Positions 1 through 64,000 of a stretch of DNA of 64,000 nucleotides are shown piece after piece. Position numbers and translations under genes: made by a program. Where the stretch lies: contig CP073761.1 of the NCBI GenBank assembly GCA_018399015.1, forward strand, positions 186,001-250,000, given 5' to 3'. Position 1 is the first letter of the stretch. Each line of letters opens with the position of its first letter. The notes under the pieces were generated by a model, which was not told where the DNA came from, searched no databases, and was given only the letters and a program-made list of their open reading frames with translations. The stretch is from Cyanobium sp. M30B3 (GTDB taxonomy: Bacteria; Cyanobacteriota; Cyanobacteriia; PCC-6307; Cyanobiaceae).

Positions 1-2747
1 AGGCTGTCGCCGGTCTCCTCCACCAGCACCTGGGCGTTGGCCACGTTGGGGAGCTGCTCGGCCAGGGCGTTGAGCTCGTGGTAGTGGGTGGCGAAGATGC
101 TGCGGGCACCGAGGCCGCCGCGTGCCGGCGGGGTGGCCAGGTGCTCGGCCACGGCCCAGGCGATCGAGAGGCCGTCGAAGGTGGCGGTGCCGCGGCCGAT
201 CTCATCGAGCAGCACCAGCGAGCGCGGCGTGGCGTGGTGCAGGATGTTGGCCGTCTCGGCCATCTCCACCATGAAGGTGGACTGGCCGGCCGCCAGGTCG
301 TCGCCGGCGCCGACGCGGGTGAAGATGCGATCGGCGATGCCCAGGCGGGCGGCCTTGGCGGGGATCCAGCTGCCCATCTGGGCCATCAGCTGCAGAAGGC
401 CGCTCTGGCGCAGGTAGCAACTCTTACCGCTGGCGTTGGGGCCGGTGAGGATCACGAGGTCGGGGAGGGGCCCGGAGTCGCCGGCGGTGAGCGCTGCTGC
501 TGAACCCAGGCCCACGCTGTTGGGCGTGAACGGCTCCTCCACCAGCAGCTGCTCCACCACCGGGTGGCGGCCGGCCTCGATGTGGAGCAGGCGGGCCTCC
601 GGGCCGGCGGGGTCGGTGAGTTCGGGGCAGCAGTAGCCGCCGGTGGCGGCCACCTCGGCCAGCGACGCGATGGCGTCGAGCTCGGCCACCAGCCGGGCGG
701 CGCTGCGGATGGCGGCGGCCTGCTCGCCCACCCGCGCCCGCAGGCCGCAGAACAGCTCGTATTCCCGCTGGGCAGCGCGGGCCCGCAGCTGCTGGATCTG
801 GCCCTCGCGGGCCTTGAGCTCGGGGGTGACGAAGCGCTCCTCGTTGGCCAGGGTCTGGCGGCGGATCCAGTGCTCGGGCACGGCGCCCGCCTTGGCCCGG
901 CTCACCGCCAGGAAGTAGCCGAAGGTGCGGTGGTATTGGAGTTTGAGGGTGCTGATGCCGCTGGCGCGGCGCTCGGCGGCCTCCTGCTGGGCCAGCCAGG
1001 CGTCCTGGTCGTCGAGCTGGTTGCGCAGGCCATCCAGCAGGGGATCCACGCCGTCGTGGATCAGGCCGCCCTCGCTGAGGGAGAGGGGCGGGGCATCCAG
1101 CAGGGTGTGGCGCAGCTCGGCGGCCAGCTCGGCCAGCTCCGGCCAGGGGCGGACCAGGGCCTGCAGGGGGGCGCTGCCGGCCTGGGCCAGTTGGGCCGCC
1201 AGCTGCGGCAGCCGCTCCAGACCATCGGCCAGGGCCACCAGATCCCGCGCCGAGGCGGTGCCGGCACCGGCCCGGCCGGCCAGGCGTTCCAGGTCGCCCA
1301 TCGGGCGCAGCAGCCGGCGCACCGCCAGGCGCAGGGGCCTCTGGGCCACCAGCTCGCTCACGCCGCCCTGGCGCCTGAGGATCGCCTCGCGCTCCACCAG
1401 CGGCGCCTCGATCCAACGGCGCAGGCAGCGGCCGCCCATGGCGGTGTGGGTGCGGTCGAGCGCCCCGAGCAGGGAGCCCTGCAGCTGGCCGCCCAGCTGG
1501 GTGCGGGTGAGCTCCAGGTTGCGGCGGGTGGCGGCATCGAGCACCAGGGCATCGCCGGCGTGCCAGCTGGTGGGCAGGTCGAGGGGCACCCGGGCCAGGG
1601 TGGTGGCGGAGGCGTCGCTCGGGCCGCGATTGGTGTCGTCGAGGTAGTGCACCAGGCCGCCGGCGGCCCGCAGGGCCAGGGGCAGCTCGCCCAGCCCCAG
1701 GCCGTCGAGGCTGGCCAGGCCAAAGCGCGCCTTGAGGGTGGCGCTGGCCTCCGGGGTTTCAAAGGGCGTGCGGGGCAGGGGCGTGAGCAGCAGGCCGGCA
1801 GGGCACCAGGCGGGGGCGGCGGTGGGGCCGGCATTGCCGGTATCGGCGACCGCCAGCCCCCCGGGCCAGAGCACCTCGGCGGCCTCCACCTGCAGCAGCT
1901 CCTGGTGGAGGGCATCACTGCCCGCGCGCTCGGTGACCCGGAATTCCCCGGTGCTCACATCGGCCACCGCCAGGCCCCAGCGGGCGGCCGAGTGGCCGGC
2001 GCCATCCAGCACCACGGCGCACAGCCAGTTGTTGCGGCGGGCGGCGAGCATGCCCTCCTCCAGCACCGTGCCCGGGGTGAGCACGCGGGTGATCTCGCGC
2101 CTGAGCAGCTCCCCCTTGGCGGGTGTGCTCTCCACCTGGTCGCAGAGGGCCACGCTGTGGCCGCGGCGCACCAGCTCGCCGCAGTAGCGCTCGGCGGCGT
2201 GGTGGGGGATGCCGGCCATCGGCACCCGACCGATCGCCCTGCCGGCCTCCTTGCCGGTGAGGGTGAGTTCCAGCAGGCGCGAGGCGGTGATGGCGTCTTC
2301 AAAGAAGCATTCAAAGAAGTCGCCCAGCCGGTAGAGCAGCAGCCGCTCGGGGTGGGCCGCCTTCAGCTCCACGTAGTGGCGCAGCATCGGCGTGAGCTGC
2401 CCCGGGTCCACCAGGCCGTGGTGGTGCCAGGCGGGCAGGTCGCTGTCGGGGTCGCCGGCGGGCCTGGCGCCGGCATCCGGGTCCGGGCTGGTTCCGGCCG
2501 TGGCCCCTGTGGGCTCAGACCTCTGGTGTTGTCGCCGCTGACGGGGGCGCTGGGCGGCTTCAGCCAGCGCGGTCTGCTCCAGGGTTGCCTCAGGCTGGCC
2601 CGCTGCCGATCGGTCTTCCCCGCTGCCCGCCGCCCCGAACAGATCCCCCTGCACATCCAGGCCGGCGATCAGCGAAAGCTGTTGCTCGGCTGCCGCGGCC
2701 ACGGGCTCCCCAGGTGCTGCCGGAATCGTAGGCCGGCCGCCCGGCAT
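1..2747 (-). CDS. mutS: DNA mismatch repair protein MutS (3' end outside window)
   Basis: MutS binds mispaired bases and, with MutL, starts post-replicative mismatch repair. The minus-strand frame from ATG at 2747 runs open to the left edge, so at least 915 codons are present and the C-terminus is missing. I checked three landmarks in the same frame: the N-terminal domain ([14 protein letters not shown], then [10 protein letters not shown]), the Walker A motif GPNASGKS (AAG codon at 423-425) and the late FATHYHEL motif near residue 890. The first ~95 residues are a poorly conserved, Ala/Gln-rich extension before the usual MutS start, so an internal start cannot be excluded; a TTG lies five codons upstream. 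It is divergent from psbZ, with 81 bp between the starts. Confidence 0.93.
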
Positions 2748-2828
2748 CGAGATGTGAAGCAAGCCGCGGGGGGCCCGGGGTCTACGTGTGAGAATCCGCC
2801 CACTGACCGGTCGGCCTGCCCCTGAGCC

Positions 2829-3017
2829 ATGCAGATCCTCAACACTCTTTCCGTCCTGGCCCTGGTGGTGATGTCCTTCGCCCTGATCGTGGCGGTGCCC
2901 GTGCTGTACGCCAGCAGTGAGGACAGCGGCCGCTCCAATCGGTTGATCCTGCTCGGCGGCCTGGCCTGGGTGGCCCTGGTGCTGGTGAACTGGGGCATCA
3001 GCTTCCTGGTGGTCTGA
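2829..3017 (+). CDS. psbZ: Photosystem II protein PsbZ (Ycf9)
   Basis: PsbZ is a small two-helix thylakoid protein at the edge of photosystem II, involved in core stability and energy dissipation. The 62-residue product has the right length and topology: a first helix (about residues 4-27), a short polar lumenal or stromal loop containing [13 protein letters not shown], and a second helix (about 38-61) ending in the typical FLVV. The loop-plus-helix pattern [16 protein letters not shown] matches the PsbZ family. It is a stand-alone gene divergent from mutS; ribH follows 132 bp downstream. Confidence 0.93.
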
Positions 3018-3149
3018 GTCCGGCTGGGACTGCTCCCTGCCCGAGCCGACATCCTCCTGTCCGACCCTGCTCCTGAGGGCCGTCCGTGCAGTGCGGGCGG
3101 CCCTTGCTTTTAGGCTGCTCCATTGAGTCGACGCCACGGCAGTGGCGGC

Positions 3150-3632
3150 ATGCCCGTGGCCAGTTTCGAGGGACAGTTCAGCGGTGCCAGCGGGCTGCGG
3201 GTGGCGATCGTGGTGGCCCGCTTCAACGACCTGGTGACGGGCAAATTGCTGAGTGGCTGCCTCGACTGCCTCGGCCGCCACGGCATCGACACCAGCCCCA
3301 GCAGCAGCCAGCTCGATCTGGCCTGGGTGCCCGGCAGTTTCGAGATCCCCCTGGTGGCCCAGCGTCTGGCCGCCAGCGGTCGCTACCAGGTGGTGATCAC
3401 CCTCGGGGCCGTGATCCGCGGCGACACCCCCCACTTCGATGTGGTGGTGGCCGAGGTGAGCAAGGGTGTGGCCGCGGTGAGCCGGCAGACCGGCGTGCCG
3501 GTGATCTTCGGGGTGCTCACCACCGACACCATGCAGCAGGCCCTGGAGCGGGCCGGCATCAAGAGCAATCTCGGCTGGAGCTATGCCCTGCAGGCGATTG
3601 AGATGGGCTCGCTGATGGCCGCCCTGCCCTGA
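3150..3632 (+). CDS. ribH: 6,7-dimethyl-8-ribityllumazine synthase
   Basis: RibH condenses 5-amino-6-ribitylaminouracil with 3,4-dihydroxybutanone phosphate in riboflavin synthesis, as a 60-mer or pentamer. The 160-residue product has the family landmarks: [11 protein letters not shown] near the N-terminus, the VPGSFEIPL substrate loop, [13 protein letters not shown] with the catalytic His region, and [14 protein letters not shown] chose ATG 3150 ([10 protein letters not shown]) because cyanobacterial RibH proteins begin close to this FEG motif; a TTG nine codons upstream is also in frame. The last 74 bp overlap the convergent acetyltransferase gene. Confidence 0.94.
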
Positions 3633-4074
3633 CCAGCAGCACCTGGGGCGTGGCATCGCTGAAGCCCAGCTGCCGGTAGAAGCCGGCGCTGTTGGTCGTC
3701 ATCAGATACACCCGCTCCACCCCCTGCAGCGCCGGCGCGGCCAGCAGGGCCTCCACCACCCGGCGGCCCAGGCCCCGGCCCTGGAGGTCGCCGGCCACCA
3801 CCACATCCCAGAGCACGGCCCGGCAGAGGCCGTCGCTGGTGGCCCGGCCGAAGCCCACCAGCCGCTTGCCGCGCCAGAGGGTCACCACCGCCTCACTGCC
3901 GGCCAGCAGCCGGCGCAGCTGGCGGAAACTGCGGCCCCGGGCCCAGAAGGCGTGCTTGTCGAGCAGGCGCTGGAGCTTGAGCAGGCCGCGGCCGGGGCGC
4001 AGCTGGGGGCCGAGGCCTAGCCAGCGCAGGCCGGGGGCGCCGCAGGCGTGCTGGACGAGCTGGATCTGGGCCAT
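3559..4074 (-). CDS. GNAT family N-acetyltransferase
   Basis: This is a 171-residue GNAT-fold protein. Motif A is clear: [20 protein letters not shown] contains the QGRGLG acetyl-CoA pyrophosphate loop, followed by the [19 protein letters not shown] segment typical of motif B. The substrate cannot be told from sequence. The last ~25 residues ([13 protein letters not shown] onward) are low-complexity and are encoded antisense to the end of ribH, which suggests a run-on past an ancestral stop. The start lies about 85 bp from the divergently oriented secA gene, leaving a short shared promoter region. Confidence 0.85.
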
Positions 4075-4159
4075 CGCCTCGGGGAGATGGCTGCATCCTC
4101 CCAGTGCGCAGGACCGGCCTCAGTAGGCTGCCCCCACTGCTCTGGTAGCCGATCTCACC

Positions 4160-7030
4160 ATGCTCAAGCTCCTGCTGGGTGATCCCAATGCCCGCAAGCT
4201 GAAGCGCTACCAGCCGATCGTCTCGGACGTGAACCTGCTGGAGGAGGAAATCGCTCCCCTCGCCGACGACGACCTGCGCGGCCTCACTGGTGAGTTCCGC
4301 CAGAAGCTGGCCAGCCTGCAGGAGGACTGTCGCAGCCGCGGTCTGTCCCGGGAGGCCACCCTGGAGCGCGAGCGCAAGCTGCTCGACGAGTTGCTACCCC
4401 AGGCCTTCGCCGTGGTGCGCGAGGCGGGCAAGCGGGTGCTGGGCATGCGCCACTTCGACGTGCAGCTGATCGGCGGCATGGTGCTGCACGACGGCCAGAT
4501 CGCCGAGATGAAGACCGGCGAGGGCAAGACCCTGGTGGCCACCTTGCCGGCCTACCTCAACGCCCTCACCGGCCGCGGCGTGCATGTGGTGACGGTGAAC
4601 GACTACCTGGCCCGGCGCGATGCCGAGTGGATGGGCCAGATCCATCGCTTCCTGGGTCTGAGCGTGGGCCTGATCCAGCAGGACATGGACCCGGCCAGCC
4701 GGCGGCTCAACTACGGCTGCGACATCACCTACGCCACCAACTCGGAGCTGGGTTTCGACTATCTGCGCGACAACATGGCGACCGACATCGCCGAAGTGGT
4801 GCAGCGCGACTTCCACTACTGCGTGATCGACGAAGTCGACTCGATCCTGATCGACGAGGCCCGCACCCCCCTGATCATCTCCGGCCAGGTGGAGCGGCCC
4901 CAGGAGAAGTATCAGCGGGCCGCGGAGGTGGCCGGCGCACTGGTGCGGGCCGCCGAGGTCGGCAAGGACGGCATCGATCCGGAGGGCGACTACGAGGTGG
5001 ATGAGAAGCAGCGCAGCTGCACCCTCACCGACGAGGGCTACGCCAAGGCCGAACAGATGCTGGGGGTGAGTGACCTGTTCGATCCGGCCGACCCCTGGGC
5101 CCACTATATCAACAACGCCCTCAAGGCCAAGGAGCTGTTCATCAAGGATGTGAACTACATCGTGCGCGGCAGCGATGCGGTGATCGTGGACGAGTTCACC
5201 GGCCGGGTGATGCCCGGCCGCCGCTGGAGCGACGGCCAGCACCAGGCGATCGAGGCCAAGGAGGCCCTGCCGATCCAGCCCGAAACCCAGACGCTCGCGT
5301 CCATCACCTACCAGAACTTCTTCCTGCTCTACCCGCGCCTGGCCGGCATGACCGGCACCGCCAAGACCGAAGAGGTGGAGTTCGAGAAGACCTACAAGCT
5401 GGAGGTCACGATCGTGCCCACCAACCGCACCCGGGCCCGCCAGGACTGGACCGATCAGGTGTACAAGACCGAGCCGGCCAAGTGGCGCGCGGTGGCGGCC
5501 GAGACGGCCCAGATCCATGGCCAGGGAAGGCCGGTGCTGGTGGGCACCACCAGCGTGGAGAAATCCGAGCTGCTCTCCGCCCTGCTGGCCGAGCAGCAGA
5601 TCCCCCACAACCTGCTCAACGCCAAGCCCGAGAACGTGGAGCGGGAGGCCGAGATCGTGGCCCAGGCGGGCCGATCCGGGGCCGTGACGATCGCCACCAA
5701 CATGGCCGGCCGCGGCACGGACATCATCCTGGGCGGCAACAGCGATTACATGGCCCGCCTGAAGCTGCGGGAGGTGCTGCTGCCCCGGCTGGTGCGGCCC
5801 GAGGAGGGCCATCGGCCACCGGTGCCCCTGCAGCGCCCAGCCCAGGCCAGTGGCTTCGGCGCCGCTGCCGGCAGTGCCGCCACCCCGCCCTCCGAGGCCC
5901 GGGCCATCGGCGCCCTCTACCCCTGCGCCCTCAGCGACACCACCGACCAGCAGCTGGCCCAGTTGGCCCAGGGGCTGGTGAAGGCCTGGGGCGACCGCCA
6001 GCTCAGCGTGCTGGAGCTGGAGGATCGCATCGCCCAGGCGGCGGAGAAGGCCCCCACCGACGACCCCCAGATCCAGCAGCTGCGCGACGCGATTGCCGGT
6101 GTCAAGGCCGAATACGAGCAGGTCACCAAGCAGGAGGAACAGCAGGTGCGCGAGGCCGGTGGCCTGCATGTGATCGGCACCGAGCGCCACGAATCCCGCC
6201 GGGTGGACAACCAGTTGCGCGGCCGTGCCGGCCGCCAGGGCGACCCCGGCTCCACCCGCTTCTTCCTCTCGCTGGAGGACAACCTGCTGCGCATCTTCGG
6301 TGGCGACCGGGTGGCCGGCCTGATGAATGCCTTCCGGGTGGAGGAGGACATGCCGATCGAATCCGGCATGCTCACCCGTTCGCTGGAGGGGGCCCAGAAG
6401 AAGGTGGAGACCTACTACTACGACATCCGCAAGCAGGTGTTCGAGTACGACGAGGTGATGAACAATCAGCGCAAGGCGGTGTATGCCGAACGGCGCCGGG
6501 TGCTGGAGGGCCGGGAGCTCAAGCAGCAGGTGATCGGCTATGGCGAGCGCACCATCGACGACATCGTCGAGGCCTACGTGAATCCCGAGCTCCCCCCGGA
6601 AGAGTGGGATCTCGACCGCCTGGTGGCCAAGACCAAGGAGTTCATCTATCTGCTGGCGGATCTGGAGCCAGACCAGGTGCGCGGCCTCTCCATGGAGGAG
6701 CTGAAGGCGTTCCTGCAGGAGCAGATGCGCAATGCCTACGACATCAAGGAAGGCCAGATCGACGCCCAGAACCCCGGGTTGATGCGCCAGGCCGAGCGCT
6801 TCTTCATCCTCCAGCAGATCGATACCCTCTGGCGCGAGCACCTGCAGGCGATGGATGCCCTGCGCGAATCGGTGGGCCTGCGGGGCTATGGCCAGAAGGA
6901 TCCGCTGATCGAATACAAGAACGAGGGCTACGACATGTTCCTGGAGATGATGACGCAGATGCGCCGCAACGTGATCTATTCCATGTTCATGTTCCAGCCG
7001 GCGCCCGCTCCCCAGGGGGCCACGGCCTGA
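4160..7030 (+). CDS. secA: Protein translocase subunit SecA
   Basis: SecA is the ATPase motor that drives preproteins through SecYEG. The 956-residue protein contains Walker A ([10 protein letters not shown]), the [19 protein letters not shown] Walker B/DEAD region, the preprotein cross-linking domain, [11 protein letters not shown] of NBD2 and the helical wing/scaffold domains. A Pro/Ala-rich insertion in NBD2 (about residues 550-585) and absence of the C-terminal zinc-binding CXCX8C(H/C) tail are both usual for cyanobacterial SecA. Start at ATG 4160 ([17 protein letters not shown]) matches the family. It converges on cysE with only 2 bp between stops. Confidence 0.97.
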
Positions 7031-7032
7031 GT

Positions 7033-7782
7033 TCAGCTGGTGGATCCCGGGCTGTCGCCCAGAAATTCCAGGATTTCCCGATCCATCAGGCTCTGGGCCT
7101 GGCCGCGGCAGGGTTCCTGCAGGGGCCGGCCGGCCGCCAGCGCCTGCAGGCAGGCCTGGGTGCGGGCCAGCTCACCCTCCAGGGCGTCGATCCGCTCCAT
7201 CAGGTTGCGGATCACCCGCGCCTCGGTGTCCGGCAGGGCCGAGTGGGCCAGGGGGTCCACCCGCACGCCGCTCTGGTGCACGACCCGTCCGGGGATGCCC
7301 ACCACCGTGCAGTTGGGCTCCACGTCGCGCAGCACCACCGACCCCGCGCCGATGCGGGTGTTGGCGCCCACGGTGATCGCGCCGAGCACCTTGGCCCCGG
7401 CCCCCACCACTACGTTCTGGGCCAGGGTGGGATGGCGCTTGCCGTGGGCCTTGCCGGTGCCGCCCAGGGTCACGCCCTGGTAGAGCAGGCAGTTGTCGCC
7501 CACCACGGCCGTCTCGCCGATCACCACCCCCATGCCGTGGTCGATGAACACGCCATGGCCGATCCGGGCCCCGGGGTGGATCTCAATGCCGGTGAGCAGC
7601 CGGCTCACCTGGCTGAGCAGCCGCGGCAGGATCGGCAGACGCAACTGCCAGAGGCGATGGCTGATGCGGTGCAGCACCAGGGCGTGAAGCCCGGGGTAGC
7701 AAAGCAGGATCTCCAGCGGTCCGCGAGCCGCCGGATCCCGTTCCTGGATGATCGCCAGGTCGGACTGGATGGCCTTGAGCAT
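7033..7782 (-). CDS. cysE: Serine O-acetyltransferase
   Basis: CysE makes O-acetylserine from serine and acetyl-CoA, the committed step of cysteine synthesis. The 249-residue product has the N-terminal helical segment and a left-handed beta-helix of hexapeptide repeats from about residue 65 (IEIHPGARIGHGVFIDHGMG). The catalytic His/Asp region DHGMGVVIGET and the GGTGKAHGKRHPTL loop are present. After the conserved core it has a ~60-residue helical tail instead of the short C-terminal feedback peptide of enteric CysE. The partner O-acetylserine sulfhydrylase-like gene is at 36.9 kb. Confidence 0.95.
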   Translation of the reverse strand: MLKAIQSDLAIIQERDPAARGPLEILLCYPGLHALVLHRISHRLWQLRLPILPRLLSQVSRLLTGIEIHPGARIGHGVFIDHGMGVVIGETAVVGDNCLLYQGVTLGGTGKAHGKRHPTLAQNVVVGAGAKVLGAITVGANTRIGAGSVVLRDVEPNCTVVGIPGRVVHQSGVRVDPLAHSALPDTEARVIRNLMERIDALEGELARTQACLQALAAGRPLQEPCRGQAQSLMDREILEFLGDSPGSTS

Positions 7783-7925
7783 GCAGGCATCCTGCCGGAG
7801 CCCGCCGTGGTTTGACCGAGGGGCCCCCCGTCGTGCATGATCTCAGGGTCGGCAGGCAGAGGCCTCCGGCCGCCCGGCTGTCATGGCTGACACCCACGGT
7901 TCAGCAACTGTGTGGTGTGGGTGAT

Positions 7926-7997
7926 GCGGATGTAGCTCAGTGGTAGAGCATCTCCTTGCCAAGGAGAGGGTCGAGAGTTCGAATCTCTTCATCCGCT
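7926..7997 (+). tRNA. tRNA-Gly (anticodon GCC)
   Basis: A complete 72-nt cloverleaf. The acceptor GCGGATG (7926-7932) pairs with CATCCGC (7990-7996) and the discriminator is T7997. The D-arm is GCTC/GAGC, the anticodon stem TCTCC/GGAGA encloses the loop TTGCCAA with anticodon GCC at 7958-7960, and the T-arm contains TTCGAAT. CCA is not encoded. Confidence 0.97.
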
Positions 7998-8036
7998 TGA
8001 TGACGTCGGCCTGATCGCTCAGGCCACCTGATCCGC

Positions 8037-9026
8037 TCAGGCCACCTGCAATCCGATCTCTTTGCGGAGCTGGTCGATCGTTGCCGTTCCCAGGTAACTC
8101 TGGGCGCAGTGCACCACCGGCAGGCGCATCAGCTGGGCCCTGTTCTGGCGCAGGCTCTGTTCCACCAGCGGCAGGCTGGGCCGGTCACAGAGCACGTGGC
8201 TGGCGGCCCGCAGCAGGGCCAGCAGCCGGCTGCCGGTGTCGGGGTTGGCGGTCATCACCAGCAACTCGTTGCCGCGCAGGCTGTGCAGGATCACTTCGGC
8301 GGCCCGCAGGATGCCCGGGCTGATGCTCACCAGGCCCACGCAGCTGCCCGCCCGCAGTTCCTTGAGCAGGTCGAGTTCGTGGCGGAAATCGTTGAGGTCC
8401 ACCGGCACGGCCCGGACGCCGTGGCGTTTGGCGATCTCCTCCACCGGCTGCAGGAAATAGCGACTGGTCACCACCGTGCCGTTGTTGGAGCGCTCCAGCA
8501 GGGTCTCCAGCTCCTCCATCGGCACCACCTCCACCGGCACCTCCAGCGTGGGCTTGAGTTCCTCGGCGATCAGCAGCGAGGCGCCGATGTCCTCCCGGGG
8601 GGTGCTCACCAGCACCCGGGCGCCGCAGCGCAGCCGCCAGTCGATTTCGCGGGTGAGCAGATCCCTTGCCTGCTGCAGGCTGCAGCCCGCATGCAGCAGG
8701 CCGTCGATGCTCTGGCGCACTTCACGGTCGATGTCCGGCAGGGAGCGGCTGCGGCTGCCCAGGGCGGGCTTCACATCTCTGGGCTTCTGGCGGTCGCGCA
8801 CATAGATGCCCGAGCCGGCCATGGCCTCCACCACGCCATCGGTCTCCAGCTGGCGATACACCTTGCTGATCGTGTTGCGGTGCAGACCCGTCTGCATCGC
8901 CAGCTGGCGGGTGCTCGGCAGGCGGTGGCCGGGTGGGTAGTGACGGGCGGCGATCGCGAAACAGATCTGGTTGTACAGCTGGGTCGAGGCCGGGATGTCG
9001 CTTTCCTGTTGGATATGAAATCGCAC
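8037..9026 (-). CDS. GntR-family transcriptional regulator
   Basis: The first ~75 residues form a GntR winged helix-turn-helix (PPGHRLPSTRQLAMQTGLHRN then TISKVYRQLETDGVVEAMAG). The rest is a ~240-residue effector-like domain rather than the usual FCD, UTRA or MocR aminotransferase domains. It contains Rossmann-type strand patterns (RVLVSTPRED, GSCVGLVSISPG, ELLVMTANPDTGSRLLA), resembling response-type or periplasmic-binding-like folds in cyanobacterial GntR proteins. The ligand is unknown. The gene is divergent from the dienelactone hydrolase-like gene across ~140 bp, a possible target. Confidence 0.85.
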   Translation of the reverse strand: MRFHIQQESDIPASTQLYNQICFAIAARHYPPGHRLPSTRQLAMQTGLHRNTISKVYRQLETDGVVEAMAGSGIYVRDRQKPRDVKPALGSRSRSLPDIDREVRQSIDGLLHAGCSLQQARDLLTREIDWRLRCGARVLVSTPREDIGASLLIAEELKPTLEVPVEVVPMEELETLLERSNNGTVVTSRYFLQPVEEIAKRHGVRAVPVDLNDFRHELDLLKELRAGSCVGLVSISPGILRAAEVILHSLRGNELLVMTANPDTGSRLLALLRAASHVLCDRPSLPLVEQSLRQNRAQLMRLPVVHCAQSYLGTATIDQLRKEIGLQVA

Positions 9027-9168
9027 GCCGGGGTGGGCCAGATGGTCGCCCGGCCACCATAAGGAGCATCAGCGGCGGGGACAATCCCCCTGTTGGCATA
9101 AGACCGTGTGCCGGTTGGCGACCGACCACAATGGCGACTGCTGCTCGGGAGCGGTGGTGGAAGAACTC

Positions 9169-9924
9169 ATGTCGGCTGCTGCGCAGCCTGGCTGGCAGGT
9201 CCTGGCTGGTCCCGACGACCTCTCCCTGCGTTGCTGGTGGTCGCTGCCGGCCGGGGGGGCACCCCGGGCGGCGGTGCTGGTGCTACCGGAGGTGTTCGGC
9301 CTCAATGGCTGGGTGCGCAGTGTGGCCGACCGCCTGGCCGCTGCGGGCTATGCCGCTCTCGCCGTGCCGGTGTTTGCCCGCACCGCCCCCGATCTGGAAC
9401 TGGACTACGACGAAGCCGGGCTGGCGGAGGGTCGGCGCCACCGCGACGCGGTCACGGCCGGCCAGGTGCTGGCTGATCTGGACTGCGCCATCCAGTGGTT
9501 GCAATGCCAGCCAGGCCTGCAGGGGCGGCCGGTGGGTTGCGTGGGCTTCTGTTTCGGCGGCCACCTGGCGATGCTGGCGGCCACCCTGCCGCAGGTGGCC
9601 GCCACCTGCGATTTCTATGGAGCGCGGGTCTCCACCTTCCGGCCCGGGGGCGGAGATCCCACCCTCAGCCTGGTGCCCAGGGTGCCCGGCCACCTGTTCT
9701 CTCTGGCGGGGGCGAACGACCCACTGATGCCGGCGACGGAGCTGGCGGCCATCGACAGGGCCCTGGCCGCCGCCAGTGCTGCCAATCCGGCACGCCGCTT
9801 CCAGCAGCTCGTGTTGCCGGAAGCGGGGCATGGCTTCATGTGCGAAGCCCGCGCCGACTTTCAGCCCGAGGCGGCACGCCAGGGCTGGGCGGCCATGCTG
9901 GAGCTGTTCGGCGCAGCGCTCTGA
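9169..9924 (+). CDS. Dienelactone hydrolase family protein
   Basis: An alpha/beta-hydrolase of the dienelactone hydrolase family. The Cys nucleophile elbow is GFCFGG (GxCxGG), followed by a DPLMP segment for the catalytic Asp and GHGFMCE for the catalytic His, in the expected order. The oxyanion-side motif PEVFGLNGWVRSVADRLA is also typical. The natural substrate is unknown. ATG 9169 (MSAAAQPGWQ) gives 251 residues; an in-frame GTG at 9106 would add 21 residues with no family similarity. It converges on infC. Confidence 0.87.
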   Translation: MSAAAQPGWQVLAGPDDLSLRCWWSLPAGGAPRAAVLVLPEVFGLNGWVRSVADRLAAAGYAALAVPVFARTAPDLELDYDEAGLAEGRRHRDAVTAGQVLADLDCAIQWLQCQPGLQGRPVGCVGFCFGGHLAMLAATLPQVAATCDFYGARVSTFRPGGGDPTLSLVPRVPGHLFSLAGANDPLMPATELAAIDRALAAASAANPARRFQQLVLPEAGHGFMCEARADFQPEAARQGWAAMLELFGAAL

Positions 9925-9944
9925 GCTCAAGCGCCCAGGCCGGC

Positions 9945-10598
9945 TCAGGCCTCGCTGCCGCTGGCCTGGACTGGGCCGGTGGAGGGCTCAGGCGCCTCGG
10001 CTTTGCTGCGGCCGGCGGCGGGTTTGGAGGCTGGCCCCTTGGTGGCCACGGCCGCCTTGCGCGGGCTGAGGAACATGATCATGTTGCGCCCCTCCCGCTT
10101 GGGGGGCTGCTGGATTTCGGCGGCCTCCTCCAGATCCTTGGCCATGCGCATCAGCAGCACTTCAGCCAGGGCGGTGTGCTGAATCTCGCGGCCACGGAAG
10201 ATCACCGTGCATTTCACCTTGTCACCGGACTTGAGGAAGCGGGAGGCCTGGCCGATGCGCACGTCGTAATCATGTTGGTCAATCTTGTAGCGCATCTTCA
10301 CTTCTTTGACTTCGGTTTGATGCGACTTCTTCTTGGCTTCCTTGGCCTTTTTTTCCTGCTCGAACTTATATTTCCCGTAGTCCATGATCCGGCACACCGG
10401 CGGATCGGCCTTCTCGCTCACCAGCACCAGGTCGAGCTCCCTGTCCTTGGCCACCTCCAGGGCCGCTTCCCTGGTGATCACGCCGAGTTGGCTGCCGTCG
10501 GCGTCGACCACCCGCAGCTGGGGATAGGCGATGCGCTCGTTGATGTTGGGCAGCTCCCGCACGGGAGCTCGGCGGTCAAAACGGGGACGTGGAGGCAT
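9945..10598 (-). CDS. infC: Translation initiation factor IF-3
   Basis: IF-3 binds the 30S subunit, prevents premature 50S joining and proofreads the start codon. The 217-residue product has the N domain ([20 protein letters not shown]), the Lys-rich linker ([20 protein letters not shown]) and the C domain ([24 protein letters not shown]), then a ~40-residue low-complexity Ala/Pro/Ser tail common in picocyanobacteria. The start is a normal ATG, not the rare AUU used for autoregulation in enterics. Confidence 0.96.
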
Positions 10599-10720
10599 TC
10601 AGTGGGGATTGTTCTGGGGATAGGGGACAGGTGGCACAACGCTGGATCAGGAAAGGCCTGCACAGCTCGCTTCTGTGACGGCTTGCCTGGGAATTGCCCG
10701 GGTGCCCTGACGGTCACCCT

Positions 10721-11652
10721 TCACCCTAGAACGCGCCCGACCTCCTGCAAGGCCTGCTGCAGTTGTTCGTCGATCTGCTGACCCGCCAGCCAGTGGGGCT
10801 GGTGTTGGCGGCGGAACCAGGTGCGCTGGCGTTTGGCGAACTGGTGGGTGCGCTGGCAGGTGAGCTGGATGGCGGCGGTGTGGCTGAGCTCACCGGCCAG
10901 CAGCCGCAGGGCCTCGCCGTAGCCGATGGTCTGCAGCAACGGCAGATCGGCGCCGTAGTGCGCCGCCAGCCGCTCGGTTTCGCTGACCAGCCCATCGGCG
11001 TAGAGGCGCTCGGTGCGCTGGGCGATGCGCTGCCTCAGGTTGGGGGGATCCAGGCCCAGCTCCAGCACCCGCCAGGGCGGCGGCGCGGCGCTCTGCTGGC
11101 TGGAGCAGGGCCGCCCCGTGGCGTAGATCACCTCCAGGGCCCGCTGGGTGCGCACCGGGTCGGTGGCGGCGATGCGGCTGGCGGCCACCGGGTCGGCCTG
11201 CTGCAGCATCCGGTGGCAGAGGGGTTGCCCCAGGGCCGTGAGCTGCTGGCGCAGCTGGGGCTGGGGGCGACCGCCGGTGGCTGCAGGCCGCGGCAGATGG
11301 CCTGCAGATAGAGCCCGCTGCCGCCCGCCAGCAGGGCCATGCCCGCACCCTGGCGGGGGCGCCCCAGTTCCCTTTCGATCAGGGGTTCGGCGATCTGGCG
11401 GAACTCCTGCAGGTTGAGCGGTTGGTCGGGGTCGCGCAGGTCGATCAGCTCATGGCGGGCCGCCGCCTGCTGTTGGGGTGTCGGTTTGGCCGTGCCCACA
11501 TCCATGCCCCGGTAGAGCTGGCGGGAGTCCACGTTGAGCACGACCAGGTCGAGGGCCTGGGCCAGGGCGATGGCCAACTCGGTCTTGCCGCTGGCGGTAG
11601 GGCCCAGCAGCACGATCACCAGGGGTTGCCGGCAGGGGGAATCGGGGGCCAT
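10721..11652 (-). pseudogene. miaA: tRNA dimethylallyltransferase MiaA, frameshifted
   Basis: MiaA adds the dimethylallyl group to A37 of UNN-reading tRNAs. The N-terminal half reads from ATG 11652 ([21 protein letters not shown]-loop GPTASGKTE, then [19 protein letters not shown]) to about 11270. The C-terminal half continues in another frame down to 10721 ([52 protein letters not shown]). Adding one base to the G5 run at 11263-11267 (C5 on the coding strand) would restore one continuous reading frame of about 310 codons. All catalytic segments survive, so a sequencing error is as likely as a true mutation. Confidence 0.88.
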
Positions 11653-11815
11653 GTCTCCACCTTGCCAGTCACCGGATCGGGCCTTGCGGCGGTGGTAGAT
11701 TGCCCCTTGGACCTGGGTTTTTAGCCCCTGTCCCTCCCCTGCCAAACCCTTGTCCGGGATTGTGCATCGCGGTCACGGGGGATCGGTCGGACCGGTCGAC
11801 CCACGCCCTCCCTGA

Positions 11816-13809
<1,994 letters not shown>

Positions 13810-13810
<1 letters not shown>

Positions 13811-14139
13811 TGCGCCCTGCTGCGAACCCCTGGCCGCTGTGGCGCTGGGCGGCCCTGCTGGGTTTTGCCCTCGTGGCCCCGGCGGGCCTGCCGGCCGGCG
13901 GGGCTGAGCGGCGCCTGCCCGAAGTGCGCCGCCGCCAGAGCCAGGCGGAGCCGTTGCTGTCACCGGCCCGCCAGGTGCTGCGCTGCGCTCCTCGCCACCA
14001 GGCACCGGTGATCAGCTGCGCCGAAGTGGGGGAACCGTTGCGGGTGCTTCGGCGCTGGACGGAACCAGGCGGCGGCGATTGGCTGCATGTGGAGTTGGCC
14101 AGCCCCACCGGAGGGCGGCGGGGCTGGCTGCCGGGATAG
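13810..14139 (+). CDS. Small exported SH3-like protein, gyrB-linked
   Basis: A 109-residue protein with an apparent signal peptide (residues ~1-32: a basic start, a hydrophobic stretch WALLGFALVAPAGLPA, then Gly/Ala-rich cleavage region). The mature part resembles a bacterial SH3-like domain (EPLRVLRRWTEPGGGDWLHV, then RRGWLPG at the end). Two Cys (in LRCAPRH and ISCAEVG) could form a disulfide. It is coupled to gyrB by a 1-bp stop/start overlap. I do not know its role; the link to gyrB probably reflects shared transcription only. Confidence 0.72.
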
Positions 14140-14149
14140 GCCTCTCTCT

Positions 14150-14620
14150 TCAGGCGGCCAGGGCGGCCTCGATGGCGGCGGCGAGTTCGGCGCTCTCCGG
14201 CTCAACCCCGCTCTTGAAGCGGGCCAGCACCGTGCCGTCCCTGCCCACCAGGAACTTCTCGAAGTTCCAGGCCACGGGGCCGGCCGGCTCGGCCTGGGTG
14301 AGGGTGGTGTAAGGGTCCTCGGCCATGGTCACCTTGTCGAGCAGGGGGAAGCTGGCGCCGTAGGCGCTGGAGCAGAACTGCTGGATCTCCGGCAGGCTGC
14401 CCGGCTCCTGGGCGCCGAAGTCGTTGCAGGGGAAGCCGAGCACGGTGAACCCCTGGGCCCCGTAGCGCTCCTGCAGAGCCTGGAGTCCGGCGTACTGGCG
14501 GGTGAAACCGCAGCGGCTGGCCACGTTCACCACCAGCAGCACCTGGCCGTTCCAGTCGCCCAGGCTCTTCGGGCTGCCCTCGGCATCGCGCACCGTCAGA
14601 TCATGCACATTCACAGCCAT
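14150..14620 (-). CDS. Glutathione peroxidase family thiol peroxidase
   Basis: A 156-residue peroxidase of the GPX family that reduces (lipid) hydroperoxides. The active-site segment VVNVASRCGFTRQY carries a Cys in place of selenocysteine. The GFPCNDFGAQEPGS motif supplies the Gln, and VAWNFEKFLVGRDG the catalytic Trp/Asn pair. The FPCN Cys suggests a thioredoxin-dependent cycle as in other cyanobacterial GPX-like enzymes. I chose ATG 14620 (MAVNVHDL); a GTG is the codon directly upstream. It converges on the gyrB-linked gene with a 10-bp gap. Confidence 0.93.
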   Translation of the reverse strand: MAVNVHDLTVRDAEGSPKSLGDWNGQVLLVVNVASRCGFTRQYAGLQALQERYGAQGFTVLGFPCNDFGAQEPGSLPEIQQFCSSAYGASFPLLDKVTMAEDPYTTLTQAEPAGPVAWNFEKFLVGRDGTVLARFKSGVEPESAELAAAIEAALAA

Positions 14621-14706
14621 CACCGGGTTGTTCTTGCAGGCGCCGGGACACTAGCGGTCCTGATCGGCAACCGGCCCATACACTTGAGCCGAGGCGGTCC
14701 GGGGCG

Positions 14707-16095
14707 ATGGGCGAGGCGAGCGGCGTCCTGGTGCCGGATGTGGTGACCCAGCAGCTGGAAGTGCTGCTGGAGGCGGGGAACTACGACGGCGCGAAGCTGC
14801 TGCTGCGCCCGGTGCAGGAGGTGGATGCTGCCGAGGCGATCGGCAACCTGCCGCGCACGCTGCAGGCGCTGGCGTTCCGGCTGCTGCCGAAGGACGAGGC
14901 GATCGCGGTGTACGAATACCTGCCGGTGGACGTGCAGCAGACGCTGCTGGAGCGGCTGCGCTCGGGGGAGGTGCTGGAGCTGGTGGAGGCGATGTCGCCG
15001 GACGACCGGGTGCGGTTGTTCGATGAACTGCCGGCGAAGGTGGTGCGGCGCCTGCAGGCGGAGCTGAGTCCGGCGGAGCGACGGGTGACGGCGCAGCTGC
15101 TGGGGTACGCGCCGGAGACGGCGGGCCGGTTGATGACCACGGAGTTCATCGACCTCAAGGAGTTCCACAGCGTGGCCCAGGCCCTGGCGATCGTGCGCCG
15201 CCTGGCCCGGGACACCGAGACGATCTACGCCCTCTACGTGACCGACGGCGCGCGCAAGCTCACCGGCATGCTCTCCCTGAGGGATCTGGTGGTGGCCGAG
15301 CCCGAGGCGCGCATCGGCGATGTGATGACGCGGGAGGTGATCAGCGTGAGCACCGACACCGACCAGGAGGAGGTGGCCCGGGCCATCCAGCGCTACGACT
15401 TCCTGGCGATCCCGGTGGTGGACCGGGAGCAGCGGCTGGTGGGGATCGTGACCGTGGATGACGTGATCGACGTGATCCAGCAGGAGGCCACCCGCGACCT
15501 CTACGCCGCCGGCGCCGTGCAGGCGGGCGATGAGGACGACTACTTCCAGAGCGACCTGTTCACGGTGGTACGCCGGCGGGTGGTGTGGCTGCTGGTGCTG
15601 GTGCTGGCCAACACCCTCACCTTCGCCGTGATGGCCCGCGAAGAGGAGATCCTCACCCGGGTGGTGGTGCTGGCCGCCTTCATCCCCCTGCTGATCGGCA
15701 CCGGCGGCAACGTGGGCGCCCAGAGCTCCACCGTGGTGATCCGGGGCCTCAGCACCCAGCAGCTGCAGGTGAATGGCCGCCGGATCACGGTGCTGCGCGA
15801 GGCGGTGGCGGGGCTGCTGCTCGGCCTGATGCTGCTGGTGGTGGTGGTGCCCTGGGCCTGGCAGCTGGGCGGTGAGCCGATGGTGGCCTGGGCCACGGGC
15901 CTGAGTCTGCTGGCGATTTCGGTGCTGGCGGCCACCGCCGGGGCGGCGCTGCCCCTGCTGTTTGCCCGGCTGGGCTTTGATCCGGCGCTGATGTCGGCCC
16001 CGTTCATCACCACGGTTGTGGATGTGGTGGGGGTGTTTCTCTACCTGCGTGTGGCCCGCCTGCTGCTGCCCGCCCTGGTGGGAGGGGGGACATGA
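14707..16095 (+). CDS. mgtE: Magnesium transporter MgtE, copy 1
   Basis: MgtE is a Mg2+ channel gated by cytosolic Mg2+. The 462-residue protein has the N-terminal superhelical domain (residues ~15-150), paired CBS domains (~155-275, with GDVMTREVISVSTDTDQEE and VGIVTVDDVIDVIQQEAT) and the five-helix transmembrane domain containing the pore motif PLLIGTGGNVGAQSSTVVIR. Copy 2 begins 4 bp before this stop (ATGA overlap), so they form an operon. The N-domain is encoded by a block identical to copy 2, while the membrane domains differ. Confidence 0.94.
   Translation: MGEASGVLVPDVVTQQLEVLLEAGNYDGAKLLLRPVQEVDAAEAIGNLPRTLQALAFRLLPKDEAIAVYEYLPVDVQQTLLERLRSGEVLELVEAMSPDDRVRLFDELPAKVVRRLQAELSPAERRVTAQLLGYAPETAGRLMTTEFIDLKEFHSVAQALAIVRRLARDTETIYALYVTDGARKLTGMLSLRDLVVAEPEARIGDVMTREVISVSTDTDQEEVARAIQRYDFLAIPVVDREQRLVGIVTVDDVIDVIQQEATRDLYAAGAVQAGDEDDYFQSDLFTVVRRRVVWLLVLVLANTLTFAVMAREEEILTRVVVLAAFIPLLIGTGGNVGAQSSTVVIRGLSTQQLQVNGRRITVLREAVAGLLLGLMLLVVVVPWAWQLGGEPMVAWATGLSLLAISVLAATAGAALPLLFARLGFDPALMSAPFITTVVDVVGVFLYLRVARLLLPALVGGGT
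14764..15169 (+). repeat. 406-bp perfect direct repeat, copy A (in mgtE copy 1)
   Basis: By eye, bases 14764-15169 are identical to 16173-16578, with no mismatch or gap, covering residues 20 to about 154 of MgtE. Identity stops abruptly on both sides. A second, shorter block (15286-15407 against 16695-16816) is also identical, and the rest of the CBS region differs by only a few bases. Confidence 0.95.
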
Positions 16096-17489
16096 GCAGC
16101 ACCGCCCTCGGCAACGGCGCGCCGGGCCAGCCCACCCCGGTGGCGGAGCTGGTGGCAGGCCAGCTCAAGGCCCTGCTGGAGGCGGGGAACTACGACGGCG
16201 CGAAGCTGCTGCTGCGCCCGGTGCAGGAGGTGGATGCTGCCGAGGCGATCGGCAACCTGCCGCGCACGCTGCAGGCGCTGGCGTTCCGGCTGCTGCCGAA
16301 GGACGAGGCGATCGCGGTGTACGAATACCTGCCGGTGGACGTGCAGCAGACGCTGCTGGAGCGGCTGCGCTCGGGGGAGGTGCTGGAGCTGGTGGAGGCG
16401 ATGTCGCCGGACGACCGGGTGCGGTTGTTCGATGAACTGCCGGCGAAGGTGGTGCGGCGCCTGCAGGCGGAGCTGAGTCCGGCGGAGCGACGGGTGACGG
16501 CGCAGCTGCTGGGGTACGCGCCGGAGACGGCGGGCCGGTTGATGACCACGGAGTTCATCGACCTCAAGGAGTTCCACACCGCCGAGCAGGCGCTGGAGAT
16601 CGTGCGCCGGCGCTCAGGCAGCACCGAGACGATCTACTCCCTGTACGTGACCGATGGTGCCCGCAAGCTCACCGGCATCCTCTCGCTGCGCGACCTGGTG
16701 GTGGCCGAGCCCGAGGCGCGCATCGGCGATGTGATGACGCGGGAGGTGATCAGCGTGAGCACCGACACCGACCAGGAGGAGGTGGCCCGGGCCATCCAGC
16801 GCTACGACTTCCTGGCCATGCCGGTGGTGGACCGGGAGCAGCGGCTGGTGGGGATTGTGACCGTGGATGACGTGATCGACGTGATCCAGCAGGAGGCCAC
16901 CCGCGACCTCTATGCCGCCGGCGCCGTGCAGGCCAGCGACGAGGACGACTACTTCCGCAGCAATCTGTTTGCCATCGCCCGGCGGCGGGTGGTGTGGCTG
17001 CTGGTGCTGCTGGTGGCCAATTCCGGCACCTCGGCGGTGATTGCCAGCCAGGAGAAGGTGCTGGAGAGGCTGGTGCTGCTGGCTGCCTTCATCCCGCTGC
17101 TGATCGGCACCGGCGGCAATGTGGGCGCCCAGAGTTCCACGGTGGTGATCCGGGGCCTGAGCACCCAGCGCATCCATCAGCTGGGCCTGGGCAAGGCCGT
17201 GGGCCGGGAGGCCCTGGCCGGCGCCCTGCTGGGGCTGCTGCTGGCGCTGGTGGTGCTGCCCTGGGCCTGGCTGAGTGGTGGACCGCTGGTGGCGGGGGCG
17301 GTAGCCGCCAGCCTGCTGGCCATCAGCACCCTGGCCGCCACGGCGGGGGCCAGCCTGCCGCTGCTGTTCGACCGCTTCAATCTGGACCCTGCCCTGATGT
17401 CGGCCCCCTTCATCACCACGATCGTGGACGTGGCCGGGGTGTTCATCTACCTGCAGACCGCCAGCCGCCTGCTGGCCGGGCTGGGCTGA
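16092..17489 (+). CDS. mgtE: Magnesium transporter MgtE, copy 2
   Basis: Second MgtE, 465 residues, with the same architecture as copy 1: N-domain, CBS pair, TM domain with the PLLIGTGGNVGAQSS pore motif. Its start overlaps the copy 1 stop (ATGA). The first ~27 residues and the TM region have diverged from copy 1 (for example the loop after the pore motif reads RIHQLGLGKAVGREALAG instead of QQLQVNGRRITVLREAVAG). MgtE is a homodimer; two co-expressed variants could form heterodimers, but that is inference. Downstream lies a sigma factor gene on the same strand, 67 bp away. Confidence 0.94.
   Translation: MSSTALGNGAPGQPTPVAELVAGQLKALLEAGNYDGAKLLLRPVQEVDAAEAIGNLPRTLQALAFRLLPKDEAIAVYEYLPVDVQQTLLERLRSGEVLELVEAMSPDDRVRLFDELPAKVVRRLQAELSPAERRVTAQLLGYAPETAGRLMTTEFIDLKEFHTAEQALEIVRRRSGSTETIYSLYVTDGARKLTGILSLRDLVVAEPEARIGDVMTREVISVSTDTDQEEVARAIQRYDFLAMPVVDREQRLVGIVTVDDVIDVIQQEATRDLYAAGAVQASDEDDYFRSNLFAIARRRVVWLLVLLVANSGTSAVIASQEKVLERLVLLAAFIPLLIGTGGNVGAQSSTVVIRGLSTQRIHQLGLGKAVGREALAGALLGLLLALVVLPWAWLSGGPLVAGAVAASLLAISTLAATAGASLPLLFDRFNLDPALMSAPFITTIVDVAGVFIYLQTASRLLAGLG
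16173..16578 (+). repeat. 406-bp perfect direct repeat, copy B (in mgtE copy 2)
   Basis: Partner of 14764-15169, spaced 1,409 bp from it. The abrupt edges between identical N-domain/CBS DNA and clearly diverged transmembrane DNA point to gene conversion rather than to one recent whole-gene duplication. Confidence 0.95.
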
Positions 17490-17556
17490 GCGGGCCGGCG
17501 GCCTTCCTGAGAAGGGATTCACACTTCTTCAGGTTAGGCTTTACATCACTTCACGG

Positions 17557-18594
17557 ATGGATGCCATGGTCATCGCCGTTGCCGCCGGTCCCAGTGCTGT
17601 CACCGGACGTGCTGGTGCCTCAGAAACCGTTGTCAGCACCGACCTGGTGCGCAGCTACCTGCGTGACATCGGCCGGGTGCCGCTGCTGACGCACGAGCAG
17701 GAGATCACGCTGGGGCGCCAGGTGCAGGAGCTGGTGGCGATCGAGGAGCTGGAGCAGGAGCTGACGATGCGTGACGGTGGCACGGCGCCGAGCCAGGAGG
17801 AGCTGGCGGCGGCGGCGGGTTTGAGCGAGCAGGTGCTGCGCAAGCGCGTGCGTGCGGGCCGGCGGGCGAAGGAGCGGATGGTGGCGGCGAACCTGCGGCT
17901 GGTGGTGAGCGTGGCGAAGAAGTACACCAAGCGGAACATGGAGCTGCTGGACCTGATCCAGGAGGGGACGATCGGTCTGGTGCGGGGTGTGGAGAAGTTT
18001 GATCCCACCCGCGGCTACAAGTTTTCAACCTATGCGTACTGGTGGATCCGCCAGGGGATCACGCGGGCGATCGCCGAGAAGAGCCGCACGATCCGGTTGC
18101 CGATCCACATCACCGAGACGCTGAACAAGCTGAAGAAGGGTCAGCGGGAGCTGAGCCAGCTGCTGGGGCGCACGCCGACGGTGACGGAACTGGCCGAAGC
18201 GGTGGAGCTGCCGGAGGAGGAGGTGAAGGACCTGCTGTGCCGCGCGCGCCAGCCGGTGAGCCTGGAGACGAAGGTGGGTGACGGGGAGGACACGGAACTG
18301 CTGGACCTGCTGGCGGGGGATGGGGAGCTGCCGGAGGAGCGCCTGGATGGGGAGTGCCTGAAGGGGGACCTGCGGGCGCTGCTGGAGCAGCTGCCGGAGC
18401 TGCAGGGGCGGGTGCTGAAGATGCGTTATGGCATCCGCTCTCCCGACAATCCCGAAGGCGAGGAACCCATGAGCCTCACCGGCATCGGCCGGGTGCTGGG
18501 CATCAGCCGCGACCGGGTGCGCAACCTGGAGCGCGACGCCCTCGCCGGCCTGCGGCGTCTGAGCCACGCCGTCGAGGCCTACATGCTGGGCTGA
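17557..18594 (+). CDS. Group 2 RNA polymerase sigma-70 factor
   Basis: A 345-residue RpoD-like sigma factor without region 1.1, i.e. a cyanobacterial group 2 type (SigB/C/D class; which one cannot be fixed from this sequence). Region 1.2 is [20 protein letters not shown]; region 2 includes [20 protein letters not shown] and [20 protein letters not shown]; region 3 starts [15 protein letters not shown]; region 4 has [18 protein letters not shown]. Group 2 sigmas act in light, nutrient and stress responses. ATG at 17557 and another three codons later are both possible. It converges with the next gene, overlapping by 16 bp. Confidence 0.93.
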
Positions 18595-20030
18595 AACACC
18601 AGCAGGGTGCGGCCCCGTTCGTCCTGCAGCAGCAGGGTGCGCCTGTCGATGCTCCAGCGCCGCACCCGCTCCAGGGCCTGGCCATAGCGACGCTCAAAAG
18701 CCATCACCGCTTCGGCGCAGGCCTTCTGGGTGCTGGCCAGCCTGGAGAAGCGGATGGTCTCGCCCTTGATCACGGCACCAGCCATCAAGCGGTTGCAGCC
18801 GCCGCTGCCGCTCACCCGGGTGCTGTCGGTCGCCAGCTGCAGTTGCGGCGGCCGCCCGGGGGCCGTGAGCAGGGTGGGTCCCTCTCCATCCTGCAGGGCC
18901 TGCAGCTGCCAGAGCTGTCCCCGTAGAGCTGGCCAGGACCCTGTGGCGCCTGGGCTGGCTGAGGCTTGCTGCGGGCAGCTCCGGCCGGGGTGCACGCCCA
19001 CGAAGCGCTCCACCACCAGGGTGCGGAGCGGACCGCGGCCCGGTTCGGCGGAGGGGCGGCTGGTGATCAGGCCCTCCAGGTTCACCAGCAGCGGTTGGCC
19101 TGGCGCATGCGCGGGCCGGGCCGCCAGGTAGGCCCGCTCCAGTGCCAGGTAGTCGCCCTCCATGGCCACCGGCAGGCTGGCGCCGGTGGCGCAGAGGCGG
19201 ATGCTGGCGGCATCGGCCATGTAGCGGAACATCCCCGCCAGGTGCAGGCGCGGCTCGATCGGCTCCGGCAGCGCCAGCCGCTGCAGCCGGTCGTTGGCGC
19301 CGGAGGGGAGCGGCTGGCCCTCCAGGCTGAGCTTGCGCAGGGCCTTGCCCTGATCCAGGGGTTCGAGGAACACGGGGGCTTCCCGGCCGCCCTGCAGCAC
19401 CAGGCGATTCCCGCCGGGCTCCAGCCGCCAGCGGCCGATGTCGTCATGGCTGCTCTGCCCCGACCCCTGGCGCAGCTGGGTCTGGCGTAGCTGGAAGCTG
19501 CCGTCGGCGGCCAGGTCCACCTGCCAGCGCGTGCTGCCGCCGCCAGCGGGCAGATCGCCCCGCCAGCTGGCGGGCAGGCGGCCCAGGGAGCCCTGCCCGC
19601 CGCCCGGCCTGCTGCCGCCCACCTGCACCAGCTGCAGGGTCACGGGCGGCTGGGGGCCGGCCTGGGGACCGCCGCTGAGCACGGGATTGATGGTGTCGGT
19701 GGTGAACAGCAGCCGCTCGCCCTGGCGCACCGTGGCCCGCACCGCGTAGCGCCCGCGGCTGCTCAGGTCGCTGTCGCGGTAGGGAATGGCGAAGCGGAAG
19801 GGTGGCTGGCCGGCCGGCTCCAGCCGCACCCGGCCGAGCTCCCGGGCCGGCGCATCGGCGATCGCCATATCGATCAGCACCGCCTCGAACACCGCGTCCG
19901 GCGGCAGGGCGATCCGCTCCCGCAAGCTGGCGCTGCCCGTGATGCTGCCGGCCCGGGCCGGCGCGGCCAGCACGAGGGCGCTGGCCAGCAGCCCAAGAGT
20001 CGTGATCGAGGGGCGGTGCGGTGAGGGCAT
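18579..20030 (-). CDS. Secreted multidomain protein: YbaY-like, NlpE-like and META domains
   Basis: A 483-residue exported protein. From ATG 20030 it has a signal peptide (MPSPHRPSITTLGLLASALV then ...APARAG). This is followed by a YbaY/pilotin-like beta domain (~28-135, ITGSASLRERIALPPDAVFE, with RGRYAVRATV). An NlpE-like copper-homeostasis/OB region comes next (~285-375, GDYLALERAYLAARPAHAPG). A C-terminal META domain (~385-480) shows SGSGGCNRLMAG, TQKACAEAVMAFE and a final LLVFQPS. Proteins of this type bind the envelope; the function here is unknown. Upstream in-frame ATGs exist but would bury the signal peptide. Confidence 0.8.
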   Translation of the reverse strand: MPSPHRPSITTLGLLASALVLAAPARAGSITGSASLRERIALPPDAVFEAVLIDMAIADAPARELGRVRLEPAGQPPFRFAIPYRDSDLSSRGRYAVRATVRQGERLLFTTDTINPVLSGGPQAGPQPPVTLQLVQVGGSRPGGGQGSLGRLPASWRGDLPAGGGSTRWQVDLAADGSFQLRQTQLRQGSGQSSHDDIGRWRLEPGGNRLVLQGGREAPVFLEPLDQGKALRKLSLEGQPLPSGANDRLQRLALPEPIEPRLHLAGMFRYMADAASIRLCATGASLPVAMEGDYLALERAYLAARPAHAPGQPLLVNLEGLITSRPSAEPGRGPLRTLVVERFVGVHPGRSCPQQASASPGATGSWPALRGQLWQLQALQDGEGPTLLTAPGRPPQLQLATDSTRVSGSGGCNRLMAGAVIKGETIRFSRLASTQKACAEAVMAFERRYGQALERVRRWSIDRRTLLLQDERGRTLLVFQPSM

Positions 20031-20236
20031 GGCGCAGGTCGAAGGCTGGAACGTTGGCTGCTGGCCCAGCATCGGGTGTCCGTTGAGGCTGTGCCACCCC
20101 ACCAGCACACCGCCAATCGCCACGGAGTTGAAGATGGGCACGCCCTGCAGTCTCCCTGGGGAGCCGGAACTCGAACCCATGCGCGATCGGTCAGCCGTTG
20201 TGCGGTTGGCAGACTGCCGTTCCACCCCATCAAGCC

Positions 20237-20668
20237 ATGGCCTTCAACTCCAGGACGGCATACGGCTTGGTGGCGTTGCTGGATCTTGCTTCGGCTTACA
20301 CCACGGGTGAACGGGTGCAGACCAAGGCGATCTGCCACCGCCACGGCCTGCCTGAGCGTTACCTGGAACAGATGCTCACGGCCCTGCGCAAAGGGGGCTT
20401 TCTCGCCAGCGTGCGGGGGCCGAGGGGCGGGTATCAACTCACCAGATCCCCCCGGCAGATCACCGTGGCGGAGGTAGAGGCCTGCCTGGAGTGTGAACCC
20501 TCTCCACAAGGGCAGATGGAGCAGAGAGATCCAGAGTTTCAGGTGTTGGCCGACCTGGCCAGGCGGGCCGACCTCGCCAGGCAGGCCGTGCTGCGTGCAA
20601 CCACCCTGGAGCAGCTGCTGGTGGAGCGGGATAACTTGCTGCAGCCAGATGTGATGTTTTACATCTAG
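20237..20668 (+). CDS. Rrf2-family transcriptional regulator
   Basis: A 143-residue Rrf2 winged-helix regulator. The N-terminal helix-turn-helix is clear (NSRTAYGLVALLDLA, RYLEQMLTALRKGGFLASVR, GPRGGYQLTRSP). Iron-sulfur Rrf2 members such as IscR carry three closely spaced Cys in the wing region; here only one pair (EACLECEP) is present, so cluster binding is doubtful. ATG 20237 (MAFNSRTAYG) is chosen because Rrf2 proteins start just before the first helix. It is divergent from the META-domain protein gene and lies upstream of a decayed toxin-antitoxin region. Confidence 0.88.
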   Translation: MAFNSRTAYGLVALLDLASAYTTGERVQTKAICHRHGLPERYLEQMLTALRKGGFLASVRGPRGGYQLTRSPRQITVAEVEACLECEPSPQGQMEQRDPEFQVLADLARRADLARQAVLRATTLEQLLVERDNLLQPDVMFYI

Positions 20669-20739
20669 ATCTGGATCGCGATGACGTCCGCGCCGCCGCC
20701 TCAGGGTCCGGCGGATTCATCGGTGCCTTGGGTGAAGCC

Positions 20740-20775
20740 GCCGAACGCCTGCACCTGGCCGAACGCCTGCACCTG
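20740..20775. repeat. 18-bp tandem repeat, two perfect copies
   Basis: GCCGAACGCCTGCACCTG occurs at 20740-20757 and again at 20758-20775. It lies just beyond the point where the vapC-like remnant loses similarity. Confidence 0.9.
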
Positions 20776-20855
20776 ACCACCAGAGCGGCATCCAAATCGT
20801 CCTCTCGGACGAAGGAACGGGCCAGAGCGTTGGGGTCGAGCCCGATCACGGCCAT
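20776..20855 (-). pseudogene. VapC-like PIN toxin, N-terminal remnant
   Basis: From ATG 20855 the minus strand reads MAVIGLDPNALARSFVRE followed by DDLDAALVV. This resembles the first ~27 residues of VapC ribonucleases (usual pattern ...IGLDTNVLVRYLV.DD...), with the first catalytic Asp kept but T-N changed to P-N. Similarity ends at the 18-bp tandem repeat, and no E or later D motifs follow in any frame. No antitoxin is recognisable upstream. The short length limits certainty. Confidence 0.5.
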
Positions 20856-21101
20856 CCTCGGGCCGCCTGCCCTAGTCGCGGACCGCAGCGCGCTGAACGC
20901 CGACGTGCCCGAGATGATGCGAGCAGCCAGACAGCACAGCTGGCTGTGGTCTGCCCGGTGCCGCTCTTGAACGGTTCTGCACGCGCCATGGAGGCCGTGC
21001 CGTCGCCCAGCGCTCAATGGACGTCTGGCTGGTTCTGTGGTGGTCTGGATTGGTTGTGCACTTCCGGCCATCCGGGCGATCCTGAGGACCGAGGTGTTTC
21101 G
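20856..21101. other. Gene-free stretch upstream of the MNT/HEPN pair
   Basis: About 245 bp with no recognisable gene, RNA or strong terminator. It may contain the MNT/HEPN promoter and decayed sequence belonging to the vapC remnant. The whole gap from Rrf2 to the MNT start is 433 bp. Confidence 0.5.
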
Positions 21102-21473
21102 ATGACCCCAGCCACCACTTCCGAGGCCTCCAGCGATGCCGTCGCCATCGGTGAAGAGCAGCTGCGCGCCATGGCGGCTGCGATCCGCGCCGAGATCCCC
21201 GAGGCGGAGGTGCGCCTGTTTGGCTCGCGGGCCCGTGGCGAGGCCCGGCCCGATTCTGATGTGGATCTGCTGATTACCGCCCCGGATGCCTGGTTGGCGC
21301 AGCAGGACCGGTTCGCCTTGCTGGGCCGCCTCTGGCGCCGGCTCGCTCACCACCCCGTTCCCGTGGATCTGCTGCTGTATTCCCGGGCTCAGGTGGAGGA
21401 GCGCAGTGGCTGGCGCGACCATGTGATCACTAGGGCCTGTCGGGAGGGACGGCTGCTCGATGGCCCACCCTGA
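21102..21473 (+). CDS. mntA: MNT-type nucleotidyltransferase, antitoxin of a MNT/HEPN pair
   Basis: A 123-residue minimal nucleotidyltransferase. The core LFGSRARGEARPDSDVDLLI carries the GS motif (residues 41-42) and D53/D55, and PVDLLLY supplies the third Asp. In characterised pairs (MntA/HepT) the MNT protein neutralises the HEPN RNase by adding AMP residues to a tyrosine. ATG 21102 is chosen as the family start; an upstream in-frame ATG at 20946 would add 52 unrelated residues. It overlaps the HEPN gene by 14 bp, consistent with coupled translation. Confidence 0.9.
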   Translation: MTPATTSEASSDAVAIGEEQLRAMAAAIRAEIPEAEVRLFGSRARGEARPDSDVDLLITAPDAWLAQQDRFALLGRLWRRLAHHPVPVDLLLYSRAQVEERSGWRDHVITRACREGRLLDGPP

Positions 21474-21843
21474 AGCCCTGGCGATGCCGCGGATCGCCCG
21501 CCGCGATCTGAAGGCGGCTCAGGTGCTGCAGGACAGCGCGATTGATGAGGCCATCTGGGGTTTTCAGGTCCAGCAGGCGGTGGAAAAGGCGCTGAAGGCC
21601 TGGCTGTTTCACCTGGGCCAGGATCCGCCCCTGATCCACAACCTGACCGCTCTGCTGGAGCGGATCGATCGCGCTGGAGCCGAAGCGAAGGACTTTCGCT
21701 GTCTGGAGGCCTTCACGATCTTCGCGGTGCAGTATCGCTACGACGCCGATCCCGAGCCCATGGGCCTGGATCGTTCCCACTGGCTCCTCCGCGCTGAGCA
21801 GCTGGTGGAGCATGTGGCGTCCTGGCTCGGTGTCGAGGCCTGA
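21460..21843 (+). CDS. hepT: HEPN-domain toxin of the MNT/HEPN pair
   Basis: A 127-residue all-helical HEPN protein. Helix 2 has the family pattern FQVQQAVEKALKAWLFHLG (residues ~35-53), then LIHNLTALLERID. The segment AVQYRYDADPE (~89-99) occupies the place of the YxxxRYPD motif of the related HEPN group. The canonical RX4-6H ribonuclease motif is not obvious, so activity as an RNase is uncertain. It partners the 14-bp-overlapping MNT gene. Such pairs stabilise DNA or defend against phage. Confidence 0.88.
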   Translation: MAHPEALAMPRIARRDLKAAQVLQDSAIDEAIWGFQVQQAVEKALKAWLFHLGQDPPLIHNLTALLERIDRAGAEAKDFRCLEAFTIFAVQYRYDADPEPMGLDRSHWLLRAEQLVEHVASWLGVEA

Positions 21844-21919
21844 CGGCTGAGATGGATCCTCTGTCTGGCCGCCCCCTGGCGCCAAACTCCGCCGAGCTGC
21901 CAAGACCGCCATCGCCCGG

Positions 21920-23188
21920 ATGCGTGCTGCCGCCACCACCCAACCCCGGACTCCTGCGTTGGCGGTTGAGCTGAACGCGAACCTGAGCGGGCTGGGTGCC
22001 GACGCGCCCGAGCTGCGCCGCCAGCTGCAGACCTGGTGGGAGCTGCATGGCCGCCATGCCATCCCCTGGAAGCTGCGCCCCGACGGCAGCCGGCCCGCCG
22101 ATGGTGAGGCAATCGATCCCTACGGCGTGTTAGTGGCCGAGGTGATGCTGCAGCAGACCCAGCTGCAGGTGGTGCTGCCCTACTGGCAGCGCTGGATGGC
22201 CGCCTTCCCTTCCCTGGAGGCCCTGGCGGCAGCTGAGGAGCACGACGTGCTGCTGCTCTGGCAGGGCCTGGGCTACTACTCCCGCGCCCGCCGGCTGCAC
22301 CAGGGGGCGCGGCAGTTGTTGCAAGCCGGGAGTGCGAGCGCGGAAGCCGCCGCAGACCCCTGGCCCCGCACGCTCGAGGGCTGGCTGGCCCTGCCGGGGA
22401 TCGGCCGCAGCACCGCCGGCAGCATCCTCTCCTCGGCCTTCGACCTGCCCTTCGCGATCCTCGATGGCAACGTCAAGCGGGTGCTGGCGCGGCTGATCGT
22501 GAGCCCCAGGCCGCCGGCGCGGGAGCTCCAGGGGTTCTGGCAACTGAGTGAGCTGCTGCTCGACCCGCAGCGGCCCCGGGCCTTCAACCAGGCGCTGATG
22601 GACCTGGGCGCCACCGTCTGCACGCCTCGAAACCCCAGCTGCGGCCGCTGTCCCTGGCAGGGGCACTGCGCTGCTTACGCTGCCGGCTACCCCGCCGCCT
22701 ACCCCGTGAAAGACGCCCCGCGCGAGCTGCCGTTCCAGGTGATCGGCGTGGGGGTGGTGCGCAACGGGGCCGGTGAGGTGTTGATCGACCAGCGGCTCAA
22801 CGAGGGGCTGCTGGGCGGGCTGTGGGAGTTTCCCGGCGGCAAGCAGGAGCCGGGCGAGGCGATCGAGGCCACCATCGTCCGCGAGCTGCAGGAGGAGCTG
22901 GCGATCGAGGCCGAGGTGGGCGAGGAACTGATCGTGGTGGACCACGCCTACAGCCACAAGAAGCTGCGCTTCGTGGTGCATCTGTGCACCTGGCTGAGCG
23001 GCGAGCCCCAGCCGCTGGCGTCGCAGCAGGTGCGCTGGGTACGCCCCGAGCAGCTCGCGGAGTTTCCCTTCCCCGCCGCCAATGCGCGGATCATTGCCGC
23101 CCTGCTGAAGCGGCTGGATTTGGCTGGCTGTTCGGCTGACGCCGGCGCCGATGCCTCCCAACCTGAGGAGACTCGCCCGGCCGCCTGA
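21920..23188 (+). CDS. mutY: A/G-specific adenine glycosylase MutY with C-terminal Nudix domain
   Basis: MutY removes adenine mispaired with 8-oxoguanine. The 422-residue protein has the HhH-GPD fold with catalytic Glu in LVAEVMLQQTQ (E74) and Asp in AILDGNVKRVLAR (D182), the LPGIGRSTAGSIL hairpin, and the iron-sulfur loop Cys 234, 241, 244 and 250 (CX6CX2CX5C). The C-terminal ~150 residues include a full Nudix-type box (GGKQEPGEAIEATIVRELQE then EL, 306-327) rather than the usual degenerate one. So it may also hydrolyse oxidised nucleotides; this is inference. Its stop overlaps the next start (TGATG). Confidence 0.94.
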   Translation: MRAAATTQPRTPALAVELNANLSGLGADAPELRRQLQTWWELHGRHAIPWKLRPDGSRPADGEAIDPYGVLVAEVMLQQTQLQVVLPYWQRWMAAFPSLEALAAAEEHDVLLLWQGLGYYSRARRLHQGARQLLQAGSASAEAAADPWPRTLEGWLALPGIGRSTAGSILSSAFDLPFAILDGNVKRVLARLIVSPRPPARELQGFWQLSELLLDPQRPRAFNQALMDLGATVCTPRNPSCGRCPWQGHCAAYAAGYPAAYPVKDAPRELPFQVIGVGVVRNGAGEVLIDQRLNEGLLGGLWEFPGGKQEPGEAIEATIVRELQEELAIEAEVGEELIVVDHAYSHKKLRFVVHLCTWLSGEPQPLASQQVRWVRPEQLAEFPFPAANARIIAALLKRLDLAGCSADAGADASQPEETRPAA

Positions 23189-24255
23189 TGGCCCCAGCTA
23201 TGCCCGATCAATCCGCCAGTTCGGGACCAGCGCCAGTTTCAGCCCCGCAGGTGCTCTGCCTGGGCGAGGCGCTGGTGGATCGGCTGGGGCCGCCCGGTGG
23301 GGATCCGGCCGGCGATGGCCCGTGCGACGACCGCCTCGGCGGCGCCCCCGCCAACGTGGCCTGCGCCCTGGCCCGCCTCGGTACCCCCAGCGCCTTTCTG
23401 GGCCGGCTGGGCCGGGATGCCATCGGTGCGGCCTTCGCGGCGCTGCTGGCTGAGCGGGAGGTCGACACCTCCGCCCTGCAGTGGGATGACGAGCGCCCCT
23501 CCAGGGTGGTGCTGGTGCGGCGTGATGCGGCGGGTGAACGGCAGTTCGGCGGGTTCGCAGCTGGTGCCGGTGCGGCGGACGGCTTTGCGGATCAGGCGCT
23601 CGATGGGGATGCGTTGTCTGCCGCACTCGGGCCCCTGCTGGCGGCGGCGCGCTGGTTGCTGGCGGGCACGATCCCCCTCGCCTCGCCCGCCGCGGCGTCA
23701 GCCTTGCAGCGCGCAGTCCGCCAGGCCGCGGCGGCCGGCGTACCCCTGGCCCTCGACGTCAACTGGCGGCCCACCTTCTGGGATCCAGCGGCTGATCCCG
23801 CCAGTGGCCCCACGGCGGCCCAGGCTGCCGTGATCCAACCGCTGCTGCATCAGGCGGCGCTGCTCAAGTGCGCCCGCGAAGAGTCGCAATGGCTCTTCGG
23901 CACGGCGGATCCGGGCGTGGTGAGTGCGGCCCTGCCCCAGCGGCCGGCGGTGCTGATCACCGATGGCGCTGCGCCGCTGCGCTGGTGGTTGGCCGGGGCG
24001 GCCGGTGAGCTGCCCGCCTTCCGGGTGCCGGTGGTCGACACCACCGGCGCCGGTGATGCCTTCACGGCCGGCCTGTTGCATGGGCTGGTCGCCACCCCGG
24101 CCCTGCTCGCCGCTGCCAGCACCGCGCAGGCGCTTGAGCTGATGCGCTTCGCCAGTGCCTGCGGGGCCCTGGTGTGTCAGGGGTCTGGTGCCATCGATCC
24201 CCAGCCCGGCAGCGCGCAGGTGGGGGCTTTTCTGGCGGCGGCGGGCTCAGCCTGA
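23188..24255 (+). CDS. PfkB-family sugar kinase (fructokinase-like)
   Basis: A 355-residue ribokinase/PfkB-family kinase. Signature 1 is LGGAPANVACALARLG with GRLGRDAIG, and signature 2 is DTTGAGDAFTAGLLHGL with the catalytic Asp. The GGAPAN and LDVNWRPTFWD segments resemble fructokinases, so fructose is the most likely substrate, but this is not certain. Translationally coupled to mutY by a 1-bp overlap. Its 3' end overlaps the convergent tsaE by 9 bp. Confidence 0.88.
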   Translation: MAPAMPDQSASSGPAPVSAPQVLCLGEALVDRLGPPGGDPAGDGPCDDRLGGAPANVACALARLGTPSAFLGRLGRDAIGAAFAALLAEREVDTSALQWDDERPSRVVLVRRDAAGERQFGGFAAGAGAADGFADQALDGDALSAALGPLLAAARWLLAGTIPLASPAAASALQRAVRQAAAAGVPLALDVNWRPTFWDPAADPASGPTAAQAAVIQPLLHQAALLKCAREESQWLFGTADPGVVSAALPQRPAVLITDGAAPLRWWLAGAAGELPAFRVPVVDTTGAGDAFTAGLLHGLVATPALLAAASTAQALELMRFASACGALVCQGSGAIDPQPGSAQVGAFLAAAGSA

Positions 24256-24770
24256 GCAGCTCAGGCGGGCGATCCGACCGGCGTCCGGGTCGGCGGCATC
24301 GATGAGATCCAGCTGGATCCGCCAGGCTCCTCCGGGCACCTGGCTGAGCCGCTCCGGCCACTCCACCGCCAGCACCGCCCCCAGCTGGGAGGCCTCCTCC
24401 TCTTCCTGGGCCAGCAGATCATCGGCGGCCCCGGCTGCTCCAGCCGGTAGAGGTCGAGGTGCACCAGGGCGCTGGCGCTGCCATCGCCCAGCTGGCCGCA
24501 GTAGTGCTGGGCCAGGGCAAAGGTGGGGCTGGTGATTGGCTCGCTGATGCCGAGGCCCGTGGCGATGCCCTGCACCAGGCAGGTCTTGCCGGCACCCAGG
24601 TCGCCCTGCAACAGCACCAGCTCGCAGCGGCCCAGCCCCAGGCCCGCCGCCAGCAGCCGCGCGGCCAGGTGCTCGCCCAGGGCCCGGGTGGCTGCCGCAT
24701 CCGCCAGCCGGTGGACTTCGGGCTGGGGGGGACTGCCGCCGATCCCGGCTGCTGGCTGATCGCGGTTCAC
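24247..24770 (-). pseudogene. tsaE: tRNA threonylcarbamoyladenosine ATPase TsaE, frameshifted
   Basis: TsaE is the ATPase of the t6A37 tRNA modification machinery and is essential in many bacteria. The N-terminal part from GTG 24770 (VNRDQPAAGIGG) contains GDLGAGKTCLVQGIATGLG (Walker A), ITSPTFALA and HLDLYRLEQPG. The remainder (AADDLLAQEEEEASQLGAVL then AVEWPERLSQVP, to 24247) is in another frame. One extra base in the C4 run at 24429-24432 would join both parts into ~175 codons. As the gene is usually needed, a base-calling error is the favoured explanation. Confidence 0.88.
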
Positions 24771-24892
24771 GCGGCACCGATCACTGTCTGTAGATTGCCC
24801 CCCAGCGAGCCCGAAGCCTCGGCGTCTCTGCAGATATTTCCCAACCACGCCCTCCCAGTCGGGAGCGAGCCGTTCTTCCGGAGTAACAACCC

Positions 24893-26332
<1,440 letters not shown>

Positions 26333-26612
26333 GCTGGTGGTGCTGGGGCCCGCGTCGGGCGGGGCGGCCGGCCTGCGGCCGAATGCCGCCCTCCCGCGGG
26401 CTCCAGCGCCACCACGGGTTCGGGCGTGGGGGAGGACTGGTTGCGGTGATTGTCTGTCTCTGGCTTGGGGCAGCCCTGTCCACCCAGGCGCCTCGCCCCC
26501 TGCTAGCCAGCCGCGCACACCCCAGCTCCGCTGCGGAAGGCCGCCGGGCAGAGCCCGCCCATCCACCGCGTGGTGGGGCGGGCGACCCCGGCGGCCTGCC
26601 GCAGCGCGGGGG

Positions 26613-27026
26613 TCAGAAGGGCACGTCCTCCTCGCTGGGCTCGCCGCCGAAGCCGGCGTCGCCGCCGCCGCCGAAGCTGCTGCCGCTGCCGCCGCCCATG
26701 GCCTCGCTGTCGCGCTTGGAGCCCAGCAGCTCCAGGCGGTCGACCCGGATCACCGGCTTGCTGCGCTCCTCGCCGGTGCCCTTGTCGGTCCAGCGGTCGA
26801 GCTTGAAGCTGCCGATGATGCCGAGCAGGGAGCCCTTGCGGACGTAGTCGGCGGCCACCTGGGCCTGCTTGCCCCAGATCTCCAGATTGAACCAGTCGGG
26901 TTCGTCGCCGGAACTGCGGCGGTTCACCGCCAGGGTGAGGTTGGCCACCACGCTGCCGGACTCGAAGTAGCGCACTTCAGGGTCGCGGCCGGCACGGCCG
27001 ACCAGGGTGATGGAATTGACGCCCAT
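26613..27026 (-). CDS. ssb: Single-stranded DNA-binding protein
   Basis: SSB coats single-stranded DNA in replication, recombination and repair. The 137-residue protein has the OB fold (MGVNSITLVGRAGRDPEVRY, NLTLAVNRR, WFNLEIWGKQAQVAADYVRK), a Gly/Ser-rich linker (~106-127) and the acidic partner-binding tip ending EEDVPF. The linker is short for the family. The 280-bp gap to ahcY contains a strong GC inverted repeat (26554-26582) but no gene. Confidence 0.95.
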   Translation of the reverse strand: MGVNSITLVGRAGRDPEVRYFESGSVVANLTLAVNRRSSGDEPDWFNLEIWGKQAQVAADYVRKGSLLGIIGSFKLDRWTDKGTGEERSKPVIRVDRLELLGSKRDSEAMGGGSGSSFGGGGDAGFGGEPSEEDVPF

Positions 27027-27158
27027 GGTGGGTCTCCTCTGTTGTTTGGATCAATGATGCGGCACCCCTCGGGACGCCACTGTTGAGTCAGTTCCACCAC
27101 GGGGCCTGTCTGTCACACCCCCCCTATGATTCGGCGCTTGCCGGCCAGGGTCTGCCCC

Positions 27159-28205
27159 GTGTTCCTCCGTCGCTTTCAGTTCTCCCGCGACATCGGCATT
27201 GATCTGGGCACGGCCAACACTCTCATGTACGTGTCCGGCAAGGGCATCGTGCTGCAGGAGCCCTCGGTGGTGGCCCTCGACCTGGAGCGCAATTCCTGCC
27301 TGGCGGTGGGCGAGGAAGCCAAGCTGATGCTCGGTCGCACCCCCGGCAACATCCGGGCCGTGCGTCCCCTGCGCGACGGCGTGATCGCCGACTTCGACGC
27401 CGCCGAACAGATGATCAAGTCGTTCATCCAGAAGGGCAACGAGGGCCGGGGCATCGTGGCTCCCAGGCTGGTGATCGGCATCCCCAGCGGGGTCACCGGT
27501 GTGGAGCGCCGCGCCGTGCGGGAGGCCGGTCTGGCTGGGGCCCGTGAAGTGCATCTGATCGACGAACCGGTGGCGGCGGCGATCGGTGCCGGGCTGCCGG
27601 TCACCGAGCCCGTGGGCACGATGATCGTGGACATCGGCGGCGGCACCACGGAGGTGGCTGTGCTCTCCCTGAGCGGCACCGTGTTGAGCGAATCGGTGCG
27701 GGTGGCCGGCGATGAGCTGAGCGACGCCATCGGCGTGTACCTCAAGAAGGTGCACAACCTGGTGGTGGGCGAGCGCACGGCCGAGGACATCAAGATCCGC
27801 ATCGGCTCCGCTTTCCCGGACGATGAGCACGATGAGATCTCCATGGATGTGCGCGGTCTCCACCTGCTCTCCGGCCTGCCCCGCACGATCAACGTGCGTG
27901 CCGGCGACATCCGCGAGGCGATGGCTGAACCGCTCAACGTGATCGTGGAGGCGGTGAAGCGCACCCTGGAGCGCACCCCGCCGGAGCTGGCGGCCGACAT
28001 CGTGGATCGCGGCATCATGCTGGCCGGCGGCGGTGCCCTGGTGCGCGGCATCAGCGACCTGATCAGCCACGAAACCGGCATCCTCACCCATGTGGCGGAG
28101 GAGCCCCTGCTGTGCGTGGTGCAGGGCTGCGGCATGGTGCTGGAGGACTACAAAACCCTGGAGCGCGTGCTCGATACGCCTGACTTCGTGCGGCCGATGG
28201 CCTGA
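27159..28205 (+). CDS. mreB: Rod-shape-determining protein MreB
   Basis: MreB is the actin-like filament that guides cell wall elongation. The product is 348 residues from GTG 27159 (reads FLRRFQFSRDIGIDLGTANT after the start). Phosphate 1 loop GIDLGTANTLMYVSG, IVDIGGGTTEVAVLSL, and LAGGGALVRGISDLI with adenosine-binding residues are all present. I prefer GTG 27159 over the ATG at 27126 because family members begin right at FFRRF. First gene of mreB-mreC-mreD, divergent from ssb. Confidence 0.95.
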   Translation: MFLRRFQFSRDIGIDLGTANTLMYVSGKGIVLQEPSVVALDLERNSCLAVGEEAKLMLGRTPGNIRAVRPLRDGVIADFDAAEQMIKSFIQKGNEGRGIVAPRLVIGIPSGVTGVERRAVREAGLAGAREVHLIDEPVAAAIGAGLPVTEPVGTMIVDIGGGTTEVAVLSLSGTVLSESVRVAGDELSDAIGVYLKKVHNLVVGERTAEDIKIRIGSAFPDDEHDEISMDVRGLHLLSGLPRTINVRAGDIREAMAEPLNVIVEAVKRTLERTPPELAADIVDRGIMLAGGGALVRGISDLISHETGILTHVAEEPLLCVVQGCGMVLEDYKTLERVLDTPDFVRPMA

Positions 28206-28210
28206 GCCCG

Positions 28211-28972
28211 ATGGCATTGCAGGGCCGCGGGCTGCGCCTTTCGCCACGGCGCCTGGCCAGCCTGGCCTGGCCCTGGTTGCTGCTGCTGGCGCTGCTGGTG
28301 GGTCTGCGTCTGAGCAAGGGGGCCGGCGTTCTTGATGTCTATGCGCTGCTCAGCCGGCCCTTCTGGCCGGGCAGCGCCCAGTCGGAGTGGCTCACGGCGG
28401 CCCAGCGCCTCGACCGCCAGTCGCGACTGCGGCAGCTGGAGGCCGATAATCAGCGGCTGCGCGGGTTGCTGGATCTGGGCCGGGCGGATCCGGCCCTGGT
28501 GGGCGCTCCGGTGATTTCCCGCCAGGCCGAGGGCTGGTGGCAGCAGCTGCTGATCGGCCGCGGCGGTCTGCAGGGGATCGCTGCCGGGGATGCCGTGATC
28601 GCCCCAGGCGGTCTGCTGGGGCGGGTGGCCAGCGTCACCCCCACCACGGCCACTGTTCTCCTGCTCACCGACTCCTCCAGCAGGATCGGGGTGTGGGTGG
28701 GGAACCGCCAGCGCCACGGCCTGCTGGTGGGAGCCGGCACCTCCCGGCCGCTGTTGCGCTTCATCGAGCAGGATGGGGGCGTGCGGCCCGGGGATGTGGT
28801 GACAACCTCGCCCGCCAGTACGCTGTTGCCCCCCAATCTCACGGTCGGGGTGGTGCAGAGCGTCAACGAGCGTGCGGTGCCAGCGCCGGAGGCGGTGGTG
28901 CAGTTGAGTGCTCCGGTGAATGCGGTCGACTGGGTGCAGGTTCAGGTGCAGCGGAGTGGCGACCGCCCATGA
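28211..28972 (+). CDS. mreC: Rod-shape-determining protein MreC
   Basis: MreC is a bitopic membrane protein linking MreB to the periplasmic elongation machinery. The 253-residue product has an N-terminal TM helix (~18-35, WPWLLLLALLVGLRLS), a coiled-coil stretch (LDRQSRLRQLEADNQRLRGL) and the beta-rich MreC core with GVWVGNRQRHGLLVGAGTSR and VRPGDVVTTS. Five bp after mreB; its stop overlaps the mreD ATG (ATGA). Confidence 0.9.
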   Translation: MALQGRGLRLSPRRLASLAWPWLLLLALLVGLRLSKGAGVLDVYALLSRPFWPGSAQSEWLTAAQRLDRQSRLRQLEADNQRLRGLLDLGRADPALVGAPVISRQAEGWWQQLLIGRGGLQGIAAGDAVIAPGGLLGRVASVTPTTATVLLLTDSSSRIGVWVGNRQRHGLLVGAGTSRPLLRFIEQDGGVRPGDVVTTSPASTLLPPNLTVGVVQSVNERAVPAPEAVVQLSAPVNAVDWVQVQVQRSGDRP

Positions 28973-29469
28973 GCGTGCTGCTTCGCCAACGTTGGACGCC
29001 CTTCACGGCTGGGGTGGTGCCCCTGCTGGTGCTGGCTGCCCCGGCGCCGCTGCAGCTGGCGGGGGTGCCGCCCTCCTGGGCCGCGCTCTGGCTGCTGCCC
29101 TGGGCGCTGGTGGATGGTCCGTTCTCCGGCGCGGCGGCGGGACTGGCCCTGGGGCTGATCCTCGACGGTCTCCATGCGGGGCCGATCAGCGAGGTCCCTG
29201 CTCTCACGCTGCTGGGCTGGTGGTGGGGGCGCCTGGGCCGCAGGGCTGCGCCGATCGAGCGCAGCCTCAACCTGGGCCTGCTGGCCCTGTTGGGCACCGC
29301 CCTGCAGGGGGTGCTGATCTGGTTGCAGCAGCTCTGGTGGGGAGAGACCAACGTGGCGGCCCTGCACACCCTGGTGGCCCAGACCCTGCTCACCGCGTTG
29401 CTGGCGCCCCTGCTCTGTTCCCTGCAGCTGTTGTTCTGGCGCCAGCTGGCGCCCGGTCTGAAGGGCTGA
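28969..29469 (+). CDS. mreD: Rod-shape-determining protein MreD
   Basis: A 166-residue polytopic membrane protein, with about five hydrophobic segments from residue 13 onward (VVPLLVLAAPAPLQLA, AALWLLPWALVDGPFSGAAA, LGLLALLGTALQGVLIWLQQ, LLTALLAPLLCSLQLLF). The position after mreC, ATGA coupling and size identify it as MreD. The frame is open far upstream inside mreC, but ATG 28969 is the coupled start. Confidence 0.85.
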   Translation: MSVLLRQRWTPFTAGVVPLLVLAAPAPLQLAGVPPSWAALWLLPWALVDGPFSGAAAGLALGLILDGLHAGPISEVPALTLLGWWWGRLGRRAAPIERSLNLGLLALLGTALQGVLIWLQQLWWGETNVAALHTLVAQTLLTALLAPLLCSLQLLFWRQLAPGLKG

Positions 29470-29488
29470 ATCCGAGGAGCTGAATGCG

Positions 29489-30859
29489 ATGGAGCCCGAT
29501 CCGATGGTGCTGAATCCGATCTCCCCATCCCCGCTGCTGAAGCGCCGGGAGCTGCTGCGCTTGCTGGCTTTGGGCGGCGGAACCGCCGCCCTGGCGGCCT
29601 GCGGGCCGCGGCGGCCTGGCGCCGGAGAGGCCGGCCGCGTGCTGAATGTGTGGACCCTTGATCTGGCGCCCCGCTTCAACGCCTATCTCCAGGCGGTGAT
29701 TGCGGCCTGGGAAGCGGAGAATCCCGGCGTGCGGGTGCGTTGGACCGATGTGCCCTGGAGCGCGGTGGAGCGCAAGCTGCTGGCCGCCGTGTTTGCCCGC
29801 ACAGCTCCCGATCTGGTGAATCTCAATCCCCCGTTCGCGGCCAACCTGGCCAGCAAGGGGGGACTGCTCGACCTGGCGCCGCTGCTGCCCGCCAGCGCAG
29901 AAGCCCGGTTTCTGCCCCCCATCTGGCAGGCCGGCCGCCAGGACGGGGCCCAGTACGCCCTGCCCTGGTACCTCACGGCGCGGATCAGCATGGTGAACCG
30001 CCAGGTGCTCCAGCGGGCCGGCTACAGCGCCCCGCCCCAGCGCTGGCAGCAGCTGCCCGCCTACGCCGAGGCCGTGCGGCGCCGCACCGGCCGCTACGCC
30101 CTGTTCATGACGGTGGTGCCGGATGACTCGGCCGAACTGCTGGAAACCTTCGTGCAGATGGGGGTGCAGCTGCTCGACGACCGGCGCCGGGCCGCATTCA
30201 ACACGGCTGCCGGACGGCAGGCGTTTGCCTTCTGGACCGACCTCTACCGCCGCGGCCTGCTGCCCCGGGAGGTGGTGAGCCAGGGTTTTCGCCGTGCCAT
30301 CGAGCTGTACCAGTCCGGCGATCTCGCCCAGGTGGCCACCGGCCCCGACTTCCTGCGCAACCTGCAGACCAACGCGCCTGGCATCGCCAGCCACACCCGG
30401 CCCTACCCGCCGATCACCGGCGAGGACGGCGTGGCCAATGTGGCGATGATGAACCTGGTGGTGCCGCGCCAGAGCGCCATGGCGGCCGAGGCGGTGAGCT
30501 TCGGCCTGTACCTCACCAATGCCGCCAACCAGCTGGCCTTCGCCCAGGAGGCCCGGGTGCTGCCCTCGGCCCGGGCCGCCCTGGCCCAGCTGGAGCAGGA
30601 GCTGGCCGGGGAGCAGGCCGGCGACCCGGCCTCCCGGCTGGTGGAGCAGGCCCGCCTGCTCTCGGCTCGCACCCTGGCGCGGGCGCGGGTGCTCGTGCCC
30701 GCCATCCCCGGCGTGAAGCGCCTGCAGGCGATCCTCTACACCCAGCTGCAGCGCGCGATGCTGGGTCAGGCCGACAGCGACCGGGCCCTGCAGACGGCTG
30801 CGGAGGAGTGGGATCGCTATGCCGCCGCCCGCTGGCCGCATGGAGGCGAGGCGAATTGA
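29489..30859 (+). CDS. Carbohydrate ABC transporter substrate-binding lipoprotein
   Basis: A 456-residue family 1 extracellular solute-binding protein. The N-terminus has a twin-arginine-like LLKRRELLRLLALGGG stretch and a lipobox LAAC at about residues 36-39, so it is a membrane-anchored lipoprotein, possibly exported folded. The body has the sugar-binding fold (VLNVWTLDLAPRFNAYLQAV, TAPDLVNLNPPFAANLASKG, YALPWYLTARI). The permease and ATPase genes are not adjacent. The ligand is unknown; osmolyte uptake (glucosylglycerol/sucrose/trehalose systems) is one possibility. It starts 19 bp after mreD, so it is probably in that operon. Confidence 0.85.
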   Translation: MEPDPMVLNPISPSPLLKRRELLRLLALGGGTAALAACGPRRPGAGEAGRVLNVWTLDLAPRFNAYLQAVIAAWEAENPGVRVRWTDVPWSAVERKLLAAVFARTAPDLVNLNPPFAANLASKGGLLDLAPLLPASAEARFLPPIWQAGRQDGAQYALPWYLTARISMVNRQVLQRAGYSAPPQRWQQLPAYAEAVRRRTGRYALFMTVVPDDSAELLETFVQMGVQLLDDRRRAAFNTAAGRQAFAFWTDLYRRGLLPREVVSQGFRRAIELYQSGDLAQVATGPDFLRNLQTNAPGIASHTRPYPPITGEDGVANVAMMNLVVPRQSAMAAEAVSFGLYLTNAANQLAFAQEARVLPSARAALAQLEQELAGEQAGDPASRLVEQARLLSARTLARARVLVPAIPGVKRLQAILYTQLQRAMLGQADSDRALQTAAEEWDRYAAARWPHGGEAN

Positions 30860-31014
30860 TGATCGGGCGCTTAGCAGCGGCGATGGCTTTTGTCTGTTTC
30901 CGGAGAAATCCTTAAGCCTGCCCAGATCGACCGGCTGGAGAGCATTTGCGGGGATGACCGCAGGGCGGCCTGAGGGCTAGGGTTGTGAATCTTCACCCTG
31001 CCGGCCCTGCGCCC

Positions 31015-31800
31015 ATGCCCTCTGCGGACATGTCGACCCCGCCGGCCGATCCCAAGGCCACCCTGCTGGTGGTGGACGACGAGGCCGCGGTGCGGCGGGT
31101 GCTGGTGATGCGTCTGCAGCTGGCGGGCTACCGGGTGATCTGCGCCGAGGACGGCGAAGAGGCCCTCACCCTGTTCCACCAGGAGCAGCCCGATCTGGTG
31201 GTGCTCGACGTGATGCTGCCCAAGCTGGACGGCTTCGCCGTCTGCCGCCGGCTGCGGGCCGAATCCTGTGTGCCGATCATCTTCCTGTCGGCGCTCGATG
31301 CCATCGCCGAGCGGGTGTCGGGCCTGGATCTGGGCGCCGACGACTATCTGCCCAAGCCCTTCAGCCCCAAGGAGCTCGAGGCGCGCATCGCCACCATCCT
31401 GCGCCGGGTGGGCCGGGGCTCGGCCAGCAATGAGCCGCGGGAGGTGCCCAGCGGCAGCGGGGTGCTGCGGCTGGGCGATCTGGTGGTGGATACCAACCGC
31501 CGTCAGGTCACCCGGGACGGCGAGCGCATCGCCCTCACCTACACCGAGTTCAGCCTGCTGGAGCTGCTGTTCCGCGAGCCGGGCCGCGTCGTGCCCCGGG
31601 CTGAGATCCTCGAGCAGCTCTGGGGCTATCCGCCGCGCCGCGCCGCCGACCTGCGCGTGGTGGACGTGTATGTGGCCCGCCTGCGCGGCAAGCTCGAGCC
31701 CGACCCCCGCAACCCCGAGCTGATCCTCACCGTGCGCGGCACCGGCTATGCCTCCCAGCGCATGGGCGACGTCGGCATGGCTGCCAGCGCCGCCGGCTGA
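31015..31800 (+). CDS. rpaB: OmpR-family response regulator RpaB (Ycf27)
   Basis: RpaB is the essential cyanobacterial regulator of high-light and photosystem I genes, binding HLR1 sites and paired with NblS. The receiver domain has the acidic pair in LLVVDDEAAVRRVLVMRLQL, phospho-Asp in LVVLDVMLPKLDGFAVCRRL, and the IIFLSALDAI and DYLPKPFSPKELEARIATIL segments. The C-terminal winged helix shows YTEFSLLELLFREPGRVVPR and VRGTGYASQ. The receiver is a close match to RpaB proteins as I recall them. Starts at 30985 (GTG), 31015 and 31030 (ATG) are all in frame; 31015 is a compromise. Confidence 0.9.
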   Translation: MPSADMSTPPADPKATLLVVDDEAAVRRVLVMRLQLAGYRVICAEDGEEALTLFHQEQPDLVVLDVMLPKLDGFAVCRRLRAESCVPIIFLSALDAIAERVSGLDLGADDYLPKPFSPKELEARIATILRRVGRGSASNEPREVPSGSGVLRLGDLVVDTNRRQVTRDGERIALTYTEFSLLELLFREPGRVVPRAEILEQLWGYPPRRAADLRVVDVYVARLRGKLEPDPRNPELILTVRGTGYASQRMGDVGMAASAAG

Positions 31801-31869
31801 AGCGTCCAGGGGTCTGGCCCCTGCACCGTGCTCCTGCAGGATGGCCGGGCTCTGAACTGATCCGGTCCC

Positions 31870-33381
31870 TTGTCTGAGCTGCGCGAGACCCGCCTGGAGA
31901 AAGGCACGGCCCTGGCGGCGCTGGGGCAGGGGCCCTATGCCCTGCGCTTCGAGCCCAGCCATCGCCACGCCGAGCTGCAGGCGGCCCACGCCGACCTGGC
32001 CAACGGCGAGGAGCGCGATCTGGCGGTGGCGGTGGCCGGCCGGGTGATGACCCGGCGGGTGATGGGCAAGCTGGCGTTCTTCACCCTGGCCGATGAGAGC
32101 GGCCCGATCCAGCTGTTTATCGAGAAGGCCACCCTGGCGGCCTCGATGCCGGATGATCCCGAGGCCTTCGCCCACCTCACCTCCCTGGTGGACGCCGGCG
32201 ATCTGATCGGCGTGGAGGGCACCCTGCGTCGCACCGACCGCGGCGAGCTTTCGGTGAAGGTGCGGCGCTGGCAGATGCTCAGCAAATCCCTGCAGCCCCT
32301 GCCCGACAAGTGGCACGGCCTGGCGGATGTGGAGAAGCGCTACCGCCAGCGCTACCTCGATCTGATCGTGTCGCCCCACACCCGCGAGACCTTCCGGCGC
32401 CGTGCTCTGGCGGTGAGCACGATGCGCCGCTGGCTCGATGAGCGCGGCTTCCTGGAGATCGAAACCCCCGTGCTGCAGAGCACCCCCGGCGGTGCAGACG
32501 CCCGGCCGTTCGAGACCCACCACAACGCCCTCGACCTACCCCTCACCCTGCGCATCGCCACGGAACTGCACCTCAAGCGCCTGGTGGTGGGGGGTTTCGA
32601 GCGGGTGTACGAGCTGGGGCGGATCTTCCGCAACGAGGGGGTGAGCACCCGCCACAACCCCGAGTTCACCTCGGTGGAGATCTACCAGGCCTATGCCGAC
32701 TACGGCGACATGCTGGAGCTCACCGAGCAGCTGATCGCCCACGTGTGCCAGCAGGTGTGCGGCTCCACCCGCATCACCTACCAGGGCACGGAGATCGACC
32801 TGGCGCCCCCCTGGCGGCGCGCCACCATGCACGAGCTGGTGCAGCAGGCCACCGGTCTGGATTTCAGTGCCTTCACGCGTCGCGAGCAGGCGGCTGCGGC
32901 CATGGCGGAGCGGGGCCTGGAGGTGCCGGCCCTGGCCGATTCGGTGGGCCGGCTGCTGGTGGAGGCCTTCGAGCAGCGGGTGGAGGCCGACCTGATCCAG
33001 CCCACCTTCGTGCTCGACTACCCGGTGGAGAACTCGCCCCTGGCGCGGGCCCACCGCAGCAAGCCGGGGCTGGTGGAGCGCTTCGAGCTGTTCATCGTGG
33101 GCCGTGAAACCGCCAACGCCTTCAGCGAACTGATCGATCCGGTGGATCAGCGCCAGCGCCTGGAGGCCCAGCAGGCCCGCAAGGCCGCCGGCGACGACGA
33201 GGCCCAGCAGGTGGACGACGACTTCCTCCACGCCCTGGAGGTGGGCATGCCCCCCACCGGCGGGCTGGGCATCGGCATCGACCGCCTGGTGATGCTGCTC
33301 ACCGACAGTGCCTCGATCCGGGATGTGATCGCCTTTCCACTGCTCAGGCCGGAGGCGCGGGAAGCTGCCGGCGGGGGTTGA
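31870..33381 (+). CDS. lysS: Lysyl-tRNA synthetase (class II)
   Basis: LysS charges tRNA-Lys. The 503-residue protein has the N-terminal OB-fold anticodon domain ([20 protein letters not shown]) and class II motifs: motif 1 near [20 protein letters not shown], motif 2 [20 protein letters not shown] then [16 protein letters not shown], and motif 3 [20 protein letters not shown]. The reading frame opens with TTG at 31870 (product begins [11 protein letters not shown] after the start). No ATG fits better, so a TTG start is accepted. Confidence 0.95.
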
Positions 33382-33440
33382 GGGGTGCAATGGGATAATG
33401 GTGTCGCTAGGCAATTTCCCCCATCAGGGGCAAGGATTCC

Positions 33441-33704
33441 ATGAGCGGCGAGCGCGTCGGATTTCGCTTTCAGCACGCGGACGCGGTGGTGAAGCGCAAC
33501 CCCCAGGGGCGCTCCCGCCGGGGCTGGGTGATGGAGCCGGTGGAGCAGACCACCAGCCGCGGCACCAAGATGCCCGCCTATCGCATCCGCTGGCGCGACA
33601 GTGAGCGCCCCGAGATCGTGCTCCAGCACATGCTGATCGCCGATCCCGACCCCACCCCGCCGCCGGAGGGGGTGAGCCTGGTGCCGCCGGCCCCCAAGGC
33701 CTGA
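33441..33704 (+). CDS. Conserved small cyanobacterial protein, lysS-linked
   Basis: An 87-residue soluble protein of unknown function that I recognise as conserved downstream of lysS in picocyanobacteria. Basic and Trp-rich first half (RVGFRFQHADAVVKRNPQGR, then SRRGWVMEPVEQ), a middle RIRWRDSERPEIVLQHMLIA, and a Pro-rich tail. No membrane segment or known catalytic motif. The spacing of 59 bp after lysS and same strand suggest co-transcription. Confidence 0.75.
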   Translation: MSGERVGFRFQHADAVVKRNPQGRSRRGWVMEPVEQTTSRGTKMPAYRIRWRDSERPEIVLQHMLIADPDPTPPPEGVSLVPPAPKA

Positions 33705-33723
33705 GCAGCGTCCTGAGGGGCCC

Positions 33724-34269
33724 TCAGGTTCGGCTCTGTCGCCGGCGCAGCTGCTCCAGGTCCTGCTCCGACTCAAACCTCGACCAGGCCTGCTCCAGGT
33801 CCTCCATGGCGGCTTCGTCCCCCGCCTGGGCTGTCCCGGTTGAGCCACTGCGGTCGGGCTCAGCAGCTGCGGCCGTACGGCCCTTGCCGAGCTCCTCGAG
33901 CTCCTGCTCCACCTGGCGGTAGTCCTCCCCCAGCTGCCCCAGGGCCTGCCAGCGGTCGCGGCCCCGGGCCATCAGCTCGGCCAGATGGCCTTCGGCCCGT
34001 GCGGCCAGGGGCTCAGCTCCGGCCGAGCGAGCCCGTTGCACCCGCTCCTGCCACTGGCGGATCTCCCCAGCCAGCTTGAGCAGCTCGGCCCTGGCCCGCT
34101 CGGCGCCGGCCTGCAGCTCCAGGCGGCGGCGGCGCAGGCGCTGCAGCCGCTCGCGCTGCTCCTGCTGGCGCAGCAGCTGCTCCTGGGCCGGGTTGGCCTT
34201 CAGAAACGATTCCAGCTGTTGCTCCAGCTGCTGTTCCAGCACGCTGAACCAGTCGGTGGGGCTGCTCAT
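33724..34269 (-). CDS. Hercynine metabolism protein (coiled-coil, unknown role)
   Basis: A 181-residue, strongly helical protein: WFSVLEQQLEQQLESFLKAN, then a long Gln/Arg/Glu/Leu-rich coiled coil (~30-130) and an acidic tail (AMEDLEQAWSRFESEQDLEQ). It is known only from its conserved place beside egtB/egtD in picocyanobacteria, where it is named for that context. No catalytic motif is visible. The start overlaps the upstream small gene by 4 bp (ATGA), making it the last gene of a four-gene ergothioneine operon. A structural or scaffolding role is a guess. Confidence 0.75.
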   Translation of the reverse strand: MSSPTDWFSVLEQQLEQQLESFLKANPAQEQLLRQQEQRERLQRLRRRRLELQAGAERARAELLKLAGEIRQWQERVQRARSAGAEPLAARAEGHLAELMARGRDRWQALGQLGEDYRQVEQELEELGKGRTAAAAEPDRSGSTGTAQAGDEAAMEDLEQAWSRFESEQDLEQLRRRQSRT

Positions 34270-34517
34270 GGCTGGCTCTGGGTCTGGCTGGGAAGCTCAG
34301 GGGCTCGCGTGATCAGGGGCGCCTCGATCTCCTCCTGCAGGGGGGTGATCGCCGCTTCGCGGGAGCGCAGCAGCAGCTGGGTGAGTCGGGCGATGCCGCC
34401 CTCGCCCAGGTTGTGCTCGGTGAGCTGCTCGAAGCTGGCGGCATAGAGCTGCTCCAGCTGGGCGATCAGGCCCTCGCGCAGGGCGCGGATGGCTTGGCGT
34501 TGCTCTTCCCTCGACAT
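34266..34517 (-). CDS. Hercynine metabolism small protein
   Basis: An 83-residue helical protein (MSREEQRQAIRALREGLIAQ, LEQLYAASFEQLTEHNLGEG, ARLTQLLLRSREAAITPLQE) with no known motif. Conserved with egtB/egtD in picocyanobacteria. It sits between egtD (19-bp gap) and the coiled-coil gene (4-bp overlap). ATG 34517 is chosen; the frame is open upstream into egtD, but those residues are shadow sequence. Partnering with the coiled-coil protein is inferred from coupling only. Confidence 0.75.
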   Translation of the reverse strand: MSREEQRQAIRALREGLIAQLEQLYAASFEQLTEHNLGEGGIARLTQLLLRSREAAITPLQEEIEAPLITRAPELPSQTQSQP

Positions 34518-34536
34518 CGCGGCACTGGGATGGGGC

Positions 34537-35541
34537 TCAGGTGGAGTCTGCCTGGGCCAGCAGATGCAGGGACAGGTCGCCCTGGGCATCGCTCCAGCGG
34601 CGCAGCGGTTGCCAGCCCGCTGAGCGGGCCAGCTCCTCAAAGTCGGCCGGGCCGTACTTCACGCTGTATTCCGTGATCAGGGCCTCTCCGGCCTGGAACG
34701 GCCATTGGCGGCCCGCCAACCGCACCTGTTGGGGCCGGCAGCTCACCAGGGCCATGGCGATGCGGTTGTGCTCGGGCTGCCAGCGGGCCTCGTAGCGGAA
34801 GGCCTCCGGCTGGAAGCTGCCGTCCAGGTCGCGGTTCAGGCGCACCAGCAGGTTGCGGGCGAAGGCGGCGGACACCCCGGCCCGGTCGTTGTAGGCGGCC
34901 TCCAGCCGCTCCACGGGCTTGGGTTGGTCGACGCCGATCAGCAGCAGGCCGGCGGGGCCGAGCAGGCGGCGGAACTGCGCCAGCAGGGTGCGGGCCTCCT
35001 CCGGCGCAAAGTTGCCGATCGAGCTGCCCGGGTAGAACCCCAGCCGCTGCCGGCCGGCCAGGGCCGCCAGGGGCGGCAGGCCGCTGGCGCCGGCGTAGTC
35101 ACAGCAGATGCCCAGCACCTGGGTGGCCGGATGGGCCGTCTGCAGGCAGGTGCAGGTGGCCTCCAGGGCGCTGCGGCTGATGTCCAGCGCCACGTAGGCC
35201 GGCGGTTTCAGGGCCCGCAGCAGGGGGCTGGCCTTGCGGGCATTGCCGGCTCCGAACTCCAGCACCACCGGTGGCGGCTTCCCGCCGGCGCAGATGGCGC
35301 TGCTGATCGCTGGCGCGCAGGTTTCCAGCAGCCGCACTTCGGTGCGGGTGAGGCTGTATTCGGGCTGCTCGCAGATCGCCTCGAACAGGCGCGAGCCCTC
35401 GGCGTCGTAGAGCAGCCAGGCGGGCAGCTGGCGGGGCTGGCGCTGCATGCCCTCCAGCACCAGCGTCTCAAGGTCGGCGGCGGCAGGGTGCAGATCGATC
35501 AGCTGAGGCGCGGTAGTCGCGCTGGTGGTGGGTCCTGCCAT
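34537..35541 (-). CDS. egtD: L-histidine N-alpha-methyltransferase EgtD
   Basis: EgtD trimethylates histidine with three SAM to give hercynine, the first step of ergothioneine synthesis. The 334-residue product starts MAGPTTSATTAPQLIDLHPA and has the EgtD fold: LLYDAEGSRLFEAICEQPEY with SLTRTEVRLLE, the SAM-binding VVLEFGAGNARKASPLLRAL, FYPGSSIGNFAPEEARTLLA and LLIGVDQPKPVERLEAAYND. Its start shares base 35541 with the egtB stop (TGATG-type overlap), so they are coupled. Each product costs three SAH, which AhcY (24.9 kb) would remove. Confidence 0.94.
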   Translation of the reverse strand: MAGPTTSATTAPQLIDLHPAAADLETLVLEGMQRQPRQLPAWLLYDAEGSRLFEAICEQPEYSLTRTEVRLLETCAPAISSAICAGGKPPPVVLEFGAGNARKASPLLRALKPPAYVALDISRSALEATCTCLQTAHPATQVLGICCDYAGASGLPPLAALAGRQRLGFYPGSSIGNFAPEEARTLLAQFRRLLGPAGLLLIGVDQPKPVERLEAAYNDRAGVSAAFARNLLVRLNRDLDGSFQPEAFRYEARWQPEHNRIAMALVSCRPQQVRLAGRQWPFQAGEALITEYSVKYGPADFEELARSAGWQPLRRWSDAQGDLSLHLLAQADST

Positions 35542-36803
35542 CACGGTTTGCCTCCGGTCGCGGCTGCCGCGCTGTCGCGGGCCAGCCGCACCCCCGCCGC
35601 CATCCAGCGGCTGGCCGGGGGAAAGAAGTTGCGATAGGTGTCGCGGCCATGGCCGCTGGGGGTGAACAGACAGCTGCCGCGCAACACGAACTGGGAGGTC
35701 ATGAACTTGCCGTTGTATTCGCCCACGGCCCCCTCCGGGGGCCGGAAACCCGGATAGGGCCGGTAGGGGCTGCCGGTCCACTGCCAGAGCAGGCCATGGG
35801 CCTGGGGCAGGCCGCCCTGGCTCGCCGCCACTTCCCACTCCGCCTCGCTGGGCAGCCGGGCCCCGGCCCAGCGCGCGTAGGCATCGGCCTCGAACCAGCT
35901 CAGGTGCCGCACCGGTGCCTCCGGCCGCCGCGGCTGCAGGCCCGCCAGGGTGAATTCGCTGCCATCCCGCCAGTAGCGCGGCGCCTGCCAGCCCCGTTGC
36001 TGGCACACCGCCCAGCCCTCGCTCATCCAGAGCTCCGGCCGCCGGTAGCCGCCGTCGGCGATGAAGTCCGCGAACGCGCCGTTGCTCACCAGCCGGTCGG
36101 CCAGCTCGAAGGGCTCCAGCCAGCAGCGATGGCGGGGCCCCTCGTTGTCGAAGTGGAACGGCTCGCCCGCCTGGCAGTCTGCGCCGGACTCCTGGCCCCC
36201 CTGGCCGACCTCCACCAGCCCCCCTGGCCAGGCCAGCCAGCGCACCTCCCCGGGCTCCTGGTTGGTTGGGCCCTCCAGGCGCTGCCGCCAGAGCGCTTCC
36301 GGCCCATCACCGGCCGTGCTGTAGGCGGGCAGCAGCGGGTTGCGGCTGAAGCCATCGAGCAGGTCCATCAGCAGCAGCTCCTGGTGCTGCTGCTCGTGCT
36401 GCAGGCCCAGCTCCAGCAGGGCGAGGCTGGCCTGGCGCAGCGGAGGCAGCATGGCCAGGGCCCGATCCACCCGCTGCCGCCAGGCCAGCACCTCGCCGAT
36501 GGTCGGCCGGCTCAGCAGTCCCCGCTTGGGCCGGGGATGGCGGGCACCCACCGCCTCGTAGTAGCTGTTGAACAGGAAGCTCCAGCGCTCCGGCGCCGGC
36601 TCGTACTCCAGCGCCAGCCCCGCCTGCAGCAGCGGTCTCAGCAGGAACTGTTCGAAGAACCAGGTGGTGTGGCCCAGGTGCCACTTGGGCGGGCTGGCAT
36701 CCGCCATCCCCTGCAGGCAGAGGTCCTCCGGCTCCAGCGGGGCGATCAGCTCCACACTCCGGCGGCGCACCTCCAGCAGCCGCTCCAGCAGGTGGGTGCT
36801 CAT
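35541..36803 (-). CDS. egtB: Ergothioneine biosynthesis sulfoxide synthase EgtB
   Basis: EgtB is a non-haem iron enzyme that joins hercynine to a thiol (gamma-glutamylcysteine or cysteine) using O2. The 420-residue protein has the DinB-like N-terminal domain with KWHLGHTTWFFEQF and the iron ligand motif HEQQHQE (136-142), then the formylglycine-generating-type sulfatase-modifying domain (YWRDGSEFTLAGL, ARLPSEAEWEVAA, GEYNGKFMTSQFVLRGSCLF). First gene of the egt operon. Neither egtA nor egtC is adjacent, which would fit a cysteine- or Cys-lyase-dependent variant, but those genes may be elsewhere. Confidence 0.93.
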   Translation of the reverse strand: MSTHLLERLLEVRRRSVELIAPLEPEDLCLQGMADASPPKWHLGHTTWFFEQFLLRPLLQAGLALEYEPAPERWSFLFNSYYEAVGARHPRPKRGLLSRPTIGEVLAWRQRVDRALAMLPPLRQASLALLELGLQHEQQHQELLLMDLLDGFSRNPLLPAYSTAGDGPEALWRQRLEGPTNQEPGEVRWLAWPGGLVEVGQGGQESGADCQAGEPFHFDNEGPRHRCWLEPFELADRLVSNGAFADFIADGGYRRPELWMSEGWAVCQQRGWQAPRYWRDGSEFTLAGLQPRRPEAPVRHLSWFEADAYARWAGARLPSEAEWEVAASQGGLPQAHGLLWQWTGSPYRPYPGFRPPEGAVGEYNGKFMTSQFVLRGSCLFTPSGHGRDTYRNFFPPASRWMAAGVRLARDSAAAATGGKP

Positions 36804-36883
36804 GCAGCGTCGCTCCTGCGGGTTCCCGCCCAGCCCTGACCTTAGGGAGCTTGCCTACGATCCCGCCAGGCACGGCTGAGGGC

Positions 36884-37915
36884 ATGGGCGGCAGCACAGC
36901 GACGGTGAGGTCGCAGGGGGGGATTACCCCGGGTTTTGTGGGGGCGGTGGGCAACACCCCCCTGATCCGGCTGCAAGCCCTGAGCGACCTCACGGGTTGC
37001 GAGATTCTGGGCAAGGCGGAGTTCATGAACCCCGGCGGCTCGGTGAAGGACCGGGCTGCCCTGGGCATCCTCCTGGAAGCCGAAGAGCAGGGCCTCCTCC
37101 AGCCCGGCGGCACGGTGGTGGAGGGCACCGCCGGCAACACCGGCATCGGCCTCACCCACCTCTGCAACGCCCGCGGCTACAAGGCGCTGATCGTGATCCC
37201 CGACACCCAGTCGGCCGAGAAGATCGGCCTGCTGCGCAGCCTGGGGGCCGAGGTGCGCACGGTGCCGGCGGTGCCCTACCGCGACCCCAACAACTACGTG
37301 AAGCTCTCGGGCCGCATCGCCGCCGAGACCCCCGGTGCCGTGTGGGCCAACCAGTTCGACAACCTGGCCAACCGCCGCGCCCACTACAACACCACCGGCC
37401 CGGAAATCTGGCAGCAGACCGACGGCAAGCTGGATGCCTGGGTGGCCGCCACCGGCACCGGCGGCACCTACGCCGGGGTGGCCCTCTATCTCAAGGAGCA
37501 GAACCCCCAGGTGCGCTGCGTGCTGGCCGATCCCCACGGCAGTGCCCTGCACAGCTGGGCCACCACCGGCCAGCTGGCCAGCGCGGGCAGCTCGATCACC
37601 GAGGGCATCGGCAACAGCCGCATCACCGCCAACCTGGAGGGGGCGCCGATCGACGACGCCGTGCGCATCGACGACCAGGCGGCGCTCGAGACGATCTACA
37701 GGCTGCTCTGGCAGGAGGGCCTGTTCCTGGGCGGCTCGGTGGGCATCAACGTGGCCGCGGCGGTGGAGACCGCCCGGCGCCTGGGGCCGGGCCACACGAT
37801 CGTCACCGTGCTGTGCGACAGCGGTGACCGCTACCGGTCCCGCCTCTATGACCCGGACTGGCTGGCAGGGAAGGGTCTGCGGCAACCTGAGCGCTCTTCG
37901 CTCACCGCTGGCTGA
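36884..37915 (+). CDS. cysK: PLP-dependent cysteine synthase
   Basis: O-acetylserine sulfhydrylase-type enzyme (343 residues) making cysteine from O-acetylserine and sulfide. The PLP lysine is in FMNPGGSVKDRAALGILLEA, the substrate loop is GTAGNTGIGLTHL, and the phosphate cup is TGTGGTYAG. It belongs to the longer cyanobacterial family that also resembles cystathionine beta-synthase catalytic domains. ATG 36884 is preferred to TTG 36851. Divergent from egtB (80 bp), so sulfur-donor synthesis and ergothioneine synthesis share a promoter region. Stop overlaps the next start by 1 bp. Confidence 0.93.
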   Translation: MGGSTATVRSQGGITPGFVGAVGNTPLIRLQALSDLTGCEILGKAEFMNPGGSVKDRAALGILLEAEEQGLLQPGGTVVEGTAGNTGIGLTHLCNARGYKALIVIPDTQSAEKIGLLRSLGAEVRTVPAVPYRDPNNYVKLSGRIAAETPGAVWANQFDNLANRRAHYNTTGPEIWQQTDGKLDAWVAATGTGGTYAGVALYLKEQNPQVRCVLADPHGSALHSWATTGQLASAGSSITEGIGNSRITANLEGAPIDDAVRIDDQAALETIYRLLWQEGLFLGGSVGINVAAAVETARRLGPGHTIVTVLCDSGDRYRSRLYDPDWLAGKGLRQPERSSLTAG

Positions 37916-40041
37916 TGCCCTCCGATCCGGGTCATTCCCCTGTCGACGGCCAGCCCTTTGAGTCCGGCCAGCTGATCTGCGAGCGATACCGGCTGGAGGA
38001 GCGACTCTCTCAAGGGCCCCAGGGAACCCTCTGGCGGGCCACCGACCAGCTGGCCGCCGCCGCGCCGATGGTGCTGCGCCAGCTGGGGCCGGAGCTGGAT
38101 CAGGAGCGGGCCCGGGAGCTCTGGACCCGCCTGCAGGGGGTGCTGCACCCCCAGGTGCCCCGCCTCGGCGGGGCCCTGAGCCAGGACGGCTGCCTCTGGC
38201 TGGTGCGCGAGTGGCAGGCCGGCCGCACCCTGCAGGAGCTGTTCGAGGCCCGGGCCGAGCGCCAGATGGTGTTCGGCGCCGGCGAGGTGCTCCTGCTGCT
38301 GCGCCAGCTGCTGCCGGTGCTGGCCGCCCTGCACGGCCAGGAGCTGGTGCATGGCGACCTCTGCCCCGCCAACCTGCTGCGCCGGGACAGTGATGGCCTG
38401 CCGGTGCTGCTGGACTTCGGCCTGGTGGTGGACGGCGATGCCGTGACCCCCGGCTACGCCCCGCCCGAGCGATCCCGCGCTCAGGCCCCCGAGCCCTGGA
38501 TGGACCTCCATGCCCTGGGCGTCACGGCCCTGGTGCTGCTCAGCGGCGATCCGCCGGCCCGCCTGCTGGATCCGGGCTCGCTGGAGTGGCGCTGGCCCGC
38601 CAGTCTCAGCGACCAGCCCGAGCTGCAGGCCGCCCTGGCCCGCCTGCTCGCCCGCGACCCCGGCCAGCGCTTTCCCTCGGCGGCCCAGGCCCTGGCCGCC
38701 CTGCAGGCCCTGCCCATGCCGGAGACCACCGGGCCCGTTCCCCGCGCCGACCGCACCGTGGCCCTGGTGCCGCCGCCGGTTGCCGCCGTCAGGCCTGCGC
38801 AGTCCCCTGGGCCGGAGAGGGCCGAACCGCCGCCCGCCGCCCATCCGCCCGCCGCCCATCCGCCTGCGCCTGCTCCGGAGCTGCCCGTGCTCGAGCCCGG
38901 CCAGCCGGCGCCACTGCCGCGCCCCGGGTCGGCCCCAGCGCGCCTGCGGGTCGAGGACCGGGAGCTGGCGGCCGAGGGCGGCCTGTGGCCCGTGGTGATC
39001 GCTCTGCTGCTCTCGGCCGTGGTGGGCACGGCCCTGGGCTGGTGGTGGCTCAGCCGCGGTCAATCCAGTCGCCCGACCACCCCCGATGCGGCACTGCAAC
39101 TGCCCAGCAGCCTGCCTCCCGCCGAGATCGACCAGCGTCAGCAGCTGCTCAATCGCCTGCGGGCGATGCAGGTGGACCGGGCCTGGTTCCTGAAGCTGGT
39201 GGATGCCAGCCTGCTGGCCCAGTTCCCGGAGCGGGGTGGGCGGCTGCCTGGCGACAGCCTGGAGGACGCCCCCCTGCGCAAGGTGTGGAATGAGCTGGCC
39301 CAGGAGTGGCTGGCCCGGGTGGAGCAACTGCCCCTGGAGATCCGCCGCCGCCTGGGCAGTTACAGCAATGCGGACTGGGAGCAGAGGCTGCGCGGTCTGG
39401 CCGACCAGGGTCTGAGCGGCGAGGTGCTGCGTCGGCTGGTGTCGGCCCAGGCCCAGAACCTGCTGCCGGGCCGCTCCGGCGGCACCATGCCCCCCGAGCC
39501 CTATCGCCAGCTCTGGTACGCGGCTGCCGAGCAGAGCCTGGCCTCGATCCAGATCGAGCCGATCCAGGCCCGCAGCAGCGACCCCCAGGTGCTCAGCGCC
39601 CCGGTGTCCGCCGGGGGTGCCCGGCTGTTCCCGATCCGGTTGCCCGAGGGCTACCGGCTGGTGATGGGGGTGAACGGCTCGCCCCTGATGCAGATGAGCG
39701 TGTTCGCCGCCGACGGCTCGTTGCTGGAGCCCAGTGGCCCGCTGCGGGTGGTGAGTCTGCCCCCCCAGTCGCGCTCGCCGGTGCAGTTGCTGGTGACCAA
39801 TGAAGGGGTGGCACCGTCGCTGATCACTCTGTCGCTGCGGGCCGATGCGCCGGCGCCGCCGCAGCTGGAGACTCCCGCGCCCGCCACTGCCGACGACACG
39901 TCCGAACCGGAGCGCTCTCCGCTGCGGCCGCCCCTGCGGCGCCCCGACGATCCGGACGAGCCGGCGGAGGAGCCCCCCGCGCCGACCGCTCCAACCCCAG
40001 CGCCAGCGCCGCCGGAGCCGTCGCCCTCGCCCTCGCCCTGA
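37915..40041 (+). CDS. Membrane-anchored serine/threonine protein kinase, degenerate
   Basis: A 708-residue protein with an N-terminal kinase fold (~20-265), a Pro/Ala-rich linker (~270-330), one TM helix (~355-378, [20 protein letters not shown]) and a ~300-residue extracytoplasmic part ending in a Pro-rich tail. Kinase motifs: weak Gly loop [22 protein letters not shown] for the catalytic loop (D148), LDFGLV (D167) and PPE. The VAIK lysine position reads MVLRQL, with Arg55 where ATP-binding Lys is expected, and HRD is HGD. It may be a pseudokinase or a weak kinase. It shares a base with the cysK stop and is probably co-expressed with it. The extracytoplasmic domain is unrecognised. Confidence 0.8.
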
Positions 40042-40091
40042 GTCCGGCTCTCCCATCCACAGGCGGAGATGGCTCTGTGGCGGGAGATGGC

Positions 40092-40592
40092 TCAGTAGCG
40101 GGAGATGGCGGCCCGGGTTTCCTTCGCGTCCTGCTTGCGGCGCTCCTCGGCCCGCTTGTCGTGCAGCTTGCGGCCCTTGGCCAGCCCCAGGGTGAGTTTG
40201 ATCCAGGAGCCCTTGAGGTGCAGGTTGAGCGGGATCAGGGTGAGGCCCTTCTGCTCGAGCGCCACCCGCAGCCGCTCGATCTCGCGGCGGTGGGCCAGCA
40301 GTTTGCGCACCCGCAGGGGCTCGTGGTTGAAGTAGGCACCGGCGTGGCTGTGGGGCGAGATGTGCACGTTGTGCAGTTGCAGCTCGCCGCCCCGCACCAG
40401 GCAGAAGCCATCGCGCAGGTTCACCTGGCCGGCCCGGATCGACTTCACCTCGGTGCCCAGCAGCTCGATGCCGCACTCGAGGGTTTCGAGGATCTCGTAC
40501 TGGTGCCGCGCGAAGCGGTTGTCCGCCAGCAGGCGGTTGGCGGCATCCCGCTGGGCCCGGGCGGCCAGCTTCTTGGTGCCACCCTTGGCCAT
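40092..40592 (-). CDS. smpB: SsrA-binding protein SmpB
   Basis: SmpB binds tmRNA and brings it to stalled ribosomes for trans-translation. The 166-residue product has [20 protein letters not shown] (in part [13 protein letters not shown]), [40 protein letters not shown] and the basic tail [20 protein letters not shown]. It is divergent from ruvB and convergent with the kinase gene. Confidence 0.96.
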
Positions 40593-40646
40593 CGCTCCCC
40601 GTGCCGCTGTCGTCTCTGGTCCCCGACCCTAGGCAGGTGCCGGTAC

Positions 40647-40700
40647 CCTCCACCCATGGCGCCTCCACCCATGGCGATTGTTTCCATGGCGATTGTTTCC
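40647..40700. repeat. Compound 15-bp tandem repeats at the ruvB start
   Basis: CCTCCACCCATGGCG occurs twice (40647-40661, 40662-40676), and ATGGCGATTGTTTCC occurs twice (40671-40685, 40686-40700). The 15-bp period puts three in-frame ATG codons at 40656, 40671 and 40686. Confidence 0.93.
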
Positions 40701-41783
40701 TCGGGACCGGCTGCAGCGGATGGCCGCGGGGGGGCGGAGGCCAGGTCCACCGTGGCTGGCCCCGGTGGCGGCCCACGCCCGGCGCCGGAACGGCTGGTGC
40801 AGCCGGCCCCTGCCGGTGATGATCCCGAGCCGGGACGGGCCGACACGCTCAGGCCGCGGCGTCTGGCCGACTACATCGGCCAGAGTGAGCTCAAGCAGGT
40901 GCTGGCCATTGCGGTGGAGGCCACCCGCAGCCGCCAGGAGGCCCTCGACCACGTGCTGCTCTACGGCCCGCCGGGCCTGGGCAAGACCACGATGGCGCTG
41001 GTGCTCGCCGAGGAACTGGGCGTGCGCTGCCGCATCGCCAGTGCCCCGGCCCTGGAGCGCCCGCGCGACATCGTGGGCCTGCTGGTGAACCTGGAGCCGC
41101 GGGAGCTGCTGTTCATCGACGAGATCCACCGCCTCAACCGGGTGGCCGAGGAACTGCTCTACCCGGCGATGGAGGACTACCGCCTCGACCTCACCGTGGG
41201 CAAGGGCAGCACCGCCCGCACCCGCAGCATGCCCCTGGCCCCCTTCACCCTGGTGGGCGCCACCACCCGGGCCGGGGCCCTCAGTTCGCCCCTGCGGGAC
41301 CGCTTCGGGTTGATCCAGCGGCTGGAGTTCTATGGCCTCGACGACCTGCAGGCGATCGTTGAGCGGGCGGCCAGGCTGCTGGCGATCGACCTGGACGGGT
41401 CGGCGGCCCTGGAGGTGGCCCGCCGCTGCCGGGGCACGCCGCGGATCGCCAACCGGCTGCTGCGCCGGGTGCGGGACGTGGCCAGCGTGAACGGCGAGGG
41501 CCGCATCGGCGCGGCCCTGGTGGAGCAGGCCCTCAGCCTGCACCGGGTGGATGGCCGCGGCCTCGATGCCCACGACCGGCGCCTGCTGGCGCTGATGCTG
41601 GAGAGCTACGGCGGCGGGCCGGTGGGCCTCGACACCCTGGCGGCCGGGCTGGGGGAGGACCCGGCCACCCTGGAGACGGTGGTGGAGCCCTACCTGCTGC
41701 AGCAGGGCCTGTTGCAGCGCACGCCCCGGGGCCGGCTGCTCACCGAGGCGGGCCGGGCCCACCTGGCGGAGTCGTGGCCGTGA
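40686..41783 (+). CDS. ruvB: Holliday junction branch migration helicase RuvB
   Basis: RuvB is the AAA+ hexameric motor that, with RuvA, migrates Holliday junctions. The 365-residue product has [20 protein letters not shown], Walker [20 protein letters not shown], Walker [11 protein letters not shown], sensor 1 [20 protein letters not shown] and the C-terminal winged helix ([20 protein letters not shown]). ATG 40686 is chosen because picocyanobacterial RuvB starts MAIVSS; the 15-bp repeat supplies two extra in-frame ATGs upstream (MAPPP and MAIVS versions). A ~50-residue low-complexity N-terminal extension precedes the core. Confidence 0.95.
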
Positions 41784-42613
41784 GGGGGCGGACCTGGCTG
41801 TGGGGACTGCCGGCCCTGCTGCTGGCGGTGTGCCTGCTGCTGGTGCAGCCCAGGGCGGTGCGGGCGACAGAAGGGCCCACAGCGCTTTCCGTGCCCCAGC
41901 TCTCCTCGCTCCCCCAGCTGTTCGACCAGGCGCTGCAGGCCAGCCGTGAGGGCCACTTCGGCGAGGCCCTGCCCCTCTGGGATCAGGTGCTGGAGCTGGC
42001 GCCTCGGGATGCGGCGGCCTGGAGCAACCGCGGCAACGTGCAGCTCGCCCTGGGCGATCCGCTGGCGGCCATCGCCGACCAGAACCGCGCCCTGGAGCTG
42101 GAGCCAGCCAGCGGCGACGCCCACCTCAACCGCGGCACCGCCGAGGAGGCGCTGGCCCGCTGGGGGGCGGCGGCCGACGACTACCACTGGATCCTGGAGC
42201 ACAGCGACGGGGCCGAACCGCGGGCCTCGGCCCTCTACAACTTGGGCAATGTGCAGGGCTCCCAGGGTGACTGGGCCGCCGCCCGCAGCAGCTATGCCGC
42301 CGCTGCCGCTGCCCGCCCAGGCTTTGCCATGGCCCGCGCCAGCGAGGCCCTGGCCGCCTTCCAGCTCGGCGACCTGGACGCAGCTGAACAGCAACTGCGC
42401 TCGCTGATCCGCCGCTACCCCCTGTTCGCCGATGCCCGCGCCGGCCTCACCGCCCTGCTCTGGCAGCGGGGCGGCCGCGGCGAGGCGGAGAGCCACTGGG
42501 TGTCGGCCTCCGGTCTCGATCCGCGCTACCGCGACCCAGAATGGCTGCTGGCCGTGCGGCGCTGGCCGCCAGCTCCGGTGTCGGCCCTGCAGCAGTTCCT
42601 CGCCCTCGCCTGA
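41774..42613 (+). CDS. Exported TPR-repeat protein
   Basis: A 279-residue protein with an N-terminal signal/anchor sequence (~8-32, [17 protein letters not shown]) followed by tetratricopeptide repeats ([80 protein letters not shown]). Such proteins scaffold complexes; several cyanobacterial ones assist photosystem assembly, but no specific role can be assigned. GTG 41774 overlaps the end of ruvB by 10 bp; GTG 41780 is an alternative. Confidence 0.82.
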
Positions 42614-42625
42614 ACCGCCACAGCC

Positions 42626-42676
42626 CAGCCACCCCAAAGCCGCAGCCACCCCAAAGCCACAGTCACGCCTAAGCCA
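42626..42676. repeat. 17-bp tandem repeat, about three copies
   Basis: CAGCCACCCCAAAGCCG at 42626-42642 is repeated with one change at 42643-42659 and, more diverged, at 42660-42676. It fills the gap between the TPR gene and the amidohydrolase gene. Confidence 0.85.
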
Positions 42677-42700
42677 CCGCTTCCGGTTTCCGGCCCTGCG

Positions 42701-43987
42701 ATGCCGTCCCCCCCTCCACCACCACCCATGCCCGCCGCCACCGCTGGCGCTGACGCGGGCGCTGGGCGTGGGATCTGCTGGTGGCAGCTGGGGCTGGAGG
42801 GGGATCTGGAGGCGTTCCTGCCCGAGCTGATCCAGCTGCGCCGCCACCTGCACCGCCACCCCGAGCTCAGTGGCCACGAGCAGCAGACGGCCGCCCTGGT
42901 GGCCGGCGAACTGCGCCGCTGGGGCTGGGAGGTGCGCGAGGGGGTGGGGCGCACCGGGGTGGTGGCGGAACTGGGCCCCCGCTGCCTGCCGGACGGCCAG
43001 CCGGCGCCGTTGCTGGGCCTGCGGGTGGATATGGATGCCCTGCCGGTGGAGGAGCGCACCGGTCTCGACTACGCCTCCACCGTGCAGGGGTTGATGCACG
43101 CCTGCGGTCATGACCTGCACACGAGCGTCGGCCTGGGGGTGGCCGGCGTGCTGGCCTCCCTGGCCAGGCGGCGACCCGATCTGCTGCGGGCACGGGTGCG
43201 GCTGCTGTTTCAGCCCGCCGAGGAGACGGCCGAGGGGGCGGCGTGGATGAAGGCTGACGGGGCGACCGAGGGGCTCGATGCCCTGTTCGGGGTGCACGTG
43301 TTTCCCTCGATTGCGGTGGGCGAGGTGGGGGTGCGCAGCGGCAGCCTGACGGCGGCGGCGGGGGAGCTGGAGATCGAGGTGCTGGGGGAGAGCGGCCACG
43401 GCGCCCGCCCCCACCAGAGCACCGACGCGATCTGGATCGCGGCGCGGGTGGTGAGCGGCCTGCAGGAGGCGATCAGCCGCCGGCTGGATGCCCTCCATCC
43501 TGTGGTGGTGAGCTTCGGGCGGATCGAAGGGGGCAAGGCCTTCAATGTGATCGCCGACCACGTGCGTCTGCTGGGCACGGTGCGCTGCCTCGATCTGGAG
43601 CTGCACGACCGTCTGCCGGCCTGGATCGAGGACACCGTGCACGCCCTCTGCCGGGGCCATGGTGGAGAGGCTCGGGTGCGTTATCGCCGCATCTCGCCGC
43701 CGGTGCACAACGACCCGGAACTCACCCAGCTGGTGGCGGCGGCGGCGGTGGATCTGCTGGGCCGCCCGCGGGTGCACTGGCTGGAGCAGCCCTCCCTGGG
43801 CGCCGAGGATTTCGCCGAGCTCAGCGATGGCATCCGCTGCACGATGTTCCGGTTGGGGGTGGCCGGACCCCAGGGCTGCACCCCCCTGCACAGCAACACC
43901 TTCGCCCCCGATGAGGGGGCCCTGGCTGTTGGCGTGCGGGTGCTGAGCCTCAGCCTGCTGCGCGCCGCACCGATGAGCCCCCGATGA
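42701..43987 (+). CDS. M20-family metal-dependent amidohydrolase
   Basis: A 428-residue N-acyl-L-amino acid amidohydrolase/IAA-amino acid hydrolase-type peptidase. Metal ligands sit in LGLRVDMDALPVEE, LMHACGHDLHTS, FQPAEETAEGAAWM, FGVHVFPS and a late THTF-like LHSNTFAPDE. The lid/dimerisation domain contains SGHGARPHQSTDAI. It likely hydrolyses N-acylated amino acids; the substrate is unknown. The N-terminal ~25 residues (Pro-rich) are not part of the fold, and ATG 42728 is an alternative start. Confidence 0.9.
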   Translation: MPSPPPPPPMPAATAGADAGAGRGICWWQLGLEGDLEAFLPELIQLRRHLHRHPELSGHEQQTAALVAGELRRWGWEVREGVGRTGVVAELGPRCLPDGQPAPLLGLRVDMDALPVEERTGLDYASTVQGLMHACGHDLHTSVGLGVAGVLASLARRRPDLLRARVRLLFQPAEETAEGAAWMKADGATEGLDALFGVHVFPSIAVGEVGVRSGSLTAAAGELEIEVLGESGHGARPHQSTDAIWIAARVVSGLQEAISRRLDALHPVVVSFGRIEGGKAFNVIADHVRLLGTVRCLDLELHDRLPAWIEDTVHALCRGHGGEARVRYRRISPPVHNDPELTQLVAAAAVDLLGRPRVHWLEQPSLGAEDFAELSDGIRCTMFRLGVAGPQGCTPLHSNTFAPDEGALAVGVRVLSLSLLRAAPMSPR

Positions 43988-44003
43988 GCCCCCGATGAGC
44001 CCC
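43973..44003. repeat. 11-bp tandem repeat spanning a stop/start junction
   Basis: ATGAGCCCCCG at 43973 and 43984, with a third copy (9 of 11 bases) at 43995. As 11 is not a multiple of 3, the three ATGs lie in three frames. Copy 1 encodes the last residues of the amidohydrolase, copy 2 holds its TGA, and copy 3 provides the start of the next gene. Confidence 0.92.
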
Positions 44004-44240
44004 TTCGAGCCTCGCCGCCGGCCGCTGCTGGAGGGCCTGCTGGCGCTGTCGGCGCCGCTGCTGATCCTGCTGGCGCTGCTGTTGATCCTGCAGCGCCAGG
44101 GGCGGGAGAGGATTATGGCCCTGCCGGCCCTGGCGATCGGCATCGGCCTGGCCAGCTCCAGTTGGGTGAGCCGGGGGCGGCGGCGCCGGGCCCTGCTGCA
44201 GGCCCTGCGCCAGGGCGGTCCGCCGGCGGCCGGTTCCTGA
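43995..44240 (+). CDS. Small membrane protein, unknown function
   Basis: An 81-residue protein with one or two hydrophobic segments (~14-33 LALSAPLLILLALLLILQ; ~41-56 ALPALAIGIGLASSSWV) between basic flanks (RRRP, RQGRER, SRGRRRRA). No family recognised. It follows the amidohydrolase by 7 bp on the same strand and precedes a HEAT-repeat protein. Codon use looks native. Confidence 0.6.
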   Translation: MSPFEPRRRPLLEGLLALSAPLLILLALLLILQRQGRERIMALPALAIGIGLASSSWVSRGRRRRALLQALRQGGPPAAGS

Positions 44241-44270
44241 GCCAGGCTGGAGCCCCCAGCATGTCCCTGT

Positions 44271-44882
44271 GTGTCCGCGCCCGATCTGGAACAGCTGCGC
44301 GCCGCCATCTGTTGTGGCGACCCCAGCCGTTCGATGCCCGCCCTGGCGGCCCTGCGGGAGGTGCCGGTTGAGGCGGCGGTGCCGCTGCTGCTGCTGGGGT
44401 TGGAGCAGGAGGCGTTCCTGGTGCGCTCGCTGAGCTGCGCCGGCCTGGGGGTGAAGTGCAACCCGGCCGGGCGCCAGGCGCTGGTGCGGGTCCTGGAGCA
44501 CGACCCCGATGCCAATGTGCGGGCCGAAGCGGCCAATGCCCTGGTGAGCCATGGCCTGGAGCAGGCCTGGCCGCTGTTGCTGGCGGCCTTCCGCCGCGAC
44601 GACCAGTGGCTGCTGCGCTGCAGCGTGCTCTCGGCCGTGGCCGAGCATCCCGAGGCCGATGCGGCCCGGTTGCTGGAGCTGGCCAGCCTGGCGATCGCTG
44701 CCGACGATGGCACCGTGCGGGTGGGCGGCGCCGAGATCCTGGGTCGTCTGGTGCGGGAGGGTGGTGGCGACTCTGCAAGCGCTGGAGCTGACGCCCACCA
44801 GGCGCGGGCGCTGCTGCAGCGGCTGCAGGCCGACCCTGACCACCGGGTGGTGGGGGCGGCGCTGAACGGCCTGCAGTGCTGA
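44271..44882 (+). CDS. HEAT-repeat protein
   Basis: A 203-residue all-helical protein built of HEAT/PBS-lyase-like repeats (MPALAALREVPVEAAVPLLL, EAFLVRSLSCAGLGVKCNPA, NVRAEAANALVSHGLEQAWP, LLRCSVLSAVAEHPEADAAR, VRVGGAEILGRLVRE). In cyanobacteria such repeats occur in phycobilin lyases and in general scaffold proteins; this resembles the scaffold type. It reads from GTG 44271. A TPP riboswitch begins 43 bp downstream. Confidence 0.8.
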   Translation: MSAPDLEQLRAAICCGDPSRSMPALAALREVPVEAAVPLLLLGLEQEAFLVRSLSCAGLGVKCNPAGRQALVRVLEHDPDANVRAEAANALVSHGLEQAWPLLLAAFRRDDQWLLRCSVLSAVAEHPEADAARLLELASLAIAADDGTVRVGGAEILGRLVREGGGDSASAGADAHQARALLQRLQADPDHRVVGAALNGLQC

Positions 44883-44925
44883 GCCAACTGGCCTGCGTTC
44901 GGGGGATGTTGCTAGGTTGCGGGAG

Positions 44926-46501
<1,576 letters not shown>

Positions 46502-46513
46502 GCCCGGCCCAGC

Positions 46514-46540
46514 AAGGCCCGGGGTGATCTCCGGGCCTTC
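46514..46540 (+). terminator. Terminator after thiC
   Basis: AAGGCCCGG (46514-46522) pairs with CCGGGCCTT (46531-46539) across an 8-base loop, 13 bp after the thiC stop. No long T-run follows, so it may be partial. Confidence 0.7.
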
Positions 46541-46663
46541 AGTTGAGGGTTGTGCTCTGCTGGACTTCGTTCATGACTACTCTTACGCGCCTGATCGACG
46601 AGGCCCATGCCTCTTGATGCCCCTGTCCCAGAGCGGTTCACTCTGGCCAGAGCAGCCCCAGCC

Positions 46664-46717
46664 ATGACCACGGGCAGCGGGTGCTACCTGCTCGATAGCC
46701 ATGTACTGCTCTGGTGA
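46664..46717 (+). pseudogene. VapC-like PIN toxin, 17-codon remnant
   Basis: ATG 46664 opens MTTGSGCYLLDSHVLLW, followed by TGA at 46715-46717. YLLDSHVLLW is close to the start of many PIN-domain toxins (YLLDTHVLLW...), including the first catalytic Asp. The same frame upstream (PERFTLARAAPA) could be the end of an antitoxin. The rest of the toxin is gone; only the thiC-tkt gap follows. Confidence 0.55.
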
Positions 46718-46728
46718 GTTTCAACAAC

Positions 46729-46754
46729 AAAGCCCCGCCAATTGGCGGGGCTTT
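46729..46754. terminator. Bidirectional terminator between the vapC remnant and tkt
   Basis: A perfect palindrome: AAAGCCCCGCC, loop AATT, GGCGGGGCTTT. A/T runs on both sides let it stop transcripts from either strand; it lies 19 bp beyond the tkt stop. Confidence 0.9.
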
Positions 46755-46772
46755 GCGTTGGCGCTGGGCCGC

Positions 46773-48797
46773 TCAGCCCAGGGCCTTGGCCTTGGCCACC
46801 ACGTTGTCGACGGTGAAGCCGAACTTCTCCATCAACACCGGGCCTGGGGCGGAGGCGCCGTAGCGGTCCACCGAGACGCTGTCGCCCTCGAAGCCGGTGT
46901 ACTTGTGCCAGCCGAAGCTGCTGGAGGCCTCCACCACCAGGCGCTTGCGGCAGGCGGCCGGCAGCACACTGTCGCGGTAGGCGGCGTCCTGCTCCTCGAA
47001 CAGCTCCACGCAGGGCATCGACACCACGCGCACGTTCTTGCCCTCGGCCCGCAGCTGGGCGGCGGCCTTGGTGCACAGCTCCAGCTCGGTGCCGGTGCCG
47101 ATCAGGATCAGGTCGGGGCTGCCGTTGCTGTCCTCAAGGATGTAACCGCCCCTGGCCACCGCGGCGGCGCTGGAGTTGGCCTGGTTGGCCATCGCCTGGC
47201 GGCTGAGGATCAGCACGGTGGGGCGGTTGCGGTTGGTCACGGCCACCTGGTAGGCGCCGCTGGTCTCGTTGCCATCGCCGGGACGGATCACCAGCAGGTT
47301 GGGCAGGGAGCGCAGGGTGGCCAGGGTCTCGATCGGCTGGTGGGTGGGGCCGTCCTCGCCCAGGCCGATCGAGTCGTGGGTGAGCACGTAGATCACGCCC
47401 AGCTCGCTCAGGGCCGAGAGGCGGATGGCGCCGAGGGCATAGCCGGCGAACACGGCGAAGGTGCCGCCGTAGGGGATCAGGCCGCTGCCGTGGTATGCGA
47501 GGCCGTTGAGGATGGCCGCCATGGCGTGCTCGCGCACGCCGAAGTGCAGGTAGCGGTTCTGTTCGGCCCCCTTCTGGAAGCTCTTCTCACCCTTGATGTC
47601 GGTGAGGTTGGAGTGGGTGAGGTCGGCTGAGCCGCCGATCAGCTCGGGCAGGCTGGGGCCGATGGCGTTGAGGCAGTTGAAGGAGTGGGCGCGGGTGGCC
47701 AGGCCCTTGTCGTCGGCGCTGTAGCTGGGCAGGTTGGCGTCCCAGCCCTGGGGCAGTTCGCCGCGCAGCTGGCGCTCGAATTCGGCGGCTTCGGCGGGAT
47801 AGGCGGCGCGGTAGGCCTCCAGGGTGGCGTTCCACTCGGCCTCGGCGGCGGCACCGCGGCTCACGGCCTGACGCCAGTGGTCGTAGGCCTCCTGGGGCAC
47901 CTCGAAGTCGCCGTAGGTCCAGCCCAGGTTCTGGCGGGTGAGGGCTGCCTCATCGGCCCCCAGGGCGGCTCCGTGCACGCCGGCGGTGTTGGCCTTGTTG
48001 GGGGAGCCGTAGCCGATCGTGGTGGTGACCTTGATCAGGCTGGGCTTGTCGGTGACGGCCTTGGCCTCCTCGATGGCCCGGGCGATCGCGGCCACGTCGG
48101 TGTTGCCATCCGCCACGTGGATGGTGTGCCAGCCGTAGGCCTCGTAGCGCTTGAGCACATCCTCGGTGAAGGAAACATTGGTGTTTCCGTCGATGGTGAT
48201 GTGGTTGTCGTCGTAGAGGGCGATCAGCTTGCCCAGACCCAGGTGACCGGCCAGGGAGGCGGCCTCGCCGCTCACCCCCTCCTGGTTGCAGCCATCACCC
48301 ATGAGCACATAGGTGGTGTGGTCGACGAGCTTGCAGTCGGGCTTGTTGAACTTGGCGGCCAGGTGGGCTTCGGCCATGGCCAGACCCACGGCGTTGGCGA
48401 TGCCCTGACCCAGGGGGCCGGTGGTCACCTCAACCCCGGGGGTCTCGAAGGTCTCGGGGTGGCCGGGGGTCTTGGAGCCCCACTGACGAAATTGTTTGAT
48501 GTCGTCGATGGTCACCGAGTCGTAGCCGGTGAGGTGCAGCAGGGCGTAGAGCAGCATGCAGCCGTGGCCCGCCGAGAGCACGAAGCGGTCGCGGTTGAAC
48601 CACTGGGGGTTCTTGGGGTTGTGCCGGAGCGTCTTGTCCCAGAGGGCATAGGCCATCGGGGCGCAGCCCATCGGCAGCCCGGGGTGGCCGGAATTCGACT
48701 TGTTGATCGCATCAACGGCCAGGAAGCGGATGCTGTTGATGCACAGCGACTCCAGCGCGTTGGCGGAGGACGTGGGGGAGGAGGGGGCGGCGACCAT
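46773..48797 (-). CDS. tkt: Transketolase
   Basis: Transketolase moves two-carbon units in the Calvin cycle and pentose phosphate pathway. The 674-residue TPP enzyme has [20 protein letters not shown], the TPP motif [20 protein letters not shown] (GDG...N), [40 protein letters not shown] and [20 protein letters not shown]. Its cofactor depends on the pathway started by the neighbouring thiC. It converges with thiC across the remnant/terminator region. Confidence 0.97.
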
Positions 48798-48878
48798 CGG
48801 GGAGGAGCGGGGAATACGGGGTTGCGCGGCTGGGGCCGGGAGCGACCGGCTGCAGGGGTGTGGGGAGCTGGCGGGGAG

Positions 48879-50126
48879 TCAGCTCATGCGCCGGAACGCC
48901 AGACAGACGTTGTGGCCGCCGAATCCGAAGGAATTGGAGAGCACAACATTGAGTGTCGAGTCTCGGGCCTGATTGGGCACGACGTCCAGATCACAGGCCG
49001 GATCCGGATTGCTGTAATTGATCGTAGGCGGCACCAGGCCATGCTCCATGGCCAGGATGGCCGCCACGGCCTCGATGCCGCCGCTGCCACCCAGCAGGTG
49101 GCCGGTCATCGACTTGGTGGAGCTCACCGGGATCCGGTAGGCGTGCTCCCCCAGGGCCGACTTGATGGCGGCGGTCTCATTGCTGTCGTTGGCCTGGGTG
49201 CTGGTGCCGTGGGCGTTGACGTAGTCCACGGCCTCGGGCTCCAGCCGGGCGTCCTTGAGGGCGAGGCGCATGGCCTCAGCGCCTCCGACGCCTCCCGGGG
49301 ACGGGGAGGTGATGTGGTGGGCATCGCAGGTCATGCCGTAGCCCACCACCTCGGCCAGGATCCGGGCACCCCGGGCCCTGGCGTGCTCGAGGCTCTCCAG
49401 CACCAGGATGCCGGCGCCCTCACCGATCACAAAGCCGTTGCGCTCGGCGTCGAACGGACGGCTGGCCGTCGCCGGGTCGTCGTTGCGGAAGGAGAGGGCC
49501 TTGGCGCTGGCGAAGCCCGCCACCCCCAGGGGGGTGATCGCCGATTCGGCGCCGCCGCACACCATGGCATCGGCCAGGCCGAGCTGGATCAGCCGGAAGG
49601 CGTCGCCGATGGCGTTGGAGCCGGCGGCACAGGCCGTGGCCACGGCGCTGCTCGGACCCCTGGCGCCGATGGCAATCGCCGTGAGGCCGGTGGCCATGTT
49701 GGGGATCATCATCGGCACGCAGAACGGGCTCACCCGGTCCGGACCGCGCTCGCTGAGCACCTGGGCCTGGGTCTCCATCATCAGCAGGCCGCCCACCCCG
49801 GAGCCGATCGCCGTGCCGATGCGCTGGGCGTTGGTGTCGTCGATGTTGAGGCCGGCATCGGCGATGGCCTGCTTGGCGGCCACCACGCCGAACTGGCAGA
49901 AGCGATCCCAGCGCTTCGTCTCCTTCGGCTCCAGCCAGCCGCTGGGATCGAAGTCCTTCACCTCGGCGGCGAAACGGCAGGCGTGCCGGGCGGCATCGAA
50001 CAGGGTGATTGGCGCCACCCCATTGCGGCCGGACGACAGACCCTGCCAGTAGCTGGGGACGTCGTTGCCGATCGGTGTGACCGCGCCGAGGCCGGTGACG
50101 ACGACGCGCTGGAGACCCTCAACCAT
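48879..50126 (-). CDS. fabF: Beta-ketoacyl-ACP synthase II
   Basis: FabF elongates acyl-ACP in type II fatty acid synthesis. The 415-residue condensing enzyme has VVTGLGAVTPIGNDVPSYWQ, the active-site Cys in VATACAAGSNAIGDAFRLIQ, the first catalytic His in VNAHGTSTQANDSNETAAIK and the second in SMTGHLLGGSGGIEA, ending SNSFGFGGHNVCLAFRR. It is downstream of acpP (8-bp gap), the usual acpP-fabF pair. Confidence 0.97.
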   Translation of the reverse strand: MVEGLQRVVVTGLGAVTPIGNDVPSYWQGLSSGRNGVAPITLFDAARHACRFAAEVKDFDPSGWLEPKETKRWDRFCQFGVVAAKQAIADAGLNIDDTNAQRIGTAIGSGVGGLLMMETQAQVLSERGPDRVSPFCVPMMIPNMATGLTAIAIGARGPSSAVATACAAGSNAIGDAFRLIQLGLADAMVCGGAESAITPLGVAGFASAKALSFRNDDPATASRPFDAERNGFVIGEGAGILVLESLEHARARGARILAEVVGYGMTCDAHHITSPSPGGVGGAEAMRLALKDARLEPEAVDYVNAHGTSTQANDSNETAAIKSALGEHAYRIPVSSTKSMTGHLLGGSGGIEAVAAILAMEHGLVPPTINYSNPDPACDLDVVPNQARDSTLNVVLSNSFGFGGHNVCLAFRRMS

Positions 50127-50134
50127 GGAGCGGC

Positions 50135-50377
50135 TCAGGCCTGCTTCTCTTGAATGAACTTGACGGCGTCACCCACGGTGGTGATGCCCTCGGCAGCCTC
50201 ATCGGGGATCTCGATGTCGAAGGCCTCCTCCAGGGCCATCACCAGCTCGACGGTGTCGAGGGAATCGGCGCCGAGGTCGTTCTGGAAGTTCGACTCGGGC
50301 TTCACCTCGGCGGCGTCAACGCTGAGTTGTTCGGCAACGATCGAGCGCACTTTCTCAAAGATCGCTTCCTGGGACAT
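50135..50377 (-). CDS. acpP: Acyl carrier protein
   Basis: An 80-residue acyl carrier protein. The phosphopantetheine site is the Ser of [20 protein letters not shown] (Ser at residue 39), in an acidic four-helix protein ([20 protein letters not shown]). First gene of acpP-fabF and divergent from psaC, with 164 bp between starts. Confidence 0.97.
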
Positions 50378-50448
50378 GGCCGCTGTGAGAGTCGAGGCAC
50401 TCTACGGGTCACCCTGACCGCCACCCCGGCCATGGCGGCGACGTATGA

Positions 50449-50787
<339 letters not shown>

Positions 50788-50852
50788 AGTTCCTGGCCGC
50801 CCTGCGTTTCCCGCCAGGAACACTCGAGATCAGCCACGTCCCATAAGCTCAG

Positions 50853-50876
50853 GCCCGGCCCCGACCGGGCTTTTTT
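50853..50876 (+). terminator. Rho-independent terminator after psaC
   Basis: GCCCGG (50853-50858), loop CCCCGA, CCGGGC (50865-50870), then six T (50871-50876). It separates psaC from glmS. Confidence 0.92.
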
Positions 50877-50902
50877 GTTGTCCTTTTCCCCTGCGGGCCC
50901 CT

Positions 50903-52819
<1,917 letters not shown>

Positions 52820-52846
52820 GGCTCCCCCTGACTGGGGAGGCCCCGG

Positions 52847-54379
52847 TCAGCTCAACGCCGCTGGTGCGGCTTGGGTCTGGTCGCTGCGGCCGTAGCGGTC
52901 CTCGAAGCGCACGATGTCGTCCTCGCCCAGGTAGGGCCCGCTCTGCACCTCGATCATCTCCACCGGGATCTTGCCGGGATTGGTGAGCCGGTGCCGGGAG
53001 CCCAGGGGGATGTAGGTGCTCTGGTTCTCGCCCACCAGCTCCTGCCTGCCGTCCTTCTCCACCAGGGCCGTGCCCTGCACCACCACCCAGTGCTCGGCGC
53101 GGTGGTGGTGCATCTGCAGCGACAGGCTGGCGCCGGGGTTGACCACGATCTTCTTCACCTGCCAGCGCTCCCCCTCCACCACGCCGTCGTAGCTGCCCCA
53201 GGGGCGGTAGATCTTGCGGTGGGCCTTGCTCTCGCGGGCCCCCTGACGCTCCAGCAGGGCCACCACGCCCTTCACCTCCTGGGCGCGGTCGCGGTGGGCC
53301 ACCAGCACCACGTCGTCGGTCTCCACCACCACCAGGTCGTCCACCCCCAGGCCCACCACCAGCCGGTGCTCGCTGCGCAGATAGCAGTTGCGGCTGTCCT
53401 GGCTGATCACCCGGCCGCGCAGCACGTTGCCGGCCGGGTCGCGGTCGGTGGTGTCCCACAGGGCGCTCCAGCTGCCCACATCACTCCAGCCGGCCTCCAG
53501 GGGCAGCACGGCGCCCCGGTCGGTCTTCTCCATCACGGCCACGTCGAGGGCCACGTTGGGGCAGCCGGCGAACACCTCCCGCTCCAGGCGCAGGAAGTCG
53601 AGGTCGGCGAAGTCGTGCTCCAGGGCGGAGCGGCAGGCGCTCACCACCTCCGGCGCCAGCCGCTCCAGCTCGGCCAGGATGGCGCTGGCCTTGAACAGGA
53701 ACATGCCGCTGTTCCAGGTGAAGCGGCCGGTGGCCAGGAACTGCTCGGCGGTGGCCCGGTCGGGCTTCTCCACGAAGCGGGCGATCGGCACCGGTGCCGT
53801 GGCGCCGGCGAGGCCCTGGGCGGCCTCGATGTAGCCGTAGCCGGTTTCCGGGGCGCTGGGCACGATGCCGAAGGTCACCAGCTGGCCCGCCTCGGCGGCG
53901 GCCAGGCCGGAGGCCACCGTGCTGCGGAAGCGGGCGGCGTCGCGGATCACGTGGTCGGCCGCCAGCACCAGCAGCAGCGGGTCCTCCCCCTGGGCGGTGG
54001 CCTGGAGGGCGGCCACGGCCACGGCCGGGGCGGTGTTGCGGCCGATCGGCTCCAGCAGGATGGCGGCCGGGTCCACGCCGATCTGGCGCATCTGTTCGGC
54101 CACGATGAAGCGGTGGTCCTCGTTGCAGATCAGCAGCGGCGGCGCCAGCCCGGGCAGGCCCGCCAGCCGCTGCTGGGTCTGCTGCAGCAGGGTGTCGTCG
54201 GAGTCGCCGGCCAGGGCCCAGTACTGCTTGGGGTAGGTGGCCCGCGACAGGGGCCAGAGGCGCGTGCCCGTGCCGCCGCAGAGGATCACCGGCACCAGGG
54301 TGCTCTGTGGGGTGGTGGTGTTGGGAGGAGCCGTGGTGTCGGGAGCCGTGCTGTCGGGGGCCGGTCTGTCGGGGGCCAT
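52847..54379 (-). CDS. manC: Mannose-1-phosphate guanylyltransferase / mannose-6-phosphate isomerase
   Basis: A 510-residue type II PMI-GMP enzyme producing GDP-mannose for polysaccharides. The N-terminal nucleotidyltransferase has VPVILCGGTGTRLWPLSRAT with YPKQYW, LEPIGRNTAPA and FVEKPD. The C-terminal cupin isomerase carries YRPWGSYDGVVEGERWQVKK, NPGASLSLQMHHHRAEHWVV and GSRHRLTNPG. The first ~28 residues are a Thr/Pro/Ala low-complexity leader (DSTAPDTTAPPNTTTPQST) encoded by imperfect tandem repeats, so a start nearer VPVILCGG is possible. Confidence 0.93.
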   Translation of the reverse strand: MAPDRPAPDSTAPDTTAPPNTTTPQSTLVPVILCGGTGTRLWPLSRATYPKQYWALAGDSDDTLLQQTQQRLAGLPGLAPPLLICNEDHRFIVAEQMRQIGVDPAAILLEPIGRNTAPAVAVAALQATAQGEDPLLLVLAADHVIRDAARFRSTVASGLAAAEAGQLVTFGIVPSAPETGYGYIEAAQGLAGATAPVPIARFVEKPDRATAEQFLATGRFTWNSGMFLFKASAILAELERLAPEVVSACRSALEHDFADLDFLRLEREVFAGCPNVALDVAVMEKTDRGAVLPLEAGWSDVGSWSALWDTTDRDPAGNVLRGRVISQDSRNCYLRSEHRLVVGLGVDDLVVVETDDVVLVAHRDRAQEVKGVVALLERQGARESKAHRKIYRPWGSYDGVVEGERWQVKKIVVNPGASLSLQMHHHRAEHWVVVQGTALVEKDGRQELVGENQSTYIPLGSRHRLTNPGKIPVEMIEVQSGPYLGEDDIVRFEDRYGRSDQTQAAPAALS

Positions 54380-54468
54380 GGCGCGGGGGCGGAACGGAGC
54401 TGCGTGGCTGCCATGATCACCCAGCAGGGCCTGGTGCTGCCGTATCCAGTGGCCAGCCAGCAGCTGGT

Positions 54469-55068
54469 TCAGAGCTCCAGCAGGCCGGGCGGGGGCGTGA
54501 GGCCGATCCAGCCCTCCGCCAGGTGCACCTCGGGCACGATCGCCCGCACGAACGGCACCAGGATCCGGCGCCCGCCCCGCTCCTGGCCCAGCTCCAGCTC
54601 CAGCAGGTCGTTGCCGGCGTGGAGCAGGTTGGTCACCCGGCCCAGGGGCTCCCCTTCGGGCAGCAGCCGGGCCTCCAGGCCCACCAGGTCGAGCAGGTGG
54701 AATTCACCCCGGGCCAGGCGCGGCCGGTCGCTGGCGGGCACCAGCAGCTCCTGGTTCACCAGCGCTTCGGCGGCCTCGCGGCTGTCGCAGCCCTCCAGCC
54801 GGATCACGAACAGCTCCTTGCCGGGCAGGGGGCGGCCGGTCAGCAGCTGCACGGCCCTGGGCGCACCGCCGGGTTGGCGCAACCAGCGGCTGCCGGGGCG
54901 GGTGAAGCGCTCGGGAAAGTCGCTGAGCGGCAGCACCCGCAGCTCGCCGCGCAGGCCCTGGGGCGCCACCAGCCGGCCCACCAGCAGCAGCTCGATGGCC
55001 TGGTCGTCGATCGTGTCGCCGTTCGTGTCGCCGTACGTGTCGCCGTTCGTGTTCTGCCCCTCCGCCAT
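54469..55068 (-). CDS. rimM: Ribosome maturation factor RimM
   Basis: RimM assists 30S head assembly, binding S19 and 16S rRNA. The 199-residue product has [20 protein letters not shown], the RimM N-terminal barrel, and the C-terminal PRC-barrel ([20 protein letters not shown] with GRVTNLL, ending PPPGLLEL). The N-terminus carries an extra [12 protein letters not shown] repeat encoded by a 12-bp tandem repeat not found in the family core. ATG at 55068 is chosen. Confidence 0.92.
55013..55048. repeat. 12-bp tandem repeat in the rimM N-terminus, three copies
   Basis: GTGTCGCCGTTC at 55013-55024, GTGTCGCCGTAC at 55025-55036 and GTGTCGCCGTTC at 55037-55048 (+ strand). On the minus strand they encode (N/Y)GDT units, so gain or loss of one unit stays in frame. 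Confidence 0.93.
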
Positions 55069-55127
55069 GCCATCCCTGGCCGCTGCCCCCCGATAATGGC
55101 TCCCAGACCGCTCCCGCCCCCTTCCCC

Positions 55128-55307
55128 ATGGCAGACCTGCCGATCCTGCCCGGCTCCACCGTGGTGGTGCGGGACGGGCGCTCGATCTACAACGGCTACC
55201 GGGGCTTCGTGCAGCGGATCAGCGGCGAGCGGGCCGCCGTGCTGTTCGAGGGCGGCAACTGGGACAAGCTGGTGACGATGCCGCTTAACCGGCTGGAGCA
55301 GACCTGA
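55128..55307 (+). CDS. ndhS: NAD(P)H dehydrogenase-like complex subunit NdhS
   Basis: A 59-residue SH3-like protein. The pattern [20 protein letters not shown], then [20 protein letters not shown] and [11 protein letters not shown], closely matches NdhS (Pfam family for NDH-1 subunit [14 protein letters not shown] is highly conserved). NdhS forms the ferredoxin-binding site of the cyanobacterial NDH-1 complex in cyclic electron flow. It lies between rimM and rnc, divergent from rimM and overlapping the convergent rnc end by 23 bp. Confidence 0.85.
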
Positions 55308-56067
55308 GCTGCTGCAGCAGGCGGGCGGCGGCGGCCTGCTCGGCGGCGCGGCGGGAGGGGCCCCAGCCTTCTGCCGTGGACTGCTGATCAGGTGAGCCGC
55401 TGGCCATGGAACTCGCCTGTTTGCGCGGCAAGGTGGCGGTGCAGTGGAAGCGGCGCGGGTCGCCATGGGCGCTACTGGCCTGGCGGCAGTGGTAGGCGGG
55501 CAGGCCGAGGCCGCGGGCCTGGCTCCACTCCTGCAGGGCCGATTTCCAGTTGTGGCGGTCGGGGTCGCTGAGCAGCTCCTGGCTGCTGCGCTGCCAGTGG
55601 GGCGTGAGCCAGCGGGCCACGGCCAGCAGGCCGCCATGGGGGCCGCCCCAGGCCAGATAGATGGCCCCGATCAGGGCCTCGCACAGTTCGGCCTGGATGG
55701 TGGCGCGGCCGGCCCGGTCGCCGGCGGCCATGGCGCCGATCCGCCACAGGCGCTCCAGGCCGCAGCGCTCGCCGAGTTCGGCCAGCCAGCGGTCGCTCAC
55801 CAGCTGGGCGCGCAGGGCCGAGCGCTGGCCCACCGAGAGGCCGCCGTGGTGCTGTTCGAGGTACTCGGCGGCGGCCAGGCGCAGCACCGCATCGCCGAGG
55901 AATTCCAGCCGTTCATGGTTGCGCGCCAGGCGGGCGGAGGTGTGGCTGAGGGCCTCCTCCAGCGGCGCCAGGGCCTGGGCGGAGTCGCCCGGACCCTGGC
56001 TCTCCAGCGGATCCAGCCCCAGTTCAGTAAGCAGGGCGAGCAGCTGCCGGCGGCGCTCCGGGGTCAC
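55285..56067 (-). CDS. rnc: Ribonuclease III
   Basis: RNase III cuts double-stranded RNA in rRNA and mRNA processing. The signature HERLEFLGDAVLRLAAAEYL carries the catalytic acidic residues, and CEALIGAIYLAWGG the second metal-binding Glu. The C-terminal dsRNA-binding domain (NWKSALQEWSQARGLGLPAY, ending [15 protein letters not shown]) is present. GTG 56067 (TPERRRQLLALLTELGLD after the start) gives 260 residues. The frame is open upstream into rnpB, but that DNA is the RNase P RNA. The gap to rnpB is 51 bp without a terminator. Confidence 0.92.
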   Translation of the reverse strand: MTPERRRQLLALLTELGLDPLESQGPGDSAQALAPLEEALSHTSARLARNHERLEFLGDAVLRLAAAEYLEQHHGGLSVGQRSALRAQLVSDRWLAELGERCGLERLWRIGAMAAGDRAGRATIQAELCEALIGAIYLAWGGPHGGLLAVARWLTPHWQRSSQELLSDPDRHNWKSALQEWSQARGLGLPAYHCRQASSAHGDPRRFHCTATLPRKQASSMASGSPDQQSTAEGWGPSRRAAEQAAAARLLQQLRSAPAG

Positions 56068-56118
56068 GGTGAGGCGGGAGTGGGGCAGGAGGAGGGCTGG
56101 GGCTGGCGTGAAGGGGGT

Positions 56119-56535
56119 GAAAGCAGGACGTAAGCCGGGTTCTGTTCTCCCAGGATCCGGCCTTGACCGGGCTGGGGGGGTGATCATCTGTCTGGGACCG
56201 CCGTTACCGGCGGCCTCGAGCGGCGCACTTGGGTCGGGACCGGTGAATGGGCCAACCATGGTCCCTGGGCCTTGCTCCCAGCCGGGGTTTACCGAGCCAG
56301 CACCTCTCGATGCTGCTGGTGCGCTCTTACCGCACCTTTGCACCCTTGCCTGATCCCACCGGGTTGCCCCGGGGGCCATCGGCGGTGTGTTTCTGTGGCA
56401 CTGTCCTCACGGTCGCCCGCACTGGGCGTTACCCAGCAGGCCTGGCCATTGGGGAGCCCGGACTTTCCTCAACCGGACGGGCGGCCGCTCCGAAGACCGG
56501 CAACCCCCCGATCGCGATCACCTCGCCTGCTTTCC
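56119..56535 (-). ncRNA. rnpB: RNase P RNA (bacterial type A)
   Basis: On the minus strand the conserved landmarks appear in order: GAGGAAAGTCCGGGCTCC, GCTGGGTAACGCCCAGTGCG with GGCGACCGTGAGGACAGTGC, CACAGAAAC, GCAAGGGTGCAAAGGTGCGG, TAAGAGCGCACCAGC, and the 3' segment AGAACCCGGCTTACG. Terminal helix P1 is GAAAGCAGG (at 56534-56526) with CCTGCTTTC (56127-56119), which sets the ends; the exact termini may differ by a base or two. It forms the catalytic core of RNase P, which matures tRNA 5' ends. Confidence 0.97.
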
Positions 56536-56605
56536 ACAGAAGTTTAAGCCTCACCAGGCTGCGGACCCTGCAAGGCTGCACCCTGCGCCGAATGGTTCAG
56601 ACAGC

Positions 56606-56630
56606 AAAAAGCTCCCCCCACGGGGGGAGC
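56606..56630 (-). terminator. Rho-independent terminator after the PEP-CTERM gene
   Basis: On the minus strand GCTCCCCCC, GTG loop region, GGGGGGAGC, then TTTTT. It lies 29 bp past the stop of the PEP-CTERM gene and just upstream of rnpB, isolating the two. Confidence 0.93.
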
Positions 56631-56658
56631 CCATGACCGATGAATGCAGAGGTGGCAT

Positions 56659-57291
56659 TCAGGAGATCGACTTTGTGCGTTGGCGCAGCTTGCGGGAGAA
56701 ACCGAAGGCAGCGCAAGCGCCGAAGACAGGCAGGGGGCCTGGCACTGGCGTAGAACCTGAAGTGGTTAACAAAAGGGACGAGCTTGTCAGTGGAGCGCCT
56801 GAAGTTGTAAAAGATCCGCTGATTGTTGTAATAGAAGAGTCTGGAAAAATGAAACTGTCGCCGTTTTCAGTGAATGTAAATTGAGTAGTGGCTACAGTAG
56901 CGGTTGTCTGCGAATCTTTAATCAGGTCTGCAAAATCAAAAAAGCCAGATTGCGCAGTGGCCGTAAAGTCGAATGAGCCAGCAGGAATACCGTTGCCGAA
57001 AACTCCAAATGCCCCATTGCCAGGAGCTATTGAAATTTGGGCGAGATTGTTGTAATCCCCCCCAGTGCTGACGTTAGAAATGCTTAGGGTGATACCCTCG
57101 CCGCCTGGAAGGGTGCAAGGGGTGGCGGCAGCGAATGCGGCCAAGGTCCCAACAAGGGAGCAATCTGGGGGGATGACGAGTGCAGCAGCTGGCGCTGTGC
57201 CGAATGCAAGAGTGCCTGCTGTGGCCAAGGTGGCACCAGCGAGGATCCCTTGAATGAAGGGAAGTCTCATGGGAGTTCGGAAATTGAACAT
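56659..57291 (-). CDS. Exported protein with cyanobacterial PEP-CTERM-like sorting signal
   Basis: A 210-residue protein with a signal peptide (MRLPFIQGILAGATLATAGT ... PAAA, cleavage near residue 36) and a C-terminal tripartite tail: PVPGPLPVFGACAAFGFSRK plus LRQRTK. This is the cyanobacterial PEP-CTERM variant recognised by an exosortase. The mature part is Ser/Thr/Gly/Phe-rich beta (ISNVSTGGDYNNLAQISIAP, SFDFTATAQSGFFDFADLIK), typical of surface or matrix proteins; two Cys near the N-terminus may pair. The DNA is visibly more AT-rich than its neighbours. Start could be 57291 or ATG 57270. Confidence 0.85.
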   Translation of the reverse strand: MFNFRTPMRLPFIQGILAGATLATAGTLAFGTAPAAALVIPPDCSLVGTLAAFAAATPCTLPGGEGITLSISNVSTGGDYNNLAQISIAPGNGAFGVFGNGIPAGSFDFTATAQSGFFDFADLIKDSQTTATVATTQFTFTENGDSFIFPDSSITTISGSFTTSGAPLTSSSLLLTTSGSTPVPGPLPVFGACAAFGFSRKLRQRTKSIS

Positions 57292-57480
57292 TAATGGAGC
57301 AATTCTATTTTAGAGCATTCCAGGTGGATCCTATTCCGTTGCCTTGGAATGTCCAGCAGGACCGTCCTGTTGCGAACTACTCTGTGGGTGGATCAACACG
57401 GCCAGACGTTCCTGCCCGGCTGTGCCCCATCAGCCCGCCGCAACGGCAAACTGGGTTCAGGTCCAATGGGCTGGCATCAG

Positions 57481-57554
<74 letters not shown>

Positions 57555-57559
57555 TCTCC

Positions 57560-57588
57560 AAAACCCCAGCTGCAGCAAGGGTTTTCAG
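57560..57588 (+). terminator. Probable terminator of tRNA-Arg
   Basis: AAAACCC (57560-57566) pairs with GGGTTTT (57579-57585), forming a 7-bp stem with the T-run built into its 3' side, 5 bp after the tRNA. Confidence 0.6.
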
Positions 57589-57630
57589 GGAAGTCAGGGC
57601 CGAGAAACCGGTCTCCTCCACCCTCTGTGG

Positions 57631-57693
57631 TTAGGCAAACAGCTAGGCAAATCGGCCCGGATCGACCACGCTTAGGCCAATGGTTAGGCAAAT
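57631..57693 (+). repeat. Cluster of four TTAGGCAAA-like direct repeats
   Basis: TTAGGCAAAC (57631), CTAGGCAAAT (57643), CTTAGGCCAAT (57671) and GTTAGGCAAAT (57683) lie within 63 bp between tRNA-Arg and the recombinase-like fragment. Position and spacing suit arm-type recombinase binding sites, but this is inference. Confidence 0.6.
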
Positions 57694-57696
57694 CCG

Positions 57697-58140
57697 GTGC
57701 CTCCCTCGGGCCCCTGGCTCAGCCGCCAGAACGCTGCCCTGAAGCTGAAAGGTCACGGGGTCACCCCCGATGTGGCGGGTGGCCGGGTGCGCCTGCGGGC
57801 GACCATGCCGCCGCGACCCACAGACCCGCTTGGTGCCGAGCCGAAGCAACACCGCATCAGCACCGGTCTCGCCTACCCGGATCAGGCCCCCGAGTCGCTG
57901 CAGCTGGCTGAGCAGCCCGATGGCGTTAGCGGACGCCAGGGGGTGCGGCTCACCCGCAAGTGGTGGGGCAAGCAGCGGCGCCGAGGACCATCCGCGGACG
58001 ACAGCTGGAAGGTGGACAACGACGCCCCTGCTTCCCGTACGTCAAAGCGCACCGCTGCTGGCCATGCCGTCCTGCGTCTGCAAGGCTGTCATGACAATGT
58101 CGGGCAGACAGGGCTGGGGTGGCGGACGACTCTGCCGTGA
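57697..58140 (+). pseudogene. Tyrosine recombinase/integrase, N-terminal fragment
   Basis: From GTG 57697 the frame runs 147 codons. Residues ~12-70 (NAALKLKGHGVTPDVAGGRV, RLRATMPPRPTDPLGAEPKQ, HRISTGLAYPDQAP) resemble the N-terminal arm/core-binding start of integrases found beside tRNA genes in picocyanobacteria (typical pattern RLRATLP.KPG...RISLGLPA). After ~residue 72 the similarity stops, and no catalytic R-H-R-Y region follows. It lies 142 bp from tRNA-Arg, so it probably marks a decayed integrative element. Confidence 0.5.
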
Positions 58141-58409
58141 TGACGTCATCCCCTTTGAGAAGCGAGAAGCTGGATCTGCGGCTGACGCCAGGAGCCAGGC
58201 AGACCCTGCAGCGGGCAGCTGCGGCGGCCCAGCTCAGCGTGAGCGAGTTTGTGTTGAAGAGTGCCCTGGCCAACGCTGCTGAGACCCTGGCCGATCGGCA
58301 GAGCTTCCAGCTGGATGGGGATCAGTGGGAGGCTTTCGTGGCTGTCCTGGATGCTCCACCCCAGGTGCATCCGCGGCTGGAGCGGCCAGCTGCTGTTGGC
58401 ACCGAATGA
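58140..58409 (+). CDS. TacA-like (DUF1778) antitoxin
   Basis: An 89-residue ribbon-helix-helix antitoxin of the DUF1778 group. LRSEKLDLRLTPGARQTLQR is the DNA-binding strand and helix, and AAQLSVSEFVLKSALANAAE the second helix; the C-terminal tail (FQLDGDQWEAFVAVLDAPPQ) is the toxin-binding part with the usual D-x-x-F-x-A-x-L-D-x-P pattern. Such proteins pair with GNAT toxins that acetylate aminoacyl-tRNA. ATG 58140 is chosen by homology; its stop overlaps the toxin ATG (ATGA). The antitoxin looks fully intact. Confidence 0.9.
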   Translation: MTSSPLRSEKLDLRLTPGARQTLQRAAAAAQLSVSEFVLKSALANAAETLADRQSFQLDGDQWEAFVAVLDAPPQVHPRLERPAAVGTE

Positions 58410-58708
58410 GCCGCTACCGGATCGAAGCGCTCCAGGCCAGCCATGCCTTGGAGGCCTTTGCTTGTGGCGAGGAACCCCTGAACCGCTTCCTGGTCCGCTT
58501 TGCCCTGGCGAACCAGCGAGCGCGGGCCAGCCGCACCTACGTGGCGCTGGCGGCGGCCGAGATCGCCGGCATCCGCTCCTTGGCGGTGCATGCCAAAGAT
58601 GAACAGGCCCGAGGCTTCTACGAGCATTTCGGCTTTCGGCCCTCGCCCACTGACCCGCTGCACCTGTTCGTGCTGCTCAAGGATCTGCAGGGCATCGCCG
58701 GCGGTTGA
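58406..58708 (+). pseudogene. TacT-like GNAT toxin with internal in-frame deletion
   Basis: A 100-residue frame where family members have about 160-170. The N-terminal part (MSRYRIEALQASHALEAFAC, GEEPLNRFLVRFALANQRAR, ASRTYVALAAAE) and the C-terminal part (IRSLAVHAKDEQARGFYEHF, GFRPSPTDPLHLFVLLKDLQ) are well conserved. Everything between is missing, including beta-strands 3-4 and the (R/Q)xxGx(G/A) acetyl-CoA pyrophosphate loop. The fusion point is near IAGIR. The toxin should be inactive while still possibly folding as a partial partner of the antitoxin. Confidence 0.85.
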
Positions 58709-58810
58709 TGGGTTGGCGAGGAGGGCCGCCAGGCATCCGCATGTCTTGGCAGTTCAGCCAATACAAGGGCAGTCTTGCTCGAACCGCTCCCGCGGCTGAT
58801 ACCTCGATCG

Positions 58811-59515
58811 ATGGCGCTGCCGAACCTCTGGGGGCTCTGCAACCTGCGCTCCTCCCCCTACTTCCAGGCCACCCTGCGCTCGGATACCGAGGCCACTCCC
58901 CTCAATCTCCTCGTGGGCCGGGAGCGAGAGCGGCAACTGCTGCTCACCACCATCGGGAGCAGCCGGAGCTCCAGGCAGGCTGTTGCCGGTAGGCCAGGAA
59001 TCGCCAAAACCACCCTGGTGCAGGCGGTGAAGGCCGACGCCAAAGATGCGGGGTACTGGACCTCCGCCGAGATCATGTCCTTGGGCCGTGAAGGCAGCTC
59101 AGAAGGCCTGCTGGGCCGGCTGCTTTTCGGCATCAGCGTTTGGCTTGGGGGCTGGCGGCACCCAAACCGAAGGCGTGTCAACACCACCGAGTGCGCTGGT
59201 TCTCGATGGCCCACGGGTGCTGCGGGACCTGTTGGCCTATGCGCAGGCGCAGGGGGCCCGGGGCCTGGTGCTGCACCTGAACAACCTTGAGAATCTCAGC
59301 GAGGCCGATGCCGACCGTGCCGCCGATCTGCTGCGCAGCGTCCGCGATCAGGCCCATACGCAGATCCGTTCGGTGTTCAGCGATCCGCAGGTGCTCCAGC
59401 CCCTGGCCTTGGAGGACGTGCAGCAGCTGCTGGCCAACCGCTACGCCGCCTTGCAGTTGGGCCCGGGGCAGGCCTGGCGCGCCCCGGTGGAAGACGCCGT
59501 GGTGGTGCACGGCCA
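58811..59515 (+). pseudogene. AAA-family ATPase, frameshifted and truncated
   Basis: Reading from ATG 58811: MALPNLWGLCNLRSSPYFQA, then LLVGRERERQLLLTTIGSS and a P-loop AVAGRPGIAKTTLVQAVKAD (canonical GxxGxGKT altered to GRPGIAKT), to about 59130. It then continues one frame on: SALVLDGPRVLRDLLAYAQA, GLVLHLNNLENLSEADADRA, HTQIRSVFSDPQVLQPLALE, DVQQLLANRYAALQLGPGQA. The central arginine-finger/sensor region between RSVRDQ and AHTQIRS seems deleted, and the C-terminus after APVEDAV is lost where vapC begins. The original function is unknown. Confidence 0.7.
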
Positions 59516-59561
59516 GGGCCGCTGGTGGCTGATCAGTGGGCGGGGCGTCGCGCCCATGGAG

Positions 59562-59966
59562 TCAGACAGGGCGGGTCAGGCGGTTGAGACGCAGGGCACT
59601 CACCGAAGCGATGGCGTCGAAGTCGGCGTCGAAGCTCACCAGTACGGCGTTGTGGTGCAGGGCCACGGCGGCCACCAACAGGTCGAGACTGAGGACGGAG
59701 CGGCCGATCCGGCGACAGGCCTGGCCCAGGGCGATCGCCTGCTGCCACAGATCCGCGGGTGTGCTCAGCAAGGGCAGGGTGTCGAACTGGGCCTCCAGCA
59801 GCCTGGCTTCCTCCGGACGGGCGGCACGGAGCAGCTCGAATCGCACCGGTTCCGCCAGGTGGGCGGCCGCATCGAGCACGTAGGGCGCGATGAACTGCTT
59901 CAGGGCAGCCGGGCTGCGGGCCCGGGTGAAGTCGATCCAGAGGCTGGTGTCGAGCAGCAGGGTCAT
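59562..59966 (-). CDS. vapC: VapC-like PIN-domain ribonuclease toxin
   Basis: A 134-residue PIN-domain RNase. Acidic active-site residues are in place: D6 (LLLDTSLWIDF), E44 (VRFELLRAA), D95 (VLSLDLLVAAVA) and D113/D115 (VSFDADFDAI). VapC toxins cleave initiator tRNA or rRNA loops. ATG 59966 overlaps the vapB stop by 4 bp. It appears intact, unlike its neighbours. Confidence 0.92.
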   Translation of the reverse strand: MTLLLDTSLWIDFTRARSPAALKQFIAPYVLDAAAHLAEPVRFELLRAARPEEARLLEAQFDTLPLLSTPADLWQQAIALGQACRRIGRSVLSLDLLVAAVALHHNAVLVSFDADFDAIASVSALRLNRLTRPV

Positions 59967-60193
59967 GAGGCGATCTCCTGATCCCGCTGACGCTCGCGTT
60001 CCTGATCGGCCTCGTAGGTCTCCAGCTCCACGCCCCACGCGCCACTGAGGAAGCGCTGAGCGATCTGGGCGCGGCGGCGCTGCTGCAGGGCCTCCTCCAT
60101 CAGGCGGCGGATGGCCGGGCCCTTCTTGCGCTCACCCGTCAGCTCCAGGACTTCGGCCATCTCCTGGTCTGAAAGCTCAACGGTTACTTTCAT
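59963..60193 (-). CDS. vapB: VapB-like antitoxin
   Basis: A 76-residue antitoxin. An N-terminal beta-strand/RHH-type segment (MKVTVELSDQEMAEVLELTG, RKKGPAIRRLMEEALQQRRR) precedes a flexible acidic tail that should wrap VapC (ELETYEADQERERQRDQEIA). ATG 60193. Its stop overlaps the vapC start (ATGA), the standard antitoxin-first order; the pair likely represses its own promoter just upstream of 60193. Confidence 0.9.
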   Translation of the reverse strand: MKVTVELSDQEMAEVLELTGERKKGPAIRRLMEEALQQRRRAQIAQRFLSGAWGVELETYEADQERERQRDQEIAS

Positions 60194-60300
60194 GATTTGG
60201 GCCCTCCAGAGTCGGACTCTGAGGTCAGCATGGCACCGGTCGTCAATGGGGTGCCCTCCCCGCTCACCGGCGCCAGGCGGAAGCAGCAGTCCGGCCGGGA

Positions 60301-60396
60301 TCAGCAGGGCTCCGCCCTTGAGGTTGGGCACCTTGGCGGTTGCTGCAGGTCTTCCAGGAATTCCGGCTGGCACACCGCCTCCCGCTGGCTGCTCAT
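60301..60396 (-). pseudogene. YoeB/Txe-like toxin, N-terminal remnant
   Basis: From ATG 60396 the frame reads MSSQREAVCQPEFLEDLQQ and then runs into unrelated residues with TGA at 60301-60303. The first 17 residues match the start of Txe/YoeB mRNA interferases seen in cyanobacteria (SQREAVFQPEFLEDLR...). The catalytic C-terminal half is absent. The start overlaps the upstream antitoxin fragment by 4 bp, keeping the ancestral operon layout. Confidence 0.6.
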
Positions 60397-60653
60397 CCCT
60401 CCAGCCGTGCCTCCAGATCGTCCATCCGCACGCTGGGAAGGCTCTCACCGCGGGCGCGTTCCAGCGCCGCGAGCAGGCGAGCAGCATGGCGGGGCGCCCG
60501 GATCAGCTGGGCCGTTTCCAGCAGACCTTCCCGCTCTTCTGCCGCCACGTCCAGGGTGATCTGCCATGAAGGCCATCCATGCAGCGGCACGCCAGGCCTG
60601 CATCGCAGCGCTGCTCCCGGCTGTTCGTCCTGCCCGCAGGTGCTCGCAATCAA
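60393..60653 (-). pseudogene. Phd/YefM-like antitoxin, degraded N-terminus
   Basis: An 86-codon frame. Its second half (EREGLLETAQLIRAPRHAAR, LLAALERARGESLPSVRMDD, LEARLEG) fits the C-terminal toxin-binding part of Phd/YefM antitoxins (...LLETAYLL.SP.NA.RLL.AL...). The first ~35 residues (MIASTCGQDEQPGAALRCRP) do not fit the family's DNA-binding start. It is followed by the yoeB-like stub in the correct order. It starts 3 bp after the cyAbrB stop. Confidence 0.55.
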
Positions 60654-60656
60654 TGG

Positions 60657-61040
60657 TTACGCGGCGGCGGCCGTGTCCTCCTCTTCTGTGGAGCCGGCGG
60701 GGACCAGCTTGATCTGCTTGCGGCCCAGCTTGATCTCGAATTCATCGCCGGGCTCCAGGCCCAGCTGGGCGGTGTAGGCCTTGCCGACGAGCAGGTTGCC
60801 GTTGAACTGCACCTTGGCCACATAGCTGAGGCTGCGGCCTCCTTTCCCTTTGCCCTTGCCGCCGCCTTCACCAAGTGTCATCCCCTTGGCGTCCAGCAGC
60901 GCCTCATAGAAGGCCGTGAAGTTCAGCCGCTCACTGCCGTCCTTCTTGGTGCTCACGTAGCCGCAGGCACGCACCAGTTCGGACTTGGAGGCATCGGCCA
61001 GCTCCTTCACCTTGGCGAGCAGGTCTGATCCGGTCAGCAT
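60657..61040 (-). CDS. cyAbrB-type transcriptional regulator
   Basis: A 127-residue cyanobacterial AbrB-like protein. It begins MLTGSDLLAKVKELADASKS with ELVRACGY, the cyAbrB-specific N-terminal domain, then a Gly/Lys linker (GEGGGKGKGKGGRS). A C-terminal swapped-hairpin AbrB domain follows (AKVQFNGNLLVGKAYTAQLG, LEPGDEFEIKLGRKQIKLVP). cyAbrB proteins repress nitrogen-, carbon- and cell-division-related genes and behave as nucleoid-associated regulators. ATG 61040 is chosen by homology. The location inside a decayed island suggests an accessory copy, though the sequence alone does not prove it. Confidence 0.9.
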   Translation of the reverse strand: MLTGSDLLAKVKELADASKSELVRACGYVSTKKDGSERLNFTAFYEALLDAKGMTLGEGGGKGKGKGGRSLSYVAKVQFNGNLLVGKAYTAQLGLEPGDEFEIKLGRKQIKLVPAGSTEEEDTAAAA

Positions 61041-61165
61041 GATCTGAAACTCCAGGTGTACTGACTGGAAAGATAAACGACCAACAGCACGTGAGCAATG
61101 CTCACGGCGGCGCCATCCTGACGACTTGATTGCCACGTGGACAACCACCTGGGCTGGTGAGCCAG

Positions 61166-61948
61166 TCAACCCAGCAAGGCAGCCACACCGCTCACATCAG
61201 GCACGAGAGTGGCCTGCTGCGGCAGCCGTGATTCATCGCCCGGTCGATACTTGCCGGTCTGCACCAGGGCCCCCTGCAGGCCAGCGTCGATCGCGCCTTG
61301 CACATCGGCTTCCACGTCATCGCCCACCATCAGGCAGCTGGCTGCCGGCAGCCCCAGCGACTGCACCACCTCCGCAAAGAAGGCCGCTGAGGGTTTGCCC
61401 AGCACGGTGGCTTCGCAGCTGGCCCCGTATTCAAGGGCCTGCAGAAAGGCGCCGGCATCCAGCATCCAGTGGCCGCCTTCCCGGAAGCGGCGGTTGCGGC
61501 CGATGCCGATCAGCGGCGCACCCTCCAGCAGCAGCTCCAGGGCGCGATTGAGGTTGGCATAGCTGAGTTGATCGCGGGCATCACCCAGCAGCACGCAGTT
61601 GGGCCGCCCACCGCTCTGCTCAGCGCCCTCCTCGCCCTCCAGCCCCTGGAACAGTGGGGCGATCGCCGGGTGCATCAGGGCCAGCGGCCGCAGTTGATGG
61701 CGCCGCAGCCAGCTCTGGGCCGCCAGCGGTGCAGTGAACAGCTCCTCAGCCTCCAGGGCAAAGCCCAGGCTGTGCAGCTCCTGCAGCAGCTGCGCGTGGT
61801 GGCGGGTGGCGGTGTTGGTCACCAGGCGGATGGCCAGCCCGCGGCGCCGTGCCTCCCGCACGGTGTCCACCGCGCCAGCCAGGGCAACGCCGTTGTCCAC
61901 CAGCACGCCCTGGAGATCCAGCAGCAGGGCCTGGGGCCGGGCGTCCAT
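61166..61948 (-). CDS. HAD-superfamily (class IIA) phosphatase
   Basis: A 260-residue HAD hydrolase resembling the NagD/LHPP subgroup. Motif I is LLLDLQGVLVDNG (nucleophile Asp, with Gln at the +2 position where Asp or Ser is usual), motif II is IRLVTNTATR, motif III lysine is in ATVLGKPSAAFF, and motif IV is CLMVGDDVEADVQGAIDAGL with the acidic pair. The Asp+2 to Gln change might reduce phosphatase activity. Substrate unknown. A small gene lies 10 bp upstream on the same strand. Confidence 0.88.
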   Translation of the reverse strand: MDARPQALLLDLQGVLVDNGVALAGAVDTVREARRRGLAIRLVTNTATRHHAQLLQELHSLGFALEAEELFTAPLAAQSWLRRHQLRPLALMHPAIAPLFQGLEGEEGAEQSGGRPNCVLLGDARDQLSYANLNRALELLLEGAPLIGIGRNRRFREGGHWMLDAGAFLQALEYGASCEATVLGKPSAAFFAEVVQSLGLPAASCLMVGDDVEADVQGAIDAGLQGALVQTGKYRPGDESRLPQQATLVPDVSGVAALLG

Positions 61949-61958
61949 CCACCCCCCG

Positions 61959-62171
61959 TCAGCTGAGCGCTGCCTTCAGGCGTTGCCGATCGAGTCGGCA
62001 GCCACTGGTGGTGATCAGGGCCACAACCTGGCGATCATCCCCAGAGAGGATGCGATAGGTGCGGCCATCCGAGCAGCAGCGCATCTGGGCCTCCTGATGG
62101 GCCCAGTACTCCAGCTGGGCTGTGCCCTGATCAACCCAGCCCGCTGGATGGAGTGCCTGAATCACAAACAT
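61959..62171 (-). CDS. Small hypothetical protein upstream of HAD phosphatase
   Basis: A 70-residue soluble protein (MFVIQALHPAGWVDQGTAQL, EYWAHQEAQMRCCSDGRTYR, ILSGDDRQVVALITTSGCRL) of no recognised family. It looks like a compact beta-rich domain (strand-turn-strand pattern around YRILSGDDRQVVALITT). Ten bp before the HAD gene on the same strand, so probably co-transcribed. Moderate confidence that it is real. Confidence 0.6.
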   Translation of the reverse strand: MFVIQALHPAGWVDQGTAQLEYWAHQEAQMRCCSDGRTYRILSGDDRQVVALITTSGCRLDRQRLKAALS

Positions 62172-62208
62172 GGTGTGCTGATCCTTTGTTTGAACTGCCT
62201 ACAGCCAA

Positions 62209-62669
62209 TCAAGCCCTCACTGGGCTGCATCGAACAAAGCAACCTGGTCTCTTTGGGATCAACCCCGATCGCGGCCCTGCCTGTTCCTTCTGAACGGCTT
62301 TTGGTGTGCATTTCCAGTCATCACCTGGGCGAGAGAGGCGGCCGGTTGCCGGTGCCCAGCCCTTCTGCCGCACCAGGTCGTCGCTCCAACCCTGGCAGCG
62401 GCTGGGCCTGACAGATGAGGAGTGGCTGCTGACGTCCAGGACCGAAGGCGAGACCAGCAGCAACAGGCCGACGCTCGAGATGATGGCGATGGGCAGCCAG
62501 GCGGAACAGACTCCCGTACCCGCCCTACGCCCAGAGGGTGCGCGGTGACCTCGACCACGTCATCGCAGGGGACGCCGGGGGCCTCCTCCAGCTCAAACAG
62601 CAGCAGGGCTGACCCCAGCCAGGCGGCCGCAGGCCTGCAGGGCCCGTGCAGATCCTCTGCACCGCTCAC
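62209..62669 (-). other. Uncertain region, possible frameshifted small membrane protein
   Basis: The 630-bp gap 62172-62802 has no certain gene. On the minus strand one frame (ATG 62669) reads LLLFELEEAPGVPCDDVVEV and TAHPLGVGRVRESV. The adjoining frame then gives a hydrophobic helix WLPIAIISSVGLLLLVSPSV followed by CQGWSDDLVRQKGWAPATGR. Joining them needs one extra base near 62500-62515, the same kind of change seen in miaA and tsaE. Neither part matches a family I know; this may be chance. Confidence 0.25.
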
Positions 62670-62690
62670 GTCAAGCCCATGGCTTGCCCG

Positions 62691-62746
62691 CCAGAAGCGG
62701 TTGACATGCTCCCCTGATGCGCATGCCGGTAGTGAGCACTACTGGC
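62691..62746 (+). other. IS200/IS605-end-like motif and hairpin
   Basis: GCGGTTGACATGCTCCCC (from about 62697) resembles the conserved right-end motif of IS200/IS605-group (tnpB) elements. It is followed by a hairpin at 62725-62746 (GCCGGTAGT, loop GAGC, ACTACTGGC with one G-T pair). No transposase or tnpB lies nearby. Could be a relic or coincidence; TTGACA here could also be a promoter -35, but no matching -10 is seen. Confidence 0.25.
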
Positions 62747-62802
62747 TGTTGCTTTCTGATTTCGGGCGCCACGGCTAGCGTGGAGCAACCGCACCCCTCG
62801 GC

Positions 62803-63093
62803 ATGACCCAGCTGCACGACCTGCGTCTGCGCCTGCTGGTGCAGCAGGAGACCCAGCGGATCCTCGACAGCCAGCCCGACGAGCTGGAGCTCTCCCTGGT
62901 GCAGGCCCGCTGCCTCTGCTGGCTCGCCCTGCTGGCCGAGGCCCACGAGGAGCAGGCCAGCGATGCCGAGCGCCGGGGCGACACGGAGCAGGCCATGGGC
63001 TGGTTTGCCGACTCGATGCGCCTGCGGGACGTGATCCAGGTGGTGAGCTCGATCGAGATTCCGATCCCGGATGCCGAGGAGCTCAGCGCCTGA
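62803..63093 (+). CDS. Conserved cyanobacterial hypothetical protein
   Basis: A 96-residue helical, acidic protein (TQLHDLRLRLLVQQETQRIL, LELSLVQARCLCWLALLAEA, SDAERRGDTEQAMGWFADSM, RLRDVIQVVSSIEIPIPDAE). It starts at ATG 62803 in a region with native codon use, so the accessory stretch probably ends just before it. Function unknown; no membrane segment or catalytic motif. The next gene follows closely on the same strand. Confidence 0.78.
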   Translation: MTQLHDLRLRLLVQQETQRILDSQPDELELSLVQARCLCWLALLAEAHEEQASDAERRGDTEQAMGWFADSMRLRDVIQVVSSIEIPIPDAEELSA

Positions 63094-63130
63094 GCCGCCG
63101 CTGCGGTGCCATGATGGGATTTGTGAACAG

Positions 63131-63658
63131 ATGGGGAGTGCGGTGCCCGAAGAGCCCTGCCAGTGCCCTGATTGCCAGCGCTTCTATCGGGAACACGACC
63201 GATTGATTCGCGAAAATCCCACCCTGCGCCAGCAGCAGGAGCTCAACTGGGCTGCGCTGCAGTCGTTCCGCACCCTGGCGGGCCGGGTGATGGAGGAGCT
63301 CCAGAAGCAGGAGGAGCTGCTCAAGCAGGGCGACGGCGCTGATCCTGGCGCCGAGCCCCCCCAGGGCTCCGGAGCCGCTCCGGCTGCCCCCGGGCAGGCC
63401 TCCACCGCCGCCGCTGGAGCGGCTGAGGTCTCAGCGGAAGCCGATGGCCTGCAGCAGGCGATGGCCGACCTGGAGAACATCAACGCCCACCTGTTCTCGA
63501 TCGAGGCGCTGATGGAGCGCATCTTCGACGTGCGCGTGCCCGAGCCGGTGGAGCAGATGTTCCGCGAGGTGGCCGGTGAGCTGGCCCCCGATCCGCTCAA
63601 CGCGGACCGGTTGCGGCTCAACCGGCTCCTGCACCAGACCCCCGACCTGCCCGGTTAG
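63131..63658 (+). CDS. Conserved cyanobacterial hypothetical protein with Cys-rich N-terminus
   Basis: A 175-residue protein. The N-terminus has a Cys cluster (PEEPCQCPDCQRFYREHDRL; CXCX2C) that might bind metal, followed by a helical segment (TLRQQQELNWAALQSFRTLA, RVMEELQKQEELLK). An Ala/Pro/Gly-rich linker (~70-105) and a helical C-terminal domain (MADLENINAHLFSIEALMER, VPEPVEQMFREVAGELAPDP) complete it. ATG 63131 is chosen; GTG 63143 would also fit. Unknown function; 37 bp after the preceding gene and overlapping the convergent glgP stop by 4 bp. Confidence 0.72.
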   Translation: MGSAVPEEPCQCPDCQRFYREHDRLIRENPTLRQQQELNWAALQSFRTLAGRVMEELQKQEELLKQGDGADPGAEPPQGSGAAPAAPGQASTAAAGAAEVSAEADGLQQAMADLENINAHLFSIEALMERIFDVRVPEPVEQMFREVAGELAPDPLNADRLRLNRLLHQTPDLPG

Positions 63659-64000
63659 TCCAGCTCGCAGGTGATCGTCACCGGGTAGGGCTCCGCCTTC
63701 CAGATCCGCTCGGCGTACTCGCGGATCGAGCGGTCGGAGGAGAAGAAGCCGGTGCGCGCCGCATTCAGCAGCGACATCCGGTTCCAGCGCTGGCGGTCGC
63801 CCCAGGCCTGGTCCACCTCGCCCTGGGCGCGCAGGTAGTCGTCGAAATCGGCCAGCACGAAGAAGGGATCGCGGCCGGTGAGGTTCTGCAGCAGGGGGCG
63901 GAACAGCTCGCTGTCGCCGTTGCTGAAGTGGCCCTGCTCGATCAGCCGCAGCACGTCGGCCAGCTCCGGCATCGCGCCGATCAGCTCCCAGGGCCGGTAG
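63655..64000 (-). CDS. glgP: Glycogen/starch/alpha-glucan phosphorylase, C-terminal part
   Basis: The minus-strand frame enters at the right edge and ends at 63655, giving the last ~114 codons. WELIGAMPELADVLRLIEQG, DPFFVLADFDDYLRAQGEVD, WNRMSLLNAARTGFFSSDRS and IREYAERIWKAEPYPV match the C-terminus of glycogen phosphorylase (family pattern ...GFFSSDRTI.EYA..IW...P). GlgP releases glucose-1-phosphate from glycogen. The catalytic and PLP sites lie outside the window. Confidence 0.93.
   Translation of the reverse strand, partial: YRPWELIGAMPELADVLRLIEQGHFSNGDSELFRPLLQNLTGRDPFFVLADFDDYLRAQGEVDQAWGDRQRWNRMSLLNAARTGFFSSDRSIREYAERIWKAEPYPVTITCELD

Follow-up and report, generated by a model that had tools for sequence, protein, structure and literature searches.

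The window analysed here, a stretch of 64,000 nucleotides, corresponds to positions 186001-250000 of contig C1 of the 3.18-Mb single-contig genome of Cyanobium sp. M30B3 (G000). It harbors the DNA-repair gene ruvB, the product of which was identified as the Holliday-junction helicase by matches over the AAA+ body to TIGR00635 (433.6 bits, cut-off 299.05, residues 69-371) and PRK00080 (482.7 bits, cut-off 282), next to the divergently oriented smpB gene (Table 1). In the 63-bp spacer between the two genes (40593-40655), inspection by eye gave two putative -10 elements, arranged back to back and 12 bp apart. At such a short distance the divergent promoters probably overlap, and they may exclude each other. 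The sequence CGACCCTA on the side of the smpB -10 element recurs in many start regions of the family, as judged by eye rather than from a count.

The 5' end of ruvB carries two tandem duplications with a unit of 15 bp, the second overlapping the first. TRF found both to be perfect, which confirms the observation made in the sequence-only reading that overlapping 15-bp repeats provide ruvB with three in-frame ATGs; these are in frame with each other and with the TGA stop codon at 41781-41783. The same reading had assigned a similar upstream context to each ATG, which holds for one pair: ATG1 and ATG2 agree over 9 nt upstream and over 6 nt counted from the A. ATG2 and ATG3 agree over 2 nt before the codon and over 15 nt counted from the A, and for ATG1 and ATG3 the corresponding lengths are 2 nt and 6 nt. 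An assembly error is unlikely, given the single-contig genome and the independent occurrence of duplication 1 in the sister species (G007); duplication 2 is known from this one assembly.

Table 1. Features of the smpB-ruvB region, in coordinates of the window
Feature	Position	Strand	Remarks
smpB	40092..40592	-	divergent neighbour, 166 aa; NCBIfam TIGR00086, 161.3 bits (cut-off 119.1)
putative smpB -10 (TAGGGT)	40626..40631	-	33 nt before the smpB ATG; assigned by eye
putative ruvB -10 (TACCCT)	40644..40649	+	within GGTACCCT (40642-40649); 6 nt before ATG1
duplication 1, CCTCCACCCATGGCG x2	40647-40661, 40662-40676	+	40647-40676, period 15, 2.0 copies, 100% (TRF); present in sister species G007 too
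ruvB	40656..41783	+	375 aa from ATG1; 365 aa from ATG3
ATG1	40656..40658	+	spacing to -10 as in relatives; predicted mRNA 5' end and main start, from a putative TSS
N-terminal tail, residues 1-63 from ATG1	40656..40844	+	predicted disordered (AlphaFold2)
duplication 2, CCATGGCGATTGTTT x2 plus CC	40669-40683, 40684-40698, 40699-40700	+	40669-40700, period 15, 2.1 copies, 100% (TRF)
ATG2	40671..40673	+	21 nt from -10
ATG3	40686..40688	+	36 nt from -10; homologue of the MAIVSS start by downstream coding sequence

Spacing of the -10-like element and the ruvB start in the family

Start regions of ruvB were collected from 104 loci of the family, which represent 83 distinct regions when repeated 60-base regions are counted once. 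In all 83, a TANNNT hexamer precedes the promoter-linked ATG by 6 or 7 nt (N6 in 73, N7 in 10). Variation in the hexamer is confined to its three middle bases, with the first T, the A and the final T constant throughout; at other spacings from 0 to 29 nt the motif occurs just twice in these regions. Thirty of the 104 loci were chosen through the GGTACCCT pattern, and the count was redone without them. The remaining 74 loci, picked by protein hit alone and spanning 33 genera by our own tally, gave the same spacings in 68 of 68 distinct regions (58 N6 and 10 N7). The exact pattern GGTACCCT-N{3,6}-ATGGCNATNGTNTCNTC matches 98 of 400 family genomes, with a gap of N6 in every match listed. The other 302 genomes have no exact match; 42 loci sampled beyond the pattern (sets of 20 and 22) all have TANNNT at N6 or N7, including 22 of 22 in one of the sets. 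Within the genus, GGTACCCT-N-ATGGCNATNGTNTCNTC is found in 10 of 13 genomes, the exceptions being the present genome, G007 and G010. No ruvB was found in G010, where the one weak match is of the strength expected for a distant paralogue.

Leaderless (TA-led) bacterial genes are described as having a TANNNT whose first T is located ca. 12 bp upstream of the start codon (PMC3160421). The ruvB regions agree with this description, the first T being located at 12 (N6) or 13 (N7) in 83 of 83 cases. The gene in the window also has this signature, with the TACCCT hexamer about 12 bp upstream of ATG1 from its first T, and none of seven Shine-Dalgarno-like words occurs within 20 nt upstream of ATG1, ATG2 or ATG3, in line with a leaderless gene. 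The conserved spacing predicts that the ruvB mRNA is leaderless. In this genome the -10-like element and the N6 spacing belong to ATG1 only. The first transcribed base, which for a sigma-70 promoter we take to be the seventh past the last T of the -10 element, would be the A of ATG1.

Other roles for the upstream sequence were considered. A duplicated promoter is rejected, as GCG instead of TAC stands before the second copy of unit 1, so that the -10-like hexamer was not copied. Neither is GGTACCCT a general promoter of this genome: GGTACCCT-N0..20-ATG is found at ruvB and two other places, and the backwards control gave 6. A LexA box was also rejected. The half-site RGTAC of the cyanobacterial LexA boxes described in PMC3091678 is present within GGTACCCT, but without the second half, DGTWCB, as seen by comparing GGTACCCTCCACCC by eye with the consensus RGTACNNNDGTWCB. 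In that study a high-scoring LexA site at ruvB is limited to five high-light strains of Prochlorococcus (PMC3091678). The conservation of GGTACCCT exceeds what a -10 element needs, and part of it may therefore be a protein site.

History and frequency of the duplications

The number of start ATGs is one in 81 of the 83 distinct family regions, two in sister species G007 and three in the present genome. Only ATGs from the promoter-linked one up to MxIxSS enter these numbers; additional in-frame ATGs occur in several regions, either ahead of the promoter-linked ATG or farther into the tail. The single-start relatives show GGTACCCT-N6-ATG with a MAIVSS start, or a TANNNT variant thereof; those of the genus have the GGTACCCT form. 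The start region of G007 is GGTACCCTCCAACCATGGCGCCTCAACGCATGGCGATTGTC, with the first ATG at N6 and with copies of duplication 1 that are 12/15 identical. Duplication 2 is missing in G007 and in the rest of the other 82 distinct start regions read. A tree based on the RuvB body without the tail (21 of 22 rows; G073, of 248 aa and cut by the fetched stretch, was left out) groups G000 and G007 as sisters with support 95/89. The simplest history would thus place duplication 1 before the split of these two species and duplication 2 after it, in the line of the present genome. Both copies of unit 1 in this genome match single-start congeners (e.g. G008 and G006), so the changes in the G007 unit are probably derived.

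The proposal that repeat number can change the count of possible starts without a frameshift is borne out between species, with one, two and three ATGs in related genomes, each species being represented by one genome. N-terminal variants are likewise real by species, at the level of sequence. A constant repeat number in all relatives, which had been named as the observation that would speak against the proposal, is not what the relatives display.

Perfect tandem duplications of 10-60 bp are numerous in this genome. In 464 kb there are 31, a number in which duplication 2 is merged with duplication 1 due to their same period and overlap, versus 3 in an equally long sequence from one order-3 Markov simulation. 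The corresponding numbers per 400 kb in congeners are 8 (G005), 24 (G011) and 16 (G008), with 1 to 4 per simulated sequence. Hypermutability specific to this genome was rejected as the main story, since congener densities are comparable, as illustrated by the 24 duplications in 400 kb of G011. Mutations of this kind are ordinary in the genus, and what is unusual about the ruvB repeat is its location. Crude gene calling over 1.264 Mb placed 41 of 86 perfect duplications outside called genes, 38 inside and 7 at an edge. Of those outside, 22 of 41 also have a length that is a multiple of 3, which makes the fact that both ruvB duplications are multiples of 3 weak evidence for the use of ATG1.

Initiation of translation at the multiplied start

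We propose that the ruvB start, which is conserved, fixed relative to the promoter and probably leaderless, underwent two in-frame tandem duplications of 15 bp, one after the other. The -10-like element was left uncopied, and transcription would begin at the A of ATG1 (40656), with ribosomes loading on this 5'-terminal AUG. The N6 spacing to ATG1 together with the uncopied -10 element makes main initiation at ATG1 most likely. Structure prediction for an mRNA that begins at AUG1 gives this codon as the most open of the three AUGs. The product would be a RuvB protein with 10 extra residues before MAIVSSG, attached to a disordered tail of variable length. The duplications would have been tolerated because they kept both the -10/ATG1 spacing and the reading frame. 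AlphaFold2, run on an alignment of 14 RuvBs, gave pLDDT values below 50 for residues 1-63 and of at least 90 for 233 of the 375 residues. The tail ahead of the YIGQ motif varies between species, from 46 to 104 codons among the regions compared, and ten further residues in a tail of this kind are likely tolerated. The effect of the addition is probably near-neutral, rather than a means of tunable initiation. To the account as a whole, comprising successive duplications, a leaderless start at ATG1 and a tail that is 10 residues longer and most likely near-neutral in effect, we assign a probability of about 0.62. The sequence-only reading appears half right in this respect. Its in-frame change of copy number exists between species, but the starts seem non-equivalent: the -10-like element and its spacing are tied to ATG1 alone, which points to the 5'-most AUG instead of tunable or equivalent initiation.

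The position of ATG2 was compared with the distances between TANNNT and the first ATG in this genome. Among 753 first-ATG starts from 1.264 Mb, 13 have the motif at 5-7 nt, 10 have it at one of the thirteen spacings from 8 to 20, and 44 at one of the four spacings from 21 to 24. These statistics are crude, with genes delimited by a simple GC-by-codon-position filter and the start taken as the first in-frame ATG; ruvB itself is missing from the listed genes with 5-7 nt. Four congeners pooled (859 starts, orthologs included) gave 13 at 6-7 nt, 15 at 8-20 nt and 62 at 21-24 nt. The control motif TNNNAT occurs 7 times at 6-7 nt, 39 times over 8-20 nt and 22 times at 21-24 nt, as compared to 10, 10 and 44 for TANNNT. 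The control lacks the gap, which is thus particular to TANNNT; the rise at 21-24 nt is partly a matter of general A+T-richness, as the control rises too. The near-empty gap at 8-20 nt and the sharp step at 21 nt suggest that leaders in this genus are mostly absent or at least ca. 15 nt long. The ruvB ATGs are 6, 21 and 36 nt from the -10 element, duplication 1 having carried ATG2 across the gap to exactly 21 nt. Chance is a fair explanation of this match, as 7 of the 31 duplications measure 15 bp, a length second in frequency to one other.

The same numbers allow for dual or shifted initiation, with an mRNA starting at ATG1 on which ribosomes also or mainly use ATG2. The first copy would then serve as a 15-nt leader and the gene would be in the course of a shift from leaderless to leadered. 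We consider this unlikely. The step in the TANNNT distribution at the spacing of ATG2 agrees with it, as does the local sequence of ATG2, which within the 9 nt before the codon and the 15 nt from its A departs from that of single-start congeners by a single T/C difference. Against it, the 21-nt distance can be chance, as noted, no Shine-Dalgarno-like word precedes ATG2, and the third base of this codon is mostly paired in the predicted fold (unpaired probability 0.38). Furthermore, a 5'-terminal ATG or GTG is reported to be necessary and sufficient for leaderless initiation in mycobacteria (PMC4633059). A bolder version, in which duplicating the initiation region leads from leaderless to leadered translation, seems to us quite unlikely. 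The old 5'-terminal AUG with the codons after it would, through duplication 1, have become the shortest leader allowed for a second AUG, with the spacing going from 6 to 21 nt in agreement with the two spacing classes of this genome, and G007 and the present genome would be living intermediates that form two RuvB proteins per mRNA.

Use of ATG3 as the sole start, with the upstream ATGs and the duplications as inert leader, is improbable. It would preserve the N-terminus common in relatives, as MxIVSS forms the start at the 62 loci read and, in the 14-RuvB alignment, a majority of the rows that extend to this point start with MAIxSS, several rows being cut at the match start. A longer N-terminus may thus come at a cost, to the advantage of a start further downstream. 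However, ATG3 is 36 nt from the -10 element, has just 2 nt upstream in common with the other ATGs, and its third base is predicted to be paired (unpaired probability 0.08). A contingency (phase-variable) locus, at which repeat number within a population tunes the dose or N-terminus of RuvB, is very improbable: the copy number does vary between related species (1; 2 in G007; 3 in G000), but extra copies occur in 2 of 83 distinct regions only, those of G007 have diverged to 12/15 and are no longer identical, the array is short with about two copies, the duplication density is ordinary for the genus, and the in-frame 15-bp units switch neither the frame nor the promoter spacing, which stays 6 between -10 and ATG1.

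Relation to known systems and other repeats in the window

In-frame short tandem repeats or VNTRs at the 5' ends of genes are a known class. The ruvB duplications resemble these in being perfect, a multiple of 3 in length and different in copy number between lineages. Unlike VNTRs, the ruvB repeats have about two copies each and are nested, the unit includes the start codon, and the differences shown are those between species. In the open-licence literature we found nothing on tandem duplication of start codons or on leaderless mRNAs with an additional AUG, and nothing that joins ruvB, smpB and leaderless expression.

According to the survey of start signals in PMC3160421, many cyanobacterial genomes use neither SD-led nor leaderless genes, and their start mechanisms are largely unknown. 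Compared with that survey, the present case concerns one ortholog that keeps a leaderless geometry across the start regions read in a cyanobacterial family, with the start codon multiplied in two species. For Synechococcus elongatus UTEX 2973, 19 TSSs at the start codon are reported, a minority class (PMC6091082). The predicted ruvB mRNA would likewise belong to a cyanobacterial minority with the TSS at the start codon, in another cyanobacterium; ruvB is absent from the main text of PMC6091082 on leaderless transcripts. Leaderless mRNAs are likely present in Prochlorococcus MED4 as well, where they may start on 70S ribosomes, and the main text on these mRNAs also does not include ruvB (PMC5607370).

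If the ruvB mRNA is indeed leaderless, its geometry is uniform in all 83 distinct regions read in a cyanobacterial family, and the natural series with one, two and three starts would offer a test of how ribosomes choose among close AUGs at a 5' end. If it is not, the locus offers one further in-frame duplication tolerated in a disordered tail.

A second start codon multiplied by a tandem repeat, in this case out of frame, is located at 43970-44003. The 11-bp unit CCGATGAGCCC is present there in 3.1 copies, at the end of an ORF (42701-43987) that by eye is a candidate amidohydrolase-like gene, and the repeats put three ATGs in three different frames beside a called coding start at about 43995. 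Imperfect tandem arrays are found at gene junctions at 42618-42677 (17 bp x 3.6) and 40065-40109 (18 bp x 2.5). On a larger scale, the region of ca. 14750-17250 contains a tandem gene-scale duplication, in which a block of ca. 14750-15850 recurs 1,409 bp downstream; the identity is 89% over 900 bases and reaches 100% in several steps of 100 bases.
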